NCBI RefSeq assembly: GCF_016495405.1
Contig: NZ_CP044522.1
Location: forward strand, 1,240,001 to 1,304,000
Source: Cobetia sp. cqz5-12
Lineage (GTDB): Bacteria > Pseudomonadota > Gammaproteobacteria > Pseudomonadales > Halomonadaceae
Direction of reading: 5' to 3'
Length of the DNA stretch: 64,000 bases
Positions 1-64,000 of the stretch are shown in pieces. The first letter of the stretch is position 1, and each line of letters opens with the position of its first letter. The notes beneath the pieces are model-generated. The model was not told the DNA's origin. It made no database searches and saw only the letters and a program-made list of their open reading frames with translations. Both the position numbers and the translations under genes were made by a program.

Positions 1-1
1 C

Positions 2-706
2 ATGCGCCAGTTCGATGAGTTGATCGAAACGGGTCGTCTCGACATCACCGGAAAGCGGCGTGACCTGACCACTCCAGACGGTCTTGATCGCCGCGACGAT
101 CATCGCGCCGACCAGCACCATCGCCATCGGACCGTGTTCGGTCTCGAAGATGCATACCAGTCGCTCGTTGCGCGCGAAGAGGCCCGGCACGTGCTTGGCA
201 GTGGCTTCGTTGACCGAGAACAGGCTTCCCGGGACATAGGCCATCTCGACCAGGCGACCGGCCACCGGCATATGGACGCGATGATAGTCCTTCGGTGACA
301 GATAGACGGTGGCGAAGCGGCCGTTGCGGAAGGGGGCGGCGCGCTCTTCACTGCCACCCAGCAGCTGGGTCAGCGAGAACGCCTGACCCTTGGCCTGCAC
401 CAGGGTGCCATGCTCGATGGCGCCGAACTGGGACAGCACGCCATCGGCCGGTGAGACCAGCCCTTCTCCGATGGGGCGGGCATCGGCCTTCAGCGCTCGG
501 GTGAAGAAGTCATTGAAGCAGGCATAGGCGCGCGGATTCTCTTCCAGCGCTTCGCTCATGTTGACGTCGTAGGCCTTGATGAAACGCTCGATGAAGGTGT
601 TCTTGACCCACGGATTGGTGCAGGCGGCGATACGGCCGATGAGGCGTGAGATCAGGTGCTGGGGCAGTGGGTACTGGCTCAGGGAAAACAGCTTGGCGCG
701 ATCCAC
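2..706 (-). CDS. psd: Phosphatidylserine decarboxylase proenzyme, 3' end outside window
   Basis: Converts phosphatidylserine to phosphatidylethanolamine at the inner membrane, the last step of PE synthesis. About 235 residues are visible. They include the LVSPADG stretch with the conserved Asp and the DYHRVHMP motif with the catalytic-relay His, then [10 protein letters not shown] and LFARNERLV as in the E. coli enzyme. The LGST self-cleavage site that makes the pyruvoyl group would lie beyond base 1 and cannot be checked. The start is a GTG at 706, chosen because AAGGA sits 8 nt upstream. The gene lies downstream of rhdA on the same strand, the arrangement also found in Pseudomonas. Confidence 0.93.
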
Positions 707-737
707 GATGGCGATCCTTGCAGGCACTTTCAGGAAT

Positions 738-765
738 GAAAAGCCCGCTCCTCGAGAGGGCGGGC
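738..765 (-). terminator. Rho-independent terminator between rhdA and psd
   Basis: Read on the minus strand, GCCCGC pairs with GCGGGC across a loop and is followed by TTTTC. It lies downstream of rhdA and just ahead of psd, so it should end most rhdA transcripts before psd. Confidence 0.6.
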
Positions 766-958
766 GTTGGCCGGCTCAAGCGGCGGCCAGCAGTTGGGCT
801 GCACCTTAGCCCATCGTCAATAACGGCTCAAGCCTGCGGATTGCCGCAGCCGTGGGCCTGGCGACAGTTGCCAGGCAGGCCATGCGCGTCATCCCGACAT
901 GGCCTGCCTTGGCGTGCCGGCGCTCGAAAGGGGCATTCCAGTCTGCGATCGAGCGCCT

Positions 959-1822
959 TCAGCGTTCGATGGGCGTGTCGTCACGGTTGCCCCATTCCTT
1001 CCAGGAGCCCGGATAGGCGCGCACATCGCGGAAGCCCAGCGCCTGACCCACTAGCCAGGTCAGGCCGGAGCGGTGATGACTCTGGCAGTGCGTCACGATG
1101 TGCTGTTCGGGATTGAGGCCGCGAGCGCCCAGTTCGGTCACCAGCTCCGCATAGTCGCGGATGCGCAGGTTGCGCTCACGGTCCATGGCCTCGGTCCACT
1201 CGAAATGCACGGCGCCCGGGATATGGCCGAGGCGGGCGTTCTGGCCCTTTTCGCCGCGATACTCTTCCGCGGAGCGCGCATCCCAGACCACGACGCTCTC
1301 CTGCGGGTCCTCAGCGGCCAGCCGGTCGAGAATGTCTTCCCGCGTCGCCATCACGCTGGTGTCCATGTAGGCGGCATGATACTCGCTGGAGCTCCAGTCG
1401 CTGGCGGTGTCACTCAGTGGGAGGCCATCACCTTGCCATGCGTGCAGGCCACCATTGAGGTAGCTGTAGCGGGTATGGCCGAGCAGCGCCAGGGTCCACA
1501 GCAGGCGTCCGGCCCAGCCGCCGCCTTCATCGTCATAGGCCACCACATGGCTGTCGCGGGTGATGCCAAGCGCTGACATCACGTCAGACAGTGCCTCTGG
1601 GCTCGGCACGCCGGGAATGTCGTCATCATTGCTGCCGACCAGCTGCTTGAAGTCGAGCAGGCGAGCGCCGGGCACGTGACGCGCATGGCTCTCGGCTTTC
1701 AGCGGCACGTCGACGATCACGATATCAGGATGGTCGAGCACCTCCGCGAGCTGCTGCGGTTCGACGATCAAGGGCAGCAGGTCGGCTTCCGAGGGGGAAG
1801 GGTGTGAAGAGTCGTGAGACAT
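959..1822 (-). CDS. rhdA: Rhodanese-type sulfurtransferase (RhdA-like)
   Basis: Two-domain thiosulfate:cyanide sulfurtransferase of 287 aa. The N-terminal rhodanese domain (about residues 15-140) lacks the active Cys. The C-terminal domain carries the loop HCQSHHRSG with the persulfide Cys near residue 246, very close to the CQTHHRS loop of Azotobacter/Pseudomonas RhdA. The start at 1822 has AAGGA 7 nt upstream; a further ATG at 1858 is in frame but has no such site. Its place upstream of psd on the same strand supports the RhdA identity. The physiological sulfur donor and acceptor cannot be read from the sequence. Confidence 0.92.
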   Translation of the reverse strand: MSHDSSHPSPSEADLLPLIVEPQQLAEVLDHPDIVIVDVPLKAESHARHVPGARLLDFKQLVGSNDDDIPGVPSPEALSDVMSALGITRDSHVVAYDDEGGGWAGRLLWTLALLGHTRYSYLNGGLHAWQGDGLPLSDTASDWSSSEYHAAYMDTSVMATREDILDRLAAEDPQESVVVWDARSAEEYRGEKGQNARLGHIPGAVHFEWTEAMDRERNLRIRDYAELVTELGARGLNPEQHIVTHCQSHHRSGLTWLVGQALGFRDVRAYPGSWKEWGNRDDTPIER

Positions 1823-1888
1823 GGCGTAATCCTTGCTTCTACGAAAAGAGTGATCCATCCGGCATCATGGCACGTCGGCTGGCACTGT

Positions 1889-1944
1889 GGTCAAGTCACT
1901 GCGGTCAAGGCACTGCGATCAAGACACTGCAATCAAGGCACTGC
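1889..1944. repeat. Four 14-bp tandem repeats
   Basis: Units GGTCAAGTCACTGC, GGTCAAGGCACTGC, GATCAAGACACTGC and AATCAAGGCACTGC follow one another without a gap, 67 bp upstream of the rhdA start. They are too short and unspaced for a CRISPR array. They may be a slippage product or a cluster of binding sites. Confidence 0.85.
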
Positions 1945-2412
1945 GGCGAGGCGAAGTGTCACCGCGCCAGATTCCTTGCCATCTTGTCCCCTGAAACGAC
2001 ATGTTTTCAGTATAATGCCGCGCGTCACATTCTGGGGCGAACGTGTGAATGTCCTGTGCGCGCCACGACCTGACCTTCTGGACAGCCTTCCGGACAGTTC
2101 AAGGACGGCTTCTGGTCAGCTGGCGAGGCCAGCCAGTAGTCCCAGCAGCCAGTAGATCCAGTAGGTCTTGTAGGTCTTGTAAAAAGAAGCGCTTGTTTCA
2201 GCGCAGTAGGCCTTGGGCGAATGCCACATTCTGGCCCTCGGGATCATCCTCTTCGCGGCCTCAGGCAATACACTGTCTGTCGCCAGTGGCGCTGCTGCAC
2301 TCTTCGAGTGCGGTACGGGCGCTCAACGTGTGTCATTTCGGTGCAGCGTATCGGCGACTTGTCGACGCTTAGCTGCTACTCAATCGCTTCATCCTGAACG
2401 GGAGTCATCATC
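1945..2412. other. Gene-free spacer between rhdA and the NCS2 permease
   Basis: This divergent spacer has no convincing coding region. It holds a short direct repeat (GTAGGTCTT twice near 2160-2180) and must contain promoters for both flanking genes. I saw no recognisable purine-riboswitch core in it. Confidence 0.5.
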
Positions 2413-3747
2413 TTGCTCGAGCGCCTATTCTCACTGCGTGCCGAAGGCACCACGACGCGCACGGAAGTGCTGGCGGGCATCGCCACCTTCATGGCGTCGA
2501 TGTACATCATCGTGGTCAACCCCGGCATCCTGTCAGCCGCCGGCGTGCCATTCAGTGCCGCCCTCACGGCGACGGTGCTGGTCAGCTTCTTCGGCAGCCT
2601 GATGATGGGCCTGTACGCGCGCAACCCGATCCTGGTCGCGCCGGGCATGGGCATCAATGCCCTGTTCGCCTACACCATGGTGCTGGGCGGCGGCATGAGC
2701 TGGGAGGTCGCGCTGGGCTGCGTGTTCTGGGCCGGCGTCATCTTCGCGGTACTGGCCCTGTTCAACGTGCGCCGCCTGGTGATCGATGCGATTCCCGCTC
2801 AGCTTCGCTACGCCATCGCCTGTGGTATCGGCCTGTTCATCACCCTGATCGGTCTGGTGAATGCCAAGCTGATCGTCTCCAACCCGGTCACCGTGGTCAG
2901 CGTGGCGCCGATGACGCCCTCGCTGGTGGTCTTCCTGCTGGGGCTGGCGCTGACCGCCATCCTGGTCGCGAAGCGCATTCACGGCGCACTGATCATCGGC
3001 ATCATCGTCACGACCCTGATGGCGACCACCATCGGGCGTCTGTGGGGGGATGGCAGCGCCTACTTCCCGCCGGAGATCGCTCAGCCGACGCTGGTCAACT
3101 TCACCGGTATCTTCGCTGCGCCTGATTTCAGCGGCCTGCTGGCGCTGGACCTGCTCGGTTCGCTCAAGGTGGCCTATGCGCCGTTCATCTTCGTCATCCT
3201 GTTCACGGTGTTCTTCGATGCGCTCTCGACCTTCATGGCGGTGGCCGAGGCGGGCAATCTGAAGGACGAGAATGGTGACCCGCGCAATATCCGTCGCTCG
3301 ATGATGGTCGATGCCTTCTCGGCGTTGGTGTCCGCGCCACTGGGTACCAGCCCGGCGAATGCCTACATCGAATCGGCGGCCGGTATCAGCCAGGGCGGAC
3401 GCACCGGGCTGGTCGCGGTGGTGGTGGCGCTCTGCTTCCTGCCGTTCCTGTTCCTGGCACCGTTGCTGTCGCTGGTGCCGTCCATCGCGACTGCCCCGGC
3501 GCTGATTCTGGTCGGCGTGTTCATGATGGAGCCGATCGGCAAGATCCATTGGCACCAGTTCGATGATGCGATTCCGGCCTTCATCGCCATGGTGATGATT
3601 CCGCTGACCTATTCCATCACGCACGGTATCGTGTTCGGTTTCCTGAGCTTCGTGGTCATCAAGCTCGGCGTCGGCAAGGCGCGCGAGATTCGCCCGACCA
3701 TGTGGGTGCTGTTCGCGCTGTCACTGCTGCTGTTGCTGGAAGGCTAG
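2413..3747 (+). CDS. NCS2-family purine permease (AzgA/GhxP type)
   Basis: Inner-membrane proton-coupled nucleobase transporter of 444 aa, most like the hypoxanthine/guanine/adenine branch. It is strongly hydrophobic throughout, with roughly a dozen membrane segments. It shows the NPILVAPGMGINA motif near residues 73-85 and FFDALSTFMAVAE in the middle, both typical of this branch. The start is TTG at 2413 with GGAG 8 nt upstream. Substrate choice within the purines cannot be settled from the sequence. The gene sits between rhdA and rsgA, a position that holds motAB in Pseudomonas as I recall it. Confidence 0.88.
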   Translation: MLERLFSLRAEGTTTRTEVLAGIATFMASMYIIVVNPGILSAAGVPFSAALTATVLVSFFGSLMMGLYARNPILVAPGMGINALFAYTMVLGGGMSWEVALGCVFWAGVIFAVLALFNVRRLVIDAIPAQLRYAIACGIGLFITLIGLVNAKLIVSNPVTVVSVAPMTPSLVVFLLGLALTAILVAKRIHGALIIGIIVTTLMATTIGRLWGDGSAYFPPEIAQPTLVNFTGIFAAPDFSGLLALDLLGSLKVAYAPFIFVILFTVFFDALSTFMAVAEAGNLKDENGDPRNIRRSMMVDAFSALVSAPLGTSPANAYIESAAGISQGGRTGLVAVVVALCFLPFLFLAPLLSLVPSIATAPALILVGVFMMEPIGKIHWHQFDDAIPAFIAMVMIPLTYSITHGIVFGFLSFVVIKLGVGKAREIRPTMWVLFALSLLLLLEG

Positions 3748-3810
3748 GCTTCGAAAGCGGCAGTGACGTGTCTCGAGAGTGTGATGTATCTCGAGGGCCT
3801 CGAGCATGAA

Positions 3811-3849
3811 AAAGCCCCGCCAGGCAGTGACTGCCTGGCGGGGCTTTTT
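3811..3849. terminator. Bidirectional terminator between NCS2 permease and rsgA
   Basis: A 14-bp GC-rich stem (GCCCCGCCAGGCAG with its complement, loop TGAC) is flanked by A-run and T-run, so it works for both converging genes. Confidence 0.9.
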
Positions 3850-3876
3850 GTTGACGGCTTTTTTGATTGCGCCTGA

Positions 3877-4887
3877 TCAGCTTTCGGTCAGCGAGAGCAG
3901 GATCTTCTTGTAGCTCTCGAAGCGCACGCGGCCGATTTCACCGTTGTCCACGGCCTGCAGCAGGGCGCAGCCCGGCTCCTTCTCGTGCTTGCAGTCGCGA
4001 AAGCGGCAATAGCCGAGATAGTCGTGGAACTCGCGGAAGCCGTCGGTGACCTGTTCAGGCGTCAGGTGCACCAGGCCGAATTCACGGATGCCGGGCGAGT
4101 CGATCAGGTCACCGCCATCCGGCATGTGATAGAGCCAGGCGGTGGTGGTGGTGTGCATGCCCTGGCGTGATTCGGCCGACAGCGGGCCGACACGAACCTC
4201 TTCTCTGGGCAGCAGCATGCCGATCAGGGATGACTTGCCGACGCCACTCTGGCCGACGAAGACCGAGGTGCGGTCGCTGAGCTGGGCCTTGAGGGCGTCC
4301 AGCCCCGACTCGCCACGCGTGGTGCAGGCGACGACTTCGTAGCCGAGCGCTTCATAGCGCGCCAGCAGGTCGCGCAGCTCACCGCCGCTTTCCGGCAGCA
4401 GGTCGACCTTGTTGAGCACCAGCACCGGCGTGATGCCGGTGGCTTCCGCGGCGATCAGATAACGGTCGATCAGGTTGGGCTGCGGGGCGGGCTCGGCGGC
4501 GAACACGATCAGGATCTGATCGATGTTGGCCGCCACCGGCTTGAGCACGCCACGCATGTCGGGGCGTTCAAGCTCGGTGGTGCGTGCGCCACGCGCGACG
4601 ACCACGCCGCTGGCGTCGCTGGCTTCGCGCCAGATGACCCGGTCACCGGTGACCAGCGTCTCGAGGTTGGCGCGCAGGTGGCAGCGGTGCAGGCTGCCGG
4701 ATTCGCTCTCGACTTCCAGGCTGCGCCCGTAGTGGGCGATGACACGGCCATGCTGCTCCGGGCCATATTCGCCGGCGTCGAGCTTGTCACGGTCCTGCGT
4801 CTCGCGCTTTTCGGCGCGCTTGGTACGCTCGGCCTGCACCTTCTCGATTCGCCATTGCTGCTGGCGGCTTAGCTTGCGTTTACTCAT
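3877..4887 (-). CDS. rsgA: Ribosome small-subunit-dependent GTPase A
   Basis: Circularly permuted GTPase (336 aa) that helps late 30S maturation. Order seen: basic N-terminal tail, OB-fold (about 45-110), then G4 motif NKVDLL ahead of the P-loop GQSGVGKSSL, and DSPGIREFG. The C-terminal zinc knuckle CRFRDCKHEKEPGC follows. The start at 4887 (MSKRKLS) was chosen because the conserved N-terminus begins there; the open frame runs on to 5553 but that part is antisense to orn. Divergent from orn, an arrangement conserved in gammaproteobacteria. Confidence 0.96.
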   Translation of the reverse strand: MSKRKLSRQQQWRIEKVQAERTKRAEKRETQDRDKLDAGEYGPEQHGRVIAHYGRSLEVESESGSLHRCHLRANLETLVTGDRVIWREASDASGVVVARGARTTELERPDMRGVLKPVAANIDQILIVFAAEPAPQPNLIDRYLIAAEATGITPVLVLNKVDLLPESGGELRDLLARYEALGYEVVACTTRGESGLDALKAQLSDRTSVFVGQSGVGKSSLIGMLLPREEVRVGPLSAESRQGMHTTTTAWLYHMPDGGDLIDSPGIREFGLVHLTPEQVTDGFREFHDYLGYCRFRDCKHEKEPGCALLQAVDNGEIGRVRFESYKKILLSLTES

Positions 4888-5070
4888 GCTTGGCTGGTGA
4901 CTCCGGTCGCCGTTCGTTCGCCAGGGATGGGAGAGTCTTCCCCCCTTTGCGGCGCGATTGTACCCTTTGCGCCCTCGGGTGTCGTGCGACGCCCCGGGAT
5001 GGCGTGTGATACTGCTGTCATCGACTGGCGTCCCGCGCCATTCCATCATCTGCTCAGCAAGGAGTGACCC

Positions 5071-5643
5071 ATGGCAAATCCCACCGCGCAGGCCGACCGC
5101 CTCATCTGGATCGACCTGGAAATGACCGGTCTCGACCCGGCGCGTGAGCGTATCATCGAGGTGGCCACCCTGGTCACCGACGGCGACCTCAACCTGATTG
5201 CCGAAGGCCCGGTGCTGGCCGTGCATCAGCCGGACAGCCTGCTGGGGGCGATGGATGAGTGGAATACGCGCACCCATGGTGAATCCGGGCTGGTGAAGCG
5301 CGTCAAGGAAAGTCAGATCGATACCGCCGAAGCCGAACGCCAGACCCTCGAGTTCCTTGCCCGGCACGTGGCGGCAGGTGCCTCGCCGATGTGTGGCAAC
5401 AGCGTGCATCAGGACCGCCGCTTCCTGCAGCACGAGATGCCGTTGCTGGAGGAATTCTTCCACTATCGCAACATCGATGTCTCGACCCTTAAAGAGCTGG
5501 CCAAGCGCTGGAATCCAGCCGCGCTGGACGGTTTCAAGAAGCGTGCGACCCACCAGGCGATGGACGATATCCGTGAATCACTGGCGGAGCTTGCGCATTA
5601 TCGCAAGACCTTCCTCAAGCTGACCCAGCAGGGCATCGTCTGA
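5071..5643 (+). CDS. orn: Oligoribonuclease
   Basis: 3'-to-5' exoribonuclease of 190 aa that clears 2-5 nt RNA fragments and pGpG from c-di-GMP breakdown. The DEDDh residues are visible: [10 protein letters not shown] near residues 13-22, the [11 protein letters not shown] block near 109-119, and HQAMDDI with the general-base His and last Asp near 161-167. AAGGAG lies 6 nt before the ATG. The gene is divergent from rsgA and convergent with queG. Confidence 0.97.
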
Positions 5644-5661
5644 GCGATTCGGGGATGGAGG

Positions 5662-6807
5662 TCAGAGCGCGGTGGCCAGGCGGGCGCCGCGCTTGATGGC
5701 CTGCTCCTTCAGCGCCCAGCGCACATGCTCGCGCAGTGGCTCGCTGGGGTAGGCCAGGCGGGCGCGCAGCACATGCTCGACCTGCTCTGACCAGGGCGCA
5801 TTGCCCAGCCCGATGGCGATGTTGGAGAGCCACTTCTCGTAGCCGATGCGTCGAATCGGGCTGCCTTCCGTCTTGCTGAGGAATTCCTGCTCCCCCCAGC
5901 AGAACAGGCGAATCAGCTCGATGCGATCCAGGTCATGGCGCGGCGAGAAGTCAGTCTCCTGGGTCGCCTTGGCGAAGCGCGTGAAGGGGCAGAACAGCTG
6001 ACAGTCATCGCAGCCATAGATGCGGTTGCCCATCGGGCGACGGAATTCCTCGGGGATGGCACCATCGAGCTCGATGGTCAGGTACGAGATGCAGCGCCGC
6101 GCATCGACGACCTTGTCCTCGACGATGGCGTCCGTCGGGCAGGCGACCTTGCAGGCGTTGCAGCTGCCGCAGTGTTCCTTTTCAAAGGGGGCGTCCACCG
6201 GCAGGGGCAGGTCGGTGTAGAGTTCGCCCAGGAAGAACAGGCAGCCGGCCTGCTGATTCATCAGCATGGCGTTCTTGCCGAACCAGCCGATGCCGGCCTT
6301 CTGCGCCAGGGCGCGCTCCATCACCGGAGCGGAGTCGACGAAGGCGCGATAGCCGAACTTGCCGACTTCCTTCTCGATCTGCTTGGCCAGGTTGGCCAGT
6401 CGCTTGCGCATCAGCTTGTGGTAATCACGCCCCAGCGCGTAGCGTGACACATAGGCGCGCTGTGGTTGGCTGAGCACCTGAGTGGTCTCGACCTCGGGCG
6501 GCAGGTAATCGAGGCGCACGCTGATGACGCGCAGTGTCCCGGGCACCAGCTCTTCAGGACGAGTGCGCTTGGTGCCGTGCTTGGCCATGAAATTCATCTC
6601 GCCGTGATGGCCATTGGCCAGCCAGCGTTCCAGATAGGCTTCATGGGCCGAGAGGTCGACATCGGTGATGCCGACCTGCTGAAAACCCAGCTCGCGCCCC
6701 CATGTCTTGATGCGCGTCGCCAGTTCCGCCATGGCCTGTTCATCGGCAGCGGGGCTTCCGGTGTCGGCAGGCGAAGCGGCGGCGGTGGATGAGTGCGAAG
6801 CAGACAT
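5662..6807 (-). CDS. queG: Epoxyqueuosine reductase
   Basis: Cobalamin- and 4Fe-4S-dependent enzyme (381 aa) for the last step of queuosine formation in tRNA. The N-terminal half contains the DUF1730/B12-binding region (MNFMAKHGTKR, VDSAPVMERALAQKAGIGW). Two 4Fe-4S motifs follow: CGSCNACKVACP and CDDCQLFCPF. The C-terminal part has HEAT-like sequence. The first roughly 20 residues are Ser/Ala-rich and not conserved, so a later start is possible, although none has a better ribosome site. It lies next to orn as in other gammaproteobacteria. Confidence 0.95.
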   Translation of the reverse strand: MSASHSSTAAASPADTGSPAADEQAMAELATRIKTWGRELGFQQVGITDVDLSAHEAYLERWLANGHHGEMNFMAKHGTKRTRPEELVPGTLRVISVRLDYLPPEVETTQVLSQPQRAYVSRYALGRDYHKLMRKRLANLAKQIEKEVGKFGYRAFVDSAPVMERALAQKAGIGWFGKNAMLMNQQAGCLFFLGELYTDLPLPVDAPFEKEHCGSCNACKVACPTDAIVEDKVVDARRCISYLTIELDGAIPEEFRRPMGNRIYGCDDCQLFCPFTRFAKATQETDFSPRHDLDRIELIRLFCWGEQEFLSKTEGSPIRRIGYEKWLSNIAIGLGNAPWSEQVEHVLRARLAYPSEPLREHVRWALKEQAIKRGARLATAL

Positions 6808-7020
6808 GGGGTTTCCAGCGAGATCAAGGGCAGAGGCGCGCCACCTTAGCGCAACTTGCCGGTCAGCCCAAGCGTGCTGCCTGAGGGCGCGAGCACGTCA
6901 GGTAAGGTGCAGTGGAAAGGAAGGCGGTACGCAACGCCATGCCTCACGCCAGGCAACGCGCCTCTATACAGGCAACGAACATCCAGTCAGGCAACGGATA
7001 TCCAGACAAGGAGTGTAGGC

Positions 7021-8826
7021 ATGACAGCGCACCAATCGACCTCTGACCAGACCTGCCCGCCGCCTTCTTCGGCGACCATGACGCTGTGGCGTTCGGTCAA
7101 CTGTCTGTGGCCGTTGGCGGCGCTGCGTGATCTGGAGCACTGGATGCTCGCGGAAGAGACCATTGCCGCTGACAGTGGCCAGAGCGAGGCGCCGGTGGAG
7201 AAGCGCCTGATGGGGCGCGCCGCGCAATCGGCGTTCGATCTGCTGCGTCAGCGTTGGCCGGAGTCGCGCAGAGTGTGCGTGCTGTGTGGTGGCGGCAACA
7301 ATGGCGGCGATGGCTATCTGCTGGCGCGTCTGGCATTGCTGGCGGGCTTCGAGGTGCGGGTCATCGCCTTGACGCCGGAGGATGCCTTGACCGGTGATGC
7401 GCAGCTGGCCGCGATCGCGGCGCGCGAGGCTGGCGTCGAGACGCTGGCATGGCCGAAGGCCGATGAGGAGGCGGCGGATGCGCTGCTCAAGGGCTGGCCC
7501 TTGCTGGTGGATGCGCTGACCGGCATCGGCCTGCGCGATGCGCCGCGCGGCAGCGTGGTCGAAGCCATCGAGCGCATCAATCACGCTCATCAGCAGGGCG
7601 TGCATGTCATGGCGCTGGATGTGCCCTCAGGCTTGAACGCCGCGACGGGTGCAGTCGCGGGTGTCGCCGTGGAGGCGGATGTGACGCTGACGTTTCTGGT
7701 CGACAAGCCGGGCCTGCACACCGGTCGTGCCGAGCTGCACGCCGGGCATGTCAGTCTGGCGCGCCTGGGCGCGGCGCGTGTATTGCCAGAGGTGGTCGCG
7801 CAGTCGCGTACCGCGGCATTGCTGGCCCGGGACGGCGTACAGCGCCTGACGCCGCGCTGGCTGGAGTCCGAGCTGGTGCCACGTTCGCCGCTGGCCCACA
7901 AGGGTGACACCGGCAGCGTGCTGGTGTTCGGTGGCGGGCCGGGGCTGGGCGGCTCGGTATTGCTGGCCAGCGAAGCGGCGGCACGGGCCGGCGCCGGCAA
8001 GGTCGCGCTGCTGACGGCGCCTGCGCATATCAGCGCCAGCCTGACGCGCTGCCCTGAGGTCATGGCGCGCGGCCTCAAGAGTGGCCCGGAGGGCAGCAGC
8101 CACGATGGCTTCGCCGTGCTTGAGTCACAGCTGGCACAGGCCAGCGTGACGTTGGTTGGCCCGGGCATGGGTACCGAGAGTCTCGAGAGCATGCTGTGGG
8201 GCTGGGGCGGCATGTCGCGGGTGCTGGCGGCGGGTCAGCCGCTGGTCGTGGATGCCGATGGCCTGAGCCTGCTGGCCTGGCGCGCGAGCGAAGGCGAGAT
8301 CATCCGCCGCGACGACTGGGTGCTGACGCCGCATCCTGGCGAGGCCGCGCGTCTGCTCGATTGCAGTGTGGCGGACGTCGAACATGACCGGATCGCAGCC
8401 GCAAGAGCGCTCCAGCAGCGTTTCGGCGGCAGCGTGGTACTCAAGGGCGCGGGCAGTCTGGTGGCGAGCCCTGCGGGAGTTCTCGAGGGGCCGGCGGTGG
8501 CGCTTTGCCCCTATGGCAACCCGGGCATGGCCAGTGGCGGCATGGGCGATGTGCTGGGTGGCATCATCGCGGGGCTGGCGGCGCAGGCGCTCAACGGCGG
8601 CTTCGATGCACGCCAGCCGCGTTCATCCCCAGATGAAGCGGCACAGGCGCGGCGAGTCACGCGCGCCATGGCACAGGCGGCCAGGCTCGGGGTGCTGGTG
8701 CATGCCCTGGCGGCCGACCGGGCGGTACAGGAGCGTGGTGAACGTGGCCTGCTCGCAGGTGATCTGGCATCCTATATGCATTTATTGCTCAATCCACGGG
8801 CCCGAGATGCGCATACTTCTGTCTGA
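7021..8826 (+). CDS. nnr: Bifunctional NAD(P)H-hydrate epimerase / ADP-dependent dehydratase
   Basis: Repairs damaged NAD(P)HX. This 601-aa protein joins an N-terminal YjeF epimerase domain (CGGGNNGGDGY; MALDVPSGLN) to a C-terminal ribokinase-like dehydratase domain (VLTPHPGEAARLL; GNPGMASGGMGDVLGG). The start at 7021 has AAGGAG 7 nt upstream; an in-frame ATG at 6856 has no ribosome site. It overlaps tsaE by 20 bp, so the two are co-transcribed and probably translationally coupled. Confidence 0.95.
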   Translation: MTAHQSTSDQTCPPPSSATMTLWRSVNCLWPLAALRDLEHWMLAEETIAADSGQSEAPVEKRLMGRAAQSAFDLLRQRWPESRRVCVLCGGGNNGGDGYLLARLALLAGFEVRVIALTPEDALTGDAQLAAIAAREAGVETLAWPKADEEAADALLKGWPLLVDALTGIGLRDAPRGSVVEAIERINHAHQQGVHVMALDVPSGLNAATGAVAGVAVEADVTLTFLVDKPGLHTGRAELHAGHVSLARLGAARVLPEVVAQSRTAALLARDGVQRLTPRWLESELVPRSPLAHKGDTGSVLVFGGGPGLGGSVLLASEAAARAGAGKVALLTAPAHISASLTRCPEVMARGLKSGPEGSSHDGFAVLESQLAQASVTLVGPGMGTESLESMLWGWGGMSRVLAAGQPLVVDADGLSLLAWRASEGEIIRRDDWVLTPHPGEAARLLDCSVADVEHDRIAAARALQQRFGGSVVLKGAGSLVASPAGVLEGPAVALCPYGNPGMASGGMGDVLGGIIAGLAAQALNGGFDARQPRSSPDEAAQARRVTRAMAQAARLGVLVHALAADRAVQERGERGLLAGDLASYMHLLLNPRARDAHTSV

Positions 8827-9292
8827 TGAAAACGCCCAGGTTGCCTTCGGCACTCAATTGGGAAATATCCTTGCCGGCCGCGGGCTGGTGTTTCTGGAGG
8901 GCGAGCTGGGGGCGGGCAAGACGACCCTGACCCGCGGCGTGCTGCGCGCCTATGGTCACCAGGGTGCGGTCAAGAGCCCGACCTACACCCTGGTGGAGCC
9001 CTACGTGCTGCCACGGGCCGAGGGTGGCGAGTGGCACATCAACCACTTCGACCTCTACCGTCTTGCCGACCCTGAAGAGCTCGAGTTCATCGGAGGGCGC
9101 GATCTGCTCGCCGCCGACAGCTTGGCGCTGATCGAGTGGCCGAGCTGTGGTCAGGGCTTTCTGCCCACGCCGGATCTGCGCATCACGCTGTTCGTCGCCG
9201 ACGAAGGGCGCGAGGCCGAATTGACGGCCATGACACCGCGAGGTGAGGGTTGGTTGGCAACACTGGCCGAGCATCGAACCTCTCAGGCATGA
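8807..9292 (+). CDS. tsaE: tRNA t6A synthesis ATPase TsaE
   Basis: A 161-aa P-loop ATPase that acts with TsaB, TsaC and TsaD to make N6-threonylcarbamoyladenosine at A37 of ANN-decoding tRNAs. Visible motifs are GELGAGKTTLTRG (Walker A), SPTYTLVEPY and HFDLYRL (switch region). The open frame begins far upstream, but the family's N-terminus starts at MRILLSDENA, inside the nnr end. It follows nnr and precedes an amidase, as in E. coli yjeF-yjeE-amiB. Confidence 0.95.
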   Translation: MRILLSDENAQVAFGTQLGNILAGRGLVFLEGELGAGKTTLTRGVLRAYGHQGAVKSPTYTLVEPYVLPRAEGGEWHINHFDLYRLADPEELEFIGGRDLLAADSLALIEWPSCGQGFLPTPDLRITLFVADEGREAELTAMTPRGEGWLATLAEHRTSQA

Positions 9293-9383
9293 TGACGCCG
9301 ATCCGCTTGCCATGTCTGGCGGCGCAGTGTCCGGTCATTCGTTATCTTCATTCATGTTCTTTCTGTCTGGGTCATCCTGTCTG

Positions 9384-10868
9384 ATGCCTGAAATAGCGTC
9401 CAAAATTCCCCGTATGCGTCTGGCGCGCAGCTTCCGTCGCTGGCTGGCGGGTGGTGTCGTCTGCTCGCTTGCCAGTCTGGTGCTGGCGCCGCAGGCGCTG
9501 GCCGCCAAGGTCGAGAACCTGCGCCTGTGGACCGCGCCGGACCACACGCGGCTGGTGTTCGATCTCGACAGTGCCGCCAAGGCCAAGGTCTTCGGCCTCG
9601 ACAATCCGCGCCGTCTGGTGATCGACCTTGCCGGCAGCGAAGTGGCCAGTGCCGCGGTCGAGCGAAAGTTCGCCGCGCTGAATCTCGAAGGCAGCGCCAT
9701 CAAGTCGATCCGCAGCGGACGTCAGGGGGATGCCCTGCGTGTGGTGCTCGACCTGACGCGGCCGGTCAATCCCAAGGACTTCACGCTGGCGCCGAATGCC
9801 AAGTACGGCAATCGCCTGGTGGTGGATCTCGAGTTCCCCGGCGAGTCGGCGGTCGAGAATCCCATCGACCCCATCGAGGCCCGTATCCGCGAGCAGGAGC
9901 AGGCCGCGGCCAAGCGCAAGCTGAAGGGCGAGCCGGCGGAACCTGTGGTCAATACCCAGGCGGCGGCACATCCCAAGCGTGACATCATCATCGCGATCGA
10001 CCCTGGCCACGGCGGGGAAGACCCGGGCGCCAGCGGCCCTGGCGGGACTCGGGAGAAGGATGTGGTGCTCAAGATCGGCAAGCGCCTCAAGCGCATGTTC
10101 GATGCCCAGCCCGGCTTCAAGGCCATCCTGACCCGCAACAGCGATTACTACATACCGCTGCGCAAGCGCACCGAGATCGCGCGTGAGCAGAAGGCTGACT
10201 TCTTCGTCTCGATTCACGCCGATGCCTTCAACAGCCCGCGCCCGCACGGCAGCTCGGTCTTTGCACTTTCAAGCCGCGGCGCGACGTCCGAGACCGCACG
10301 CTGGCTGGCCGCCACCGAGAACCGTGCCGACCTGATCGGGGGCGTGGATGGCAATCTCAGCCTGAATGACAAGGATGAGATGCTGCGTGGCGTATTGCTC
10401 GACCTGACCATGACCGCAACGCTCAACGATTCGCTGGCGGCGGGTAGCGGCGTACTGGCCAACCTCGGACGCATGAATTCCCTGCACAAGCGTCAGGTGG
10501 AGCAGGCGGGCTTCGTGGTGCTCAAGTCGCCGGATATCCCCTCGCTGCTGGTGGAGACGGGCTTCATCTCCAATCCCCAGGAGGAGCGCAACCTCAACAG
10601 CGGCCCCTATCAGGAGAAGCTGGCGCGCTCGATCTTCTCGGGAATCCAGAGCCACTTCGAGCGCAATCCGCCGCCCGCAAGTCTGCTGGCGTGGCAGCGC
10701 AGCCAGGCACGCGGTGGCAACGGCGGCGAATATCGCGTCAAGAGTGGCGATACGCTGTCGGAAGTGGCCCAGCGCCACAACGTGAGCATGGCGGCCCTCA
10801 AGCAGGCCAACAACATGAGTGGCGACACGGTGCGCGTGGGTCAGCTGCTCAAGATTCCACGCAGCTGA
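9384..10868 (+). CDS. amiB: N-acetylmuramoyl-L-alanine amidase, AMIN-Amidase_3-LysM
   Basis: Periplasmic zinc amidase for septal peptidoglycan splitting, about 494 aa. A signal peptide ends near LAPQALA/AKV. Next come an AMIN domain (to about residue 150), a charged linker, and the Amidase_3 domain with zinc and catalytic residues in DPGHGGEDPGA, GTREKDV, SIHADAF and LVETGFISN. A single C-terminal LysM follows (YRVKSGDTLSEVAQRHNVS). The start is uncertain: ATGs at 9354, 9384 and 9414 all lack a clear ribosome site, and 9414 would also give a good signal peptide. Lies between tsaE and mutL as in E. coli and Pseudomonas. Confidence 0.92.
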   Translation: MPEIASKIPRMRLARSFRRWLAGGVVCSLASLVLAPQALAAKVENLRLWTAPDHTRLVFDLDSAAKAKVFGLDNPRRLVIDLAGSEVASAAVERKFAALNLEGSAIKSIRSGRQGDALRVVLDLTRPVNPKDFTLAPNAKYGNRLVVDLEFPGESAVENPIDPIEARIREQEQAAAKRKLKGEPAEPVVNTQAAAHPKRDIIIAIDPGHGGEDPGASGPGGTREKDVVLKIGKRLKRMFDAQPGFKAILTRNSDYYIPLRKRTEIAREQKADFFVSIHADAFNSPRPHGSSVFALSSRGATSETARWLAATENRADLIGGVDGNLSLNDKDEMLRGVLLDLTMTATLNDSLAAGSGVLANLGRMNSLHKRQVEQAGFVVLKSPDIPSLLVETGFISNPQEERNLNSGPYQEKLARSIFSGIQSHFERNPPPASLLAWQRSQARGGNGGEYRVKSGDTLSEVAQRHNVSMAALKQANNMSGDTVRVGQLLKIPRS

Positions 10869-11031
10869 ACCTGACGTCATGAAGTCGCCTTGACCGCGCC
10901 TTGCGTTGGCAGGGCGCAGACACTGTCCGCTGATGCAGTTCCGGCATGCGTTGCTTGCCGTGGCTGGGTCGGCGGACAGTATCGTTTTCAGAGAAGCGGC
11001 GTTTTTCGCTCGTGTATCCAGGAGTCTATCG

Positions 11032-13326
11032 ATGTCTGACGAGCTGACCGACATGCAGCCCGCTCGCCCTGGCGAGCGACGGATCCGTATCCTCAATCCG
11101 CGCCTTGCCAACCAGATCGCGGCGGGTGAAGTCGTGGAGCGGCCGGCCTCCGTGGTCAAGGAGCTGGTCGAGAACGCCATCGATGCCGGCAGCACCCGCA
11201 TCGAGCTGGAGCTTGAGGGTGGCGGTGCGCGATTGATCCGCGTGCGCGACAACGGCTGCGGCATCACCGAGGAAGACCTGCCGCTGGCGCTGTCACGGCA
11301 TGCAACCAGCAAGATCGAGAGCCTGGATGACCTCGAGGGTGTGGCGAGCCTCGGTTTCCGGGGCGAGGCACTGGCCTCGATCAGTTCAGTCTCGCGGCTG
11401 GAGCTGTTCTCGAATGTCTCGGATGAGCCGGCCAATGGCTGGCGTGTGGTGGCGGAAGGGCGCGAGATGGCACCGCGTGTCTCCCCTGCGCCGCACCCGC
11501 GTGGCACCAGCGTCGCCGTGCGGGATCTGTTCTTCAATACGCCGGCGCGCCGCAAGTTCATGCGCACCGAGAAGACCGAGTTCGGCCATGTCGAGGAAAG
11601 CTTCCGCCGTCTGGCATTGTCACGCCACGATATCGGCTGGACGCTGCGTCACAACCAGAAGGTGGTGCATCAGCTGCGCGCCGGTGAAGATACCCTGACG
11701 GTGGAGCGGCGCATCGGTGCGCTGCTGGGTCGCAACTTCCTCGAGCATGCGCTGCACCTGGATATCGAGGCCTCCGGCCTGCGCCTGTCCGGTTGGGTGG
11801 GCTTGCCGACGCACTCGCGTGCCCAGGCTGATCAGCAGTACTTCTTCGTCAATGGCCGCGTGGTGCGCGACCGGCTGGTCGCGCATGCCGTGCGTCAGGC
11901 CTATCGCGATGTGCTGTTCCATGGTCGGCATCCGGTGTTCGTGCTCTATCTGGAGCTCGACCCGACGGTGGTGGATGTCAACGTTCACCCGACCAAGCAC
12001 GAAGTGCGCTTCCGGGACGGGCGCCTGGTGCATGATTTCCTGTTCTCGAGCCTGCACAAGGCGCTGGCCGAGGTGCGCCCCGGTGACAACAGCGCCGCAC
12101 CTACCGGCATTGAAGGGCAAGAGAAGGAAGAGGACCCCGGCTGGCAGCAGCAGGGCATGCGACTTGGCCGTCAGGAACAGGATGCCCAGCAGAATGGCGC
12201 GTCAGGACAGCAATCGTCATCGGCTGGTCCGCAAGCCGGGGGCGGTTCGTCAGCCTCGCCGAGCGCGTCTGCAGGCGCTGGGGCCGTCTGGAAGCCTTCC
12301 TCGCAGCTGCCGCCTGCCGGTGATGGTCGCTCCAGCGAACGCCTGAGCGCCGAGCGTGTGCGTCAATTCATGGCCGGCTATCGGGCACTGCACCCCAGCG
12401 AAGATCATCTGTTGACGCCGGGTGGTGGAGCCGGCGGCGCGGGCGCAACCAATGATCCGGCGGCGATCGCCAGTGCCGAGCGTGAGGCGCGGCGTGCGCC
12501 ACGTGTCACGCTAGGCGAAGGTGGCCGTGAAAGTGACGGCGAAGGCGCAGGACAAGGGGATGCGCAGGCCGGTGTCGCGGAAGCTGCGCCCGGCTGGCGA
12601 GTCGACTCGCCTCCGGCGGGTGGGCCGTCCGTTGCCGCGCCTCCCAGCGACGCCGTGTCTGGCATGTCGGCGTCGTCTGGCTCTAGTGGCTCGGCAGTGG
12701 TGATGCGTGGTCTGCCGGCCCAGAGTGACGACGATGACACCCCGCCGCTGGGCTACGCCGTGGCGCAGCTGCATGGCGTCTACATCCTGTCGCAGACCTC
12801 GCGCGGGCTGGTGATGGTCGACATGCATGCCGCTCATGAGCGCATCACCTATGAGCGCATGAAGCAGCATGTGCATGGTGGCGGCCATCTGGAGGCCCAG
12901 CCGCTGCTGGTGCCGGTATCGCTGGCGGTCAGTTCGCGCGAGATGGGCACCTTCGAGCGCGAGTCCGAGGCGTTCACGCGGCTGGGCGTCGAGCTGGATG
13001 CTGCCGGGCCGGAAACGCTGCTGGTGCGTCAGGTACCGGTCGTGCTCGGCAATGCCGATGTGGAACCCCTGGTGCGTGGCATGCTGGAAGACCTCGAGCG
13101 CTATGGGCGCAGTGACCGCATGGAGGCGCACATGAATGAACTGCTCGCCGACATGGCGTGTCGCGGCAGCGTGCGTGCCAACCGCCGTCTGACGATTCCG
13201 GAAATGAATGCCCTGCTGCGTGACATGGAGCGCACCGAGCGCTCCGGGCAATGCAATCATGGCCGACCGACCTGGACCGAGCTTTCGATGCATGAGCTCG
13301 ACAAGCTGTTCCTGCGTGGCCAGTAG
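11032..13326 (+). CDS. mutL: DNA mismatch repair protein MutL
   Basis: GHKL ATPase that links MutS to strand incision, 764 aa. The N-terminal ATPase motifs are ENAIDAG, DNGCGI and GFRGEAL. The linker (about residues 350-570) is unusually long and rich in Gly, Ser, Ala and Gln, which explains the size relative to about 615 aa in E. coli. The C-terminal domain carries [12 protein letters not shown], the metal-binding endonuclease motif of MutL proteins from species without MutH. The start has AGGAG 7 nt upstream. An in-frame ATG at 10906 is not supported. Confidence 0.96.
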
Positions 13327-13386
13327 ATGACGCCCCGTGTCGTCGCGGTTCACCCCTGATTCACCTCCCAGCCCAGACAATAGGCC

Positions 13387-14370
13387 ATGACCCAGATTCA
13401 ACCCCCTGAAGATTCCCGACACCACGCGCCTGAGGTGGCTGACAAGCCGCCTGTCGTGTTGTTGATGGGGCCGACAGCCTCCGGCAAGACCGACCTCGCC
13501 ATTCGCTGGCACGAGGAGCAGGGCGCGGAGCTGGTCAGTGTCGATTCGGCGCTGATCTATCGCGGCATGGATATCGGCACGGCCAAGCCGAGCGCGGCAG
13601 AGCTGGCCCGAGCGCCACACCGCCTGATCGACTTTCTCGACCCGCTGGAGAGCTATTCCGCCGCCGAGTTCCGTCGCGATGCGCTGGCGCATATCGCCGA
13701 GATCCAGTCCCGCGGCAAGATGCCGCTGCTGGTCGGTGGCACCATGATGTATTTCAAGCGTCTGTTGGAAGGCGTGGCGGAGCTTCCGGCGGCGGATGCC
13801 GAGCTGCGCGCGGAGCTCGAGGCGCGCATCCAGTCCGAGGGGCTGGATGTGCTGCATGCGCAGCTGGCGCGGCTTGATCCGGCCACGGCACAGCGCATTC
13901 GGGCCACTGACCCCCAGCGGCTGACACGTGCACTGGAGGTCTGTCTGATCAGCGGGCGCCCGATGAGCGAGCTGCTCGCGGAGCAGCCAGAGGCGGAACT
14001 TCCGTTCCACCCGATAGCGATCGCACTGGCGCCCCACGATAGAGCCGTGTTACATGAACGTATCGAGACGCGTTTTGATCAGATGTTGGAACAGGGCTTC
14101 ATTGCCGAGGTCGAAGCGCTTAAGGCACGTCCGGAGCTGCATGCGGGCCTGCCCTCGATACGTTGTGTCGGCTACCGTCAGGTGTGGGATTTTCTCGATG
14201 GCCATCTGAGCCGGGATGAGATGCGCGAACGCGGCATCATCGCGACGCGTCAACTCGCCAAGCGACAGTTGACCTGGTTGCGGAGCTGGCAGGGGATTCA
14301 CCCGGTGGATTCCATGGGTGTAGATCCTTACAGTGAAACCTTGAAAATCGTGCGCCAGACCTGCACTTAG
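13387..14370 (+). CDS. miaA: tRNA dimethylallyltransferase
   Basis: Adds an isopentenyl group to A37 of tRNAs reading UNN codons. The 327-aa protein shows [11 protein letters not shown] (P-loop), [24 protein letters not shown] and the C-terminal [14 protein letters not shown] region that contacts tRNA. It sits between mutL and hfq in the classic mutL-miaA-hfq-hflX-hflK-hflC order. Confidence 0.97.
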
Positions 14371-14484
14371 CGTAACATGAGCGGTCACGACCCGCGCCCG
14401 TGAAGCCCCCTCAAGAGGGCAACCCGGAGCGCTGGCGAACATAACCATACTTACCTCGAACGAGACATTTTTACGGAGAGTCAC

Positions 14485-14733
14485 ATGTCCAAAGGTCAAT
14501 CACTCCAGGACCCGTACCTGAACATCCTGCGCAAGGAACGTATCCCGGTCTCGATCTTCCTGGTCAACGGCATCAAGCTGCAGGGCCAGATCGAATCCTT
14601 CGATCAGTTCGTGATCCTGCTGCGCAATACTGTCTCCCAGATGGTTTACAAGCACGCTATCTCGACCGTGGTGCCGTCGCGCAATGTGCGCCTGCCGGCC
14701 CAGGATCCGAGCGTGCCGTCCACAGAAAGCTGA
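14485..14733 (+). CDS. hfq: RNA chaperone Hfq
   Basis: Hexameric Sm-like chaperone for small RNA regulation. The 82-aa protein has [20 protein letters not shown] at the N-terminal helix and Sm1, [16 protein letters not shown], and the Sm2 signature [11 protein letters not shown]. The acidic/Ser tail is short, as in pseudomonads. GGAG lies 8 nt before the ATG. Confidence 0.98.
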
Positions 14734-14748
14734 AGTTAGAGGCGCTGA

Positions 14749-16119
14749 TTGTTCTTCGAACGACCCGAAGCCGGTGAAACGGCCGTCCTGGTGCATGTCA
14801 ATTTCCGGGACGAAAAAGAACGCGAGGATGCCGGTGAGCTCCTCGAACTCGTACGTTCGGCAGGCGCCGTGCCGGCGACCCTCATCGAGGGTAGCCGGCC
14901 CCGCCCCGACTCCCGTACGTTCATCGGAGAAGGCAAGCTTGAGGAAGTGCAAGAGGCCCTGGCCGTGCACGAAGCCGAGCTGGTCATTTTCAACCATTCA
15001 TTGAGTCCTTCCCAGCAGCGTAACCTCGAAGCCACGCTCAAGTGTCGCGTCATTGACCGTACCGGTCTGATTCTCGACATCTTTGCCCAGCGTGCGCGGA
15101 CCCATGAGGGCAAGCTGCAGGTGGAACTCGCACAGCTCGAGTACATGTCCACCCGCCTGGTGCGGGGTTGGACCCACCTTGAGCGTCAGAAAGGCGGTAT
15201 CGGTCTGCGAGGCCCGGGGGAAACCCAGCTCGAGACTGACCGTCGCCTGTTGCGCGCCCGTATCAAGTCGATCCACAAGCGACTCGAGAAGGTGCACAAG
15301 CAGCGCGATCAGAACCGCCGTGCCCGTGCGCGTGCCGAGATCCCGAGTCTGTCGCTGGTCGGCTATACCAACGCCGGCAAGTCGACGCTGTTCAACGCGC
15401 TGACCACCTCCGAGGTGTACGCCGCCGATCAGCTGTTCGCGACGCTGGACCCGACGCTGCGTCGTCTGGAACTCGAGGATGTCGGTCCGGCAGTCCTGGC
15501 CGATACCGTCGGCTTCATTCGTCATCTGCCGCACAAGCTGGTGGAAGCCTTCCAGGCGACCCTGCAGGAAGCGGCGGAAGCGGATCTGCTGGTACATGTC
15601 ATCGACGCCGCAGATCCGGAGAATGACCGCAATACCGAGCAGGTCAATCACGTGCTGAGCGAGATTGATGCTGGTGACGTGCCGCGTCTGCTGGTCATGA
15701 ACAAGATCGATCGTCTCGACATGGCACCACGCATCGAACGTGATGGCTTCGGTCGTCCGCTGGCAGTGTGGCTGTCGGCACGTGACGGCAAGGGGCTGGA
15801 TCTGCTGATGCAGGCCTTCGCCGAGCTGCTGTCCGACAACGTCATCTCCATGCAGCTGACGCTGGGGCCTGCCAAGTCCCGTCTGCGGGCAGGCCTGCAT
15901 GAGCTGGACGCGGTCAAGGACGAGCAATATGACGAGCAGGGCAATGCACTGCTGGACATTCGTCTCGAGAAACGCGACTTTCTGCAGTTGTTGTCGCATC
16001 TTGGTGAATCGCCTGAAGATTATCTCGGCGGTGAACATGACGACCGCGAAGCCTGGCAGCGTGAGCTGTCCGCCGAACGCGCGGAAAAGCATCGCGTGTC
16101 GGTCACGCACAAGTCCTGA
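14749..16119 (+). CDS. hflX: Ribosome-associated GTPase HflX
   Basis: GTPase that splits stalled 70S ribosomes under stress. The 456-aa protein has the glycine-rich HflX domain (GEGKLEEVQEAL; GGIGLRGPGETQLETDRR) followed by GTPase motifs GYTNAGKSTLFNAL, DTVGFIRHLP and NKIDRLD. It starts with TTG at 14749, 15 nt after the hfq stop. No in-frame ATG is close, and the family usually begins at this FFERP sequence. Confidence 0.95.
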   Translation: MFFERPEAGETAVLVHVNFRDEKEREDAGELLELVRSAGAVPATLIEGSRPRPDSRTFIGEGKLEEVQEALAVHEAELVIFNHSLSPSQQRNLEATLKCRVIDRTGLILDIFAQRARTHEGKLQVELAQLEYMSTRLVRGWTHLERQKGGIGLRGPGETQLETDRRLLRARIKSIHKRLEKVHKQRDQNRRARARAEIPSLSLVGYTNAGKSTLFNALTTSEVYAADQLFATLDPTLRRLELEDVGPAVLADTVGFIRHLPHKLVEAFQATLQEAAEADLLVHVIDAADPENDRNTEQVNHVLSEIDAGDVPRLLVMNKIDRLDMAPRIERDGFGRPLAVWLSARDGKGLDLLMQAFAELLSDNVISMQLTLGPAKSRLRAGLHELDAVKDEQYDEQGNALLDIRLEKRDFLQLLSHLGESPEDYLGGEHDDREAWQRELSAERAEKHRVSVTHKS

Positions 16120-16489
16120 TACCGTCTGGTAACGCGACTTGCGCTGGCGCGCTGCGCAGCGGCTCGTTCAGTGGTAACGCACGACGCATCGTGTCTAGAA
16201 AGCACTACCCGGCATCCATCGCCGCGCACGAATGACGATGGGTGCCCTCGCGCAGGGCCTGCCCTGCGTGTCAGAGCAGCGGGCATTCAGCAGGATTGGC
16301 TGGATGCCGCCCGACGGACGATGGCCGTCGGGCAGGGCCATGGCCTTCTCCCGCAAGGGACGCGTCGCCATGCCGTACGAGAGAATCGGTCGCCGGAGGC
16401 CATCAGGCTCAAGGCACGGAACCGGTCGCAGCTGGCAGGGCGGCGTCATCATAATGACGAGCGGAACATCGACTGAGTGGAGACGACGT
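16120..16489. other. Spacer between hflX and hflK with a strong hairpin
   Basis: No supported gene. Bases 16309-16333 form a perfect 9-bp stem (GCCCGACGG with CCGTCGGGC, 7-nt loop) without a U-run. It could be a processing or attenuation site that separates hflX from hflKC. An open frame that extends hflK upstream to 16232 is not supported by a ribosome site. Confidence 0.5.
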
Positions 16490-17713
16490 ATGGCTTGGAA
16501 TGAGCCGGGTGGCGGCAACCAGCATGACCCGTGGAGCGGCGGTGGTCGCAACGGGGACAAGAAGGGGGGCGGGGGTAACGGCGGTGGCAATGGTGGACCG
16601 CCCGACCTCGACGAAGCGCTGAAGAAGTTCCAGGACAAGCTCAACGGCATGCTCGGCAATGGCCGCAAGCGTCGTGGTGGTGCCGGTGGCAATGGGGGTA
16701 ACGGTGGCAATACCAATGCCTTCGCACTGCCGGGGATCATCGGTGTCATCCTGGTCGCCATCTGGGCGGCTTCCGGTTTCTATCTGGTCGATCAGTCCGA
16801 GCGTGGCGTCGTGCTGCGTTTCGGCAAGTACAACGACATCGTCGGTCCGGGCCTGCACTGGAACCCGCCGATCATCGACGATGTGCGTGAGGTCAACGTC
16901 ACCAAGGTGCGTTCGCTCTCCCAGACCAAGTCGATGCTGACTCAGGACGAGAACATCGTCGAAGTCCAGATGTCCGTGCAGTATCAGGTGTCCAATCCGC
17001 GTGATTTCCTGCTCAATGTCCGCGCGCCCGAGATCAGTCTCGAGAACGCCATGGACTCTGCGCTGCGTCACGAAGTCGGCAGTGCCGACATGAACGACAT
17101 CCTGACCTCCGGTCGTGAGCTGCTGGCCAGCAACGTCAAGTCGCGCCTGCAGTCCTATCTGGACAACTACGGTGTCGGCCTGACGCTGCAGACCATCAAC
17201 GTCGAGTCCACCTCTGCACCGGCAGCGGTTCAGGATTCCTTCGATGACGTCATCAAGGCGCGCGAGGATCGTCAGCGCACGATCAACCAGGCACTGGCCT
17301 ACGAGAACTCGATTCTCCCGGAAGCCCAGGGTCAGGCGCAGCGCATCATCGAGGAAGCCGAGGGTTACAAGGAGTCCGTGGTCGCGAAGTCCCAGGGTGA
17401 GGCCAACCGCTTCACGTCCCTGCTGACCGAGTACCAGAAGGCGCCGGAAATCATCCGCGAGCGCATGTATCTGGAAACCATGGGCGAAGTGCTCGGCAAG
17501 ACCAACAAGGTGCTGGTGGATGTCGAGAACGGCAATTCCCTCATGTACCTGCCGTTGGACAAGCTGGCCAACAAGTCCAGTGCTGCCGCCGAAGACAGCA
17601 GTGGCATGAGTCGTAGCGAGCTGGACCGTGTGTCCCGACAGGCGAGCGATGCCTTGAGCCGCAGCCAGAGCACTGACAGCAGCAACAGCATCCGTCGGGA
17701 GGGTCGTCAATGA
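16490..17713 (+). CDS. hflK: FtsH protease modulator HflK
   Basis: Inner-membrane SPFH/band-7 protein that with HflC forms the large periplasmic cage around FtsH. The 407-aa protein starts with a Gly/Asn-rich cytoplasmic tail (1-75) and one membrane helix (about 82-100). The band-7 domain follows (VDQSERGVVLRFGKY onward), then a long alpha-helical region rich in Gln/Glu. GGAG is 7 nt before the ATG at 16490. The last codons overlap hflC by 4 bp (ATGA). Confidence 0.96.
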   Translation: MAWNEPGGGNQHDPWSGGGRNGDKKGGGGNGGGNGGPPDLDEALKKFQDKLNGMLGNGRKRRGGAGGNGGNGGNTNAFALPGIIGVILVAIWAASGFYLVDQSERGVVLRFGKYNDIVGPGLHWNPPIIDDVREVNVTKVRSLSQTKSMLTQDENIVEVQMSVQYQVSNPRDFLLNVRAPEISLENAMDSALRHEVGSADMNDILTSGRELLASNVKSRLQSYLDNYGVGLTLQTINVESTSAPAAVQDSFDDVIKAREDRQRTINQALAYENSILPEAQGQAQRIIEEAEGYKESVVAKSQGEANRFTSLLTEYQKAPEIIRERMYLETMGEVLGKTNKVLVDVENGNSLMYLPLDKLANKSSAAAEDSSGMSRSELDRVSRQASDALSRSQSTDSSNSIRREGRQ

Positions 17714-18591
17714 TCAACAATCGCTCACTGATGGCCGTCGCCGGTCTGGCCGTAGTGGCCTGGCTTGGTAGCAACAGCCTCTACACGGTTGATGAGACCC
17801 AGCGCGCCATCAAGCTCAAGTTTGGTGAAGTGGTGGAAGACAACATCCAGCCCGGCCTGCACTTCAAGCTGCCGGTCTACAACACGATCCGTACCTTCGA
17901 TACGCGCGTGTTGACGCTGGATGCCCAGGCAAGCCGTTATCTGACCCGCGAGAAGAAGGCCGTCATCGTCGACTCCTTCGTCAAGTGGAAGATCGTCGAT
18001 CCGAAGCGCTACTACGAAGCGACCTCCGGCGACGAGCAGATGGCCGAGCGCCTGATCGCGCCGCGTGTCGACGAGAGTCTGCGTAACGAGTTCGGCAAGC
18101 TCGAGCTGGTCCAGATCATCTCCGAGCAGCGTGACGCGCTGATGAAGAAGCCCACCGAAGAGCTCGACGAGGTGATGCGCAAGGAGCTGGGGGTGTCGAT
18201 TCTCGATATCCGCGTCAAGCGTATCGACCTGCCGGACGAAGTCTCCCAGGCGGTCTACGAGCGCATGAAGACCGAGCGTCAGCGTGAGGCACGTGAGTAT
18301 CGTGCCCAGGGTCAGGAGCAGGCCGAGAAGATCCAGGCCAATGCCGATCGTCGCCGTTCCGTCCTGCTCGCGCAGGCTGAAGAGCAGGCGCAGACCCTGC
18401 GTGGTGAGGGCGATGCCTCCGCCGCTGCCATCTATGCCGGTGCCTACGGGGCGGATACCGAGTTCTTCCGCTTCTACCGCTCACTGCAGGCCTATCGCGA
18501 CAGCTTCAAGGGCGATGGCAACATGATGGTCATGCAGCCGGACAGCGAGTTCTTCCGCTTCTTCAAGGACCCGCAGGGCGGCAGCAAGTAA
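17710..18591 (+). CDS. hflC: FtsH protease modulator HflC
   Basis: Partner of HflK in the FtsH-regulating complex, 293 aa. It has one N-terminal membrane helix (about 6-22), the band-7 domain beginning at VDETQRAIKLKFGEV, and a helical region (QREAREYRAQGQEQAEKIQA). It begins inside the last codon of hflK, so the two are translationally coupled. Confidence 0.97.
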   Translation: MINNRSLMAVAGLAVVAWLGSNSLYTVDETQRAIKLKFGEVVEDNIQPGLHFKLPVYNTIRTFDTRVLTLDAQASRYLTREKKAVIVDSFVKWKIVDPKRYYEATSGDEQMAERLIAPRVDESLRNEFGKLELVQIISEQRDALMKKPTEELDEVMRKELGVSILDIRVKRIDLPDEVSQAVYERMKTERQREAREYRAQGQEQAEKIQANADRRRSVLLAQAEEQAQTLRGEGDASAAAIYAGAYGADTEFFRFYRSLQAYRDSFKGDGNMMVMQPDSEFFRFFKDPQGGSK

Positions 18592-18605
18592 GCAGCATCA
18601 TCAAG

Positions 18606-18664
18606 CCCGAAGGCTCGCCTTCGGGGATGTTGCGCGCGGCCTCTGGCAGCATCGGAGGCCGCGC
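18606..18664 (+). other. Two consecutive hairpins after hflC
   Basis: The first is CCCGAAGG-CTCG-CCTTCGGG (18606-18625). The second is a 10-bp stem, GCGCGGCCTC with GAGGCCGCGC (18634-18664). Neither has a U-run, so they look like mRNA 3'-end stabilisers or processing sites rather than terminators. Confidence 0.5.
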
Positions 18665-18730
18665 AGTGGGTGAACGTCGCTCGAGAGGTTCGCGGGGTTC
18701 ATCCCACAAGGATTCATGCTAGACTCCTGC

Positions 18731-18754
18731 AACCGGGCACCGCCCGGTTTTTTT
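18731..18754 (+). terminator. Rho-independent terminator upstream of hisZ
   Basis: CCGGGC and GCCCGG form a short stem with an ACC loop, followed by a run of seven or more T. It probably ends the hfq-hflC transcript, 140 bp after the hflC stop, so hisZ-purA needs its own promoter. Confidence 0.85.
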
Positions 18755-18952
18755 GTGGCCGCTTTTCATGCTCGGGTTTCATGTCCGGGCGCAAGGCCGA
18801 CAGGAAAGCGTCGAGCAGGACCTTGCTTCACGGGTCTCGGTCGGCTGCTGTGAAATCCCCCGCAGGCGTCGCGTTCGACATGAGCGTCAGCCGGGTGAAT
18901 TTCCTCGCGTCACGAGTCACCCCTTGTCATAAATCTCTCGCAGGATAGCGCA

Positions 18953-20137
18953 ATGACCATCGCAGATCGCTGGCTCCTCCCGGATGGCATGGATGAGGTA
19001 TTGCCCCCTCAGGCAACCCGTATGGAGGCGCTGCGCCGCGCGCTGCTCGACCTCTATCATCGCTTCGGCTATGACCTGGTGCTGCCGCCGCCCGTCGAAT
19101 TTCTTGATTCGCTGCTGACCGGCACCGGTACCGAGCTGGATCTGCAGACCTTCAAGCTGACCGACCAGATGACCGGTCGCATGATGGGCGCCAGCGCCGA
19201 CGTCACCCCGCAGGTGGCGCGCATGGACGCTCACTCCCTGCATCGCGAAGGCCCGGTACGTCTGTGCTACTGCGCCAACGTGCTGCGTACCAAAGCGGAC
19301 AAGCACCAGGGCGGCCGCAGTCCGGTGCAGGTCGGCGCCGAGCTGTTCGGACACGCCGGCCTCGAGGCCGACCACGAGATCCTGCATCTGGCATTGACCA
19401 GTCTCGAGCAGGCCGGTGCCGGTGAGTTGCACCTGGCACTGGGCCATATCGGCATCTACCGCGCCCTGATCACCGAAGCCGGCATGAGTGTCGAGTACGA
19501 GCGTGAGTTGTTCGCTGCCATCGAGCGCAAGCAGTATTCCGCTCTCGATGCATTGATCGATCGTGTGGTGGGTGACAAGGTAGTGGCGGGCATGCTCAAG
19601 GCATTGCCGCACCTGCATGGCGATGAAGAGATTCTTGCCCAGGCACGTACCGCCTTCGCGGGTGCCCCGACTGCCGTCGCCAGTGCACTTGATCAGCTCG
19701 CGGCCTTGAATCAGGTCGTGCGTGAACGTCATCCGCATGTCACGCTGTACTTCGATCTCGCCGAGCTGCGCGGATACGAGTATCACACCGGCATGGTATT
19801 CGCGGCCTATGTGCCGGGCTATGGTCAGGCGCTGGCCAAGGGTGGCCGCTACGACGATACTGGACGTGCCTTCGGTCGTGCGCGTCCCGCCACCGGCTTC
19901 TCGATGGACCTCAAGCAGCTGGCCTCGCTGGCCGTGCAACCCCCGGCCTGTGACGGCATCTGGGCGCCGGCGCTCAATGACAGTGCCCTGCGTGAATGCG
20001 TCGATCAGCTGCGCGCCAGTGGCGAGCGTGTCATCGAGGCACTTCCGGGGCAGACAACCGGTGCCGACACGCACCGTTGCAATCGTGAGCTGGTCAATGG
20101 TGACAGTGGCTGGCAGGTCGTGACGCTCGCGTCATGA
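18953..20137 (+). CDS. hisZ: ATP phosphoribosyltransferase regulatory subunit HisZ
   Basis: Catalytically inactive HisRS-like protein (394 aa) that forms the histidine-pathway first enzyme with short-form HisG. Class II synthetase motifs are visible: FRLAD-like motif 2 region (PVRLCYCANVLR) and GGRYDD near residue 300. It lacks the C-terminal anticodon-binding domain of true HisRS. AGGA lies 8 nt upstream of the start. It is followed by purA, as in Pseudomonas. Its presence predicts a short HisG elsewhere in the genome. Confidence 0.93.
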   Translation: MTIADRWLLPDGMDEVLPPQATRMEALRRALLDLYHRFGYDLVLPPPVEFLDSLLTGTGTELDLQTFKLTDQMTGRMMGASADVTPQVARMDAHSLHREGPVRLCYCANVLRTKADKHQGGRSPVQVGAELFGHAGLEADHEILHLALTSLEQAGAGELHLALGHIGIYRALITEAGMSVEYERELFAAIERKQYSALDALIDRVVGDKVVAGMLKALPHLHGDEEILAQARTAFAGAPTAVASALDQLAALNQVVRERHPHVTLYFDLAELRGYEYHTGMVFAAYVPGYGQALAKGGRYDDTGRAFGRARPATGFSMDLKQLASLAVQPPACDGIWAPALNDSALRECVDQLRASGERVIEALPGQTTGADTHRCNRELVNGDSGWQVVTLAS

Positions 20138-20180
20138 GTCTCTCATTGCAGAGAGATCGATGACGTTGAGTACCTGATAG

Positions 20181-21581
<1,401 letters not shown>

Positions 21582-21634
21582 TCATGACCACGTCGCTCTC
21601 CTGAGCGGCACATGATGTCGAGATGATGCAAGAC

Positions 21635-21672
21635 CAAGACACCCCGTCGGGATTTCCCGGCGGGGTGTCTTG
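21635..21672 (+). terminator. Terminator-like inverted repeat after purA
   Basis: CAAGACACCCCG pairs with CGGGGTGTCTTG around a CGGGATTTCCCG apex. The tail TTGCGTT is only moderately T-rich, but the same stem-plus-TTGCGTT form recurs after sanA (30186-30223). Confidence 0.75.
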
Positions 21673-21747
21673 CGTTCCAGGGCTGGCAGCAGAGGATCTT
21701 GTACAGTCTTGGGAGTGGCAGGGTGGGTGGACAGTAGGAATTTTAAA

Positions 21748-21762
21748 TGGGAATGATTGTTA
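21748..21762. promoter_or_regulatory. Fur-like box upstream of the suf operon
   Basis: TGGGAAT-G-ATTGTTA matches the 7-1-7 Fur consensus TGATAAT-N-ATTATCA at 10 of 14 arm positions. It lies in an AT-rich stretch 145 bp before the suf regulator. Iron control of suf is known in E. coli; here it is inference from one site. Confidence 0.4.
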
Positions 21763-21861
21763 TTTTTGTTGTGATCGGCGGCTATCTTGTCGGCAAACTG
21801 GTTGCCCAGGTCGCAATTCGACGTTTTCGGTGGGGTCCCCGCTTCACATCGTTCTGATACA

Positions 21862-21876
21862 GGACTAAAATGGTCC
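21862..21876. promoter_or_regulatory. Rrf2/IscR-type palindrome before the suf regulator
   Basis: GGACTAAAATGGTCC contains the GACTAAAA core of E. coli IscR type 1 sites and has matching GGAC/GTCC arms. It sits 31-45 bp before the regulator start, where it could overlap the promoter and serve in autoregulation. Confidence 0.5.
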
Positions 21877-21906
21877 CCAATTAATCTTCCCGTGGTGGAG
21901 GCCAGC

Positions 21907-22413
21907 ATGCTGAAGCTTTCCAAGATGACCGATTATGCCGCTGTCGTGATGGCGCGCATCGCCCGCGAGCCGGACTCGGCCCATGCGGCGATCGATCTGG
22001 CCGAAAGCGTGCAGCTGCCGCATCCCACCGTGAGCAAGACGCTCAAGGCGCTGGTGCGAGCAGGATTGCTTGAGTCGCGGCGCGGTGCGCTGGGCGGTTA
22101 TCGTCTGGCACGCCCGGCCAGCCAGATCACGGCCAGCGACATCATCAGCGCCATCGAAGGCCCGGTGGCCGTGACGGAGTGCAGTCACGCCGACGGCGAT
22201 TGCGAGCTGGTCAACACCTGCGGGGTGGCCGACAACTGGCAGCGCGTCTCGTACGCCATCAGTGAGCTGCTGGGCAGCGTGACGCTGGCGCATCTGGCGT
22301 CATCCGCGCCATTGCGCATGCCGGTGCAACTGCCGATTCAGGCCATCAGCCTGTACGGGGATGACGAACCGCACCCCATGGCCTCGGCAGCCAACAGCAC
22401 TGGCAAACGCTAA
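21907..22413 (+). CDS. SUF system Rrf2-family regulator
   Basis: DNA-binding iron-sulfur sensor of 168 aa at the head of the suf operon. A winged-helix N-terminus (MLKLSKMTDYAAVVM; HPTVSKTLKALVRAGLLES; GALGGYRLARP) is followed by a Cys cluster, C-x6-C-x5-C (ECSHADGDCELVNTC), typical of cluster-binding IscR relatives. It fits the gammaproteobacterial SUF-regulator subfamily. GGAGG lies 5 nt before the ATG; a longer in-frame start at 21787 would run through the operator region. The C-terminal 30 residues are not conserved. Confidence 0.9.
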   Translation: MLKLSKMTDYAAVVMARIAREPDSAHAAIDLAESVQLPHPTVSKTLKALVRAGLLESRRGALGGYRLARPASQITASDIISAIEGPVAVTECSHADGDCELVNTCGVADNWQRVSYAISELLGSVTLAHLASSAPLRMPVQLPIQAISLYGDDEPHPMASAANSTGKR

Positions 22414-22433
22414 AACCGGCAAACGCTGAATCC
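22402..22433. repeat. 16-bp tandem duplication over the regulator stop codon
   Basis: GGCAAACGCTAAAACC is followed directly by GGCAAACGCTGAATCC. The first copy holds the TAA stop and the second an out-of-frame TGA. Confidence 0.8.
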
Positions 22434-22548
22434 GTTGCCGCGCGACACACATCGTCGTGGCAACACGAACATTCGAACTTCGCTGCGATTCGGGCGGGGT
22501 GATCAGGCATCTGAACAGACCCGGAGCTCTCCGGGAGAGGAGACCAGC

Positions 22549-23991
<1,443 letters not shown>

Positions 23992-24065
23992 TCCCGCCGT
24001 CCCTTTCGCATTCACCCCATTCTTGAGGGCCGCTTGCGGGCGGCCTGTCAGCAAAAGGTATCAAC

Positions 24066-24815
24066 ATGCTCGTAGTCAAAGATCTGCACGTTTCGGTGGA
24101 AGGCAAGGAAATCCTCAAGGGTCTCGATCTGACCATCAACAAGGGTGAGGTCCACGCCATCATGGGCCCGAACGGCGCAGGCAAGTCCACGCTGTCTTCC
24201 GTGATCGCCGGCAAGGACGGCTATGAAGTGACCTCGGGCACCATTACCTATGAAGGTGAGGATGTGCTGGAGATGGAAGTCGAAGAGCGTGCGCGTGCCG
24301 GCATGCTGCTGGGCTTCCAGTACCCGGTGGAAATCCCGGGGGTCAAGAACGTCTACCTGCTCAAGGCGGCGCTGAATGCCAAGCGTGAAGCCGAAGGCCT
24401 GGGCGAGATTCCGGCCCCGGAATTCATGAAGCTGATCCGCGAGAAACTGGCCTTCATGCAGATGGATGCCAGCTTCCTGCAGCGCGCCGTCAACGAAGGC
24501 TTCTCCGGTGGTGAGAAGAAGCGCAACGAGATCCTGCAGATGCTGGTGCTGGAACCGAAGCTCGCCATGCTCGACGAGATCGACTCCGGCCTGGACATCG
24601 ATGCCCTCAAGGTCGTCGCCAAGGGCGTCAACTCGCTGCGCAACGAAAACCGTGCCGTGCTGATGGTCACCCACTACCAGCGTCTGCTCGAGCACATCGT
24701 GCCGGACCAGATCCACGTGCTGATGGATGGCCGCATCGTCAAGTCCGGCGACAAGTCGCTGGCCCTCGAACTCGAAGCCCAGGGGTATGACTGGCTGCAG
24801 GAGGAAACCGCGTAA
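24066..24815 (+). CDS. sufC: Fe-S cluster assembly ATPase SufC
   Basis: ABC-type ATPase (249 aa) that drives conformational change in SufBCD. Walker A is GPNGAGKSTLS, the signature is FSGGEKKRNEILQM, and Walker B is LAMLDEIDSGLD with the SufC-typical DSGLD. A His switch lies in VTHYQRLLEH. Its stop overlaps the sufD start by one base (TAATG). Confidence 0.98.
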   Translation: MLVVKDLHVSVEGKEILKGLDLTINKGEVHAIMGPNGAGKSTLSSVIAGKDGYEVTSGTITYEGEDVLEMEVEERARAGMLLGFQYPVEIPGVKNVYLLKAALNAKREAEGLGEIPAPEFMKLIREKLAFMQMDASFLQRAVNEGFSGGEKKRNEILQMLVLEPKLAMLDEIDSGLDIDALKVVAKGVNSLRNENRAVLMVTHYQRLLEHIVPDQIHVLMDGRIVKSGDKSLALELEAQGYDWLQEETA

Positions 24816-26233
24816 TGACAGCACTTGCTACCGCGTCCGTCCCCGGCAGCGAAGCCGAAGCCTTCGCCAGCGAATTCGCTGCCCGCAAGGCCCGCTTTGC
24901 GGCCGATCCGAGCTGGATGGCCGCCCGCCGTCAGGCCGGTATCGCCCGCTTTGAAGCCCTCGGCCTGCCGACCCGCAAGGTCGAGGCCTGGAAGTACACC
25001 GACACCCAGGCACTGGGTCGTCAGGAGTATCGTCTCGCCGACGATGCAAGCCTCGCGCCGGCCGTGAAGGATGAACTGGCGCTCGACGTCGACGCCTACC
25101 GTCTGGTGTTCGTCGATGGCCTCTACAATGCCGAGCTTTCCGATGTGGCAGGCTTGCCCGACACCGTGCGTGTCGTGCCGCTGTCTGACGCCATCGTCAA
25201 TCAGCCGGAAGTCATCGGCGGCTCGCTGAACCGCCTGACCGGTATCGACTTCACCCCGTTCGTGGCGCTGAATTCCGCCTTCACCGAAGAGGGTGCGGTG
25301 ATTCAGGTCGGCCCGCGCACGGTGCTCGACAAGCCGGTCTACGTGCTGTTCCTGTCGCGTGCCGCCGTCGAAGGCCAGCCCGTGACCATGAGCCACCCGC
25401 GCCTGCTGGTGCAGCTGGGCAGCCGCGCCGAAGCCAGCGTGATCGAGCATCACATCGGTGAGACCGGCGCGACCAACTTCACCAACATGGTCAGCGAAGT
25501 GATGCTGGAGCGCGGCGCCGTGCTCAATCACTACAAGCTGGGCGAAGCCGCCACCGGCGAGACGCATATCGCCTCGTTGCAGGTCGAGCAGCCGCGTGAC
25601 AGCCAGTATCGCTCCATCAACCTGAACACCGGTGGTGGTCTGGTGCGCAACGACATCGTCTGCGACCTGAACGGCAACAACGCCCATGCACGTCTCGATG
25701 GCCTGTTCTTCGGTCGTGATCGTCAGCACGTGGACACCCACTCGCTGGTCAATCACAACGAGGCGCTGACGTTCTCCGACGAGAACTACAAGGGTATCCT
25801 GGCCGACCGCGCCCGTGGCGTCTTCAATGGCCGTGTGCTGGTCAAGCGCGACAGCCAGCAGATCGAGGCGCATCAGAACAACGCCAACCTGCTGCTGTCG
25901 GACCGCGCCGAGATCAACACCAAGCCGGAACTCGAGATCTACGCCGACGACGTCAAGTGCTCCCACGGCACCACGACCGGTCAGCTCGACGAGACCGCCG
26001 TGTTCGCGCTGCGCGCCCGTGGCATCGATGAGCAGACCGCCCGTGGCCTGCTGACTCTGGCCTTCGCCAACGAAGTCATGACCGGTCTGGGCATCGACGC
26101 CATCGCCGAGCGCATCGAGCGCAGTGTCGCGGGACGCCTGCCGTCACGCTTCCACCTCGATGAGCTGGTCGATCTCAGCGTCGAGTTGGGCGGCGGCGCC
26201 GTGGCGGTGGCACGTGATGAGGACTTTGCATGA
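24815..26233 (+). CDS. sufD: Fe-S cluster assembly subunit SufD
   Basis: SufB paralogue that forms the SufB-SufD interface where clusters arise. The 472-aa protein shows the C-terminal motif KCSHGTTTGQLDE with the conserved Cys and His known to matter in E. coli (C358, H360). The N-terminal 110 residues are helical and poorly conserved. It is coupled to sufC at the start and to sufS at the end (4-bp overlap). Confidence 0.97.
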   Translation: MTALATASVPGSEAEAFASEFAARKARFAADPSWMAARRQAGIARFEALGLPTRKVEAWKYTDTQALGRQEYRLADDASLAPAVKDELALDVDAYRLVFVDGLYNAELSDVAGLPDTVRVVPLSDAIVNQPEVIGGSLNRLTGIDFTPFVALNSAFTEEGAVIQVGPRTVLDKPVYVLFLSRAAVEGQPVTMSHPRLLVQLGSRAEASVIEHHIGETGATNFTNMVSEVMLERGAVLNHYKLGEAATGETHIASLQVEQPRDSQYRSINLNTGGGLVRNDIVCDLNGNNAHARLDGLFFGRDRQHVDTHSLVNHNEALTFSDENYKGILADRARGVFNGRVLVKRDSQQIEAHQNNANLLLSDRAEINTKPELEIYADDVKCSHGTTTGQLDETAVFALRARGIDEQTARGLLTLAFANEVMTGLGIDAIAERIERSVAGRLPSRFHLDELVDLSVELGGGAVAVARDEDFA

Positions 26234-27474
26234 GCGCACTCGATAACCTGATGCTCGACGTCGTGCGGGTGCGCGAGGATTTTCCGATCCTCGAGCGTCG
26301 CGTGCATGGTGACGTGCCGCTGATCTATCTGGACAGCGCCGCCACCAGCCAGACGCCGACTGCCGTCATCGACGCGATGAGCGACTATTACCGCAATACC
26401 AATGCCAATATCCACCGTGGGTTGCATACCCTGGCGGATGAGGCGACAGCGGCCTTCGAAGGCACGCGTGAGAAGGTGCGCAACTTCATCAATGCGCGCC
26501 TGACGCGGGAAGTCATCTTCACGCGCGGCACCACCGAGGCGATCAATCTGGTCGCCAACAGCTGGGGTGCCAACTGGCTGAACGCCGGTGATGAGGTGCT
26601 GATCTCGGTGATGGAGCATCACGCCAACATCGTGCCGTGGCAGCTTCTGGCCGAGCGTCTCGATATCGTCATCAAGGTCATCCCGTGTGACGACGATGGC
26701 GTGCTCGACATGGCAGCCTACCGTGACCTGCTGGGCGAGAAGACGCGCCTGGTCTGCGTCAATCAGGTCTCCAACGCCCTGGGCAGCATCAATCCGGTGG
26801 CCGAGATGGCGACGCTGGCGCACGCCCACGACGCGCTCATCCTGGTCGATGGTGCCCAGGCGGTGCCGCATCAGCAGGTCGATGTGCGCGAGATCGATGC
26901 TGACTTCTATGTCTTCTCGGGCCACAAGATGTACGGTCCCACCGGCATCGGTGTGCTCTACGGCAAGGAAGCGCTGCTCGATGCCATGCCGCCGTGGCAG
27001 GGTGGCGGCGAGATGATCCGCACGGTGTCGTTCGAGAATGGCACCCTGTTCGCGGACCTGCCGCACAAGTTCGAGGCCGGCACGCCGCCCATCGCCGAGG
27101 TCATCGGGCTGGGCAAGGCCATCGACTGGCTGGACTGCACCCACATGGCGCTGATCACGCGCTGGGAGCAGCAGCTGATGCGCCATGCCAGCGAGCGCAT
27201 GCGCGAAGTGGACGGCCTGCGCATCATCGGCAACTCGCCTGACAAGGCGGGGGCGATCTCCTTCGTGGTCGATGGTGCTCACGCCCAGGACATCGGGCTG
27301 CTGATCGACCAGCTGGGAGTGGCCATCCGTACCGGGCACCACTGCGCGCAGCCGGTGCTGCGTCGCTTCGGTGTCGATGCCACCTGCCGGGCCTCCTTCG
27401 CGGCCTACAACACGCCGGAAGAGATCGACATGTTCGTCGATGCCCTGCAGCGTGTGCTGACCATGGTGCGCTGA
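26230..27474 (+). CDS. sufS: Cysteine desulfurase SufS
   Basis: PLP enzyme that takes sulfur from cysteine for SufBCD. The 414-aa protein has the PLP Lys in SGHKMYGPTG near residue 230 and the active Cys in RTGHHCAQPVL near residue 370, the group II arrangement. Class V aminotransferase features TTEAIN and HHANIVPW are present. SufS normally needs SufE or SufU as a sulfur acceptor; neither is encoded next to it here. Confidence 0.97.
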   Translation: MSALDNLMLDVVRVREDFPILERRVHGDVPLIYLDSAATSQTPTAVIDAMSDYYRNTNANIHRGLHTLADEATAAFEGTREKVRNFINARLTREVIFTRGTTEAINLVANSWGANWLNAGDEVLISVMEHHANIVPWQLLAERLDIVIKVIPCDDDGVLDMAAYRDLLGEKTRLVCVNQVSNALGSINPVAEMATLAHAHDALILVDGAQAVPHQQVDVREIDADFYVFSGHKMYGPTGIGVLYGKEALLDAMPPWQGGGEMIRTVSFENGTLFADLPHKFEAGTPPIAEVIGLGKAIDWLDCTHMALITRWEQQLMRHASERMREVDGLRIIGNSPDKAGAISFVVDGAHAQDIGLLIDQLGVAIRTGHHCAQPVLRRFGVDATCRASFAAYNTPEEIDMFVDALQRVLTMVR

Positions 27475-27507
27475 GCACCCCCTGCGGTGGCCCTGATGGG
27501 CGCTGAT

Positions 27508-27538
27508 CAATGAGGCTCGCGCATGGCGGGCCTCATTG
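27508..27538 (+). other. Hairpin in the sufS-sufT spacer
   Basis: CAATGAGGC pairs with GCCTCATTG over a 13-nt loop. There is no U-run, so partial attenuation or mRNA processing is more likely than full termination. Confidence 0.5.
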
Positions 27539-27600
27539 GTATCGGCACTTGTCAGGGAATGTTGTCACCCGCACGTCTTGAGTGAACCAACAGAATTCTT

Positions 27601-27625
27601 GATCCGCATGCCTGTCGTGCGGATC
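27601..27625 (+). other. Inverted repeat just ahead of the sufT ribosome site
   Basis: GATCCGCA and TGCGGATC form an 8-bp stem with a 9-nt loop ending 4 bases before the AAGGAG of sufT. It could influence sufT translation or be a protein site. Confidence 0.45.
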
Positions 27626-27639
27626 GGCAAGGAGAGGGC

Positions 27640-28215
27640 ATGAGCCACACTGAAGACCAGCTGGCCAGCCTCGGCAAGGGCCAGAAGATGCCGTTGCAGC
27701 GGGACGTGGAGGGCATCTCGGTACCGTTCGGCAAGTCGGTGACCCTGCATGAGGACTCGGTGGTCGAAGTCATGCAGGCCAAGGGCGGCACCGTCAGCGT
27801 CGCTTTCGAGGGTCGCATGTACCTGATCGAGAGCTTCAGCCTCGATGCGTTGGGGCTGGACGCCGTGCCGCGTCCGCACCTGCCGGCCGGCCAGAGCGAT
27901 GCTGACATCGAGGCTTTCGTCTGGGCCCAGCTGCGCACCTGCTTCGACCCCGAGATCCCGGTCGACATCGTCGAGCTGGGGCTGGTCTATGGCTGTCGTA
28001 TCGACACCCTGATCAGCGGCGAGAAGATGGTCAATCTCAAGATGACGTTGACCGCGCCGGGCTGCGGCATGGGCAACGTGATCGCCGAGGACGCCAAGCG
28101 CAAGATTCTCGGCGCCGAGGATGTCTCCAAGGTCCACGTCGAGATCGTGTTCTCGCCTGCCTGGTCGCGCGAGATGATGAGTGAGGATGCCCGCCTGGAA
28201 CTGGGCATGTTCTGA
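27640..28215 (+). CDS. sufT: Fe-S cluster assembly factor SufT
   Basis: MIP18/DUF59-family protein of 191 aa, thought to help deliver Fe-S clusters to client proteins. The N-terminal 85 residues form the SufT-specific extension. The DUF59 domain follows (LRTCFDPEIPVDIVELGLVYG), with the conserved LTAPGCGMGNVIAEDAK motif and its Cys. AAGGAG lies ahead of the start. It is 165 bp after sufS with two hairpins between, so its expression may differ from that of sufBCDS. Confidence 0.93.
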   Translation: MSHTEDQLASLGKGQKMPLQRDVEGISVPFGKSVTLHEDSVVEVMQAKGGTVSVAFEGRMYLIESFSLDALGLDAVPRPHLPAGQSDADIEAFVWAQLRTCFDPEIPVDIVELGLVYGCRIDTLISGEKMVNLKMTLTAPGCGMGNVIAEDAKRKILGAEDVSKVHVEIVFSPAWSREMMSEDARLELGMF

Positions 28216-28333
28216 GCATCATCAGCGCGTCTTTGCCGTCTGCTGTTGTCGCCCCTTGTTGTCTGTGGCTTTCTGGTCGGCCTGTCATGGCCGTCAGTCG
28301 CATCATCACTCGGGCGAGATGCAGCAAACGCAA

Positions 28334-28364
28334 CCGGATGGACGGGAACCTCTCGTCCATCCGG
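28334..28364 (+). other. Strong hairpin after sufT
   Basis: CCGGATGGACG and CGTCCATCCGG form a perfect 11-bp stem with a 9-nt loop. It lies 118 bp after sufT and has no U-run. It probably ends or protects the suf mRNA, and the next gene is unrelated in function. Confidence 0.5.
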
Positions 28365-28471
28365 CTATCCAATTCACGTTGCTGAGCGTCCGGGCAAGTT
28401 GCTGCCTCGGGCCGTGTCGGCACGTCCGTTTGACGGTTTCCCGTATCACCTGCCTCAAGGAAGACTCCCCA

Positions 28472-29077
28472 ATGCGATTCCAGACTGCGCTGCGCACCCT
28501 GACCGCCACCCTGATCCTGAGTAGCGCTGCCAGCGCGCAGGCCGCCTGGAAGCTGGATGGTGATGTGTCACAGCTGAGCTTCCAGACCACCAAGATGGCC
28601 AAGTCGGGCGCCAGCACCGTCGAGACGGATGCTTTCACCTCCTGGCGGGCGCGCGTCAATGACGCCGGTCAGCTGTCGGTGGAGATCGACCTCGACTCCG
28701 CCAGTACCGGCATCGACATTCGTGACCAGCGCGTCAGCGAGAAGCTGTTCGAGTCCGGCACCTATCCGTTGGCCGTGATGACCGCCAGTCTCGATATGCC
28801 GACCCTCAAGGTGATGGAGCCGGGCGATACCCAGCAGGTGGATGTCGAAGGCCAGCTGACGTTGCACGACAATACCCAGAACCTGCCGGTGAGCCTGCAG
28901 GTAACGCGCCTGCGCGGCGATCGCTGGCTGGTGCAGACCCTCACGCCGGTGATGGTCGATGCTGAGCAGTTCGCGCTGGTCGATGGCATTCGCACCCTGC
29001 GTGACCTGGCCGGGCTCGGCAACATCGCGACCCAGGTGCCAGTCAACGTCAAGGCCGTGATGGTGCAGGAAGACTGA
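28472..29077 (+). CDS. YceI-family periplasmic protein
   Basis: Lipocalin-like beta-barrel protein of 201 aa whose family binds polyisoprenoid-type lipids in the periplasm. A signal peptide ends near SAASAQA/AWKLD. The YceI domain begins at the mature N-terminus (WKLDGDVSQLSFQTTKMA) and runs to the end; LTLHDNTQNLPV matches the family's LTIHGVTKPV element. AAGGA lies upstream of the ATG at 28472. The frame remains open to 28181, but that part contains the suf hairpin. Physiological ligand unknown. Confidence 0.88.
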   Translation: MRFQTALRTLTATLILSSAASAQAAWKLDGDVSQLSFQTTKMAKSGASTVETDAFTSWRARVNDAGQLSVEIDLDSASTGIDIRDQRVSEKLFESGTYPLAVMTASLDMPTLKVMEPGDTQQVDVEGQLTLHDNTQNLPVSLQVTRLRGDRWLVQTLTPVMVDAEQFALVDGIRTLRDLAGLGNIATQVPVNVKAVMVQED

Positions 29078-29214
29078 GCGGAGTCACCCGCATGCGTGGC
29101 CGGGAACAGTCAGTGCTGGCAGAGCCTCGGCCGCTTGGGTAGGCTGAGCGCTCATGCCTGCACGATGTGACGGTACCGGCAGGAAAGACAGGCAGGGATG
29201 GGCGTGGGGAAGTG

Positions 29215-30147
29215 ATGCAGCGAGTGATCATGCGGGCTGGCTGGACCATCGTCGGTCTGCTGGCCGCCGGTGCAATGACGGTGGTCGGGCTCAACCTCTG
29301 GGTCGTGATGGCAACGCACGATCGCATTGCCACGTCACCGCTGACCTGTCAGAGCCGTGAGGTGGGGATCGTGTTCGGCACCTCCCACGGCCTGGTGGGC
29401 GGGGGCAGCAATCCGCACTATCAGGCGCGCCTCGATACCGCCGCTCAGCTCTACCGCCTGCGGCGCGTCTCCAACCTGCTGCTTTCGGGAGACAATCGCA
29501 CCCGTTACTACAATGAGCCGATGACCATGTGGCGTGACCTGCGAGCGCGCAACGTGCCGCAGGAGTTCATGACGCTCGATTACGCGGGCTTCTCCACCTT
29601 CGATACCCTCGTGCGAGCCCACAAGGTCTTCGGTGTCGACGAGGCGGTGCTGGTCACCCAGCCGTGGCATCTGCCGCGTGCGCTGTTCATCGCCGATGCG
29701 CTGGGGCTCGAGGCAGTGGGCTGTCCGGCCATCTCCGAGCGCCAGCCGCCGGGGCTCAAGCTGATGTTGCGTGAGTGGCTGGCCCGTGCGGCGACAGTGG
29801 GTGACCTCTATCTGTGGGGGCGCAAGCCGCGCTTCCTCGGGCCGCAGGAGACGCTGCCGACGCCAGTGTTGTCATCGCACTCATCTTCGCATCCCTCATC
29901 ATCCCATTCCTCAGACAAGCTCTCGATGTTGCCGGCGGCGGACTCCGTGGAATACGGGGAAGGGCAGCAGGCCGCTGCCAGTCGTGAGATGGCGGATGGA
30001 GAGGATGTGGCGGATGAAGAGAATGCTGCCGGCTCACCGGACCCGCATGCCCTCGCGCGTCAGGCGCAGGCAAGCCTGCTGGCCAGTCTGCCCGGAGTGA
30101 AGCAGGCATTGCTCCAATGGCTGCCTGTCAGGTCTGAGACGCGCTAG
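29215..30147 (+). CDS. sanA: SanA/YdcF-family (DUF218) membrane protein
   Basis: Inner-membrane protein of the SanA type, linked in E. coli to envelope barrier function and vancomycin exclusion at high temperature. An N-terminal membrane helix (about residues 6-30) leads into the DUF218 domain (VGIVFGTSHGLVGGG; NLLLSGDN; VTQPWHLPRALFIADALGL). The domain ends near FLGPQETL. About 95 further residues are Ser-, Ala- and acid-rich and have no counterpart in E. coli SanA. Starts at 29215 and 29230 are both possible; 29215 has GGGGA close upstream. Confidence 0.82.
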   Translation: MQRVIMRAGWTIVGLLAAGAMTVVGLNLWVVMATHDRIATSPLTCQSREVGIVFGTSHGLVGGGSNPHYQARLDTAAQLYRLRRVSNLLLSGDNRTRYYNEPMTMWRDLRARNVPQEFMTLDYAGFSTFDTLVRAHKVFGVDEAVLVTQPWHLPRALFIADALGLEAVGCPAISERQPPGLKLMLREWLARAATVGDLYLWGRKPRFLGPQETLPTPVLSSHSSSHPSSSHSSDKLSMLPAADSVEYGEGQQAAASREMADGEDVADEENAAGSPDPHALARQAQASLLASLPGVKQALLQWLPVRSETR

Positions 30148-30185
30148 CCGCGCATCGGCCTTGCCAGACGCACAGTGTCAACACG

Positions 30186-30223
30186 AAGACGCCCCGCACT
30201 TCCTTTGGAAGGCGGGGCGTCTT
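30186..30223. terminator. Terminator between sanA and the four-helix protein
   Basis: AAGACGCCCCGC pairs with GCGGGGCGTCTT, with a TTGCGTT tail on the plus strand. The two genes converge here, so it may serve both. Confidence 0.8.
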
Positions 30224-30252
30224 GCGTTCACGGTCTGGCGTCGGGCATGTGG

Positions 30253-30711
30253 CTAGCCGGCGCGGCGGCGGGCGGCCTGACCTGTCTGGTGACGGTACAG
30301 CTCGCGAATCAGATGGCGGCAGTTGTGGAAGATGCCTTCCAGTACCTTTTCCATGCTGTCAGGCAGCGGGTGCGTGAAGGCGGTCGAGCAGGCCTGCATC
30401 AGGACGCGTTCCTGTTCGAGCAGCTCGTTGATCAGCACCTGATTGTCATTGCCGACGATGCTCTTCAGGCGACTCCACAGCCACATGTAGTCATCGCGCT
30501 CGACATCGGCGTCGCGTGGCATCAGGCTCAGATGCTTGCGTGTCTCGACTTCCAGCGCCTGTTTGAGCTCGACACGGCTCGCATAGAAGGGCTCGAAGGC
30601 CTTCAGGAGCGCGGGACGCAGCCGTTCGGCGTTATCCTCGAAATAATCAAGACTGTCTGCCAGGGCTTCCTGGACGCTATCCATCGCCACCTGGCGATTG
30701 TCGAGAAACAT
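30253..30711 (-). CDS. Predicted four-helix-bundle protein, DUF2383/PA2169-like
   Basis: A 152-aa soluble protein, almost entirely predicted helix, without signal peptide or Cys clusters. The spacing of a Leu-rich first helix, an acidic second helix ending before a Trp-containing segment (YMWLWSRLKSIVG), and a third helix (LINELLEQERVLMQA) resembles the ferritin-like DUF2383 family. This is pattern recognition only and may be wrong. AGGAGG lies 9 nt upstream of the ATG. It stands alone between a terminator and rimK, in its own transcription unit. Confidence 0.6.
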   Translation of the reverse strand: MFLDNRQVAMDSVQEALADSLDYFEDNAERLRPALLKAFEPFYASRVELKQALEVETRKHLSLMPRDADVERDDYMWLWSRLKSIVGNDNQVLINELLEQERVLMQACSTAFTHPLPDSMEKVLEGIFHNCRHLIRELYRHQTGQAARRRAG

Positions 30712-31006
30712 GGGCGGTCACCTCCTCCGTCAGAAGAGATTGTGCGGGTGAAAACAGTGTTTTTCTACCCCTGCAGGGCAGAAAGTCAGGATATTTATTC
30801 CCGCACTGTCAATCCCTGCAGTTTACGACAATACAATGACGTTCCGGTGACGATCATCGTTGCCTTTCAGACGTTGTCCTTGCCCCTGTTTTCGCCGCCA
30901 AGCTCTCTGCCCGAAAAGCTGTCTGGCCCAGATGCGCCAGGGGTGCCCTCTTGATGATCAGCACCCCTGGTCGAGCGTTGCGTGCAATGCCCTGAGGCTT
31001 GAGTCA
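30712..31006. other. Spacer between the four-helix gene and rimK
   Basis: No gene is supported. A 10-bp inverted repeat (CCAGGGGTGC with GCACCCCTGG) at 30937-30970 lies downstream of rimK and may end its transcript, though it lacks a U-run. The left part is AT-richer and should hold the promoter of the four-helix gene. Confidence 0.5.
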
Positions 31007-31027
31007 TCAGCCCTCAGCCCTCAGCCC
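31007..31027. repeat. Triple 7-bp repeat over the rimK stop codon
   Basis: TCAGCCC occurs three times in a row. Read as GGGCTGA on the coding strand, the first copy holds the rimK TGA. The 7-bp period puts a TGA in each of the three frames. Confidence 0.85.
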
Positions 31028-31929
31028 TTGGGCTTGGGCGGAATCTTCTTGGACGGTGCGGCAGACTTGGCGATGTGATCGATGATCAGACCGGCGATGT
31101 CCTTGCCGGTGGCAGTCTCGATGCCCTGCAGGCCCGGTGAGGAGTTCACTTCCATGATCACCGGTCCGTGGTTGGCGCGCAGCAGGTCGACACCGGCGAC
31201 GGCCAGGCCCATGGCCTTGGCGGCGCGGATGGCGGTGGAGCGCTCTTCCGGCGTGATGCGGATCTCGCTCGCGGTGCCGCCACGATGCAGGTTGGAGCGG
31301 AACTCGCCATCAGCCGCCTGACGTTTCATCGACGCCACCACCTTGTCTCCCACCACCAGGCAGCGGATGTCGGCGCCACGCGCTTCCTTGATGTATTCCT
31401 GCACCATGATGTTGGCTTTCATGCCCATGAAGGCCTGGATCACGCTCTCGGCGGCCTGGTTGGTCTCGGCGAGCACCACGCCGATGCCCTGGGTGCCTTC
31501 CAGCAGCTTGATGACCAGCGGCGCGCCCTTGACCATGGTGATCAGGTCGGGGATGTCATCCGGCGAATGCGCGAAGCCGGTGACCGGCAGGCCCAGCCCC
31601 TTGCGCGACAGCAGCTGCAGCGAGCGCAGCTTGTCGCGTGAGCGGGAGATGGCCACGGAATCATTGACCACGTAGGTGCCCATCATCTCGAACTGACGCA
31701 GCACGGCGCAGCCATAGAAGGTGACGGAGGCACCGATGCGCGGCACGACAGCGTCGAAGTGCTCGATCTCGGCGCCCTTGTAATGGATGGACGGGCGGTG
31801 CGAGGCGATGTTCATGTAGCAACGCAGCGTGTCCACCACGCGTGCGGTGTAGCCACGTGCCTCGGCGGCCTCGATCAGGCGGCGGGTGGAGTAGAGGCGT
31901 GAGTTACGCGACAGGATACCGATATGCAT
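31021..31929 (-). CDS. rimK: Ribosomal protein S6 glutamate ligase RimK
   Basis: ATP-grasp ligase (302 aa) that adds glutamates to the C-terminus of ribosomal protein S6. It has the N-terminal pre-ATP-grasp domain ([18 protein letters not shown]), then ATP-binding elements ([33 protein letters not shown]) and the metal-binding AGVDLLR...[14 protein letters not shown]. The C-terminal tail is Lys/Pro-rich. It follows rimB on the same strand after 197 bp. Confidence 0.95.
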
Positions 31930-32126
31930 GAAATCCTCCGGAGCCGAATGGGCCAGACAGAGATAGGAATGAATCAGAAGAAGACTGACGTGATGCCCGT
32001 CAGGAGGCGTGGTGTTCGCCGGTGAGGCCTTTACTGTCTTGAGGCGTCACGCGATGCAGATGGCACCGGCGCCAGCGTCTTGAGGCGAGATGCCGAAGCA
32101 TGCCGCCGCGCGCACGCCTGATGCCG

Positions 32127-32636
32127 TCAGGGTTCGCCGTGCAGATAGGCAGCGCCCGGTGCGACCAGCAGGCGACGCAGGGCACGGCGCCCCAGCAGAA
32201 TGGGGTGACGCATCTGGGAGCGGTCCACCAGCGTCATGTCGATATCGTAGTCGAGCCCGGCCAGCTTCATGCGCGAGCGGATCGCGTAGCGCCACTCGGC
32301 CTGACCATTGGATGAGCGCACGCGGCGGCGATCATGCACCGGCGTCTCGATCGTATGCGGTGGGGAGTCGCTACCGCCAGTCCGGGTGATGAAGCGAACC
32401 CACAGGTCATCGTGCTGCTCAAAGACCTCGATGCTCTCGGCATGCAGCGCACTGGAATGCGCACCGGTGTCGATCTTGGCATTGAGGTGCAGCTTGAGCT
32501 CCGGCAGCTCGATCAACTCACGCCGACCCACCACGCCACGCGGGCGGAAGCCCAGCAGGTCATGATTCAGTGTCTTGAGATCGAGGGGCGGTGCCTTGTC
32601 GATGTGATGACGCGAAGTGTTCTTGTGATGCGACAT
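32127..32636 (-). CDS. rimB: Retropepsin-like aspartic protease RimB (DUF785)
   Basis: 169-aa protein of the family often labelled ATP-dependent zinc protease but now seen as pepsin-like. The catalytic signature is KIDTGAHSSALHA near residues 54-66, and the C-terminal SQMRHPILLGRRAL is typical. In Pseudomonas, rimB works with rimK and counteracts S6 polyglutamylation; the arrangement here supports the same role. The start at 32636 has AGGAA 5 nt upstream. An ATG at 32696 is in frame but unlikely. Confidence 0.88.
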   Translation of the reverse strand: MSHHKNTSRHHIDKAPPLDLKTLNHDLLGFRPRGVVGRRELIELPELKLHLNAKIDTGAHSSALHAESIEVFEQHDDLWVRFITRTGGSDSPPHTIETPVHDRRRVRSSNGQAEWRYAIRSRMKLAGLDYDIDMTLVDRSQMRHPILLGRRALRRLLVAPGAAYLHGEP

Positions 32637-32762
32637 GTTTCTTCCTGAATCAGAGGGCGTGAGCGAAGCGGGCAGCAGCTCACGGCATGAAGACACCGGG
32701 CAGGCGCGGCACAGGATAATGTGCGTTGCCTGCCTGGCGGGGTAAGGGCCAGGCGGGCGCGC

Positions 32763-32791
32763 AGCATAGTCACTTAACGTACTGACAGCAA
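32763..32791 (-). promoter_or_regulatory. Putative sigma-70 promoter for rimB-rimK
   Basis: On the minus strand TTGCTG and TATGCT are separated by exactly 17 bp, about 130 bp upstream of the rimB start. The spacing is optimal and the elements match the consensus at 4 of 6 and 5 of 6 positions. Confidence 0.5.
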
Positions 32792-33071
32792 TCCTTGCTG
32801 AAGCCTCTTTTTTCGCGTCACGAATCCGGGGGTGACGGCGACGCTGACAGCGTCCGGCAAAACCGCCCCGGGCATGCGGTCCTGGCCATCGCTGCCAGCC
32901 GCCTCGCTTGAGGGCGCTGGCGCGTGAGACATCGTGCAGGTGGCGCTTCGCAGTGCACTCTGTTCACCTCTGCCGATCAGCCCCGATGCCGTCACTTGAC
33001 CAAGGGCTCCATCAAGTGTCGTGGGTTATGCGCATGATCTCAAGCACTGTCACCTGCGGGCATGCCCGACG

Positions 33072-34196
33072 TCAATGACGCGGGGCCGGATTGGCGGTAT
33101 CGGCCTTGCGGGTCAGGGCGGCAAGCGCCTGCCCCAGCGGGCTGTCCGCGCTTGCGTTGCGCAGTGTCATCAGTACCGGCAGACGCAGACGCGGAATCAG
33201 GGCGAGGTCGCGGGCCAGCGCGGCGAAGTTGGCCTGCGGACAGCTGGCCAGGCGGGTCAGGAAGGCCGGCAGACGTTCGGCATCTTCCAGGTGGGCGTAG
33301 CCGCGTGCGGCGATCGCGACCAGCACGTCGACATTGACGGCCTGGTCGTCGGCCAGCAAGGCATCGATCCACTCCGCCGCCGCAGGCCGTGGGCTGGCAC
33401 CGGCGGCCCGCAGGCAGGCGCACAGCGTTTCCAGGTCCCCCAGGTCACGTGCGGCCTGGCCACGCGCGATCAGGGCGGAGAGCAGCTCGGTCTCGTATTC
33501 TTCCGTCAGTGAGGCAGCCAGCTGGGCATGGGCGGGCGGTGCCTGCTCCAGACACAGCGCGATGGCGCGCAGCGGCGTATCCGGCAGGTCAGCCAGGCGC
33601 TGCACGAAGGCCGCGGCAAGCTCGCTGGACAACTCGCCGCGCCGTGTCAGCACGTCGGCGATGCCCTGCAGGCCCAGTGACGGCCAGTCATCCAGCGGTA
33701 GCTGGGCGGTGAGATACTGCTCGGCGAGCTCGTAATACTGGCTGGCAGGGCGGTCGCAATCGAGGCTGGCGCGGGCGTGCAGCATGGCGCGCAGGCTGTC
33801 GTCCGGCGTGAAGGCCAGCGGGTTGTCCTGCATCAGGTTGTCGATCTTGCCGGCCTCGGCCTGCTGAAGTTCAGGGCGACCGACGGTCAGCGCCGTCTGA
33901 CCCAATGTCGTGATCAGGCGTTCGAGGAAGGCGTCGCGTTGTGCGGGGGAGAGACGGCCTTCTTCATCCAGCGGCAGGGCCAGAAACCACACCAGCGGAT
34001 CGTCGAGCCCGGCCGGGCGGAACACGCATGCCAGGCGTGCCTGGCCCTTGAAGGGCTGCTCCCACGGCTGCTGTTCGGTCTCGAAGGCTTCCAGTTGCTC
34101 AAGGCTGAGTGGGGCCAGGGTGCGCCCCAGGTGATAGAGGTGCAGCTCGGCGCCGGTGCGTGTGAAGAAGTTGCTCAAGGAAGAGAGAGGAGTCAT
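33072..34196 (-). CDS. DUF3549 family protein
   Basis: About 374 aa, soluble, Leu/Ala-rich and mostly helical, with no signal peptide. It resembles the DUF3549 family of pseudomonads and halomonads (WFLALPLDEEGRLSPAQRDAFLERL; DNPLAFTPDDSLRAMLHAR). The C-terminal 200 residues look like helical repeats. No function is known to me. The start at 34196 is chosen over a GTG at 34208; neither has a strong ribosome site. A stable hairpin lies directly in front of it. Confidence 0.75.
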   Translation of the reverse strand: MTPLSSLSNFFTRTGAELHLYHLGRTLAPLSLEQLEAFETEQQPWEQPFKGQARLACVFRPAGLDDPLVWFLALPLDEEGRLSPAQRDAFLERLITTLGQTALTVGRPELQQAEAGKIDNLMQDNPLAFTPDDSLRAMLHARASLDCDRPASQYYELAEQYLTAQLPLDDWPSLGLQGIADVLTRRGELSSELAAAFVQRLADLPDTPLRAIALCLEQAPPAHAQLAASLTEEYETELLSALIARGQAARDLGDLETLCACLRAAGASPRPAAAEWIDALLADDQAVNVDVLVAIAARGYAHLEDAERLPAFLTRLASCPQANFAALARDLALIPRLRLPVLMTLRNASADSPLGQALAALTRKADTANPAPRH

Positions 34197-34216
34197 GAGG
34201 CTCACCACGGCTGTGT

Positions 34217-34247
34217 CTGTGCCACGTCCTGGCTGGACGTGGCACAG
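34217..34247. other. Perfect 13-bp stem in the DUF3549 leader
   Basis: CTGTGCCACGTCC pairs fully with GGACGTGGCACAG around TGGCT. It begins 20 bp before the DUF3549 start on the minus strand. On that strand a run of six T lies upstream of the stem, so it is not a terminator for the gene. Confidence 0.6.
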
Positions 34248-34913
34248 AGCGGAAAAAAGTCTTGTCGAGCATCTTTGCCAGGCGTGGCATGTGTCGTCGA
34301 GCGACAGCTGCCGGCGCGTGACATGTGCCTGAGCATGTCTGGAATGGCAGCGACTTTAGCGATTCACCGGCTGTCATGCCACCCGCTGGCGTGTGATGGT
34401 GGCCAGAGGGAAGAGGGCGACCTGTTCCTATTATGGCCGCTCTTTCGGCCCGTGATGACTTGACAGATGACGCGGCACCTCAAGCCCCGCTGAGCGTCTT
34501 GCAGGTTGATGATTTTTTGATCAATTTTCGTCATCCCACGGCTGACGCGGCTTGCAGCGTGACCGAGACGGGTTATCCACAGCATCGTCCACGGATGGCG
34601 TGAATAACTGTCATCCACTTGTCGTCAGACTGACATCCAACGCAGCAGGTAGCCCATACGGCGTCACTGGCCCGTCGAGACAGGCATGCTAGAATCGCGC
34701 TCATTGACACGATTACTGTCTTATTCCTTATGGTTATGTACTTAAGGGATGAAATGATTGGGAATGCGGGGCAGTCCCGTTATCCTATACAACCAAATCA
34801 CATATAAAAGGCTGTGCTTATACCTGTTCTGTTGGCATGACATCCGCGATCAGCCGAATGTCAGCGACCGTCCAGCGCCAATGGCTCAGTCTTGCGATCC
34901 ATGAGGAATCCCG
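34248..34913. other. Long gene-free spacer with a DnaA box
   Basis: About 670 bp with no convincing reading frame. It includes a perfect DnaA box, TTATCCACA, at 34573-34581, with looser matches nearby. A TTGACA hexamer at 34704-34709 may be the -35 of the importer promoter, with TATGGT at 34729 as a weak -10. The last 200 bp are noticeably AT-richer. Confidence 0.45.
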
Positions 34914-35708
34914 ATGCGCCAATCACGTTCGCTCGCAGCTGTCTTCTCTTCCACCGCTCTCAAGGGCGCCGTGATGGCTGCCGCGCTGGGTGCGACTACC
35001 CTGGGCAGCCTGGCGGCACAGGCTGATACCCTCAAGGTCGGCATGTCGGGCGGCTACTTCCCGTTCACCTTCGTCAAGCAGGACAAGCTGCAGGGCTTTG
35101 AAGTGGATGTGCTCAACGCCGTCGGCGAGATCACCGGCGACGACATCGAATTCGTGACCATGAGCTTCTCCGGCCTGATCGGCTCGCTGGAAGCCGGCCG
35201 CATCGACACCGTGGCCAACCAGATCACCATCACCGATGCGCGCAAGGCCAAGTTCGCCTTCACCCAGCCTTACGTCTATGACGGGGCTCAGGTGGTCAAG
35301 CGTCGCGGCAATGACGAGATCACCGGCGTCGAGTCCCTCAAGGGCCACAGCGTGGCGGTCAACCTGGGCTCCAACTACGAAGCGCTGATGAAAGAGCTGC
35401 CCTACGCCGACCAGATCGACATCAAGACCTATGAGTCCAACATCGAGCAGGACACCGCCCTGGGCCGTGTCGATGCCTTCGTGATGGACCGCGTCAGTGC
35501 AAGCCAGGTGATCCAGAAGACGCCGCTGCCGCTGGAACTGGCTGGCAAGCCGTTCTCGCGCCTGGAGAACGCGCTGCCGTTCCGCAAGGATGCCGAAGGT
35601 GAGGCCAAACGTGACGAGGTGGATGCCGCGCTGACCGAGCTCAAGGAAAATGGCCGCCTGGCCGAGATTTCCAACAAGTGGTTCGGCAACGACATCACCA
35701 CGCCTTGA
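34914..35708 (+). CDS. tcyJ: Amino-acid ABC transporter substrate-binding protein, cystine type
   Basis: Periplasmic solute-binding protein of family 3, 264 aa. A long signal peptide ends near GSLAAQA/DTLKVG. The ligand-binding core is visible in YFPFTFVKQDKLQGFEVDVLNAVG, FSGLIGSLEAGRIDTVANQITIT and DAFVMDR. The closest known pattern is E. coli TcyJ (FliY), so cystine or a related sulfur compound is likely; a different amino acid is possible. GAGGA lies 6 nt before the start. Confidence 0.85.
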   Translation: MRQSRSLAAVFSSTALKGAVMAAALGATTLGSLAAQADTLKVGMSGGYFPFTFVKQDKLQGFEVDVLNAVGEITGDDIEFVTMSFSGLIGSLEAGRIDTVANQITITDARKAKFAFTQPYVYDGAQVVKRRGNDEITGVESLKGHSVAVNLGSNYEALMKELPYADQIDIKTYESNIEQDTALGRVDAFVMDRVSASQVIQKTPLPLELAGKPFSRLENALPFRKDAEGEAKRDEVDAALTELKENGRLAEISNKWFGNDITTP

Positions 35709-35761
35709 ACATTGCCCGCTGCGCCCTGATACAAGGGCGCATGCAAGGATGTCATGTGCAA

Positions 35762-35790
35762 ACGGGGTGACGGCTTGACCGTCGCCCCGT
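35762..35790 (+). other. Hairpin between binding-protein and permease genes
   Basis: ACGGGG-T-GACGG pairs with CCGTC-G-CCCCGT around CTTGA, followed by TTGTCGTC. Such a structure after a binding-protein gene usually reduces read-through and protects the upstream mRNA, giving more binding protein than permease. Confidence 0.65.
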
Positions 35791-35855
35791 TGTCGTCATG
35801 TCGACGGGTGTCTTTCCAGACCCTCAGCCAAGCCCCCAGCCTGTCCGGATAACGA

Positions 35856-36530
35856 ATGGATACTCTCAATATCGATTACATGCTTGGCCTGTTGCCGGTC
35901 ATGCTCAAATACCTGCCACTGACACTCAAGATGGCCTGTATCGGCATGGTGGCCGCGCTGGTGCTGGCCTCGCTGTTGGCGGTAGTGCGGGTGCTCAAGG
36001 TGCCGGTGTTGAATGCGCTGACCATCGTGTTCATCTCCTTCTTCCGTGGCACGCCGCTGCTGGTGCAGTTGTTCCTGTTCTATTACGGCCTGCCGCAGGT
36101 GATGGCGTTCCTGACCCAGATCGATGGCGTCACCGCGACGATTCTCGGCCTGACGCTGCACTTCTCGGCCTACATGGCCGAATCCATCCGTGCCGCCATC
36201 GTCGGGGTCGATCGCAGCCAGACCGAAGCGGCGCTCTCCATCGGCATGACCAATGTCCAGCTGATGCGGCGCATCGTGCTGCCTCAGGCGGCCCGCGTGG
36301 CGGCCCCCACGCTGATGAACTACTTCGTGGACATGATCAAGTCCACGTCGCTGGCCTTCACGCTGGGGGTGACCGAACTGATGGGCGCGACTCAGAAGGA
36401 AGCGGCCAGCAGCTTCCTGTACTTTGAATCCTTCATCATGGTGGCCATCGTCTACTGGGTGATGGTGGAAGGGCTGTCCTTCGTGCAGCGCTGGATGGAG
36501 AAACGTCTCAACAAGGCCTATCAGCGATGA
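35856..36530 (+). CDS. tcyL: Amino-acid ABC transporter permease, cystine type
   Basis: Inner-membrane permease of 224 aa from the His/Glu/Gln/Arg/opine family, with about five membrane segments. [18 protein letters not shown] near residue 63 and the EAA loop ([22 protein letters not shown]) that docks the ATPase are clear. Its stop overlaps the ATPase start by 4 bp. Confidence 0.88.
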
Positions 36531-37291
36531 TTGCAGTCAGAAACCTGGTCAAGACATTCGGCGGGCAGGCCGTACTCGATGGCATCACCCTGGAAGTGAA
36601 GCAGGGTGAAATCATTGTCGTCATCGGCCCGTCGGGCACCGGCAAGTCCACGCTGCTGCGCTGCATCAACTTCCTCGAGCAGCCCGATGGTGGCGAGATC
36701 CAGATCGGCGAGCGCAAGGTCGAGGCCACGCGCGCCAGCCGTCACGACATTCTCGGTCTGCGTCGCAGCAGTGCCTTCGTGTTCCAGAACTATGCGCTGT
36801 TCGCCAACAAGACGGCGCTTGAGAACATTGCCGAGGGCCTGATCGTCGTCAACGGCTGGCCCAAGGCCAAGGCGCACCAGCGGGCGCGCGAGATTCTCGA
36901 GCGTATCGGCATGAGCGAGAAGGCGGACGCCTTCCCGGCGGCTCTCTCCGGTGGTCAGCAGCAGCGGATCGGCATCGGGCGCGCCATGGCGGCCCAGGCC
37001 GAGGTGATCCTGTTCGATGAGCCGACCTCGGCACTGGACCCGGAGTGGGTCGATGAGGTGCTGGAGCTGATGAAGCAGCTGGCGGTCGAGCGCCAGACCA
37101 TGATCGTGGTCACCCACGAGATGCAGTTCGCGCGGGAAGTCGCGGATCGCGTCATCTTCATGGAAGGCGGGCGGATCGTCGAGCAGGGGCCGCCGAGCCA
37201 GCTGTTCAGCGCGCCGAAGGATGACCGCACGCGCGCCTTCCTGCGCAAGGTGCTGGATGAAGTGCCGCCGCAGTGCGCCGAGGGCATCTGA
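36527..37291 (+). CDS. tcyN: Amino-acid ABC transporter ATP-binding protein, cystine type
   Basis: Cytoplasmic ATPase of 254 aa. Walker [15 protein letters not shown]-loop [16 protein letters not shown], signature [15 protein letters not shown], Walker [14 protein letters not shown] and His switch VVTHEMQFA are all intact. The [11 protein letters not shown] segment is like TcyN/YxeO ATPases, which supports a cystine or S-modified cysteine substrate for the operon. Confidence 0.9.
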
Positions 37292-37360
37292 TACTGCTCG
37301 CTTGAGGTAATGACCCACAGGTCGCGCGAGGTAGTGCCTCGGGCTGTACCTGCGACAGAC

Positions 37361-37406
37361 ACAACGGCCACCGCGAGAGCTATCGCGGTGGCCGTTGTCA
37401 TTTCTC
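37361..37406 (+). terminator. Terminator of the importer operon
   Basis: A 16-bp stem, ACAACGGCCACCGCGA with its complement, is followed by CATTTCTC. It separates the operon from the convergent ComFB-like gene. Confidence 0.8.
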
Positions 37407-37482
37407 TGGCGGTGATCATTGATCCGCGTTTGGTGTTGCAGGACGCGTTTCAGGGCGACGCGTCATGGGCCGCAACGCGTGA

Positions 37483-37749
37483 CTAGCCGTGACGGGGCAT
37501 CGAGCGCACCTTGTCGAAGGCTTCCTGGAGTGCCATCGAGACGCGCTCTTCCAGCAGCTCCTGTTCGGCGGGCGCCATGTAGAACGCCATGTCGACGTCG
37601 TGGCGAATATAGCGGGGCGCCAGCTGATTGAGCGCGATGCAGGCCACGTCTTCGCGGCTGTCGACATCCATTGAGTGGCTATCGGGATGCAAGCGCAGCT
37701 GGTCGAGCACCAGCTGCTCCATGTAGTTGTGTACGCCTGCGCTATCCAT
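37483..37749 (-). CDS. ComFB-like (late competence) protein
   Basis: 88-aa soluble protein with the ComFB-family pattern: a short helix (NYMEQLVLDQL), an acidic stretch with a Cys (DVACIALNQLAPRYI), and a C-terminal amphipathic helix. The CIALNQLAPRYI block matches the family's A-LN-L-PRY signature. Some cyanobacterial ComFB proteins bind cyclic dinucleotides; whether this one does is unknown. The start at 37749 has AAGGAGG 8 nt upstream. The frame extends to 37842 without support. Confidence 0.75.
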   Translation of the reverse strand: MDSAGVHNYMEQLVLDQLRLHPDSHSMDVDSREDVACIALNQLAPRYIRHDVDMAFYMAPAEQELLEERVSMALQEAFDKVRSMPRHG

Positions 37750-37895
37750 GTGTACTGCCTCCTTGTGATAAGTGCTATCTCCCATGCAGGGCCGTGCCCC
37801 CTGGCATGTCGATCCCTTCAGTGTGCTCATCAGCATGTTCATCCGAGCTGACTCTCTGTGACGCTCTCCCTTCTGAACGCCAGTGGCCGATGGCC

Positions 37896-39884
37896 TCAGC
37901 CGGTCAGCAGGCGGGTTTCCGCCTCTTCAATATGATCAGCCAGTCCTGATAATACCAGTGTATCGCCACACGCCAGCGTCAGGTCGCCGGTGGGGTCTTC
38001 CAGGTTCTCGCCACTGGCGCGTACCACGCGTGAGACAAGAATGCCGCACACTTCCGGCAGTGCGATGTCGTCCAGTCGTCGGCCACAGGCCCAGGCATCG
38101 GCGGTTAGCGTCAGCGGATGTCGCCGCAGCAGCGGGTTGCCGCGTTTGTCGGTCAACTGGGACTGCTGACCATGGAAATAGCCATGCAGCATGCTGTAGC
38201 GCGCCTCACGCGCATTCTGGATCGAACGCGCCACGCGGCGAAAGGGCACCTCGAGATTGACCAGCACATGCGAGACCAGCATCAGCGAGCCCTCGAGCAC
38301 CTCGGGAATCACTTCGGTGGCCCCGGCGGCCTTGTAGGTCTCGAGGTCCGCGTCATCCTGGGTGCGCACCAGCACCTTGAGGTTCTCGAGTTCCAGCGGC
38401 TGGATGGCGCGTAATATGGCCAATGCGTGCGAGAGCTGATTGACGGTGATCACCACCTGCCGGGCACGTTCGATGCCGAGGGCGCGCAGGATTTCCAGAC
38501 GCTGCGCATCACCGAACACCACCGGCTCGCCGGCGCTGGCGGCCTCGTGGACGCGGATGGGGTCGGCATCGATGGCGATCCACTCGAGTTTCTCCTGAGT
38601 GAGAAATCGCCCCACCGTCTGGCCGACACGCCCGAAGCCACACACGATGACATGGCCACTGAGCGGGGCGGTGGCGGCGCTCAGCTCCGCGGTGGTGTGC
38701 GGGTTCTCCTGGGTGGGCGTGGTGGAGCGGCACAGGCGGCGCGTCAGCTGCTGGTTGTGGCGAATCAGGCTCGGCGTGACCACCAGCGAGCCGATGATGA
38801 TCGCCACCACCAGGCCCACGGTCTCGTTGTCCATCAGGCGTTGCTGACTGGCCAGCGCCAGCAGCGCGAAGCCGAATTCGCCGCCCTGGGACAGCACCAG
38901 GCCAGTGCGCAGCGCGCTGTCCAGCGGGCGGCCGGAGAGGCGTGCCAGTCCGGTGATCAGCAGTGCCTTGGTCGCCAGCAGGCAGGTCACGCCGATGACG
39001 ACCCAGTACCACTGCGCCAGCAACACCTGCGGGTCGAGCAACATGCCCACCGAGACGAAGAACAGCCCCAGCAGGATGTCGCGGAAGGGCCGGATATCGG
39101 CCTCGATCTGATGACGGAAATGGCTCTCGCCGAGCATCATCCCGGCCAGGAAGGCACCCAGCGCCATCGACAGATGCAGGCTGTGGGTCAGCCAGGCGGA
39201 GAACAGTGCCACCAGCAGCACAGTGAGCACGAACAGCTCTTCAGAGCGCGCGCGAGAGATCTCCTGGAACACGAACGGCAGCACCCACTTGCCGATCATC
39301 AGCATCACCGCCACCAGCCCGAGCCCCTTGATGAGCATCAGACCCAGGTCACTGAGCAGCTGGCTGCCATCGCCGGCCATGGCCGGAATCAGGATCAGGA
39401 ACAGCAGGGCGGCGAGATCCTGGAACAGCAGCACGCCCACGGCGGCGTGGCCGTGGGGGCTGTCCAGCTCATTCCAGCGTGCCAGTTCCCGCGTGACGAT
39501 GGCAGTGGAGGAAAGCCCCAGCGCGCCGGCCGCTACCAGCGCCGCCGCTGGTGACAGGCCCAGCGCCGAACCCAGCGCCCAGAACAGGCCACTGCATACC
39601 GCCACCTGACAGGCGCCCAGCCCGAATACCGTGGTCTTGAGGGCGCGCATGCGCGGCACCGAGAATTCGAGGCCGAGCGAGAAAAGCAGAAACACCAGCC
39701 CGAATTCCGACAGGAAGGCGAGTTCTTCCGGGCGACCGATCCAGCCTGCCAGATGAGGGCCGACCAGAAAACCGACCGCCAGATAGGCCAGCACCGGCGG
39801 CAGATGCAGGCGGCGGAACAGCGCTGCGGCCACCACCGAGGCTCCCAGCAGTATCATCACATCATTGAACAGCGTGTCTGCCAT
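37896..39884 (-). CDS. CPA2 cation:proton antiporter with TrkA-N and TrkA-C domains (Kef/YbaL type)
   Basis: 662-aa inner-membrane antiporter of the KefB/KefC class. The N-terminal 380 residues carry about 12-13 membrane helices, with PPVLAYLAVGFLVGP and FRHQIEADIRPF, which corresponds to the regulatory loop of Kef proteins. A Rossmann-type TrkA-N domain follows (VIVCGFGRVGQTVG near 410), then a TrkA-C domain near 570-660. The start has AGGAGG 4 nt upstream. The frame is open to 40472 but that part is antisense to yqcC. Potassium efflux is likely, though gating by glutathione adducts cannot be judged. Confidence 0.88.
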   Translation of the reverse strand: MADTLFNDVMILLGASVVAAALFRRLHLPPVLAYLAVGFLVGPHLAGWIGRPEELAFLSEFGLVFLLFSLGLEFSVPRMRALKTTVFGLGACQVAVCSGLFWALGSALGLSPAAALVAAGALGLSSTAIVTRELARWNELDSPHGHAAVGVLLFQDLAALLFLILIPAMAGDGSQLLSDLGLMLIKGLGLVAVMLMIGKWVLPFVFQEISRARSEELFVLTVLLVALFSAWLTHSLHLSMALGAFLAGMMLGESHFRHQIEADIRPFRDILLGLFFVSVGMLLDPQVLLAQWYWVVIGVTCLLATKALLITGLARLSGRPLDSALRTGLVLSQGGEFGFALLALASQQRLMDNETVGLVVAIIIGSLVVTPSLIRHNQQLTRRLCRSTTPTQENPHTTAELSAATAPLSGHVIVCGFGRVGQTVGRFLTQEKLEWIAIDADPIRVHEAASAGEPVVFGDAQRLEILRALGIERARQVVITVNQLSHALAILRAIQPLELENLKVLVRTQDDADLETYKAAGATEVIPEVLEGSLMLVSHVLVNLEVPFRRVARSIQNAREARYSMLHGYFHGQQSQLTDKRGNPLLRRHPLTLTADAWACGRRLDDIALPEVCGILVSRVVRASGENLEDPTGDLTLACGDTLVLSGLADHIEEAETRLLTG

Positions 39885-39959
39885 GCGGCCTCCTGGCCTT
39901 CGGTGAGCATCATCGGGATAATAGCGTGAACGAACCCTGCATGATTTGACGGAGGTCGC

Positions 39960-40325
39960 ATGAATCCGACTGAACCACCCCGGGACGGCGAGATCGCCGG
40001 CAATCCCTACGACGAACTGCGCGCGCTGCTGGCACGTCTGGAAGCGACCATGAAGGCAGCAGACCTGTGGCGCATGGACACGCCATCCCCGCAGGCCTTC
40101 ATGAGTGTGGAGCCATTCTGTGTCGATCGCATGGACATGGGCCAGTGGCTGCGCTTCGTGTTCATCGCCCGTCTGGAAGCGATGTGTGATGCCCGTGCGC
40201 CATTCCCCGTCAAGTGTGAAGTGGCCCCGGCCATCGAAGCTTGGCTGAAGGATGCCCGCCCGGAGCGCCGCGTGGCGATGACGGAAGTGATTCGCGAGAT
40301 CGACACGCTGGTCACGACGCATTGA
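39960..40325 (+). CDS. yqcC: YqcC-family protein (DUF446)
   Basis: 121-aa soluble helical protein. The family signature is visible: LWRMDTPSPQAFMSVEPFCVD followed by QWLRFVFIARLEAM. Its function is not established; in E. coli it is encoded beside the tRNA pseudouridine synthase TruC, which is not the case here. It is divergent from the antiporter gene, with 75 bp between. Confidence 0.85.
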   Translation: MNPTEPPRDGEIAGNPYDELRALLARLEATMKAADLWRMDTPSPQAFMSVEPFCVDRMDMGQWLRFVFIARLEAMCDARAPFPVKCEVAPAIEAWLKDARPERRVAMTEVIREIDTLVTTH

Positions 40326-40358
40326 TCGTGACGCACTGATTGCGACGCACTGATTGCC
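40317..40358. repeat. Three 14-bp repeats over the yqcC stop codon
   Basis: ACGCATTGATCGTG, ACGCACTGATTGCG and ACGCACTGATTGCC are contiguous. The first holds the yqcC TGA. The 14-bp period puts a TGA in all three frames. Confidence 0.85.
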
Positions 40359-40470
40359 GGGCAGGAATCTCACCTCGCACTGAGTTTCCTCTCCCCGACA
40401 TCTCCACAGTGCTCCCCTATGCAGGCGTGATGCCCTCGCATTGCGCCACGAGACCTCTTCAGGAGCTTGC

Positions 40471-40971
40471 ATGGCCTATTACTTCGCCTACGGCAGCAAC
40501 ATGAATCCGGCGCGTGTCGTGGCACGCATCGGCGAGACGCGACGGGCCGTGCATGGTTGGCTGGAAGAGCATCGCCTGAGCTTCGACAAGGCCTCTCGGG
40601 TTGAGGGTATCGCGCATGCCAACGTACAGCCTGCGCCGGGTGAGCGCGTCGAAGGCGTGCTGTACGAGCTGCTCGAGGCTGAGCAGATCAAGCTGATGGA
40701 CCCCTTCGAAGGCCGCCCGCATGAATATGAGCGTTTCCTTCACCCCATCGTCACCCGCGAAGGCGTGATCGACGCCTGGGTGTATGTGGCGCTGCCCGAG
40801 CGCACCGCCGAGGGCCTCAAGCCGGCACGCGAGTATCTGGAGCATCTGCTTGGCGGGCGTGACTTCCTGACACCGGACTACTTCACGGCGCTGAGCGGCG
40901 TCGAGGCCGTGCATGCGCTGGATGACGCCACCCTGGCTCAGCTGGGCCTGTCGCGCAGTGCGCCGCGCTGA
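40471..40971 (+). CDS. Gamma-glutamylcyclotransferase-like protein
   Basis: 166-aa cytoplasmic protein of the GGCT/AIG2 fold. The substrate-binding loop YFAYGSNMNP is at the N-terminus, and GVLYELLEAEQIKLMDPFEG follows with the likely catalytic Glu nearby. The family releases 5-oxoproline from gamma-glutamyl dipeptides, but several branches have other amine substrates. AGGAG is 6 nt before the ATG at 40471. Confidence 0.8.
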   Translation: MAYYFAYGSNMNPARVVARIGETRRAVHGWLEEHRLSFDKASRVEGIAHANVQPAPGERVEGVLYELLEAEQIKLMDPFEGRPHEYERFLHPIVTREGVIDAWVYVALPERTAEGLKPAREYLEHLLGGRDFLTPDYFTALSGVEAVHALDDATLAQLGLSRSAPR

Positions 40972-41033
40972 CGGTCGCCTGATGGCTGACAGGGTGCCTG
41001 TCATCTGTTTTCTGTCAGCTGTCTTGTGGCAAC

Positions 41034-41069
41034 AAAAAAGCCCGCCTCTCGCTTGAGAGGCGGGCTTTC
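41034..41069. terminator. Bidirectional terminator before brnQ
   Basis: GCCCGCCTCTC and GAGAGGCGGGC form an 11-bp stem with a GCTT loop, preceded by AAAAAA and followed by TTTCG. It serves the two converging genes. Confidence 0.88.
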
Positions 41070-41108
41070 GCGTTTCTGGTCACGCTGCGCGACTGATTGG
41101 CATAAGCC

Positions 41109-42449
41109 TCAGTCCTGAGCGGCCAGTGCCGGGTCCAGGTTCGTCTGGTCACGACGGCTGGCCAGCATGCCGATGATCAGCCCCGCCAGTGCCGGCGCCA
41201 GCCAGCCCAGATTCATCGAGGCCAGCGGCAGCAGCGGCTCGATGCGATGCGAGATGGCCATCAGCGAGTCAATGCCGCTGGCTTCGAAGCCATCCAGCAG
41301 ACTGACCAGCAGTGTCAGGCCCAGGGACCAGGCGAACACGCGCGGCGCATCATGCAGGCGCGGACGCAGGTAGGACAGCAGCGTCAGCACCAGCACCAGC
41401 GGATAGAGCGTCACCAGTACCGGAATCGAGACGCTGATCAGGGTCGAGAGGCCCAGGTTGGCGATCAATGCCGAGGCCACGGCCATCACGATCACCAGCA
41501 GGCGGTAGGGTACGCTCGGCAGCAGGCGATGGAAGAACTCGCCGCAGGAGGTCAACAGGCCCACCGCGGTGGTCAGGCACGCCAGGGTGATGACCAGCGC
41601 CAGGATCAGCTTGCCGGCATCGCCGAACAGTGCCTCGACGTAGACCGGGATCAGCTCGCCCTTGGCCGCTTCGCTGACCAGCGCATGGCTGGTGGCGCCC
41701 ATGTAGGTCAGCGGCAGATAGACGGCGGCCAGACAGATGGCGGCGATGGCGCCGGCCCACAGGGTGTAGCGGGTCACGTCAGCGGTCGCGGTGATGCCGC
41801 GTGCCTTGATCGCCGAGACGATCAGGATGCCGAACACCATCGAGGCCAGCGCATCCATGGTCAGGTAGCCCTGCTGGAAGCCGGTCATGAACGGCGCCTC
41901 GGCCCACTCGGGGCTCACCGGCCCCAGTGGCCCCTGCGGGTCGATGATGGTGAACAGTGCGATCAGCGCCAGCAGCGCGATCAGCAGCGGCGTCAGCCAC
42001 TTGCCGACCACATCCATCAACTTGCCCGGGCTCAGCGCGATCAGGGTGGCGATGCCGAAGAACAGCACCGAATGCAGGGCCAGGCCGCTCTGTGCCGACA
42101 TGTCGATGAAGGGACGCATGCCCATCTCGAAGGCCACGGTGCCGGTGCGCGGAATCGCGAACATCGGCCCGATGGACAGGTAGATGGCAACGCCAAAGGC
42201 GGCGGCCGCCCACTTCGGCAGCGGCGAGGTGATCTTGTCGAGGCCGCCACCGATCACGGCCACCGCCACGATACCGGCTAGCGGCATGCCGACGCCGGTG
42301 GCCAGAAAGCCCAGTGCCGCAGGCCAGAATTCGGCACCCGCGCCCTGACCCACCTGGGGCGGGAAGATGATATTGCCTGCGCCCAGAAAGAGGGCAAAGG
42401 TCATGAAGCCCAGCGCCACGATATCGAGGCTGGAAAGTCGTGTTTTCAC
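41109..42449 (-). CDS. brnQ: Branched-chain amino acid carrier BrnQ
   Basis: Sodium-coupled Leu/Ile/Val importer (LIVCS family) of 446 aa with about 12 membrane helices. Family marks are FALFLGAGNIIFPPQVGQ at the N-terminus and FMTGFQQGYLTMDALASMVFG in the middle. It starts with GTG at 42449, with AGGAC upstream. A long frame on the opposite strand (41247-42281) is a shadow. Confidence 0.93.
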   Translation of the reverse strand: MKTRLSSLDIVALGFMTFALFLGAGNIIFPPQVGQGAGAEFWPAALGFLATGVGMPLAGIVAVAVIGGGLDKITSPLPKWAAAAFGVAIYLSIGPMFAIPRTGTVAFEMGMRPFIDMSAQSGLALHSVLFFGIATLIALSPGKLMDVVGKWLTPLLIALLALIALFTIIDPQGPLGPVSPEWAEAPFMTGFQQGYLTMDALASMVFGILIVSAIKARGITATADVTRYTLWAGAIAAICLAAVYLPLTYMGATSHALVSEAAKGELIPVYVEALFGDAGKLILALVITLACLTTAVGLLTSCGEFFHRLLPSVPYRLLVIVMAVASALIANLGLSTLISVSIPVLVTLYPLVLVLTLLSYLRPRLHDAPRVFAWSLGLTLLVSLLDGFEASGIDSLMAISHRIEPLLPLASMNLGWLAPALAGLIIGMLASRRDQTNLDPALAAQD

Positions 42450-42718
42450 TATGACGTCCTACGGATTCAGCAGATGCGTTGCAGCAGGCGCCATCAGGTG
42501 ACCGATGAGGTGGTCGGTCAGGCAAGAAGACGTGCCGAGAAGCCGTTGGCTAGCGACAGGGGTGGGTCACCAGCAGACCCGGGAGCAGCGGGGTAGTGTT
42601 GCGCGCGGGCCGAATGGCGAGAGCAGGGGGACGGATTGTCGCCACCCTGATCTGACGCGGCGCATTATCGTTGATTTCACGTAGCAAGACAAAGCCACCA
42701 GCAAGCCAAGCGGCAGGC

Positions 42719-44017
42719 TCACTGCGCAGCAGGTGGCGGTGGCGGCAGGGGAATGAAGCTCGGCCAGTCGTCCGGTACCACGAATATTCGCCACTGCTGG
42801 CGGGGCGTGCTGGCGTTGGTCGGCTCGCCGTCAGGCACCGCCACGCTGCGCTCCAGCCACAGCTGGCGGGGGTGTTGATGCGTGCGCTGGCGGCTGTATT
42901 GCTGAGCCGCCGCCTCTTGCACTGTCAGTTCGTCCGGCCTGAGGTCGTCAGCGGCGCCGGGTGGCACGAAGTGATCGCGTAGCCAGCGATCCAGCTCATG
43001 CCATGGCTGTAGCGACGCCACGGGCGGGGCGGCCAGCCAGGCAGGTTTTTCCCTGACACAGCCCAGCAGCGGGCCTTCATGTCTCGGGGAAGCCTCGAGG
43101 GTCTGACAGAAGGCGGCAAACTGGCTGACACTCATCCACCAGCCGGCCTGGCGCGCACTCTCGGGATGGCAATGGCGGGGCGGGGGCAGCCAGTGGGCGG
43201 GCGCCTGGTCTGGCTGCCAGGGGCGAAACAGGCAGCCGGGCAATGCCAGTTGCTGGCCTGCGAGTAACGGGGCACTCGGGTCTTCTGTCGGCGGCGGGTT
43301 CATCTCGCTCGCGCCTGCCTGTCTGGCCAGTGCCTGTCTGGTCAGTGCTTGTCTGGTCAGTGCCTGGCGAATCGTCTGCTGTCCGCGCTCGGTATAGGCC
43401 AGAGGCAATTGATGCTCAAGGCTGCGCTGATACTTGATGGCGAGGCTGTCGGCGCCGCCGGGACCTATCCAGCGTGCCGGGCTGTCGGCCGCTTCAGGGC
43501 CTTCGGGCAGGCCGAGATAGAACTTGATCGCGACCTCCAGGTGCGTGGGCGCCGTGTCCTGCGCCGCCAGGTAGAGCATGTCCAGCTCTCCCAGGGTGAC
43601 CTTGCCTTGGGAAATCCTGAGGTTGTTGACCAGCAGGCGACTGCCGGGCGCGCGTGCCAGCACGAATTGCCAGAGCAGCTCGTGGTAGTGGCCCAGGCGA
43701 TAGTGGCGGCGCTCATTCACGGCAGCCTCGAGTGCGTGGGGCGCCTGCTCCAGCGTCATCAGCCAGCGGTGGCGGACGTGGTCATCCTCCAGCCCGAGTG
43801 CGGCCAGGGACGGGCGCGGGTAACGTGCAAGCTGCAAGAGGACCGGGGCACTCAGAAGCCAGGCGATATCCCTGACGCGCGGGTGACGGTAGCGCGCGCA
43901 GTCGCGGCGCAGGTCGCAGCCGGTCGCACAGGGGGAGTCGCCCCATTGGGCAAAAGGGGGCAATGACTCGGCTGCACCGGGCGATGCATGGGACGGGGCT
44001 TCGGGCTCGATAGGCAT
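42719..44017 (-). CDS. DUF1853 family protein
   Basis: 432-aa soluble protein of unknown function. It has the DUF1853 features RDIAWLLSAPVLL, NNLRISQGKVTLGELDMLY and HLEVAIKFYLG near residues 40-165. This central part resembles a nuclease-like core, but I would not assign activity. Near residue 220 three in-frame 15-bp repeats give a QALTR/QALAR run that looks like a recent expansion. The C-terminus ends in a poly-Pro tract. The start has no good ribosome site; a longer frame to 44194 is unlikely. Confidence 0.75.
   Translation of the reverse strand: MPIEPEAPSHASPGAAESLPPFAQWGDSPCATGCDLRRDCARYRHPRVRDIAWLLSAPVLLQLARYPRPSLAALGLEDDHVRHRWLMTLEQAPHALEAAVNERRHYRLGHYHELLWQFVLARAPGSRLLVNNLRISQGKVTLGELDMLYLAAQDTAPTHLEVAIKFYLGLPEGPEAADSPARWIGPGGADSLAIKYQRSLEHQLPLAYTERGQQTIRQALTRQALTRQALARQAGASEMNPPPTEDPSAPLLAGQQLALPGCLFRPWQPDQAPAHWLPPPRHCHPESARQAGWWMSVSQFAAFCQTLEASPRHEGPLLGCVREKPAWLAAPPVASLQPWHELDRWLRDHFVPPGAADDLRPDELTVQEAAAQQYSRQRTHQHPRQLWLERSVAVPDGEPTNASTPRQQWRIFVVPDDWPSFIPLPPPPPAAQ
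43318..43362. repeat. Three in-frame 15-bp repeats inside the DUF1853 gene
   Basis: CCTGTCTGGCCAGTG, CCTGTCTGGTCAGTG and CTTGTCTGGTCAGTG follow in series. The period keeps the reading frame and adds five residues per copy. Confidence 0.85.
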
Positions 44018-45257
44018 GATGCCAGTGTATCCCACGTCGTATGACGGTCGATAATGCGTGGCGCCGCTCGGGCCTGGCCCTGTGTGAACCGAGCCGAGTG
44101 CTGCTTGCCGGCCGTGGTGTCCTGCTGGCGCTCCTTCTCTCCCTCTATCTACTCCCTTCTCCATTCCCTCTGTCTTCTCGCACCTTTTCCTCACTCGCCA
44201 CTATTACCCGACCCTTTACGCCAGTCTTGCGCTGCTCACGCGACACTTTCTCGCCGCTTTCTTGACGCTCTTCCAACACGTTCTGCTGTCCGCCGACGGA
44301 AATACGACGGCCGTCCCCAGGCTGTCATCATTTTGACATCGTTGCATGGGTCGCCTAAGCGATTGAAAACGTTGGGATTACTTCGCGTGGGTGGGTGAGG
44401 GTGCTTCAGTCCGGGTGGGAAGAGCGCTGAATTGATTCGCTGGAGGAATCAATCCTGTTCCGGCGCGGGGATATATCCCGCAGCTCGCGAGGTTCACAAT
44501 GCACTCCATCAACGTTGCAGCAAATATGCAGGGCTGATGAGGCGGGGTTGACCTCGAGCTCTTGGTTGTCGAGCGACATGAATCTTCTCGACATCAGTGG
44601 GCAAGGCGTCACCGACTGACAGTGTGAGGGGCAATATCCACCCCCTGAACAATCGGTCAATGAATATTCGCAAAAATTGATGTGCACAATTTCTTGCTGT
44701 TGGACGCTGTTTTCAGGCGCCTCAGCCAAAGCAGAAAGAAAAATACGCATTTTCTTGTTTTTGTGGCATCCAGTTCTGCTGTGGCGACGTATAACTCATC
44801 AGCACAGCAAGACACACCCTGTAGCGTGCAGCATGTTCGACCAAGGTGGTGGGTGAGAGACAGTCTTCCTCAACCAAAGTCGCTAGCGATCTGCCAGGCC
44901 AAAGCGCCGCTCAAGGGGGTGGGATAGCACGCAAACAAGGAATTCTTGCCCTCTCCATGTTGTACAAGACTTTTTCAGAGCCGCTTCAATAGCTTTATAG
45001 GTGATGAGAAGGGCAGGAGGGTCAAGCGCTGGGGAAGGCCGTTCGTTTCCAGTGATGTTGCTCAAAGAGAAACAGTGAGCTTCCAGTTCTACGGCTAGTT
45101 TGAACGCAGAATAACGATTAGTCTGTTAATCATCGAAACGCAGCACGCACCACAGTCAGTGAAGGCCAGGGCCCGGACAGGGGTCAGCAAAACACTCCTT
45201 TACTGACTGACAACGACTCAAAGCGGAAGCATCCGCACCAGGACCAGGAGATACACC
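44018..45257. other. Gene-poor 1.2-kb spacer before the small-protein array
   Basis: No frame here is convincing; the longest (44406-44750, minus) has odd composition and no recognisable motif. The stretch 44680-44780 is clearly AT-richer than the surroundings. A 12-bp palindrome GGGATATATCCC lies at 44468-44479. The right end should carry the promoter of the first small gene. It may be decayed or recently acquired DNA. Confidence 0.5.
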
Positions 45258-45599
45258 ATGAAAAACATTTCCCTCAAGACTCTGATCGCTACCGTCGCCA
45301 TCGCCACTGCCAGCACCTCCGTATTCGCAGCTGACGATAGCCCCGCCGCCGTGCGCGTCCAGAATGCCATCAGCAGCCAGCAGATCATGGGCCAGACTCA
45401 GCCGGCTGCCACCAGCCAGCAGAGCTTCTCCGAAACGGGCATGAGCGTTGCTGCCGGTCGTGTTGAGCAGGCACTCAATGCTGACCACATCCGCGGCGTC
45501 GATACCGCTGCCGTGTCCCAGGCCAACGCCACCGTCAATGATCAGGGCAAGAGCGTCGCCGCCAGCCGCGTTCAGCAGCACATCAGCGACAACGCCTGA
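45258..45599 (+). CDS. Small exported repeat protein, paralogue 1 of 4
   Basis: 113 aa, unrecognised family. A signal peptide ends near SVFA/ADDSP. The mature part has two full units of 35-36 residues and one short one. Each starts with a S-x-A-A-x-R-V-x-x-A-I/L core and, in the full units, continues to I-x-G: SPAAVRVQNAISSQQIMG, SVAAGRVEQALNADHIRG, SVAASRVQQHISDNA. There are no Cys residues, and Gln, Ala and Ser dominate. AGGAG lies 7 nt before the ATG. A 7-bp hairpin follows at 45608-45633. Probably periplasmic or secreted; function unknown. Confidence 0.85.
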   Translation: MKNISLKTLIATVAIATASTSVFAADDSPAAVRVQNAISSQQIMGQTQPAATSQQSFSETGMSVAAGRVEQALNADHIRGVDTAAVSQANATVNDQGKSVAASRVQQHISDNA

Positions 45600-45685
45600 A
45601 GCAGATAGGGTCACGCTGACAGCTCAGTGACCCCCGAACATCGCCTCACCTGACATTTGACCTTGCCCATTTCTGGAGAATCATC

Positions 45686-46018
45686 ATGAAAACCCTGACT
45701 TCCCTGATCGCCGCCGCTGCCGTTTCCATTGCTGCCACCGGTGTTGCCACCGCTGATGAAAGTGTTGCCGATGCCCAGGTGCGTGCCGCACTGAGCGAAC
45801 AGGTCATCCACGGCCAGGCGCAGCCCGCCGCGACGCAGCTGAATGCTGCCGAGTCCGGCATGAGTGCCGCTGCCAACCGTGTCGAGCAGTCCCTGAACGC
45901 CGACACCATCAAGGGTGAACAGACGCATGCTGTCTCCCGCGGCCAGAGCCTGAGCAACGACAACGGCAAGAGTGTCGCGGCATCACGCTTTGAAGATGCG
46001 TTGAACGACAACGCCTGA
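45686..46018 (+). CDS. Small exported repeat protein, paralogue 2 of 4
   Basis: 110 aa, same family as the gene before it. The signal peptide ends near GVATA/DESVA. Units begin at SVADAQVRAALSEQVIHG, SAAANRVEQSLNADTIKG and SVAASRFEDALNDNA. The first unit carries IHGQAQPAAT, which is nearly shared with paralogue 3. GGAGA precedes the ATG. A short inverted repeat (GGGCC with GGCCC, 46026-46043) follows the stop. Confidence 0.85.
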   Translation: MKTLTSLIAAAAVSIAATGVATADESVADAQVRAALSEQVIHGQAQPAATQLNAAESGMSAAANRVEQSLNADTIKGEQTHAVSRGQSLSNDNGKSVAASRFEDALNDNA

Positions 46019-46108
46019 GTCTGCAGGGCCTGATTCATGGCCCCGGGACCACAGCAGCACTGTTCTCCCTTTTATCCATTCGCCATTCACCTTTTCTGGA
46101 GTCATCTC

Positions 46109-46441
46109 ATGAAAACCCTCAATGCCCTTATCGCCGCCGTTGCTCTGTCCGTGACCGCCACTGGCGTCGCCAATGCCGATAGCGTTGCCGACCAGCAGGT
46201 TCGCGCCAACCTCAGTGAATCCGTGATCCACGGTCAGGCCCAGCAGGCAGCCACTCAGCAGCAGGCCATCACCGATGCAGGCAAGAGCGTTGCGGCCAGC
46301 CGTGTCGAGCAGGCGCTGAATAGTCAGACCATCAAGGGTCAGCAGGCGCAGGCCACTCGTGACACCCAGCAGTTCGTCAATGATTCCGGCAAGAGCGTTG
46401 CCGCGTCACGTGTCGAGCATACCCTGAACGACAACGCCTGA
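46109..46441 (+). CDS. Small exported repeat protein, paralogue 3 of 4
   Basis: 110 aa. The signal peptide ends near GVANA/DSVAD. The units are SVADQQVRANLSESVIHG, SVAASRVEQALNSQTIKG and SVAASRVEHTLNDNA; this copy is the most regular of the four. The start at 46109 has GGAG 7 nt upstream; an ATG at 46037 is in frame but gives no signal peptide. A 7-bp hairpin (GCGTGGC with GCCACGC) follows at 46443-46459. Confidence 0.85.
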   Translation: MKTLNALIAAVALSVTATGVANADSVADQQVRANLSESVIHGQAQQAATQQQAITDAGKSVAASRVEQALNSQTIKGQQAQATRDTQQFVNDSGKSVAASRVEHTLNDNA

Positions 46442-46565
46442 TGCGTGGCGCCGCCACGCTGACGGCACCCAAGACAGACCCTGCTTGCAACCTGGCTGAT
46501 CTGGTAGATGTTGTTGATCCGGTTGGCCCAGTTGACCCGACAAAAGATTTCACTGGAGATATCTC

Positions 46566-46898
46566 ATGAAACTGCTCAATACCCTCATCGCCGCCACCGC
46601 GCTTTCCGTTGCTGCCACCGGTGCTGTCTTTGCAGACAGCGTCGCTGACCTTCAGGTGCGTTCTGCGCTCAGCGAATCCGGCATCCATGGCCAGGCCCAG
46701 TCCGCCGCCGCCGAGCAAGCCACCTTTGCCGATACCGGCATGAGCGTCGCCGCGGGCCGTGTCGAAAGCTCCCTGAACGATGCTGCGATCGAAGGTCAGC
46801 GCGAGACATTGGCGTCCGACTCCCAGCAATTCGCCAACGATGCCGGCAAGAGCGTGTCCGTGACTCGCGTCCAGCATGCTCTGAGCGAAAGTGTCTGA
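46566..46898 (+). CDS. Small exported repeat protein, paralogue 4 of 4
   Basis: 110 aa. The signal peptide ends near GAVFA/DSVAD. Units begin at SVADLQVRSALSESGIHG, SVAAGRVESSLNDAAIEG and SVSVTRVQHALSESV. It is the most diverged copy in the last unit. GGAG precedes the ATG. After the stop, GTCTGATTCAG is repeated at 46893-46903 and 46921-46931, so the stop region itself is duplicated. Confidence 0.85.
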   Translation: MKLLNTLIAATALSVAATGAVFADSVADLQVRSALSESGIHGQAQSAAAEQATFADTGMSVAAGRVESSLNDAAIEGQRETLASDSQQFANDAGKSVSVTRVQHALSESV

Positions 46899-46981
46899 TT
46901 CAGATCATCCGAGACAGATTGTCTGATTCAGGTTGTCTGAGCCCCGCTCTGATTCGTGGCCACGCATTGCAGCGACCGACT

Positions 46982-47041
46982 CAAGTGCCCTCGCAGCAAG
47001 TGCCCTCGCAGCAAGTGCCCTCGCAGCAAGTGCCATCATGA
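46982..47041. repeat. 15-bp tandem repeat array after the small-gene cluster
   Basis: CAAGTGCCCTCGCAG occurs three times exactly (46982-47026) with a partial fourth copy. A short plus-strand frame across it would encode ALAAS repeats but has no ribosome site. The rest of the spacer 46899-47457 holds no supported gene; GTGGGTAGTG is repeated near 47297 and 47335. Confidence 0.88.
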
Positions 47042-47457
47042 GCAGCAGCCAGAACAGAAGTAGTAAGAGCTCGAAAACCCAAAAACGTGAACAAGCCAGT
47101 CGCTCAGCAGTGTCACTGACACTGATCACCAGGTGACACCCCGTCACGAAGTGAAACGACAGCCAGACCCTTCAGAAAATGGCCGGTACCTGTCGGGAGC
47201 TATCCCACGCAGCGACGCCCCGTGCCTCGTAAGATGACGTAGAAGCCCCCCTTCATGGACAAGCCTGAACAGCGCGCCATCGTAAGTCGCATTCTTGTGG
47301 GTAGTGCTTGTTGAGGGTCTTTATCAATGGTTCACGTGGGTAGTGTCAGATATCAACTCTGATAAATAATCCGCCTGGATATACGTAGTACATGAAGTGA
47401 TCAATGGTGTGTCACTGCATGGCAACTCGATAGTGAAAATGAACGGAGGATGGAAAG

Positions 47458-47724
47458 ATGATCAAGTCATTCATGACTCACGGCCTGGCAGTGTTTGTCC
47501 TCGCCACCAGCGGTCTGGCCAGTGCCGATATCAGCACTGATGACAGCAGTAACGCGCGCTTCAATAGCGCCCAATCACATGGCATTCACAGCGAAATGCG
47601 TGATTACCAGAAGAGCGAAAAGCGCTACGCTGCAAATCCTGACATTCTGATCACCAGCCGTGGCAATGTGTTTGCCGATAGTGATGTGCAGGGTGCAGTC
47701 GATATCGACGCCGATCACCGCTGA
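47458..47724 (+). CDS. Small exported protein of unknown family
   Basis: 88 aa with a signal peptide ending near GLASA/DISTD. The mature 65 residues are polar, rich in Asp, Ser and Asn, without Cys. A weak likeness to the four upstream paralogues (NSAQSHGIHSE against LSESGIHGQ) may be chance. GGAGG lies 9 nt before the ATG, a strong ribosome site that supports a real gene. Function unknown. Confidence 0.7.
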   Translation: MIKSFMTHGLAVFVLATSGLASADISTDDSSNARFNSAQSHGIHSEMRDYQKSEKRYAANPDILITSRGNVFADSDVQGAVDIDADHR

Positions 47725-47741
47725 GCTTTCGATGATGATGG

Positions 47742-47783
47742 TTCACACGACTCGGTACACATGACTCGCTTCACATGACTTCA
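47742..47783. repeat. Imperfect 14-bp triple repeat after the fifth small gene
   Basis: TTCACACGACTCGG, TACACATGACTCGC and TTCACATGACTTCA are contiguous and begin 18 bp after the stop codon. Confidence 0.7.
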
Positions 47784-48070
47784 TGCCGTGAGTTGTCATT
47801 GTGAAACGATTGTAGCGCTGTGAATTGATTGCCGCTTGAATCATTGCGCAGCGATGATCAAAGGCGCTAGCACTGATGCGCAAGCCATTGACTGCCGAAA
47901 TTCAGGGAGAGCGAAAGGAAATATCCCAGACGTAGAGACACTTGGATAGTAAGCAGAACGCTTGAGCAAGGGCTTTGGGCCCCTCCACCAGCCCGTCTTG
48001 TACGACCCGGTGGCAAAACCCTTTCTCAAACGCTTTCCTGTCCTGGGTGTCGCTGTCCCGACATTCATTG

Positions 48071-48094
48071 CCCGCCATCATGGCGGGTTTTTTT
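48071..48094 (+). terminator. Orphan Rho-independent terminator
   Basis: CCCGCC-ATCAT-GGCGGG is followed by seven T. The nearest plus-strand gene ends 350 bp upstream. The spacer 47784-48070 has no supported coding region, so the terminator may close a long 3' region or an unannotated small RNA. Confidence 0.8.
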
Positions 48095-48297
48095 ATGCCC
48101 GGATTCTGGATGGGCGCAGCATGTGGTGGGTCGACTCTGTGCATGACACCTTGCTTGATGCCCGCAATATGCTGAGGGTTTTTCAGGTTATTCGTAAAGA
48201 TTCATCGGCAGTTCACAGTGTAGGTGCCATCATGTGTCACGGTGGTTAAACGTTGTTATCTACTGGCCTGCATGTCGATATACCGAGGCAGGATGCC

Positions 48298-49083
48298 ATG
48301 AAATCAATCAAGTGGAGCCCCATGATGGTGCGCGGAAAACTCAAGAAAGTGGCAGGTTCATTGGTGTTGGGTGTTGGTCTGATGTCAGGAAGTGTGATGG
48401 CGGATGATGTCGTTGAAAAGCCCAAGGTGCTGATCTTCGATGTCAATGAAACGCTGCTGGATCTTGCCTCGATGCGCAGCTCCGTCGGTGAGGCACTGGG
48501 GGGAAGAGAAGACCTGCTGCCTCTGTGGTTCTCGACCATGCTGCATTATTCTCTGGTGTCTACCGTGACCCGGGATTACCACGACTTCGGCCAGATTGGT
48601 GTCGCCTCGTTGCGGGTGGTCGCGCAGAACAACGGTGTCGAACTGACGGAGGAGCAGGCGAAGAAGGCCATCATCACCCCGTTGCTGACACTCCCGCCTC
48701 ACCCTGATGTCAAGGAAGGTCTGGCCAGGCTAAAGGCTGAAGGTTACAAGATCGTCAGTCTGACCAACTCGTCCAACAAGGGCGTCCAGGCGCAATTCGA
48801 AAACGCGGGATTGCTGCCGTATTTCGATGCGCGCTACAGCATTGAAGATATCCAGATCTACAAGCCGGACCTGCGTTCCTATGAATGGGTGCTCGACAAG
48901 CTGGATGTCGAACCCGAGGAAGCCATGATGGTCGCGGCACATGGCTGGGATGTCGCCGGCGCCAAGGAGGCGGGCTTGCAGACCACATTCATCGCCCGCC
49001 CGGGCAAGGCACTGTTCCCGCTGTCCAAGAAGCCGGATCATGTCGTGAAGGATGTGAATGAACTGGCCGACATTCTGCAATAG
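48298..49083 (+). CDS. Haloacid dehalogenase type II-like protein with signal peptide
   Basis: 261 aa. Residues 1-41 look like a signal peptide (KLKKVAGSLVLGVGLMSGSVMA/DD), so the protein is probably periplasmic. The HAD core has motif I FDVNETLLDL with the nucleophile Asp, motif II SLTNSSN, a conserved Lys in IYKPDLRSYEW, and the acidic motif in AHGWDVAGAKEAGL, all like L-2-haloacid dehalogenases. An export signal is unusual for this family. The start at 48298 has AGGA 4 nt upstream. Substrate unknown; a phosphatase role cannot be excluded. Confidence 0.82.
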   Translation: MKSIKWSPMMVRGKLKKVAGSLVLGVGLMSGSVMADDVVEKPKVLIFDVNETLLDLASMRSSVGEALGGREDLLPLWFSTMLHYSLVSTVTRDYHDFGQIGVASLRVVAQNNGVELTEEQAKKAIITPLLTLPPHPDVKEGLARLKAEGYKIVSLTNSSNKGVQAQFENAGLLPYFDARYSIEDIQIYKPDLRSYEWVLDKLDVEPEEAMMVAAHGWDVAGAKEAGLQTTFIARPGKALFPLSKKPDHVVKDVNELADILQ

Positions 49084-49291
49084 CACCAGAATCCTTGCTT
49101 GACAGACCCCTTGATTGACGGATGCTGAAGATATCCTGTCATGGCGTTAGTGGCATTGGTGAGGTTGGCGGGCGTCGAGTGACAGGGCAATTTGCCTGTT
49201 CATGGTGAGATTGCCGGCCTCATCGCATGGCAGATGACGGCGTCAATGGTAGGCTGGGCGGCATTCCCCTTCTTACCGACCGGAGCTGAAT

Positions 49292-49975
49292 ATGAGTGAC
49301 GCATCACAGCAGCGTGGCCACCGTGCCCCTCAGATCATCGAGCCGAGCGCCCAGGCGGATGCCTGCGTGATCTGGTTGCACGGCCTGGGTGCTGACGGCA
49401 GTGATTTCGTGCCCGTGGTGCCTGCATTGGGTCTGCCTGAGAATCACGGTGTGCGTTTCGTCTTCCCGCATGCGCGCGAACTGGCCGTGACCGTCAATGG
49501 CGGCATGTGCATGCCGGCCTGGTACGACATTCTCGAGATGAATCTCGGGAGGCGCGTCGATGAGATGCAGCTGCGTGAATCCGCGGCCTACGTGCATGCC
49601 TTGATCGAGGAGCAGATCGCTCAGGGCATCGCCAGTGAGCGCATCATTCTGGCCGGCTTCTCCCAGGGCGGCGCGGTGGCCTATGAGGCGGCGTTGAGCT
49701 GCGAACGTCCGCTGGGCGGCTTGCTGGCGCTCTCGACCTATTTCGCCACCAGCGCGACCATTGCGCCGAGCGCCGCCAATCAAGGCCTGGCCATCAGTGT
49801 GCATCACGGGACCCATGACGATATCGTGCCGCTGGCACTGGGTGAGGCGGGCGCCGAGAGTGCGCGTGCGCTGGGGCATCCGCTTGAGTGGCAGACCTGG
49901 CCGATGGCGCACGCCGTGTGTCTCGAGGAAATCGAGGCGATCGGTGAGTGGTTCAAGGCGCGTCTGCTGGCCTGA
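49292..49975 (+). CDS. Carboxylesterase/phospholipase-type alpha/beta hydrolase
   Basis: 227-aa cytoplasmic serine esterase of the carboxylesterase II family. The catalytic Ser is in AGFSQGGAVAYEAAL near residue 120, the Asp in HGTHDDIVP near 175, and the His in WPMAHAVCLEEI near 205. The oxyanion region is WLHGLGADGSDF. GGAG lies upstream. The family prefers short acyl esters. Confidence 0.9.
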   Translation: MSDASQQRGHRAPQIIEPSAQADACVIWLHGLGADGSDFVPVVPALGLPENHGVRFVFPHARELAVTVNGGMCMPAWYDILEMNLGRRVDEMQLRESAAYVHALIEEQIAQGIASERIILAGFSQGGAVAYEAALSCERPLGGLLALSTYFATSATIAPSAANQGLAISVHHGTHDDIVPLALGEAGAESARALGHPLEWQTWPMAHAVCLEEIEAIGEWFKARLLA

Positions 49976-49979
49976 TCGG

Positions 49980-50005
49980 CTGTCAGTATCGACTGTCAGT
50001 ATCGA
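49980..50005. repeat. 13-bp tandem duplication after the esterase stop
   Basis: CTGTCAGTATCGA occurs twice in a row, starting 5 bp after the stop codon. Confidence 0.85.
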
Positions 50006-50015
50006 CGCCAGAGCA

Positions 50016-50055
50016 AAAACGCCGCTGACGGAGTGATTCGTCAGCGGCGTTTTCA
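50016..50055. terminator. Bidirectional terminator after the esterase gene
   Basis: AAAACGCCGCTGACG pairs with CGTCAGCGGCGTTTT around GAGTGATT. It serves both converging genes. Confidence 0.9.
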
Positions 50056-50113
50056 TGTGCTGCCAGCGGCCCCGTCATGCGCCGTCAGTGGTCTTTTCCA
50101 GTGCTGGTCGCAT

Positions 50114-50680
50114 TCAGCAGCGATAGCGGTAGGCGAGGTGTTCATCCTTGCGCGGGCCGGTGATGCGCCAGTCGAGATCGAAGCCCAGGGCATTGCCCGC
50201 CTCATCACGCACGATGACCAGCGTGGCGGCGTAGAGATCATCGATGCACAGATGCGCTTCACGACTGACGAAGTGATCTTCGCCTCGAGCGCTGTCGGCC
50301 ACCAGGTCGAACAGGAAGACGGCGGCATCACGGCCACGGCGTTCATGACTGAGCGACAGCGCCTCGCCATCCGCGGCCAGCTGCCAGCGATAGCGGTTGT
50401 GGAAGTTGACGCTGGATGACTGGCCCTCGAGCTGGAACTGGCCCTGCTCCAGAAATACCACGCTTTCCGCTTCTTGCTGAGCCGCCTGTCGTGACCCGTC
50501 GTGGGGGGAAGCTGCGGCTTCGCGGGTGACCGTCACCTCGCCGCTTCCCTGGCCAGACCAGGCATTGCGTGAGGCCGGGCCGGAACGTGACGAAAAATCC
50601 AGCCGGCGGATCTGCGCGAGCAGCGCATAGAGGGTTACAATTGGTGTCAACTTCTTCTGGCTACCGGGTTTACTCGTCAT
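50114..50680 (-). CDS. DUF6314 family protein
   Basis: 188-aa soluble beta-rich protein. It matches the DUF6314 pattern: ALLAQIRRLDFSSRSG, then FHNRYRWQLA, VFLFDLVAD, AHLCIDDLYAATLVI and WRITGPRKDEHLAYRY. Function unknown. The ATG at 50680 shares its bases with the start of the divergent transporter and has AGG 6 nt upstream. A TTG at about 50650 preceded by AGAAG could be the true start and would remove the overlap. About 45 residues in the middle are Gln/Ala-rich and not conserved. Confidence 0.8.
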   Translation of the reverse strand: MTSKPGSQKKLTPIVTLYALLAQIRRLDFSSRSGPASRNAWSGQGSGEVTVTREAAASPHDGSRQAAQQEAESVVFLEQGQFQLEGQSSSVNFHNRYRWQLAADGEALSLSHERRGRDAAVFLFDLVADSARGEDHFVSREAHLCIDDLYAATLVIVRDEAGNALGFDLDWRITGPRKDEHLAYRYRC

Positions 50681-51554
50681 GTCCTACCTGATTGGTGTCA
50701 CGGCCCTCTGGGCCTTCTCGTTTTCCCTGATCGGCGTCTATCTGTCCGGTCAGGTCGATAGCTATCTGGCCGTACTGACGCGTATCGCGCTGGCGTGCCT
50801 GGTCTTCGCGCCATTCATGCGCCCGCGGGCGATCAGCGGCCGCCTGCGCTTCCAGTTGATGGCCATCGGCGCGATCCAGCTCGGCCTGATGTACATCTTC
50901 TTCTATCGCTCCTTCCTGCTGCTGCCCGTGCCGGAAGTGCTGCTGTTCACCATCTTCACGCCTATCTACATCACCTTGCTCGATGACCTGATGAACAAGC
51001 GCCTGTCGCCATTCTACCTGTTGACCGCCGCGATTGCGGTGCTGGGCGCGGCGATCATTCGCTACGACGGGGTCAGTGACGGCTTCTGGCTCGGCTTTGC
51101 GGTCGTGCAGGGCGCCAATCTGTGCTTTGCCATCGGGCAGGTGGCCTACCGTCAGATCGCTCCGCAGCTGCCGGCGGATGTCGCCCATCGCCATGTGTTC
51201 GGCTGGTTCTATCTCGGCGCGCTGGCGCTGGTGATCGTGATGTTTCTGCTGTTCGGCAGTACCGACAAGCTGCCGTCGCAGCCGGTGCACTTCGTGGTGC
51301 TGGGCTGGCTGGGTATCGTGGCCTCGGGGCTGGGTTACTTCCTGTGGAACAAGGGCGCGACGCGGGTCGATGCCGGCACGCTGGCGATCATGAACAATGC
51401 ACTGGTGCCGGCGGGTCTGCTGGTCAACCTGCTGATCTGGAACCGCGACGCCGACCTGGCGCGTCTGGCGCTGGGTGGGGCGGTCATCGTGGCGGCACTG
51501 GCAATCAATCAGGTGTGGGCACGTCGCCGCGAGCAGGCGCTGCGCATGGCCTGA
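50679..51554 (+). CDS. YigM-like DMT-family transporter (possible biotin uptake)
   Basis: 291-aa inner-membrane carrier with ten predicted helices in two EamA repeats. The N-terminus (ALWAFSFSLIGVYLSGQVDSY) and the later YFLWNKGATRVDAGTLAIMNN are very like E. coli YigM, reported as a biotin transporter. Transfer of that substrate to this protein is inference. There is no ribosome site ahead of the ATG at 50679, which overlaps the divergent DUF6314 start. Confidence 0.85.
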   Translation: MSYLIGVTALWAFSFSLIGVYLSGQVDSYLAVLTRIALACLVFAPFMRPRAISGRLRFQLMAIGAIQLGLMYIFFYRSFLLLPVPEVLLFTIFTPIYITLLDDLMNKRLSPFYLLTAAIAVLGAAIIRYDGVSDGFWLGFAVVQGANLCFAIGQVAYRQIAPQLPADVAHRHVFGWFYLGALALVIVMFLLFGSTDKLPSQPVHFVVLGWLGIVASGLGYFLWNKGATRVDAGTLAIMNNALVPAGLLVNLLIWNRDADLARLALGGAVIVAALAINQVWARRREQALRMA

Positions 51555-51596
51555 CAGCCGACTGTGTCATTGAGGAATTCAGGCATCGCATCTCAA

Positions 51597-53303
51597 TCAG
51601 CCCTCGCCCTGTGCGAGGGCTTTTTGCAGGTGAGCGGTGAGGCGCGCCAGTATGTCCTGCTGGCGGGGGGCCGCGTCAGAGGGCCGCGCAGCGTTCTGCG
51701 TCACTTCCTCGCCGAGCTGGGCCGCATTGAGACGCAGGCCGGATTGTTCGGCATTGAACAGGCTGCCGGGCAGGGTGGCGATGCCTGCGTTCAGCAGGTC
51801 CTGATGCAACTGCTCCAGTTGCTGCGCCTCAAGGCTGGGCAGGCCACACCATTGCAGATAGCCGCCACTCGGCGGCGGCAGCCAGACGCTGTCTCCCAAC
51901 GCCGCGCTCAGGTGTGCACGCAGACGCTCCAGGCGTCGCGCATAGCAGCGTCGCATGCGCTGCACGTGGCGGCCGTAATCCCCGCTGGTGATCAGTTCGC
52001 TCAGGGCAGCATGCATCCATGGCATGTCGCCCATGCCATTGGCCCAGCGCGCCCGAATCATCGCCTGCAGCCCCAGTGGTGAATCCTGCTCGGGCCGTGA
52101 CAGCCACAGCCAGCCGCAGCGGGTGCGGGGGTCCAGCGTCTTGGAGAATGATCCGACGCTGATCAGCGCAGGCATCGGCCTGTCGGCATGGCGGTGGGCG
52201 AGGTCGGCCAGCCACGGATGGCGGGTATCGAAGCTCAGCTCGGCAAAGGTGGTGTTCTCGACCAGCAGGATGGCGTGGCGGGCCGCCAGTGCCAGCAGGC
52301 GGTGGCGATCTGGCGTGCTCAGCTGCCCGCCCAATGGATTGTGACCATCCGCGGTCACGATCAGGGCGTCCAGCGTCAGGGCGGGCGTCTTGTCATCATG
52401 ACGCTCGAGCAGACGCTCGAGCACCTCGACATCCAGCCCCTGGTGCGCGCGGGCAGGAATGGCGATCGCCTGATGGCCCTGGGCTTCGATGGCGGCCACG
52501 ATGCCGAAATAGCCCGGCGCTTCGACGCCGACCTGACAGCGGCCCTTGGCGGCACGCAGCTGGCCGAGCAGCAGTGACATGCCATGCTGTGCCCCCTGGC
52601 TGATCAACAGGGCGTCGCTGTCACAAAGATGGCCGTGGTGGCTGAGATGCTGGGCGATGGCAGTGCGCAGCGCGCTCGAGCCCGGCGGCAAGGCATAGGC
52701 GCTGGGGTGCTGGGCATGGGCCCCGAGCTGAGTGCGCGCCAGACGATACAGGCGTCGCACGGCGGGGGCGTCCAGCTCCGGGTGAGCGGCACCCAACGGT
52801 GCCAGGTGCGGATCACTGGCATTCGCCATCGCCTGCCAGGCCGGGTCACTGATGGTGAGGGTGGTGATGGCACGCGGCCTGTGATGAGACTCTTGTTGCC
52901 TGTGCTCCAGCTCACCGGGATGACGTGATGAAGCCGGGCGGGTCTGTGAGCCGCCATTCAGGGCGGAATCCAGTTCATTTGTGTCGTGAGCAGTCCCCGT
53001 CGATGGCGCGACCCGATAGCCGGCACGCGGCTCGGCGATGATCAGACCCGCCGCCTCCAGCTCGCCGTAGGCACGAATCACGCTGTTGAGGCCGAGTCCC
53101 GACTGCGCCGCCTGCCGCCTGAGCGAAGGCAGGCGCTGTCCTGCGCTCAGCTTGCCCGTCGCCATCTGGGTCTTGAGTCGCTCGACCAGCTGCTGATAGC
53201 GCGGCATTGTCGCGGCAGTGGCGCCTGAGCTGGTGGTTGCGTCGATAGAGGAGCCGACAAGCGAAGGGCGGCTGGCGGACGAAGCGTGCTCGGCGGATGA
53301 CAT
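51597..53303 (-). CDS. MocR-type transcriptional regulator (GntR HTH plus aminotransferase domain)
   Basis: 568-aa fusion of a GntR winged helix (residues 33-105: YQQLVERLKTQMATGKLSAG, GLNSVIRAYGELEAAGLI) and a fold-type I aminotransferase domain. The PLP Lys is in SVGSFSKTLDP and the cofactor-contacting Asn in DGHNPLGG. The position normally holding the ring-anchoring Asp reads VENTTFAEL instead of the usual V-E-D-D. The linker (about 105-150) is long and His/Gln-rich. It is divergent from an EamA exporter, which it probably controls. Confidence 0.9.
   Translation of the reverse strand: MSSAEHASSASRPSLVGSSIDATTSSGATAATMPRYQQLVERLKTQMATGKLSAGQRLPSLRRQAAQSGLGLNSVIRAYGELEAAGLIIAEPRAGYRVAPSTGTAHDTNELDSALNGGSQTRPASSRHPGELEHRQQESHHRPRAITTLTISDPAWQAMANASDPHLAPLGAAHPELDAPAVRRLYRLARTQLGAHAQHPSAYALPPGSSALRTAIAQHLSHHGHLCDSDALLISQGAQHGMSLLLGQLRAAKGRCQVGVEAPGYFGIVAAIEAQGHQAIAIPARAHQGLDVEVLERLLERHDDKTPALTLDALIVTADGHNPLGGQLSTPDRHRLLALAARHAILLVENTTFAELSFDTRHPWLADLAHRHADRPMPALISVGSFSKTLDPRTRCGWLWLSRPEQDSPLGLQAMIRARWANGMGDMPWMHAALSELITSGDYGRHVQRMRRCYARRLERLRAHLSAALGDSVWLPPPSGGYLQWCGLPSLEAQQLEQLHQDLLNAGIATLPGSLFNAEQSGLRLNAAQLGEEVTQNAARPSDAAPRQQDILARLTAHLQKALAQGEG
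51599..51625 (+). terminator. Terminator of the YigM-like gene inside the regulator's 3' end
   Basis: AGCCCTCGC and GCGAGGGCT form a 9-bp stem with a CCTGT loop, followed by TTTT. It lies within the last codons of the convergent MocR gene. Confidence 0.85.
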
Positions 53304-53459
53304 GCCTGTCTGTACCCCTTGAATTGGTGATTATCTGTATCTTGTGCCCCCTTGAGGGTTCGCGGCAAGCTGAAGACTCTTGTCGTGGTCCCGTCGGTGC
53401 ACGTCCTGTCTCTGCCCCCGGACCGTCCGCTTGTCATTTCTTTCGCTGGAGTCTGCGTG

Positions 53460-54458
53460 ATGTGGATGCCACTTTGCTTCGTGTTTCTGTTCGCCAGCGG
53501 CTTCATCGCCGCGCGCTTCGGTACCCTGGACGCTGAACCCTTCACCTTGCTGCTGGTGCGCAGCCTGTTGGTGCTGCCGGTGCTGGGAGTGATTCTGTGG
53601 CTGCGCCGCAAGCCGCGTCAGTGGGGCAGGCGCAATGACCGTCTGGCGCAGATGGGCATTGGCATGCTGTTGCACGGTGCCTATCTGGGCGGCGTGTTCG
53701 CGGCGGTCAAGGCGGGGCTGCCAGCAGGCCTGACGGCGCTGCTGGTCAGTCTGCATCCGCTGGTGACGGCGGCGTTGTCACTGCCGTTGTTCGGCGTGCG
53801 TCTGGGGGCCAAGCAGTGGGCCGGGCTTGGCTGTGGCGCCATCGGCGTCAGTCTGGTGCTGGGGGCAGGGCTTGCCAAGGACGGCGCAGGCACTCTGGAC
53901 TGGCCGCTGATCGGGCTCGTCTGGTGCCTGGTGGCGCTGATCGGCGTGTCCAGCTCGACACTGTGGCAGAAGCGAGTCTCCGGTCGCATGGGGCTGGTCG
54001 AGGGGCTGATGTTCCAGTATCTCGGTGCGGGCGCGGTTTTCGTCGTCGCGGCAACCAGTGTCGGCAGCTTTGCCTTTGACCCCACGCCGCGTCTGCTGAT
54101 GACCATGGCCTGGCTGGTGATCGCCATCTCGGTCGGTGCCATCTGGCTGCTGATGCTGATGCTGGAGCGGGGCGAGGCCCATCAGGTCGCGCGCACCTTC
54201 TTCCTGGTGCCGCCGTGTGCCGCGCTGATGGCATGGTGGCTGTTCGACGAGCAGTGGACCGCGCTGATGGTCACGGGCGCGGCACTGGTGGTGCTGGGAC
54301 TGGTGCTGGACCGCCCACGTCCGGGCAAGGTGAGCAAGGCGCCGGCCGACGACGCCACGCCGCCTTCGCCCTCAACGCCCTCAACGCCCTCAACCTCAAC
54401 AGCCTCAGCAACTTCCAATGCCTCGGCAACGAACAGTGGGCAAGCCGCCCCGCGCTGA
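53460..54458 (+). CDS. EamA/DMT-family exporter
   Basis: 332 aa with about ten membrane helices in two EamA repeats (FVFLFASGFIAARFGTLDAEP; LPAGLTALLVSLHPLVTAAL; ARTFFLVPPCAALMAWWLFDE). The C-terminal 40 residues are a Ser/Thr/Ala tail coded by a 9-bp repeat. GGAG is 8 nt before the ATG at 53460. Divergent from a MocR regulator, a common pairing for amino-acid or vitamin-related transporters; the substrate is unknown. Confidence 0.85.
   Translation: MWMPLCFVFLFASGFIAARFGTLDAEPFTLLLVRSLLVLPVLGVILWLRRKPRQWGRRNDRLAQMGIGMLLHGAYLGGVFAAVKAGLPAGLTALLVSLHPLVTAALSLPLFGVRLGAKQWAGLGCGAIGVSLVLGAGLAKDGAGTLDWPLIGLVWCLVALIGVSSSTLWQKRVSGRMGLVEGLMFQYLGAGAVFVVAATSVGSFAFDPTPRLLMTMAWLVIAISVGAIWLLMLMLERGEAHQVARTFFLVPPCAALMAWWLFDEQWTALMVTGAALVVLGLVLDRPRPGKVSKAPADDATPPSPSTPSTPSTSTASATSNASATNSGQAAPR
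54369..54395. repeat. 9-bp triple repeat in the EamA gene tail
   Basis: CCCTCAACG, CCCTCAACG and CCCTCAACC encode the Ser-Thr-Pro run of the C-terminus in frame. Confidence 0.75.
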
Positions 54459-54514
54459 TGCGTGCCGAGCGCATTACTCACCACGCACCACGCACAGCGT
54501 ATAGATAAAAAAGG

Positions 54515-54560
54515 ACAACGCCCCGCCGGCCCGAGATGGGCTGGCGGGGCGTTGTCGTCT
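54515..54560. terminator. Terminator between the EamA gene and ompW-1
   Basis: ACAACGCCCCGCC with its complement forms a long stem around GGCCCGAGATGGGCT. An A-run lies to the left and TCGTCT to the right. The flanking genes converge. Confidence 0.85.
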
Positions 54561-54596
54561 CTGACCAGTCAGAAGTGCTAGCCAGGAAGTGGCTGA

Positions 54597-55346
54597 TCAG
54601 AAGCGATAGCTGATCCCGGCCATGGTCACGATGGGGTCGATCTCGACCTTGTCGTTGACGCTGCCTGCCACGGTGACATCGGAATCGATATCCAGATACC
54701 AAGCAGCGACGTTGGCCGCCCAGTGCTCGTTGATCACCAGATCGACGCCGATCTGTGCGGCCGCGCCCCAGCTGTCATCCATCTCGAGTCTGGTGCCATC
54801 GTCGAGGGTTTCATCGGAGAAGTGGGTGTAATTGACCCCCGCGCCGATGTACGGCTGGATGCGCGATTCACGTCCGCCAAGCGGATAGTACTGCAGTGTC
54901 AGAGTCGGCGGCAGGTGATCGACGGAGCCGGCCTTCTGGCCATTGAGCGAGATGTCGTGGTCGAAATCCTGCGCCGCCAGCAGTTCGATACCGAAGGTAT
55001 CGGTGAAGCGATAGCCGAGAGTGAAGGCAAAGGCGCTGTCATCATCGACGTCCACGTCGGCACCGATGGCATCGATGCGACCGTTGTCACTCTTCGGCGA
55101 GACCTTGGCGACACCCGCACGCGTCCAGAACTGCCCGGCGCCGTAGTTGAGAGAGCTGAGAGAGTTGAGAGAGCCATGAGAGCTGGCATTCAGCGAGTCG
55201 GCGGCCATGGCAGGTGCGGCGCCGAGAGTCGCGAGGCTGGTGAGGCCTGCCAGTGCCAGAATCTGCCACGGGCGTGCTGCAGAGCGCGGGCTACGCGAAG
55301 TCAGGTGCGCGGGGAGGGAGGCTGAGCGAGTGACGACGTCGGACAT
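54597..55346 (-). CDS. OmpW-family outer membrane protein, copy 1
   Basis: 249-aa eight-stranded barrel protein. It has an extended N-terminus: about 28 residues ahead of the hydrophobic signal, which ends near AAPAMA/ADSLN. A Ser/Leu/Asn-rich segment made of short DNA repeats follows (55145-55190). Barrel marks are FWTRAGVAKVSPKSDNG, LTLQYYPLGG, QPYIGAGVNYTHFSDE and the terminal ISYRF. The true start may be further in. FNR/ANR-like boxes lie upstream, in keeping with oxygen control of ompW elsewhere. Confidence 0.88.
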   Translation of the reverse strand: MSDVVTRSASLPAHLTSRSPRSAARPWQILALAGLTSLATLGAAPAMAADSLNASSHGSLNSLSSLNYGAGQFWTRAGVAKVSPKSDNGRIDAIGADVDVDDDSAFAFTLGYRFTDTFGIELLAAQDFDHDISLNGQKAGSVDHLPPTLTLQYYPLGGRESRIQPYIGAGVNYTHFSDETLDDGTRLEMDDSWGAAAQIGVDLVINEHWAANVAAWYLDIDSDVTVAGSVNDKVEIDPIVTMAGISYRF

Positions 55347-55409
55347 GATGGCTCCTGAAGGATGGCGGGAAACAATGCCCTCATTCTAGGTAGCCGAATT
55401 TCGAGAAAT

Positions 55410-55423
55410 TTGATCTGAGGCAA
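55410..55423. promoter_or_regulatory. FNR/ANR-like box, distal to ompW-1 start
   Basis: TTGAT-CTGA-GGCAA matches the TTGAT-N4-ATCAA consensus at 8 of 10 arm positions, 64 bp before the ompW-1 start. Confidence 0.4.
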
Positions 55424-55459
55424 GAGTTTACGGGCGTTATTGCACGGTGAGGGGCATGG

Positions 55460-55473
55460 TTGATCCAGGTCAA
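55460..55473. promoter_or_regulatory. FNR/ANR box upstream of ompW-1
   Basis: TTGAT-CCAG-GTCAA matches the TTGAT-N4-ATCAA consensus at 9 of 10 arm positions, 114 bp before the ompW-1 start and exactly 50 bp from the other box. Confidence 0.6.
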
Positions 55474-55523
55474 TTTCTGCGGCGCGCCGCTTAAGATCCG
55501 CCGTGTAGCCGTTGGCTACCAAC

Positions 55524-55559
55524 AACGAAAACGCCGCAGACCCGAAGGTCTGCGGCGTT
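55524..55559 (-). terminator. Terminator of ompW-2
   Basis: Read on the minus strand, AACGCCGCAGACC and GGTCTGCGGCGTT form a 13-bp stem around TTCG, followed by TTCGTTGTT. It lies 140 bp past the ompW-2 stop. Confidence 0.8.
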
Positions 55560-55695
55560 CCTGTGTGATGTCCATCTATCGCCTGGACTGCTCAGCGTTG
55601 CCGAGCTTCGTCGTCCACGATGCCGTTGTCACGGCGTGGCATCACACGGCTTGCCAGGTGCTTGTTGGAGGCATGTTCACGCCTCGCACAAGGCC

Positions 55696-56289
55696 TTAGA
55701 AGCGGTAGGTGACACCAGCACCGACAGTGACCGGATCCAGCTCGGTGTCGTTCACGTCCTGACCGGCGATCTTGGTATCGGCCTTGACGTCGGCGTAACG
55801 AGCGAAGCCGTTGACGGCCCAGGCTTCGGTGATCTTGAGGTCCACACCCAGCTCGGCAGCGGCGCCGTAGCTGTCGTCGATGTCCATGCTCTGGCCACCG
55901 GCAGACTCACCGGAGAAGTGGGTGTAGTTCAGGCCGACACCAGCGTACGGCTGGACGCGGGCTTCAGTACCGCCCAGCGGGTAGTACTGCAGCATCAGGT
56001 TGATCGGCATCTGATCGAAGCCGCCGGCGCTGTTTTCCCAGTCAGTGCTGAATTCTTCAGTGGACTGCAGGGCGATGGCCAGGTTGTCGTGGAACATGTA
56101 GCCCACGGAACCGGCGAAGCCGGACTCGTCCTTGGCGATCAGACCGTTGCCGTTGTTGCTCTTGCCGTCGACCTTGGCAACGCCACCGCGCAGGAAGATA
56201 TCGCCCTTGCCATATGCCATGGCGGATTGTGCGCCCATTGCCATGGTGCCGGCGATAACAGTAGCGGTCAGGATCTTGATAGCTTTCAT
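55696..56289 (-). CDS. OmpW-family outer membrane protein, copy 2
   Basis: 197 aa, the usual OmpW length. The signal peptide ends near QSAMA/YGKGD. Barrel marks are IFLRGGVAKVDGKSNNG, LMLQYYPLGG, QPYAGVGLNYTHFSGE and the terminal Phe of VTYRF, needed for BAM assembly. It shares many blocks with copy 1, so the two are paralogues. A strong promoter lies about 115-140 bp upstream. The ligand of OmpW channels is thought to be small hydrophobic molecules. Confidence 0.92.
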   Translation of the reverse strand: MKAIKILTATVIAGTMAMGAQSAMAYGKGDIFLRGGVAKVDGKSNNGNGLIAKDESGFAGSVGYMFHDNLAIALQSTEEFSTDWENSAGGFDQMPINLMLQYYPLGGTEARVQPYAGVGLNYTHFSGESAGGQSMDIDDSYGAAAELGVDLKITEAWAVNGFARYADVKADTKIAGQDVNDTELDPVTVGAGVTYRF

Positions 56290-56401
56290 GTGTAGTTCTC
56301 CTTGAAGCTTGGCTTCGTGAGCTGCCTGTCAGCAGTGCCTCGCTACCCTACGGCTTGGGCCGTGTGCTCTGCGTGGCTGCGTCGATCAGGGGACGCTACG
56401 A

Positions 56402-56430
56402 ACTATAAAAAACAGCGTTCTGTTTGGCAA
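56402..56430 (-). promoter_or_regulatory. Sigma-70 promoter of ompW-2
   Basis: On the minus strand TTGCCA and TATAGT are 17 bp apart within an AT-rich stretch. The match is 5 of 6 for each element. The rest of the spacer 56290-56650 has no supported gene. Confidence 0.65.
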
Positions 56431-56650
56431 GCATTTTTTTAGAACGTTGTTTGAAAACTTATTAGCCGTCTTGTTAGCGGATGTTACCGATTATTTCAGG
56501 GAAGTTTAATGTCTCATGAGTGAGACTTCCCATGACGCATTTGAGCGACATCGCCATTCACTATTGCGCAAGGTGACCAAGACCTTGGTCGCATGCCGTG
56601 CGCGAGGTTAGTACTCACTACGTCAAAGATCATCGCCGGGCTCTGCAGGC

Positions 56651-57514
56651 TCAGTGACGCTTGCGTGCGGCGCGTGCTTCCAGCTGTTCCAGCCACTGAC
56701 TGACCTCGGTGCTCTGTGCGTCTGCATCACGATAGACGGCAAGAAATTGTCGCCATTCATCGTGCTGCCAGCCCTTCAGGCGGCGCCACAGCACGTAGAG
56801 ATCGCGCAGGCACTCGTGGCGGCGCAGCACGAAGCGGCGCGTCTTCTCGAGGTCGATGATGACGGCGTCCATCTGCCAGGTGCTGTCCGGCGACTCACTC
56901 GGCGGGCGACTGAGGAAGAGGTGCTTGGGAAACAGGCAGCCATGCATCAGGCCAGCCTGATGTATCTCGCGAACGAGGCGGGCGCTGGCGGTGATGACCT
57001 GAGAGCGCATGCCGGCATCGAGTTCCGCCCAGCGTTCATGCCAGTGATCCAGATCATCGCGCCCGGCGAGATCGAAGGTGATCAGGATGGCGCGCCACTC
57101 CCGGCCTGCGCGCCGCTCGCCGTACCAGCCGGCGTCCACTGACGGGATCCCCCGCGCATGATAGTGACGGATGGCGCGCCATTCACGGGAAAAGGTCGGT
57201 TCGCCCAGCGGGCGCGCCAGGCTGCGGGCCAGGTGGTTGGTCTGGCGCTTGAGATAGAGGCGATGACTGTTGCCGTGCTCATCCTCGAGCGTCAGCAGCG
57301 AGACCGTCGAGACGCCGCCGCGTTCACGATTTGGCGCGTCGACGTCGTGGGCTGCCACTTGCCACAGGGCATCGAAGCTATTGAGGTCGTGCTGCTCCAG
57401 CAGGCGGGCAAGCCCGGCTTCGCAGTAATCGCGGTGGCCGCGCGGCGCCGTGGCGCTGGGGCTGGTAGTGCCGGTGTGACCAGCAGGGGGATGAGTGGGG
57501 GAGCGATGCGTCAT
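56651..57514 (-). CDS. InaA/WaaP-type lipopolysaccharide kinase family protein
   Basis: 287-aa protein with a small-kinase fold. The pattern LYLKRQTNH (ATP Lys), FSREWRAIRHYHARGIPSVDAGWYG, HQAGLMHGCLFPKHLFLS (catalytic loop with His and variant residues) and VIIDLEKTRR (metal Asp) is that of InaA and heptose-kinase relatives. The first 25 residues are low-complexity. The real substrate is unknown; InaA itself is an acid-induced protein. No clear ribosome site at the ATG. Confidence 0.82.
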   Translation of the reverse strand: MTHRSPTHPPAGHTGTTSPSATAPRGHRDYCEAGLARLLEQHDLNSFDALWQVAAHDVDAPNRERGGVSTVSLLTLEDEHGNSHRLYLKRQTNHLARSLARPLGEPTFSREWRAIRHYHARGIPSVDAGWYGERRAGREWRAILITFDLAGRDDLDHWHERWAELDAGMRSQVITASARLVREIHQAGLMHGCLFPKHLFLSRPPSESPDSTWQMDAVIIDLEKTRRFVLRRHECLRDLYVLWRRLKGWQHDEWRQFLAVYRDADAQSTEVSQWLEQLEARAARKRH

Positions 57515-58098
57515 GTCAGGTAGGAATCACGGTCTCGGGTGATAGGCGGTAGCGTTCACTGGCAATCCTTGTCGGTGAGCGCTGCGATGACTGGCCATGA
57601 TAGTTAGCCTGCTGGGGAAGTGACAGGTCTGCAGCACAAAACTCTCCTTCCCACCGCGGCAATGGCGGGAGGGCGTGATGGCTTTCTGCGCAGCGCCTGG
57701 CGCCGCTCGGGTGCGCCAGTTGGTCGCAGCGTGGCGCGACGTCGCAGTGTGGTCGATGGTCGCAGCGCGCACGCAGGTGCGCAGAGTCAGCGTTGAGATG
57801 GTGCCAGGCCAGTGATGCCCGTTGCTTCAGCATCCATGCGGCTTGCAGCGGAGTTATCCAGTGACGACAGGCACTTGGCGGAGGTGACGAGTGCGACATT
57901 CGCCCGGTGAGTGCGACAACCTGACATCTGGAGACTGGCGCGGGAGGGTAGACAATGCCGACCAAGGTCTTGGTGCCACGGTGCCATTGCCTGTGTGCTT
58001 GCCGGCGAGAGTCGGCCTGATGTGTCCCCCGACGTCGGTGGCAAGCGCATGCAGGGACGGCAGCCTGACCGTCCGCCTTATCGCAAAGGGGTTAAGAC
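57515..58098. other. Long leader region of the cyd operon
   Basis: No supported gene in 584 bp. GAGTGCGACA is repeated near 57890 and 57909. I could not identify a clear promoter or an FNR/ArcA-type site, although both are expected before cydA. GC-rich CGCAG-type repeats occupy 57720-57790. Confidence 0.45.
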
Positions 58099-59712
58099 AT
58101 GATCTCCGATACCGTCGTGGAGCTGTCGCGGTTCCAGTTCGGCATGACCGCGCTCTACCACTTCCTGTTCGTACCATTGACCATCGGCATGGCCTTCCTG
58201 CTGGCCATCATGGAATCCCTGTATGTCATGACCGGCAAGCAGGTCTACCAGGACATGACCAGGTTCTGGGGCAAGCTGTTCGGTATCAACTTCGCCCTCG
58301 GTGTGGCCACGGGCCTGACGATGGAATTCCAGTTCGGCACCAACTGGGCCTACTACTCGCATTACGTCGGTGACATCTTCGGTGCGCCGCTGGCCATTGA
58401 GGGCCTGGTGGCCTTCTTCCTCGAGTCCACCTTCGTCGGCCTGTTCTTCTTCGGCTGGGACCGCCTGACCAAACGCCAGCACCTGATGGTGACCTGGCTT
58501 GTGGCCTTCGGCTCCAACTTCTCGGCACTGTGGATCCTGATCGCCAACGGCTGGATGCAGAACCCGGTCGGTGCGACCTTCAATTTCGAGACCATGCGCA
58601 TGGAGCTGACCAGCTTCGCGGATGTCATCTTCAATCCGGTCGCCCAGGCCAAGTTCGTGCATACCGTGTCGGCAGGCTATGTGACCGGCGCCATGTTCGT
58701 GCTCGGCATCAGCGCCTTCTACCTGCTCAAGGGGCGTGATCTGGGCTTTGCCAAGCGCAGCTTCGCGATCGCCGCCGCCTTCGGCCTGTTCTCGGTGGCC
58801 TCCGTGATCGTGCTGGGCGATGAGTCCGGCTACGAGGTCGGGGATGTCCAGAAGGCCAAGATGGCCGCCATCGAGGCGATGTGGGAAACCGAGCCGGCGC
58901 CGGCGTCCTTCACGCTGATCGGCCTGCCCAACGAGGAGACCCAGCACACCGATTACGGCATTCATATTCCGTACGTGATGGGCCTGATCGGCACGCGCTC
59001 GCTGGATACCGAGATTCCCGGTATCAAGGAGCTGACCGAGGAGCACCGCGGACGCATCGTCAATGGCATGCAGGCCTATGATCTGCTCCAGCAGCTGCGT
59101 GATGGCCAGGACGACATCGCGACCCGCAAGGCCTTCGATGCGGTCAAGGATGATCTCGGTTACGGCATGCTGCTCAAGCGCTATGTCGAGACGCCATCAG
59201 ATGCCACGCCGGAGATGATCGACAAGGCCGCCGCCGATTCCATTCCGCCGGTCGCGCCGATGTTCTTCTCGTTCCGCATCATGGTGGCGTGTGGCATGGC
59301 GATGCTGGTGATCTTCATTGCCGCCGTGTGGATGACCGCCAAGCATCGCTTCGACGTGCGTCCCTTCCTGTGGATCTGCCTGCTGTCGATCCCGCTGCCG
59401 TTCATCGCCGTGGAAACCGGCTGGTTCGTGGCCGAGTTCGGGCGTCAGCCGTGGGCGGTGGGGGAGATCCTGCCGACCTTCATGGCGGCCTCGAGTCTGG
59501 ATGAGTCGGATCTGTGGTGGTCCATCGGTGGCTTCCTGGCCTTCTACAGCCTGTTCTTCGTCATCGAGATGTGGCTGATGTTCCACTTCGCGCGCAAGGG
59601 ACCGTCTTCCCTGCACACCGGTCGCTATCACTTCGAGCGTACCGGCGCGAGCACCTCTCTGAGCGAACAGGACGGCATGGCGCTCAATCCTTCGCTGTCA
59701 TTCAAGGAGTAA
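58099..59712 (+). CDS. cydA: Cytochrome bd ubiquinol oxidase subunit I
   Basis: Quinol-oxidising heme subunit of the high-affinity terminal oxidase, 537 aa with about nine membrane helices. Its sequence follows E. coli CydA closely: YHFLFVPLTIGMAF with the heme-ligand His near 20, GTNWAYYSHYVGDIFG with Glu/Tyr channel residues, a long Q-loop (about 240-380) and the GRQPWAVGE signature. The long Q-loop sets it apart from the short cyanide-insensitive CioA type. AAGGGG lies upstream. cydB follows after 6 bp. Confidence 0.97.
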   Translation: MISDTVVELSRFQFGMTALYHFLFVPLTIGMAFLLAIMESLYVMTGKQVYQDMTRFWGKLFGINFALGVATGLTMEFQFGTNWAYYSHYVGDIFGAPLAIEGLVAFFLESTFVGLFFFGWDRLTKRQHLMVTWLVAFGSNFSALWILIANGWMQNPVGATFNFETMRMELTSFADVIFNPVAQAKFVHTVSAGYVTGAMFVLGISAFYLLKGRDLGFAKRSFAIAAAFGLFSVASVIVLGDESGYEVGDVQKAKMAAIEAMWETEPAPASFTLIGLPNEETQHTDYGIHIPYVMGLIGTRSLDTEIPGIKELTEEHRGRIVNGMQAYDLLQQLRDGQDDIATRKAFDAVKDDLGYGMLLKRYVETPSDATPEMIDKAAADSIPPVAPMFFSFRIMVACGMAMLVIFIAAVWMTAKHRFDVRPFLWICLLSIPLPFIAVETGWFVAEFGRQPWAVGEILPTFMAASSLDESDLWWSIGGFLAFYSLFFVIEMWLMFHFARKGPSSLHTGRYHFERTGASTSLSEQDGMALNPSLSFKE

Positions 59713-59718
59713 CGGATC

Positions 59719-60852
59719 ATGTGGGATTACGAGATCCTCAAGCTGTTCTGGTGGGTGGCGGTCGGGCTGCTGCTGATCGGCTTCGTCATCACCGATGGCA
59801 TGGACATGGGCGCGGCGATGCTGATGCCGCTGGTAAGCCGCAATGACAGCGAGCGCCGCGTGGTGATCAATACCCTGGCCCCGCACTGGGACGGCAATCA
59901 GGTATGGCTGGTCACCGCCATCGGCGCGGTGTTCGCGGTGTGGCCGGTGGTCTACGGCGCCGTGTTCTCCAGCTTCTATTTCGCGATGCTGACCATCCTG
60001 TTCTCGCTGTTCTTCCGCCCGCTGGGTTTTGACTATCGCTCCAAGCTCGAGCACACCCAGTGGCGTGGCTGGTGGGACCGCGGCATTGTCGCCGGCAGCC
60101 TGATTCCCACCGCCTTCTTCGGGTTGATCTTCGGCAATCTGCTGCAGGGCGTGCCGCTGGAAGTCGATCAATTCATGCGTGCCAGCTACGACGGCAGCTA
60201 CCTGGGCCTGTTCAATCCCTTCGCGTTGCTGTGTACGGCACTGTCCATCGTGATGGTGATGCTGCATGGCGGCACCTGGCTGGTGGCACGTGCCGATGAG
60301 GCCGTCGCCGCACGCAGTGCGCGTATTGTGCAGCCGCTGGGCCTGCTGACCCTGGGGCTGTTCGGTCTTGGGGGGCTGTGGGTGTGGTTGTCCGGCATGG
60401 GCTACAGCATCGATCAGATGGGGGATACCGGCACGGCGCTTCAGCTACTGGACAAGCAGGTCGGGCCGGGCAGCTGGCTGGATGTCTATGCACGTGAGCC
60501 GCTGACGCTGCTGGCACCGCTCAGCGCGGTCGCCGGTGTGCTGGCCGCGATGGTGCTGTCGGCTCGGCGCAAGGGCGGCGCGGCCTTCACGGCAAGCTCC
60601 GTCGGGGTAGGGGGGGTGGTCGCCACCGCGGGCATCAGCATGTTCCCGTTCATCGTGCCGTCCTCGCGCATGAGCGAGGCCAGCCTGACGCTGTGGGATT
60701 CCGTTTCCAGCGAGCTGACGCTCTCCATCGTCACCGTGGCGGGGCTGATGATGGTGCCGACCATCATCCTCTACACCACCTGGTGCTACGTGAAGATGTG
60801 GCGTCGCGTCACCGTCGCGCACATCGAGCAGGACGGTCACAGCCTCTACTGA
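59719..60852 (+). CDS. cydB: Cytochrome bd ubiquinol oxidase subunit II
   Basis: Membrane partner of CydA, 377 aa with about eight to nine helices. Marks are the N-terminal WWVAVGLLLIGFVITDGMDM, NTLAPHWDGNQVWLV and FPFIVPSS. The ribosome site AAGGAG lies in the last codons of cydA, so the two are coupled. The stop is followed directly by a repeat-rich spacer before cydX. Confidence 0.97.
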   Translation: MWDYEILKLFWWVAVGLLLIGFVITDGMDMGAAMLMPLVSRNDSERRVVINTLAPHWDGNQVWLVTAIGAVFAVWPVVYGAVFSSFYFAMLTILFSLFFRPLGFDYRSKLEHTQWRGWWDRGIVAGSLIPTAFFGLIFGNLLQGVPLEVDQFMRASYDGSYLGLFNPFALLCTALSIVMVMLHGGTWLVARADEAVAARSARIVQPLGLLTLGLFGLGGLWVWLSGMGYSIDQMGDTGTALQLLDKQVGPGSWLDVYAREPLTLLAPLSAVAGVLAAMVLSARRKGGAAFTASSVGVGGVVATAGISMFPFIVPSSRMSEASLTLWDSVSSELTLSIVTVAGLMMVPTIILYTTWCYVKMWRRVTVAHIEQDGHSLY

Positions 60853-60955
60853 GGTGCGCTGACCTGACCTGAAGTTGTGCTGACCTGAGTTGTGCTGACC
60901 TGAATTGGCCTGGCCTGGCCTGGCCTGAATTGAGTTGAGTTGAGTTGAGTTGAGC
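60853..60955. repeat. 15-bp and pentanucleotide tandem repeats between cydB and cydX
   Basis: It begins with two copies of a 15-bp unit (GTTGTGCTGACCTGA), then four TGGCC units (60906-60925), one TGAAT, four TGAGT units (60931-60950) and one TGAGC. Stop triplets recur throughout in all frames. Confidence 0.9.
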
Positions 60956-61021
60956 TAGCTGGGCCAATTGCTTCCATTTGCCAAACAGGCGAGGGCAGTG
61001 CCCTCGCCAGGAGACGACACC

Positions 61022-61123
61022 ATGTGGTATTTCGCCTGGATTCTCGGTGTGTTGCTGGCCTGCTTCGCGGGCATCATCAATGCATTGTGGCTTGAGCAGA
61101 CCCACACCTTTGACGATGATTGA
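61022..61123 (+). CDS. cydX: Cytochrome bd small subunit CydX
   Basis: 33-residue single-helix subunit needed for stable, active bd oxidase. It begins MWYFAWILGVLLACFAG, almost the same as E. coli CydX, and ends in an acidic DDD. CAGGAG lies 7 nt before the ATG. It is too short for usual gene calling. It is 169 bp from cydB because of the repeat array, a larger gap than usual. Confidence 0.95.
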   Translation: MWYFAWILGVLLACFAGIINALWLEQTHTFDDD

Positions 61124-61182
61124 GTGAGGCGGCCCCCAACGTTGCTTCTGCGCCGCTGACCGTTCCGATCAAGGAGAGCTCG

Positions 61183-61488
61183 ATGTCACGACCCTGGTAC
61201 GCCTCACGACCACCGGCCTGGTGCCGAACTCGACCTGCCCATCTGGCCTCGCTGCTGCTGTCTGCCATGGTGGCCATCTGGATGCTGCTGGGGCCGGATG
61301 CGATCGCCTCGATGCAGACAGGGCCGCGCTATCTGATGTTGCTGATCGCGTTGTGGGGGCTGGGCGCCGGCTTCACGCATGGCGTCGGCCTGGTGCCGCG
61401 CCACGCGACTCGCGCCTGGCTGCTGGGGGCGCCGCTGAGCTGGTGTCTGCTGCTCATCACGCTGGTGACTCTCGCGTCCAGTCAGTAA
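61183..61488 (+). CDS. ybgE: Cyd operon protein YbgE
   Basis: 101-aa membrane protein with three predicted helices. LLIALWGLGAGFTHGVGLVPRH matches the YbgE signature. In E. coli it follows cydX and plays a minor or unclear part in bd oxidase assembly. AAGGAG lies 7 nt before the ATG at 61183; a longer frame from 61120 overlaps cydX and is unlikely. Confidence 0.88.
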   Translation: MSRPWYASRPPAWCRTRPAHLASLLLSAMVAIWMLLGPDAIASMQTGPRYLMLLIALWGLGAGFTHGVGLVPRHATRAWLLGAPLSWCLLLITLVTLASSQ

Positions 61489-61568
61489 CGCGATTGCGCA
61501 GGCGCTTTGCATTGCGCTCCTGTTCATGGTGATTCTGTTCATTGCGACTCCTGTCATGGCACGAGCAA

Positions 61569-61596
61569 GCACGGCCGCTCCCCGGAGCGGCCGTGC
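61569..61596 (+). terminator. Terminator-like hairpin after the cyd operon
   Basis: GCACGGCCGCTCC and GGAGCGGCCGTGC form a perfect 13-bp stem with a two-base centre. The following CTGTTG is a weak U-tract. Confidence 0.6.
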
Positions 61597-62042
61597 CTGT
61601 TGATGGCTGATGTCATGATTCAAGGGGCATGGCTTGCGAGCCCTTGTGTGATTCAGGCTTTACTTGATGAGGTCGCAGGCTCTATAACGCAGCGAGGTTG
61701 CGACGCGCTCACCGACCCGCGCAGATCGCTCTCGCAGACCGCTCTCGCAAGCTCTTGCCGGCCCTCGCAGGCCCTTGCCGATTCCTGACGCTGCTCGGGG
61801 CCTTTCACGATTCTTGCCGCTGGCAGGCCCGTTCGTGCTGGCGGCTCAGCATTGACGCTGCGTTGTATTCGTCGCCCTCGGCCCCAAGAGGTAATAAAGC
61901 GGAGGGAGAAGAGGCGCCGATCAAGAGGAGGAGCGTGTCTGGTAAGCGTTGGTGCAGCACTTGTGTCCTCTTCTCTCCCACCTTGTCAGATGATGATGCC
62001 CTGGCGTGCAGGAATGACGGGGCTCTCGATGGAGGAAATACC
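61597..62042. other. Spacer before the glycosyltransferase genes
   Basis: No supported gene. Imperfect repeats of CTCGCA and CTTGCC units fill 61725-61785. TATAAC at 61683 with TTTACT 18 bp before it could be a weak promoter. The frame of the next gene is open through much of this region but has no start signal. Confidence 0.45.
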
Positions 62043-63173
62043 ATGCGGTCCTCAGCTGATGCATCCTGCGGCCAGGCGTCTGGCAAGCAGTCCTCGACCT
62101 CGTCGGGGCATATTCCCCGCGACATGTCGCGCCGCCTTTCCGGCGACTGGGTCTTGTCATTGGTGGTGCCGGTGATGAATGAGGAGGAGACCATCGGTCT
62201 CTTTCTGGAGGCCATCGAGAAGACCCTGGGCTCGCAGGTACCGCATCTTGAAGTGCTGTTCGTCGATGATGGCTCGACCGACGGTACCCTGGCGTGTCTG
62301 GAGGCCGCGGCGGCCGGCGATGCTCGCGTGCGTTACCTGAGTCTGACGCGCAATTTCGGCAAGGAAGCGGCCATGTCCGCCGGGATCGAGCAGGCGCGTG
62401 GCGATGCCGTCGTGCCGATGGATGTCGACCTGCAGGACCCGCCGGAGGTAATCCTCGAGTTCATCAGCCAATGGCAGGCCGGCTATGACATGGTCTATGG
62501 CGTGCGCGCCGCGCGCGATGAGGACACCGCCACCAAGCGCAAGACGGCTGGCTGGTTCTACCGCGTCTTCAATCGCCTGACCTTCACCGAGATACCGCGC
62601 GATGCGGGCGATTTCCGCCTGCTGGATCGCCGTGTCGTCGAGGCGCTGCGGCGCCTGCCCGAGCGCAACCGCTTCATGAAGGGTCTGTTCTCGTGGCCTG
62701 GCTATCGCTCGGTGGGCGTCACCTACCAGCGCCCGTCGCGCACGGCCGGCACCACCAAGTTCAACTACTGGAAGCTGTGGAACTTCGCCCTCGATGGCGT
62801 GGTGAGCTTCTCGACCTGGCCGCTACGGGTCTGGACCTATATCGGCAGTGTCGTCGCCGCCATGTCTTTCCTCTATATCCTGGTGATCATCAGCAAGACC
62901 GTGCTGTTCGGCGCCGATGCGCCGGGCTATGCCTCTCTGATGGTCGCGATCCTGTTCTTCGGCGGCATGCAGCTGATCTCGATCGGCGTGCTGGGCGAAT
63001 ACCTCGGTCGTCTGTTTATGGAAACCAAGCAGCGTCCGCTTTACCTGATCGACCATGACAGCTTGCACGACAGCCCGCAGGGCAGCGTGTCACCGGACAG
63101 GGGGCTTGACAGTGGTCTGAGCACTGCGCGAGTCGTGCGCGGTGCGGCGCGAGGTGAATCACTTGAGCGCTGA
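62043..63173 (+). CDS. GtrB-type polyprenyl-phosphate glycosyltransferase (GT2)
   Basis: 376 aa. About 40 polar N-terminal residues precede the GT-A domain (LSLVVPVMNEEETIGLFLEA; LFVDDGSTDGT; MDVDLQDPPEVI with the DxD-like motif; DAGDFRLLDRRVV; ERNRFMKGLFSW). Two C-terminal membrane helices (about 265-330) follow. This layout is that of GtrB, which loads a sugar onto undecaprenyl phosphate. GGAGG lies 7 nt before the ATG. The next gene encodes GtrA, supporting the role. Confidence 0.9.
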   Translation: MRSSADASCGQASGKQSSTSSGHIPRDMSRRLSGDWVLSLVVPVMNEEETIGLFLEAIEKTLGSQVPHLEVLFVDDGSTDGTLACLEAAAAGDARVRYLSLTRNFGKEAAMSAGIEQARGDAVVPMDVDLQDPPEVILEFISQWQAGYDMVYGVRAARDEDTATKRKTAGWFYRVFNRLTFTEIPRDAGDFRLLDRRVVEALRRLPERNRFMKGLFSWPGYRSVGVTYQRPSRTAGTTKFNYWKLWNFALDGVVSFSTWPLRVWTYIGSVVAAMSFLYILVIISKTVLFGADAPGYASLMVAILFFGGMQLISIGVLGEYLGRLFMETKQRPLYLIDHDSLHDSPQGSVSPDRGLDSGLSTARVVRGAARGESLER

Positions 63174-63597
63174 TCGTGAGGGCGTCACCGAGACTGACAG
63201 GCCAGTCGCTGCGCGCGCCAGGGAGGAGGCGGGCACCGCGACTCGTTTCGGGCTGGTCGGGCTGGCCGCGACGGGAGTTCACCTGGGCGTTGCTGCCTTG
63301 CTGCTGTTCCTGTGGCCGCAGCTCAATGAGTTCATCGCCAATATCATTGCCTTCTGCGTGGCGTTTCAGGTCTCACTGGTCGGCCATCGCCGGCTGACCT
63401 TCAAGCGCCAGGGCAGTGCCTGGCGCTTCGGACTGGTCGCGGCGGGCGGCTTTGCGCTCAACAATGGCCTCTTGGCACTGTTGATGCAGGGGTTGGATCT
63501 GTCGGGCTTCGTCGCCATCGCGATCGCAACGCTCTCGGTGCCGATCGTGACCTATCTGGCCTCACGGCTGTGGGCCTTCAAGGAAGACCATGCATGA
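63163..63597 (+). CDS. GtrA-family membrane protein
   Basis: About 144 aa with four membrane helices, the usual size for GtrA, the putative flippase for undecaprenyl-linked sugar. TRFGLVGLAATGVHLGVAALL and the C-terminal ASRLWAFKEDH are typical. The start is uncertain: TTG at 63163 has GAGG 8 nt upstream, while GTGs at 63142 and 63154 are in frame. All overlap the previous gene. The stop overlaps the next start by 4 bp. Confidence 0.88.
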   Translation: MSADREGVTETDRPVAARAREEAGTATRFGLVGLAATGVHLGVAALLLFLWPQLNEFIANIIAFCVAFQVSLVGHRRLTFKRQGSAWRFGLVAAGGFALNNGLLALLMQGLDLSGFVAIAIATLSVPIVTYLASRLWAFKEDHA

Positions 63598-64000
63598 ATG
63601 ACAGCGTCACCGCAGGACCGCGCTCGACGCTGGGAGAGCGCCTCAAGACACTGGCGGCCGAGACGCCGCCCCCCTCTGAGGCACTCGCGCGGGCACAGGC
63701 CGTGCGTATCCCCTGGGGACACATCCTGCTGGCGTTGCTGGTGACGCGCGCAGTCTGGCTCGCCATCGCGCTGTGGGGCGATCACAGCTATCTGCACGCC
63801 ATGGCGCAGTTCGATGGCAGCTGGTTCAAGGGCATCATGACGCGCGGCTACGATGTCGAGGCGCGCGGCATGAGCGATGGCGACGCCGCCAACTGGGCGT
63901 TCTTTCCGCTCTATCCGGTGCTGCTGTGGCTGGTGACACTGGGCGGTCAGCTGGACCCCGAACTGATGGGCGTGCTCTTGAGCAATGCCCTGCTGGCCGT
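63594..64000 (+). CDS. Membrane glycosyltransferase, PIG-V/mannosyltransferase-like, cut by window end
   Basis: The first 135 residues are visible. A 40-residue cytoplasmic lead is followed by a membrane helix (HILLALLVTRAVWLAIALWG). FDGSWFKGIMTRGYD and WAFFPLYPVLLWLV follow, a pattern of the PIG-V-like family in bacteria. It is coupled to GtrA by an ATGA overlap, so it is probably the transferase that uses the sugar carrier made and flipped by the previous two. The end lies outside the window. Confidence 0.75.
   Translation, partial: MNDSVTAGPRSTLGERLKTLAAETPPPSEALARAQAVRIPWGHILLALLVTRAVWLAIALWGDHSYLHAMAQFDGSWFKGIMTRGYDVEARGMSDGDAANWAFFPLYPVLLWLVTLGGQLDPELMGVLLSNALLA

Follow-up and report, generated by a model that had tools for sequence, protein, structure and literature searches.

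Small exported proteins that occur as sets of paralogues have been described before. In enterobacteria, the DUF1471 proteins (BhsA/YbiJ) are small, exported to the periplasm and encoded by many paralogous genes per genome, a trait that the Cobetia family described here has in common with them. Group 3 LEA proteins and hydrophilins are small, Cys-free, mostly Trp-free and probably disordered, with inducible amphipathic helices, and the Cobetia proteins appear to resemble them in these respects; a hydrophilin is defined by a glycine content above 6% and a hydrophilicity index above 1. In the Fap system of Pseudomonas, FapC contains three imperfect repeats, each of which carries the Asn/Gln motif G..NqaGnqqN (PMC12392863).

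The window considered here is a stretch of 64,000 nucleotides from Cobetia sp. cqz5-12 (contig NZ_CP044522.1, positions 1,240,001 to 1,304,000). Between positions 45258 and 46898 it carries four intact + strand genes (cluster A), whose products are 110–113 aa long. The original prediction had described four head-to-tail genes, each with a ribosome site, a signal peptide and a Cys-free mature part, and they were found as described: a GGAG-type ribosome site (CAGGAG or CTGGAG) lies a few bases 5′ of each gene, each protein begins with a signal peptide that is Sec-like by rule (a basic start with K, a hydrophobic core and AxA), and the mature parts, of 87–88 residues, contain neither Cys nor Trp. 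Export, which had also been proposed, is predicted by this signal-peptide rule. Gene 1 (45258..45599, +) encodes an alpha-type precursor of 113 aa made of a signal peptide and three repeats, with dN 0 and dS 0.12 against its orthologue in genome G005. It is followed by three beta-type genes encoding proteins of 110 aa: gene 2 (45686..46018, +; dN/dS 0.04–0.08), gene 3 (46109..46441, +; dN/dS 0.13–0.15 against the two nearest species) and gene 4 (46566..46898, +; dN/dS 0.15–0.18). The start of gene 3 was set at the ATG at 46109, which has a ribosome site, the mechanical ORF opening at 46037. Genes 2, 3 and 4 are 55, 50 and 46% identical to gene 1, and a tblastn search of the genome with gene 2 recovers the other three window genes (E 8e-32 to 6e-24), so the similarity is well outside what chance would give. 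The proposed origin by serial duplication is supported.

For the window genes, comparison with orthologues from the two nearest species gives dN values of 0–0.029 and dS values of 0.08–0.16 (dN/dS 0–0.18). With dN well below dS, all four frames are evidently translated and subject to purifying selection; the result speaks against the possibility, raised from the outset, of untranslated frames, and bears out the claim that selection keeps the copies. Antisense ORFs overlap the cluster (45156-45614, 45611-45928, 45646-46038 and 46377-46877), with nothing in their favour. Codon adaptation of eight cluster genes (0.64–0.78) falls inside the ribosomal-protein range, but the background is too broad, and probably contaminated by spurious ORFs, for this to serve as a sign of high expression. 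Directly 3′ of gene 4, a short tandem repeat with AAGTGCCCTCGCAGC units occupies 46980-47040. Further downstream of the cluster, 47458-47724 (+) encodes another small exported orphan of 88 aa, with no family match; it is 93–94% identical in G002 and G005, present as fragments in G004, and absent from G001 and G003.

How far does this family extend? The genome studied (G000) contains nine copies, divided between cluster A, a second multi-gene cluster (cluster B, genome positions 1641595-1643174) and one lone copy (2584594-2584935). Across six Cobetia species, each represented by one genome, there are 53 copies, 8–10 in each, their number differing between species. Outside the genus, searches of about 270 genomes from the bacterial family, 390 from the order and 397 from the phylum gave no convincing match, nor did the plasmids, phages and viral contigs searched contain the family. 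Searches of Pfam, NCBIfam, PHROGs, PADLOC and PDB sequences gave no match over a curated cut-off or with E < 0.001; the best Pfam hit has an E value of 0.0046 in 1 of 36 members, and every window gene stays below the cut-off. The original statement that no known family matches has thus held, the profile search having led to no well-described family. Possible distant relatives in other Halomonadaceae were rejected, the best of them being short and partial (E 0.002–0.007), and the top candidate, at L057, was judged a chance match at a place where the long ORFs lie in other frames and on the opposite strand. A profile of the repeat unit matches this family alone in the genome, and other genera stay at E 0.01–0.1. 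The titles and abstracts of the literature on Cobetia genomes and proteomes do not name these proteins. As judged by the genome samples and libraries searched, the family is confined to Cobetia, is free of detectable relatives and has not been described previously; very diverged relatives could have escaped these searches.

The architecture of the proteins is repetitive. The original prediction had pointed out a shared S-V-A-A-x-R-V-E-x-A-L-N core; this core is present, but it is merely one of three repeats of about 36 residues in each protein. Comparison of the profile with itself gives matches at offsets 35, 36 and 71 (score 36.9; the highest score among 1000 shuffles was 20.4), and each protein is made of two full repeats followed by a shortened third. 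The unit reads D-x-G-x-S-V-A-A-x-R-V-x-x-[AS]-[LI]-[SN]-x3-I-x-G, then a variable linker. A search of this genome with the unit profile detects 27 of them, as nine proteins with three units each should give. On the + strand, the repeats lie at 45330-45437, 45432-45545 and 45540-45596 in gene 1 (span 45330..45596), at 45752-45856, 45851-45964 and 45959-46015 in gene 2 (45752..46015), at 46175-46279, 46274-46387 and 46382-46438 in gene 3 (46175..46438), and at 46632-46736, 46731-46844 and 46839-46895 in gene 4 (46632..46895). Ser stands at core position 1 in 95 out of 96 distinct units, and residues A3, A4, V7, A10 and L11 map to one face of a helix. The Ser looks like a helix N-cap and the Gly that follows like a C-cap. 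AlphaFold2 places helices at every repeat core, with a pLDDT of 53 for the whole protein, a model too poor to show the fold, and of 73 for a single unit (about 83 in the core). The hydrophobic moment is 0.27 at the helical angle (shuffled, 0.25) and 0.33 near the strand angle (shuffled, 0.25); as the helical value does not exceed that near the strand angle, the moment does not discriminate helix from strand, and a beta form is possible. The mature proteins are Cys-free, consist of A, S, Q, N, T and G for 46–64%, and have a GRAVY of −0.27 to −0.81 and a Gly content of 4.6–7.9%.

Both the tree and the alignment divide the family into two subfamilies. Leaving aside the three lone copies and one chimera, all 25 alpha members have A31 and Q35, and all 24 beta members have D31 and R35, two residues whose i, i+4 spacing would suit a helical salt bridge. 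The genes are arranged in cassettes, each made of a promoter-like element, one or more alpha genes and one or more beta genes, and in every promoter-led block an alpha front comes first and beta last. Written with a for alpha and b for beta, cluster A is abbb and cluster B aaab in G000, G002 and G005; the blocks are ab and aaaaab in G001; the promoter-led blocks of G003 are ab + abb and abb; and those of G004 are cb + abb and abb, where c is the chimera (L049:10560-10901, −), which joins an alpha front half to a beta back half and gives evidence, from its sequence, for recombination between the paralogous types. The simplest history would be that one alpha-beta cassette was duplicated together with its promoter, beta then expanding in A and alpha in B. 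Two neighbouring alpha copies in G001, with zero coding differences, reflect recent amplification, and the alpha/beta split itself an old, maintained divergence. Selection for dose or for variants had been suggested originally as alternatives; it looks like both, given these near-identical neighbours on the one hand and the old split on the other.

The promoter-like element of cluster A lies at 45066..45141 (+), upstream of the first alpha gene, and reads GGAAACAGTGAGCTKCCAG-N4-AYGGCTAGTTNG...ATAANNATTAGTCTGTTAA. It comprises about 61 bp within this interval, with an invariant TGnTA(A), starting at 45124, about 131 bp 5′ of the ATG. The element precedes 14 of 15 gene blocks, the exception being the alpha-alpha block of G003, and an ungapped alignment of the 14 copies has a mean column identity of 83%. 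The A and B elements of this genome are 80% identical over 61 bp, compared with 29–37% for the flanks in register. A sequence model of the element, run against four genomes, finds the family clusters only (E below 1e-17; next best 0.4). A genome-wide regulon was rejected, good matches in the genomes searched being limited to these clusters. The invariant TGnTAA resembles an extended −10 box, and an activator might use the conserved blocks near −42 and −62; the element would then act as a promoter. It was not called by a scan for the sigma-70 consensus, and an Rfam search of the leader returned no RNA family. The nine copies in the genome, their confinement to Cobetia, the triple repeat, the alpha/beta cassettes and the private element of each cassette had all escaped the original prediction.

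The neighbours of the two clusters seem to point to no pathway: cluster A is flanked by DUF1853 and a HAD hydrolase, and cluster B by an ADP-ribosylglycohydrolase and a peptide transporter. The lone copies have other surroundings: in G000, G001 and, as judged by position, G002, they lie 3′ of an ankyrin gene and a signal-peptide catalase and are co-directional with them, which may be an envelope oxidative-stress setting. A reference title in PMC8115020 places katB-ankB of P. aeruginosa under OxyR control, and the lone-copy locus is likened to it by gene content only. Short tandem units (ATCAATTTTACGTTCT) also occur in the interval that separates the lone copy from the ankyrin gene (L040, about 6997-7190).

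What might these proteins do? The reading that we prefer, at a probability of roughly 0.4, is that co-expressed, mostly disordered and helix-forming alpha and beta proteins jointly serve as a dose-dependent protectant of the envelope. Since a dedicated promoter element would drive each cassette and ribosomes would start at every gene, the alpha and beta products would be made together. They would then be exported by the Sec pathway, with the removal of about 23 residues, to yield acidic, Cys-free and largely disordered mature proteins of ~9 kDa. Each would have three short amphipathic helices, with an N-cap Ser, A-A-x-R-V-x-x-A-L and a C-cap I-x-G, separated by Ala/Gln/Ser-rich linkers. Once in the envelope, the helices of alpha and beta would pair with one another, with unfolded proteins or with the membrane; abundant and LEA- or chaperone-like, the proteins would guard against salt, drying or oxidative stress, at a dose set by the number of tandem copies. 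What speaks, by analogy, for such a role is that they are small and hydrophilic, probably form helices, occur in many copies at a variable dose and are strongly conserved. In its favour are the purifying selection, the three repeats, the fixed alpha and beta residues, the family-specific element and the varying copy number, as well as the Ser at core position 1, the residues on one face, the core helices of AlphaFold2, the mature composition and the catalase setting of the lone copies. Against it are the composition, which falls outside the strict hydrophilin definition, the moment at the strand angle, the poor whole-protein model, the limitation of the catalase association to the lone copies, the ankyrin genes of G003 and G004 that no copy adjoins, and the uninformative neighbours of clusters A and B. 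A low pLDDT with helices is no more than compatible with LEA-like behaviour. It is conceivable, though less likely than not, that co-expressed alpha and beta form an obligate hetero-assembly, as a two-component envelope system unique to Cobetia with an undescribed fold or material and a dedicated regulator that reads the private element.

The main rival to the protectant is an extracellular polymer of two subunits, in which the paralogous alpha and beta would co-assemble into a fibre or coat, as do the unrelated FapB/FapC or CsgB/CsgA. The paralogous pair, the three imperfect repeats of ~36 residues (FapC likewise has three; PMC12392863), the Gln/Ser/Ala-rich linkers, the low aromatic content, the signal peptides and the retention of both types in every promoter-led cassette all suit a polymer, as does a strand-angle moment slightly over chance. 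However, the proteins lack the curlin and Fap motifs, the clusters have no recognised dedicated secretion gene beside them, the AlphaFold2 model shows helices rather than strands, and the genome holds a curli operon of its own with true curlin-repeat subunits, all of which makes a polymer unlikely.

The lone copies suggest another role, as partners of periplasmic enzymes: an ancestral accessory of the catalase and ankyrin proteins would have been amplified into the clusters, whose products, now retargeted, would stabilise specific envelope enzymes. The position of all three lone copies downstream of an ankyrin gene, and co-directional with it, is what such an origin would predict. However, the ankyrin gene of G003 and of G004 has no family member as its neighbour (G005 lacks both that gene and a lone copy), and the long branches of the lone copies, joined with weak support (61/0), do not allow these to be called ancestral; we consider this role improbable. 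Less probable still is that the proteins are secreted molecules acting on other cells, whether competitors or animal and algal hosts, with copies diversified for variety. Export, multiple copies, restriction to the genus, a variable number and the recombination between types in the G004 chimera would fit such molecules, but the orthologues are under strong purifying rather than diversifying selection, their surroundings show no recognised immunity-like or processing gene, and they match no family of bacteriocins, effectors or defence proteins.

What is new here is a family of putatively exported proteins, undescribed in the libraries searched and apparently restricted to one genus, with an unexpected two-type cassette design. 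It offers a clean case of a genus-specific family that has no detectable relatives, possesses its own promoter-like element and has diverged into two partner types, both of which have been kept. Given the small cassettes and the possibility of deleting every copy, one could test how orphan exported proteins of this sort arise and what they are used for. Should they prove to protect the envelope or to assemble into a material, they would provide short, Cys-free and easily made building blocks.

Set against the described systems, the family is close to several and coincides with none. The DUF1471 proteins have no repeats of the Cobetia kind, and the single match to them covers residues 1–36, mostly signal peptide (an E value of 0.032 to the YbiJ model, well short of the cut-off). 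Unlike group 3 LEA proteins and hydrophilins, the Cobetia proteins are predicted to be exported, are too little hydrophilic for the strict definition, and have no sequence match to that family. Like CsgA and CsgB, they are small paralogues with signal peptides, built of repeats and rich in Gln and in small residues, but neither Curlin_rpt (PF07012) nor the Q-x-G-x2-N core was found in the family, and the genome's true curlin proteins do match. The curli-type operon of this genome (L111:5146-11199; G000:C1 about 4.189-4.195 Mb, − strand) encodes CsgE, CsgF, CsgG, a CsgB-like protein, a CsgA-like protein of 376 aa with many curlin repeats and two LuxR-type regulators; at ~4.19 Mb, its csgE, csgF and csgG are not linked to the clusters, which lie at 1.29 and 1.64 Mb. 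Compared with FapB and FapC of Pseudomonas, the Cobetia proteins are far smaller, are predicted to be helical rather than cross-beta, lack the motif GxxNqaGnqqN/G..NqaGnqqN in their repeats and have no recognised fap-like neighbours; what they have in common with the Fap proteins is a paralogous exported pair with linkers and three imperfect repeats of similar length.
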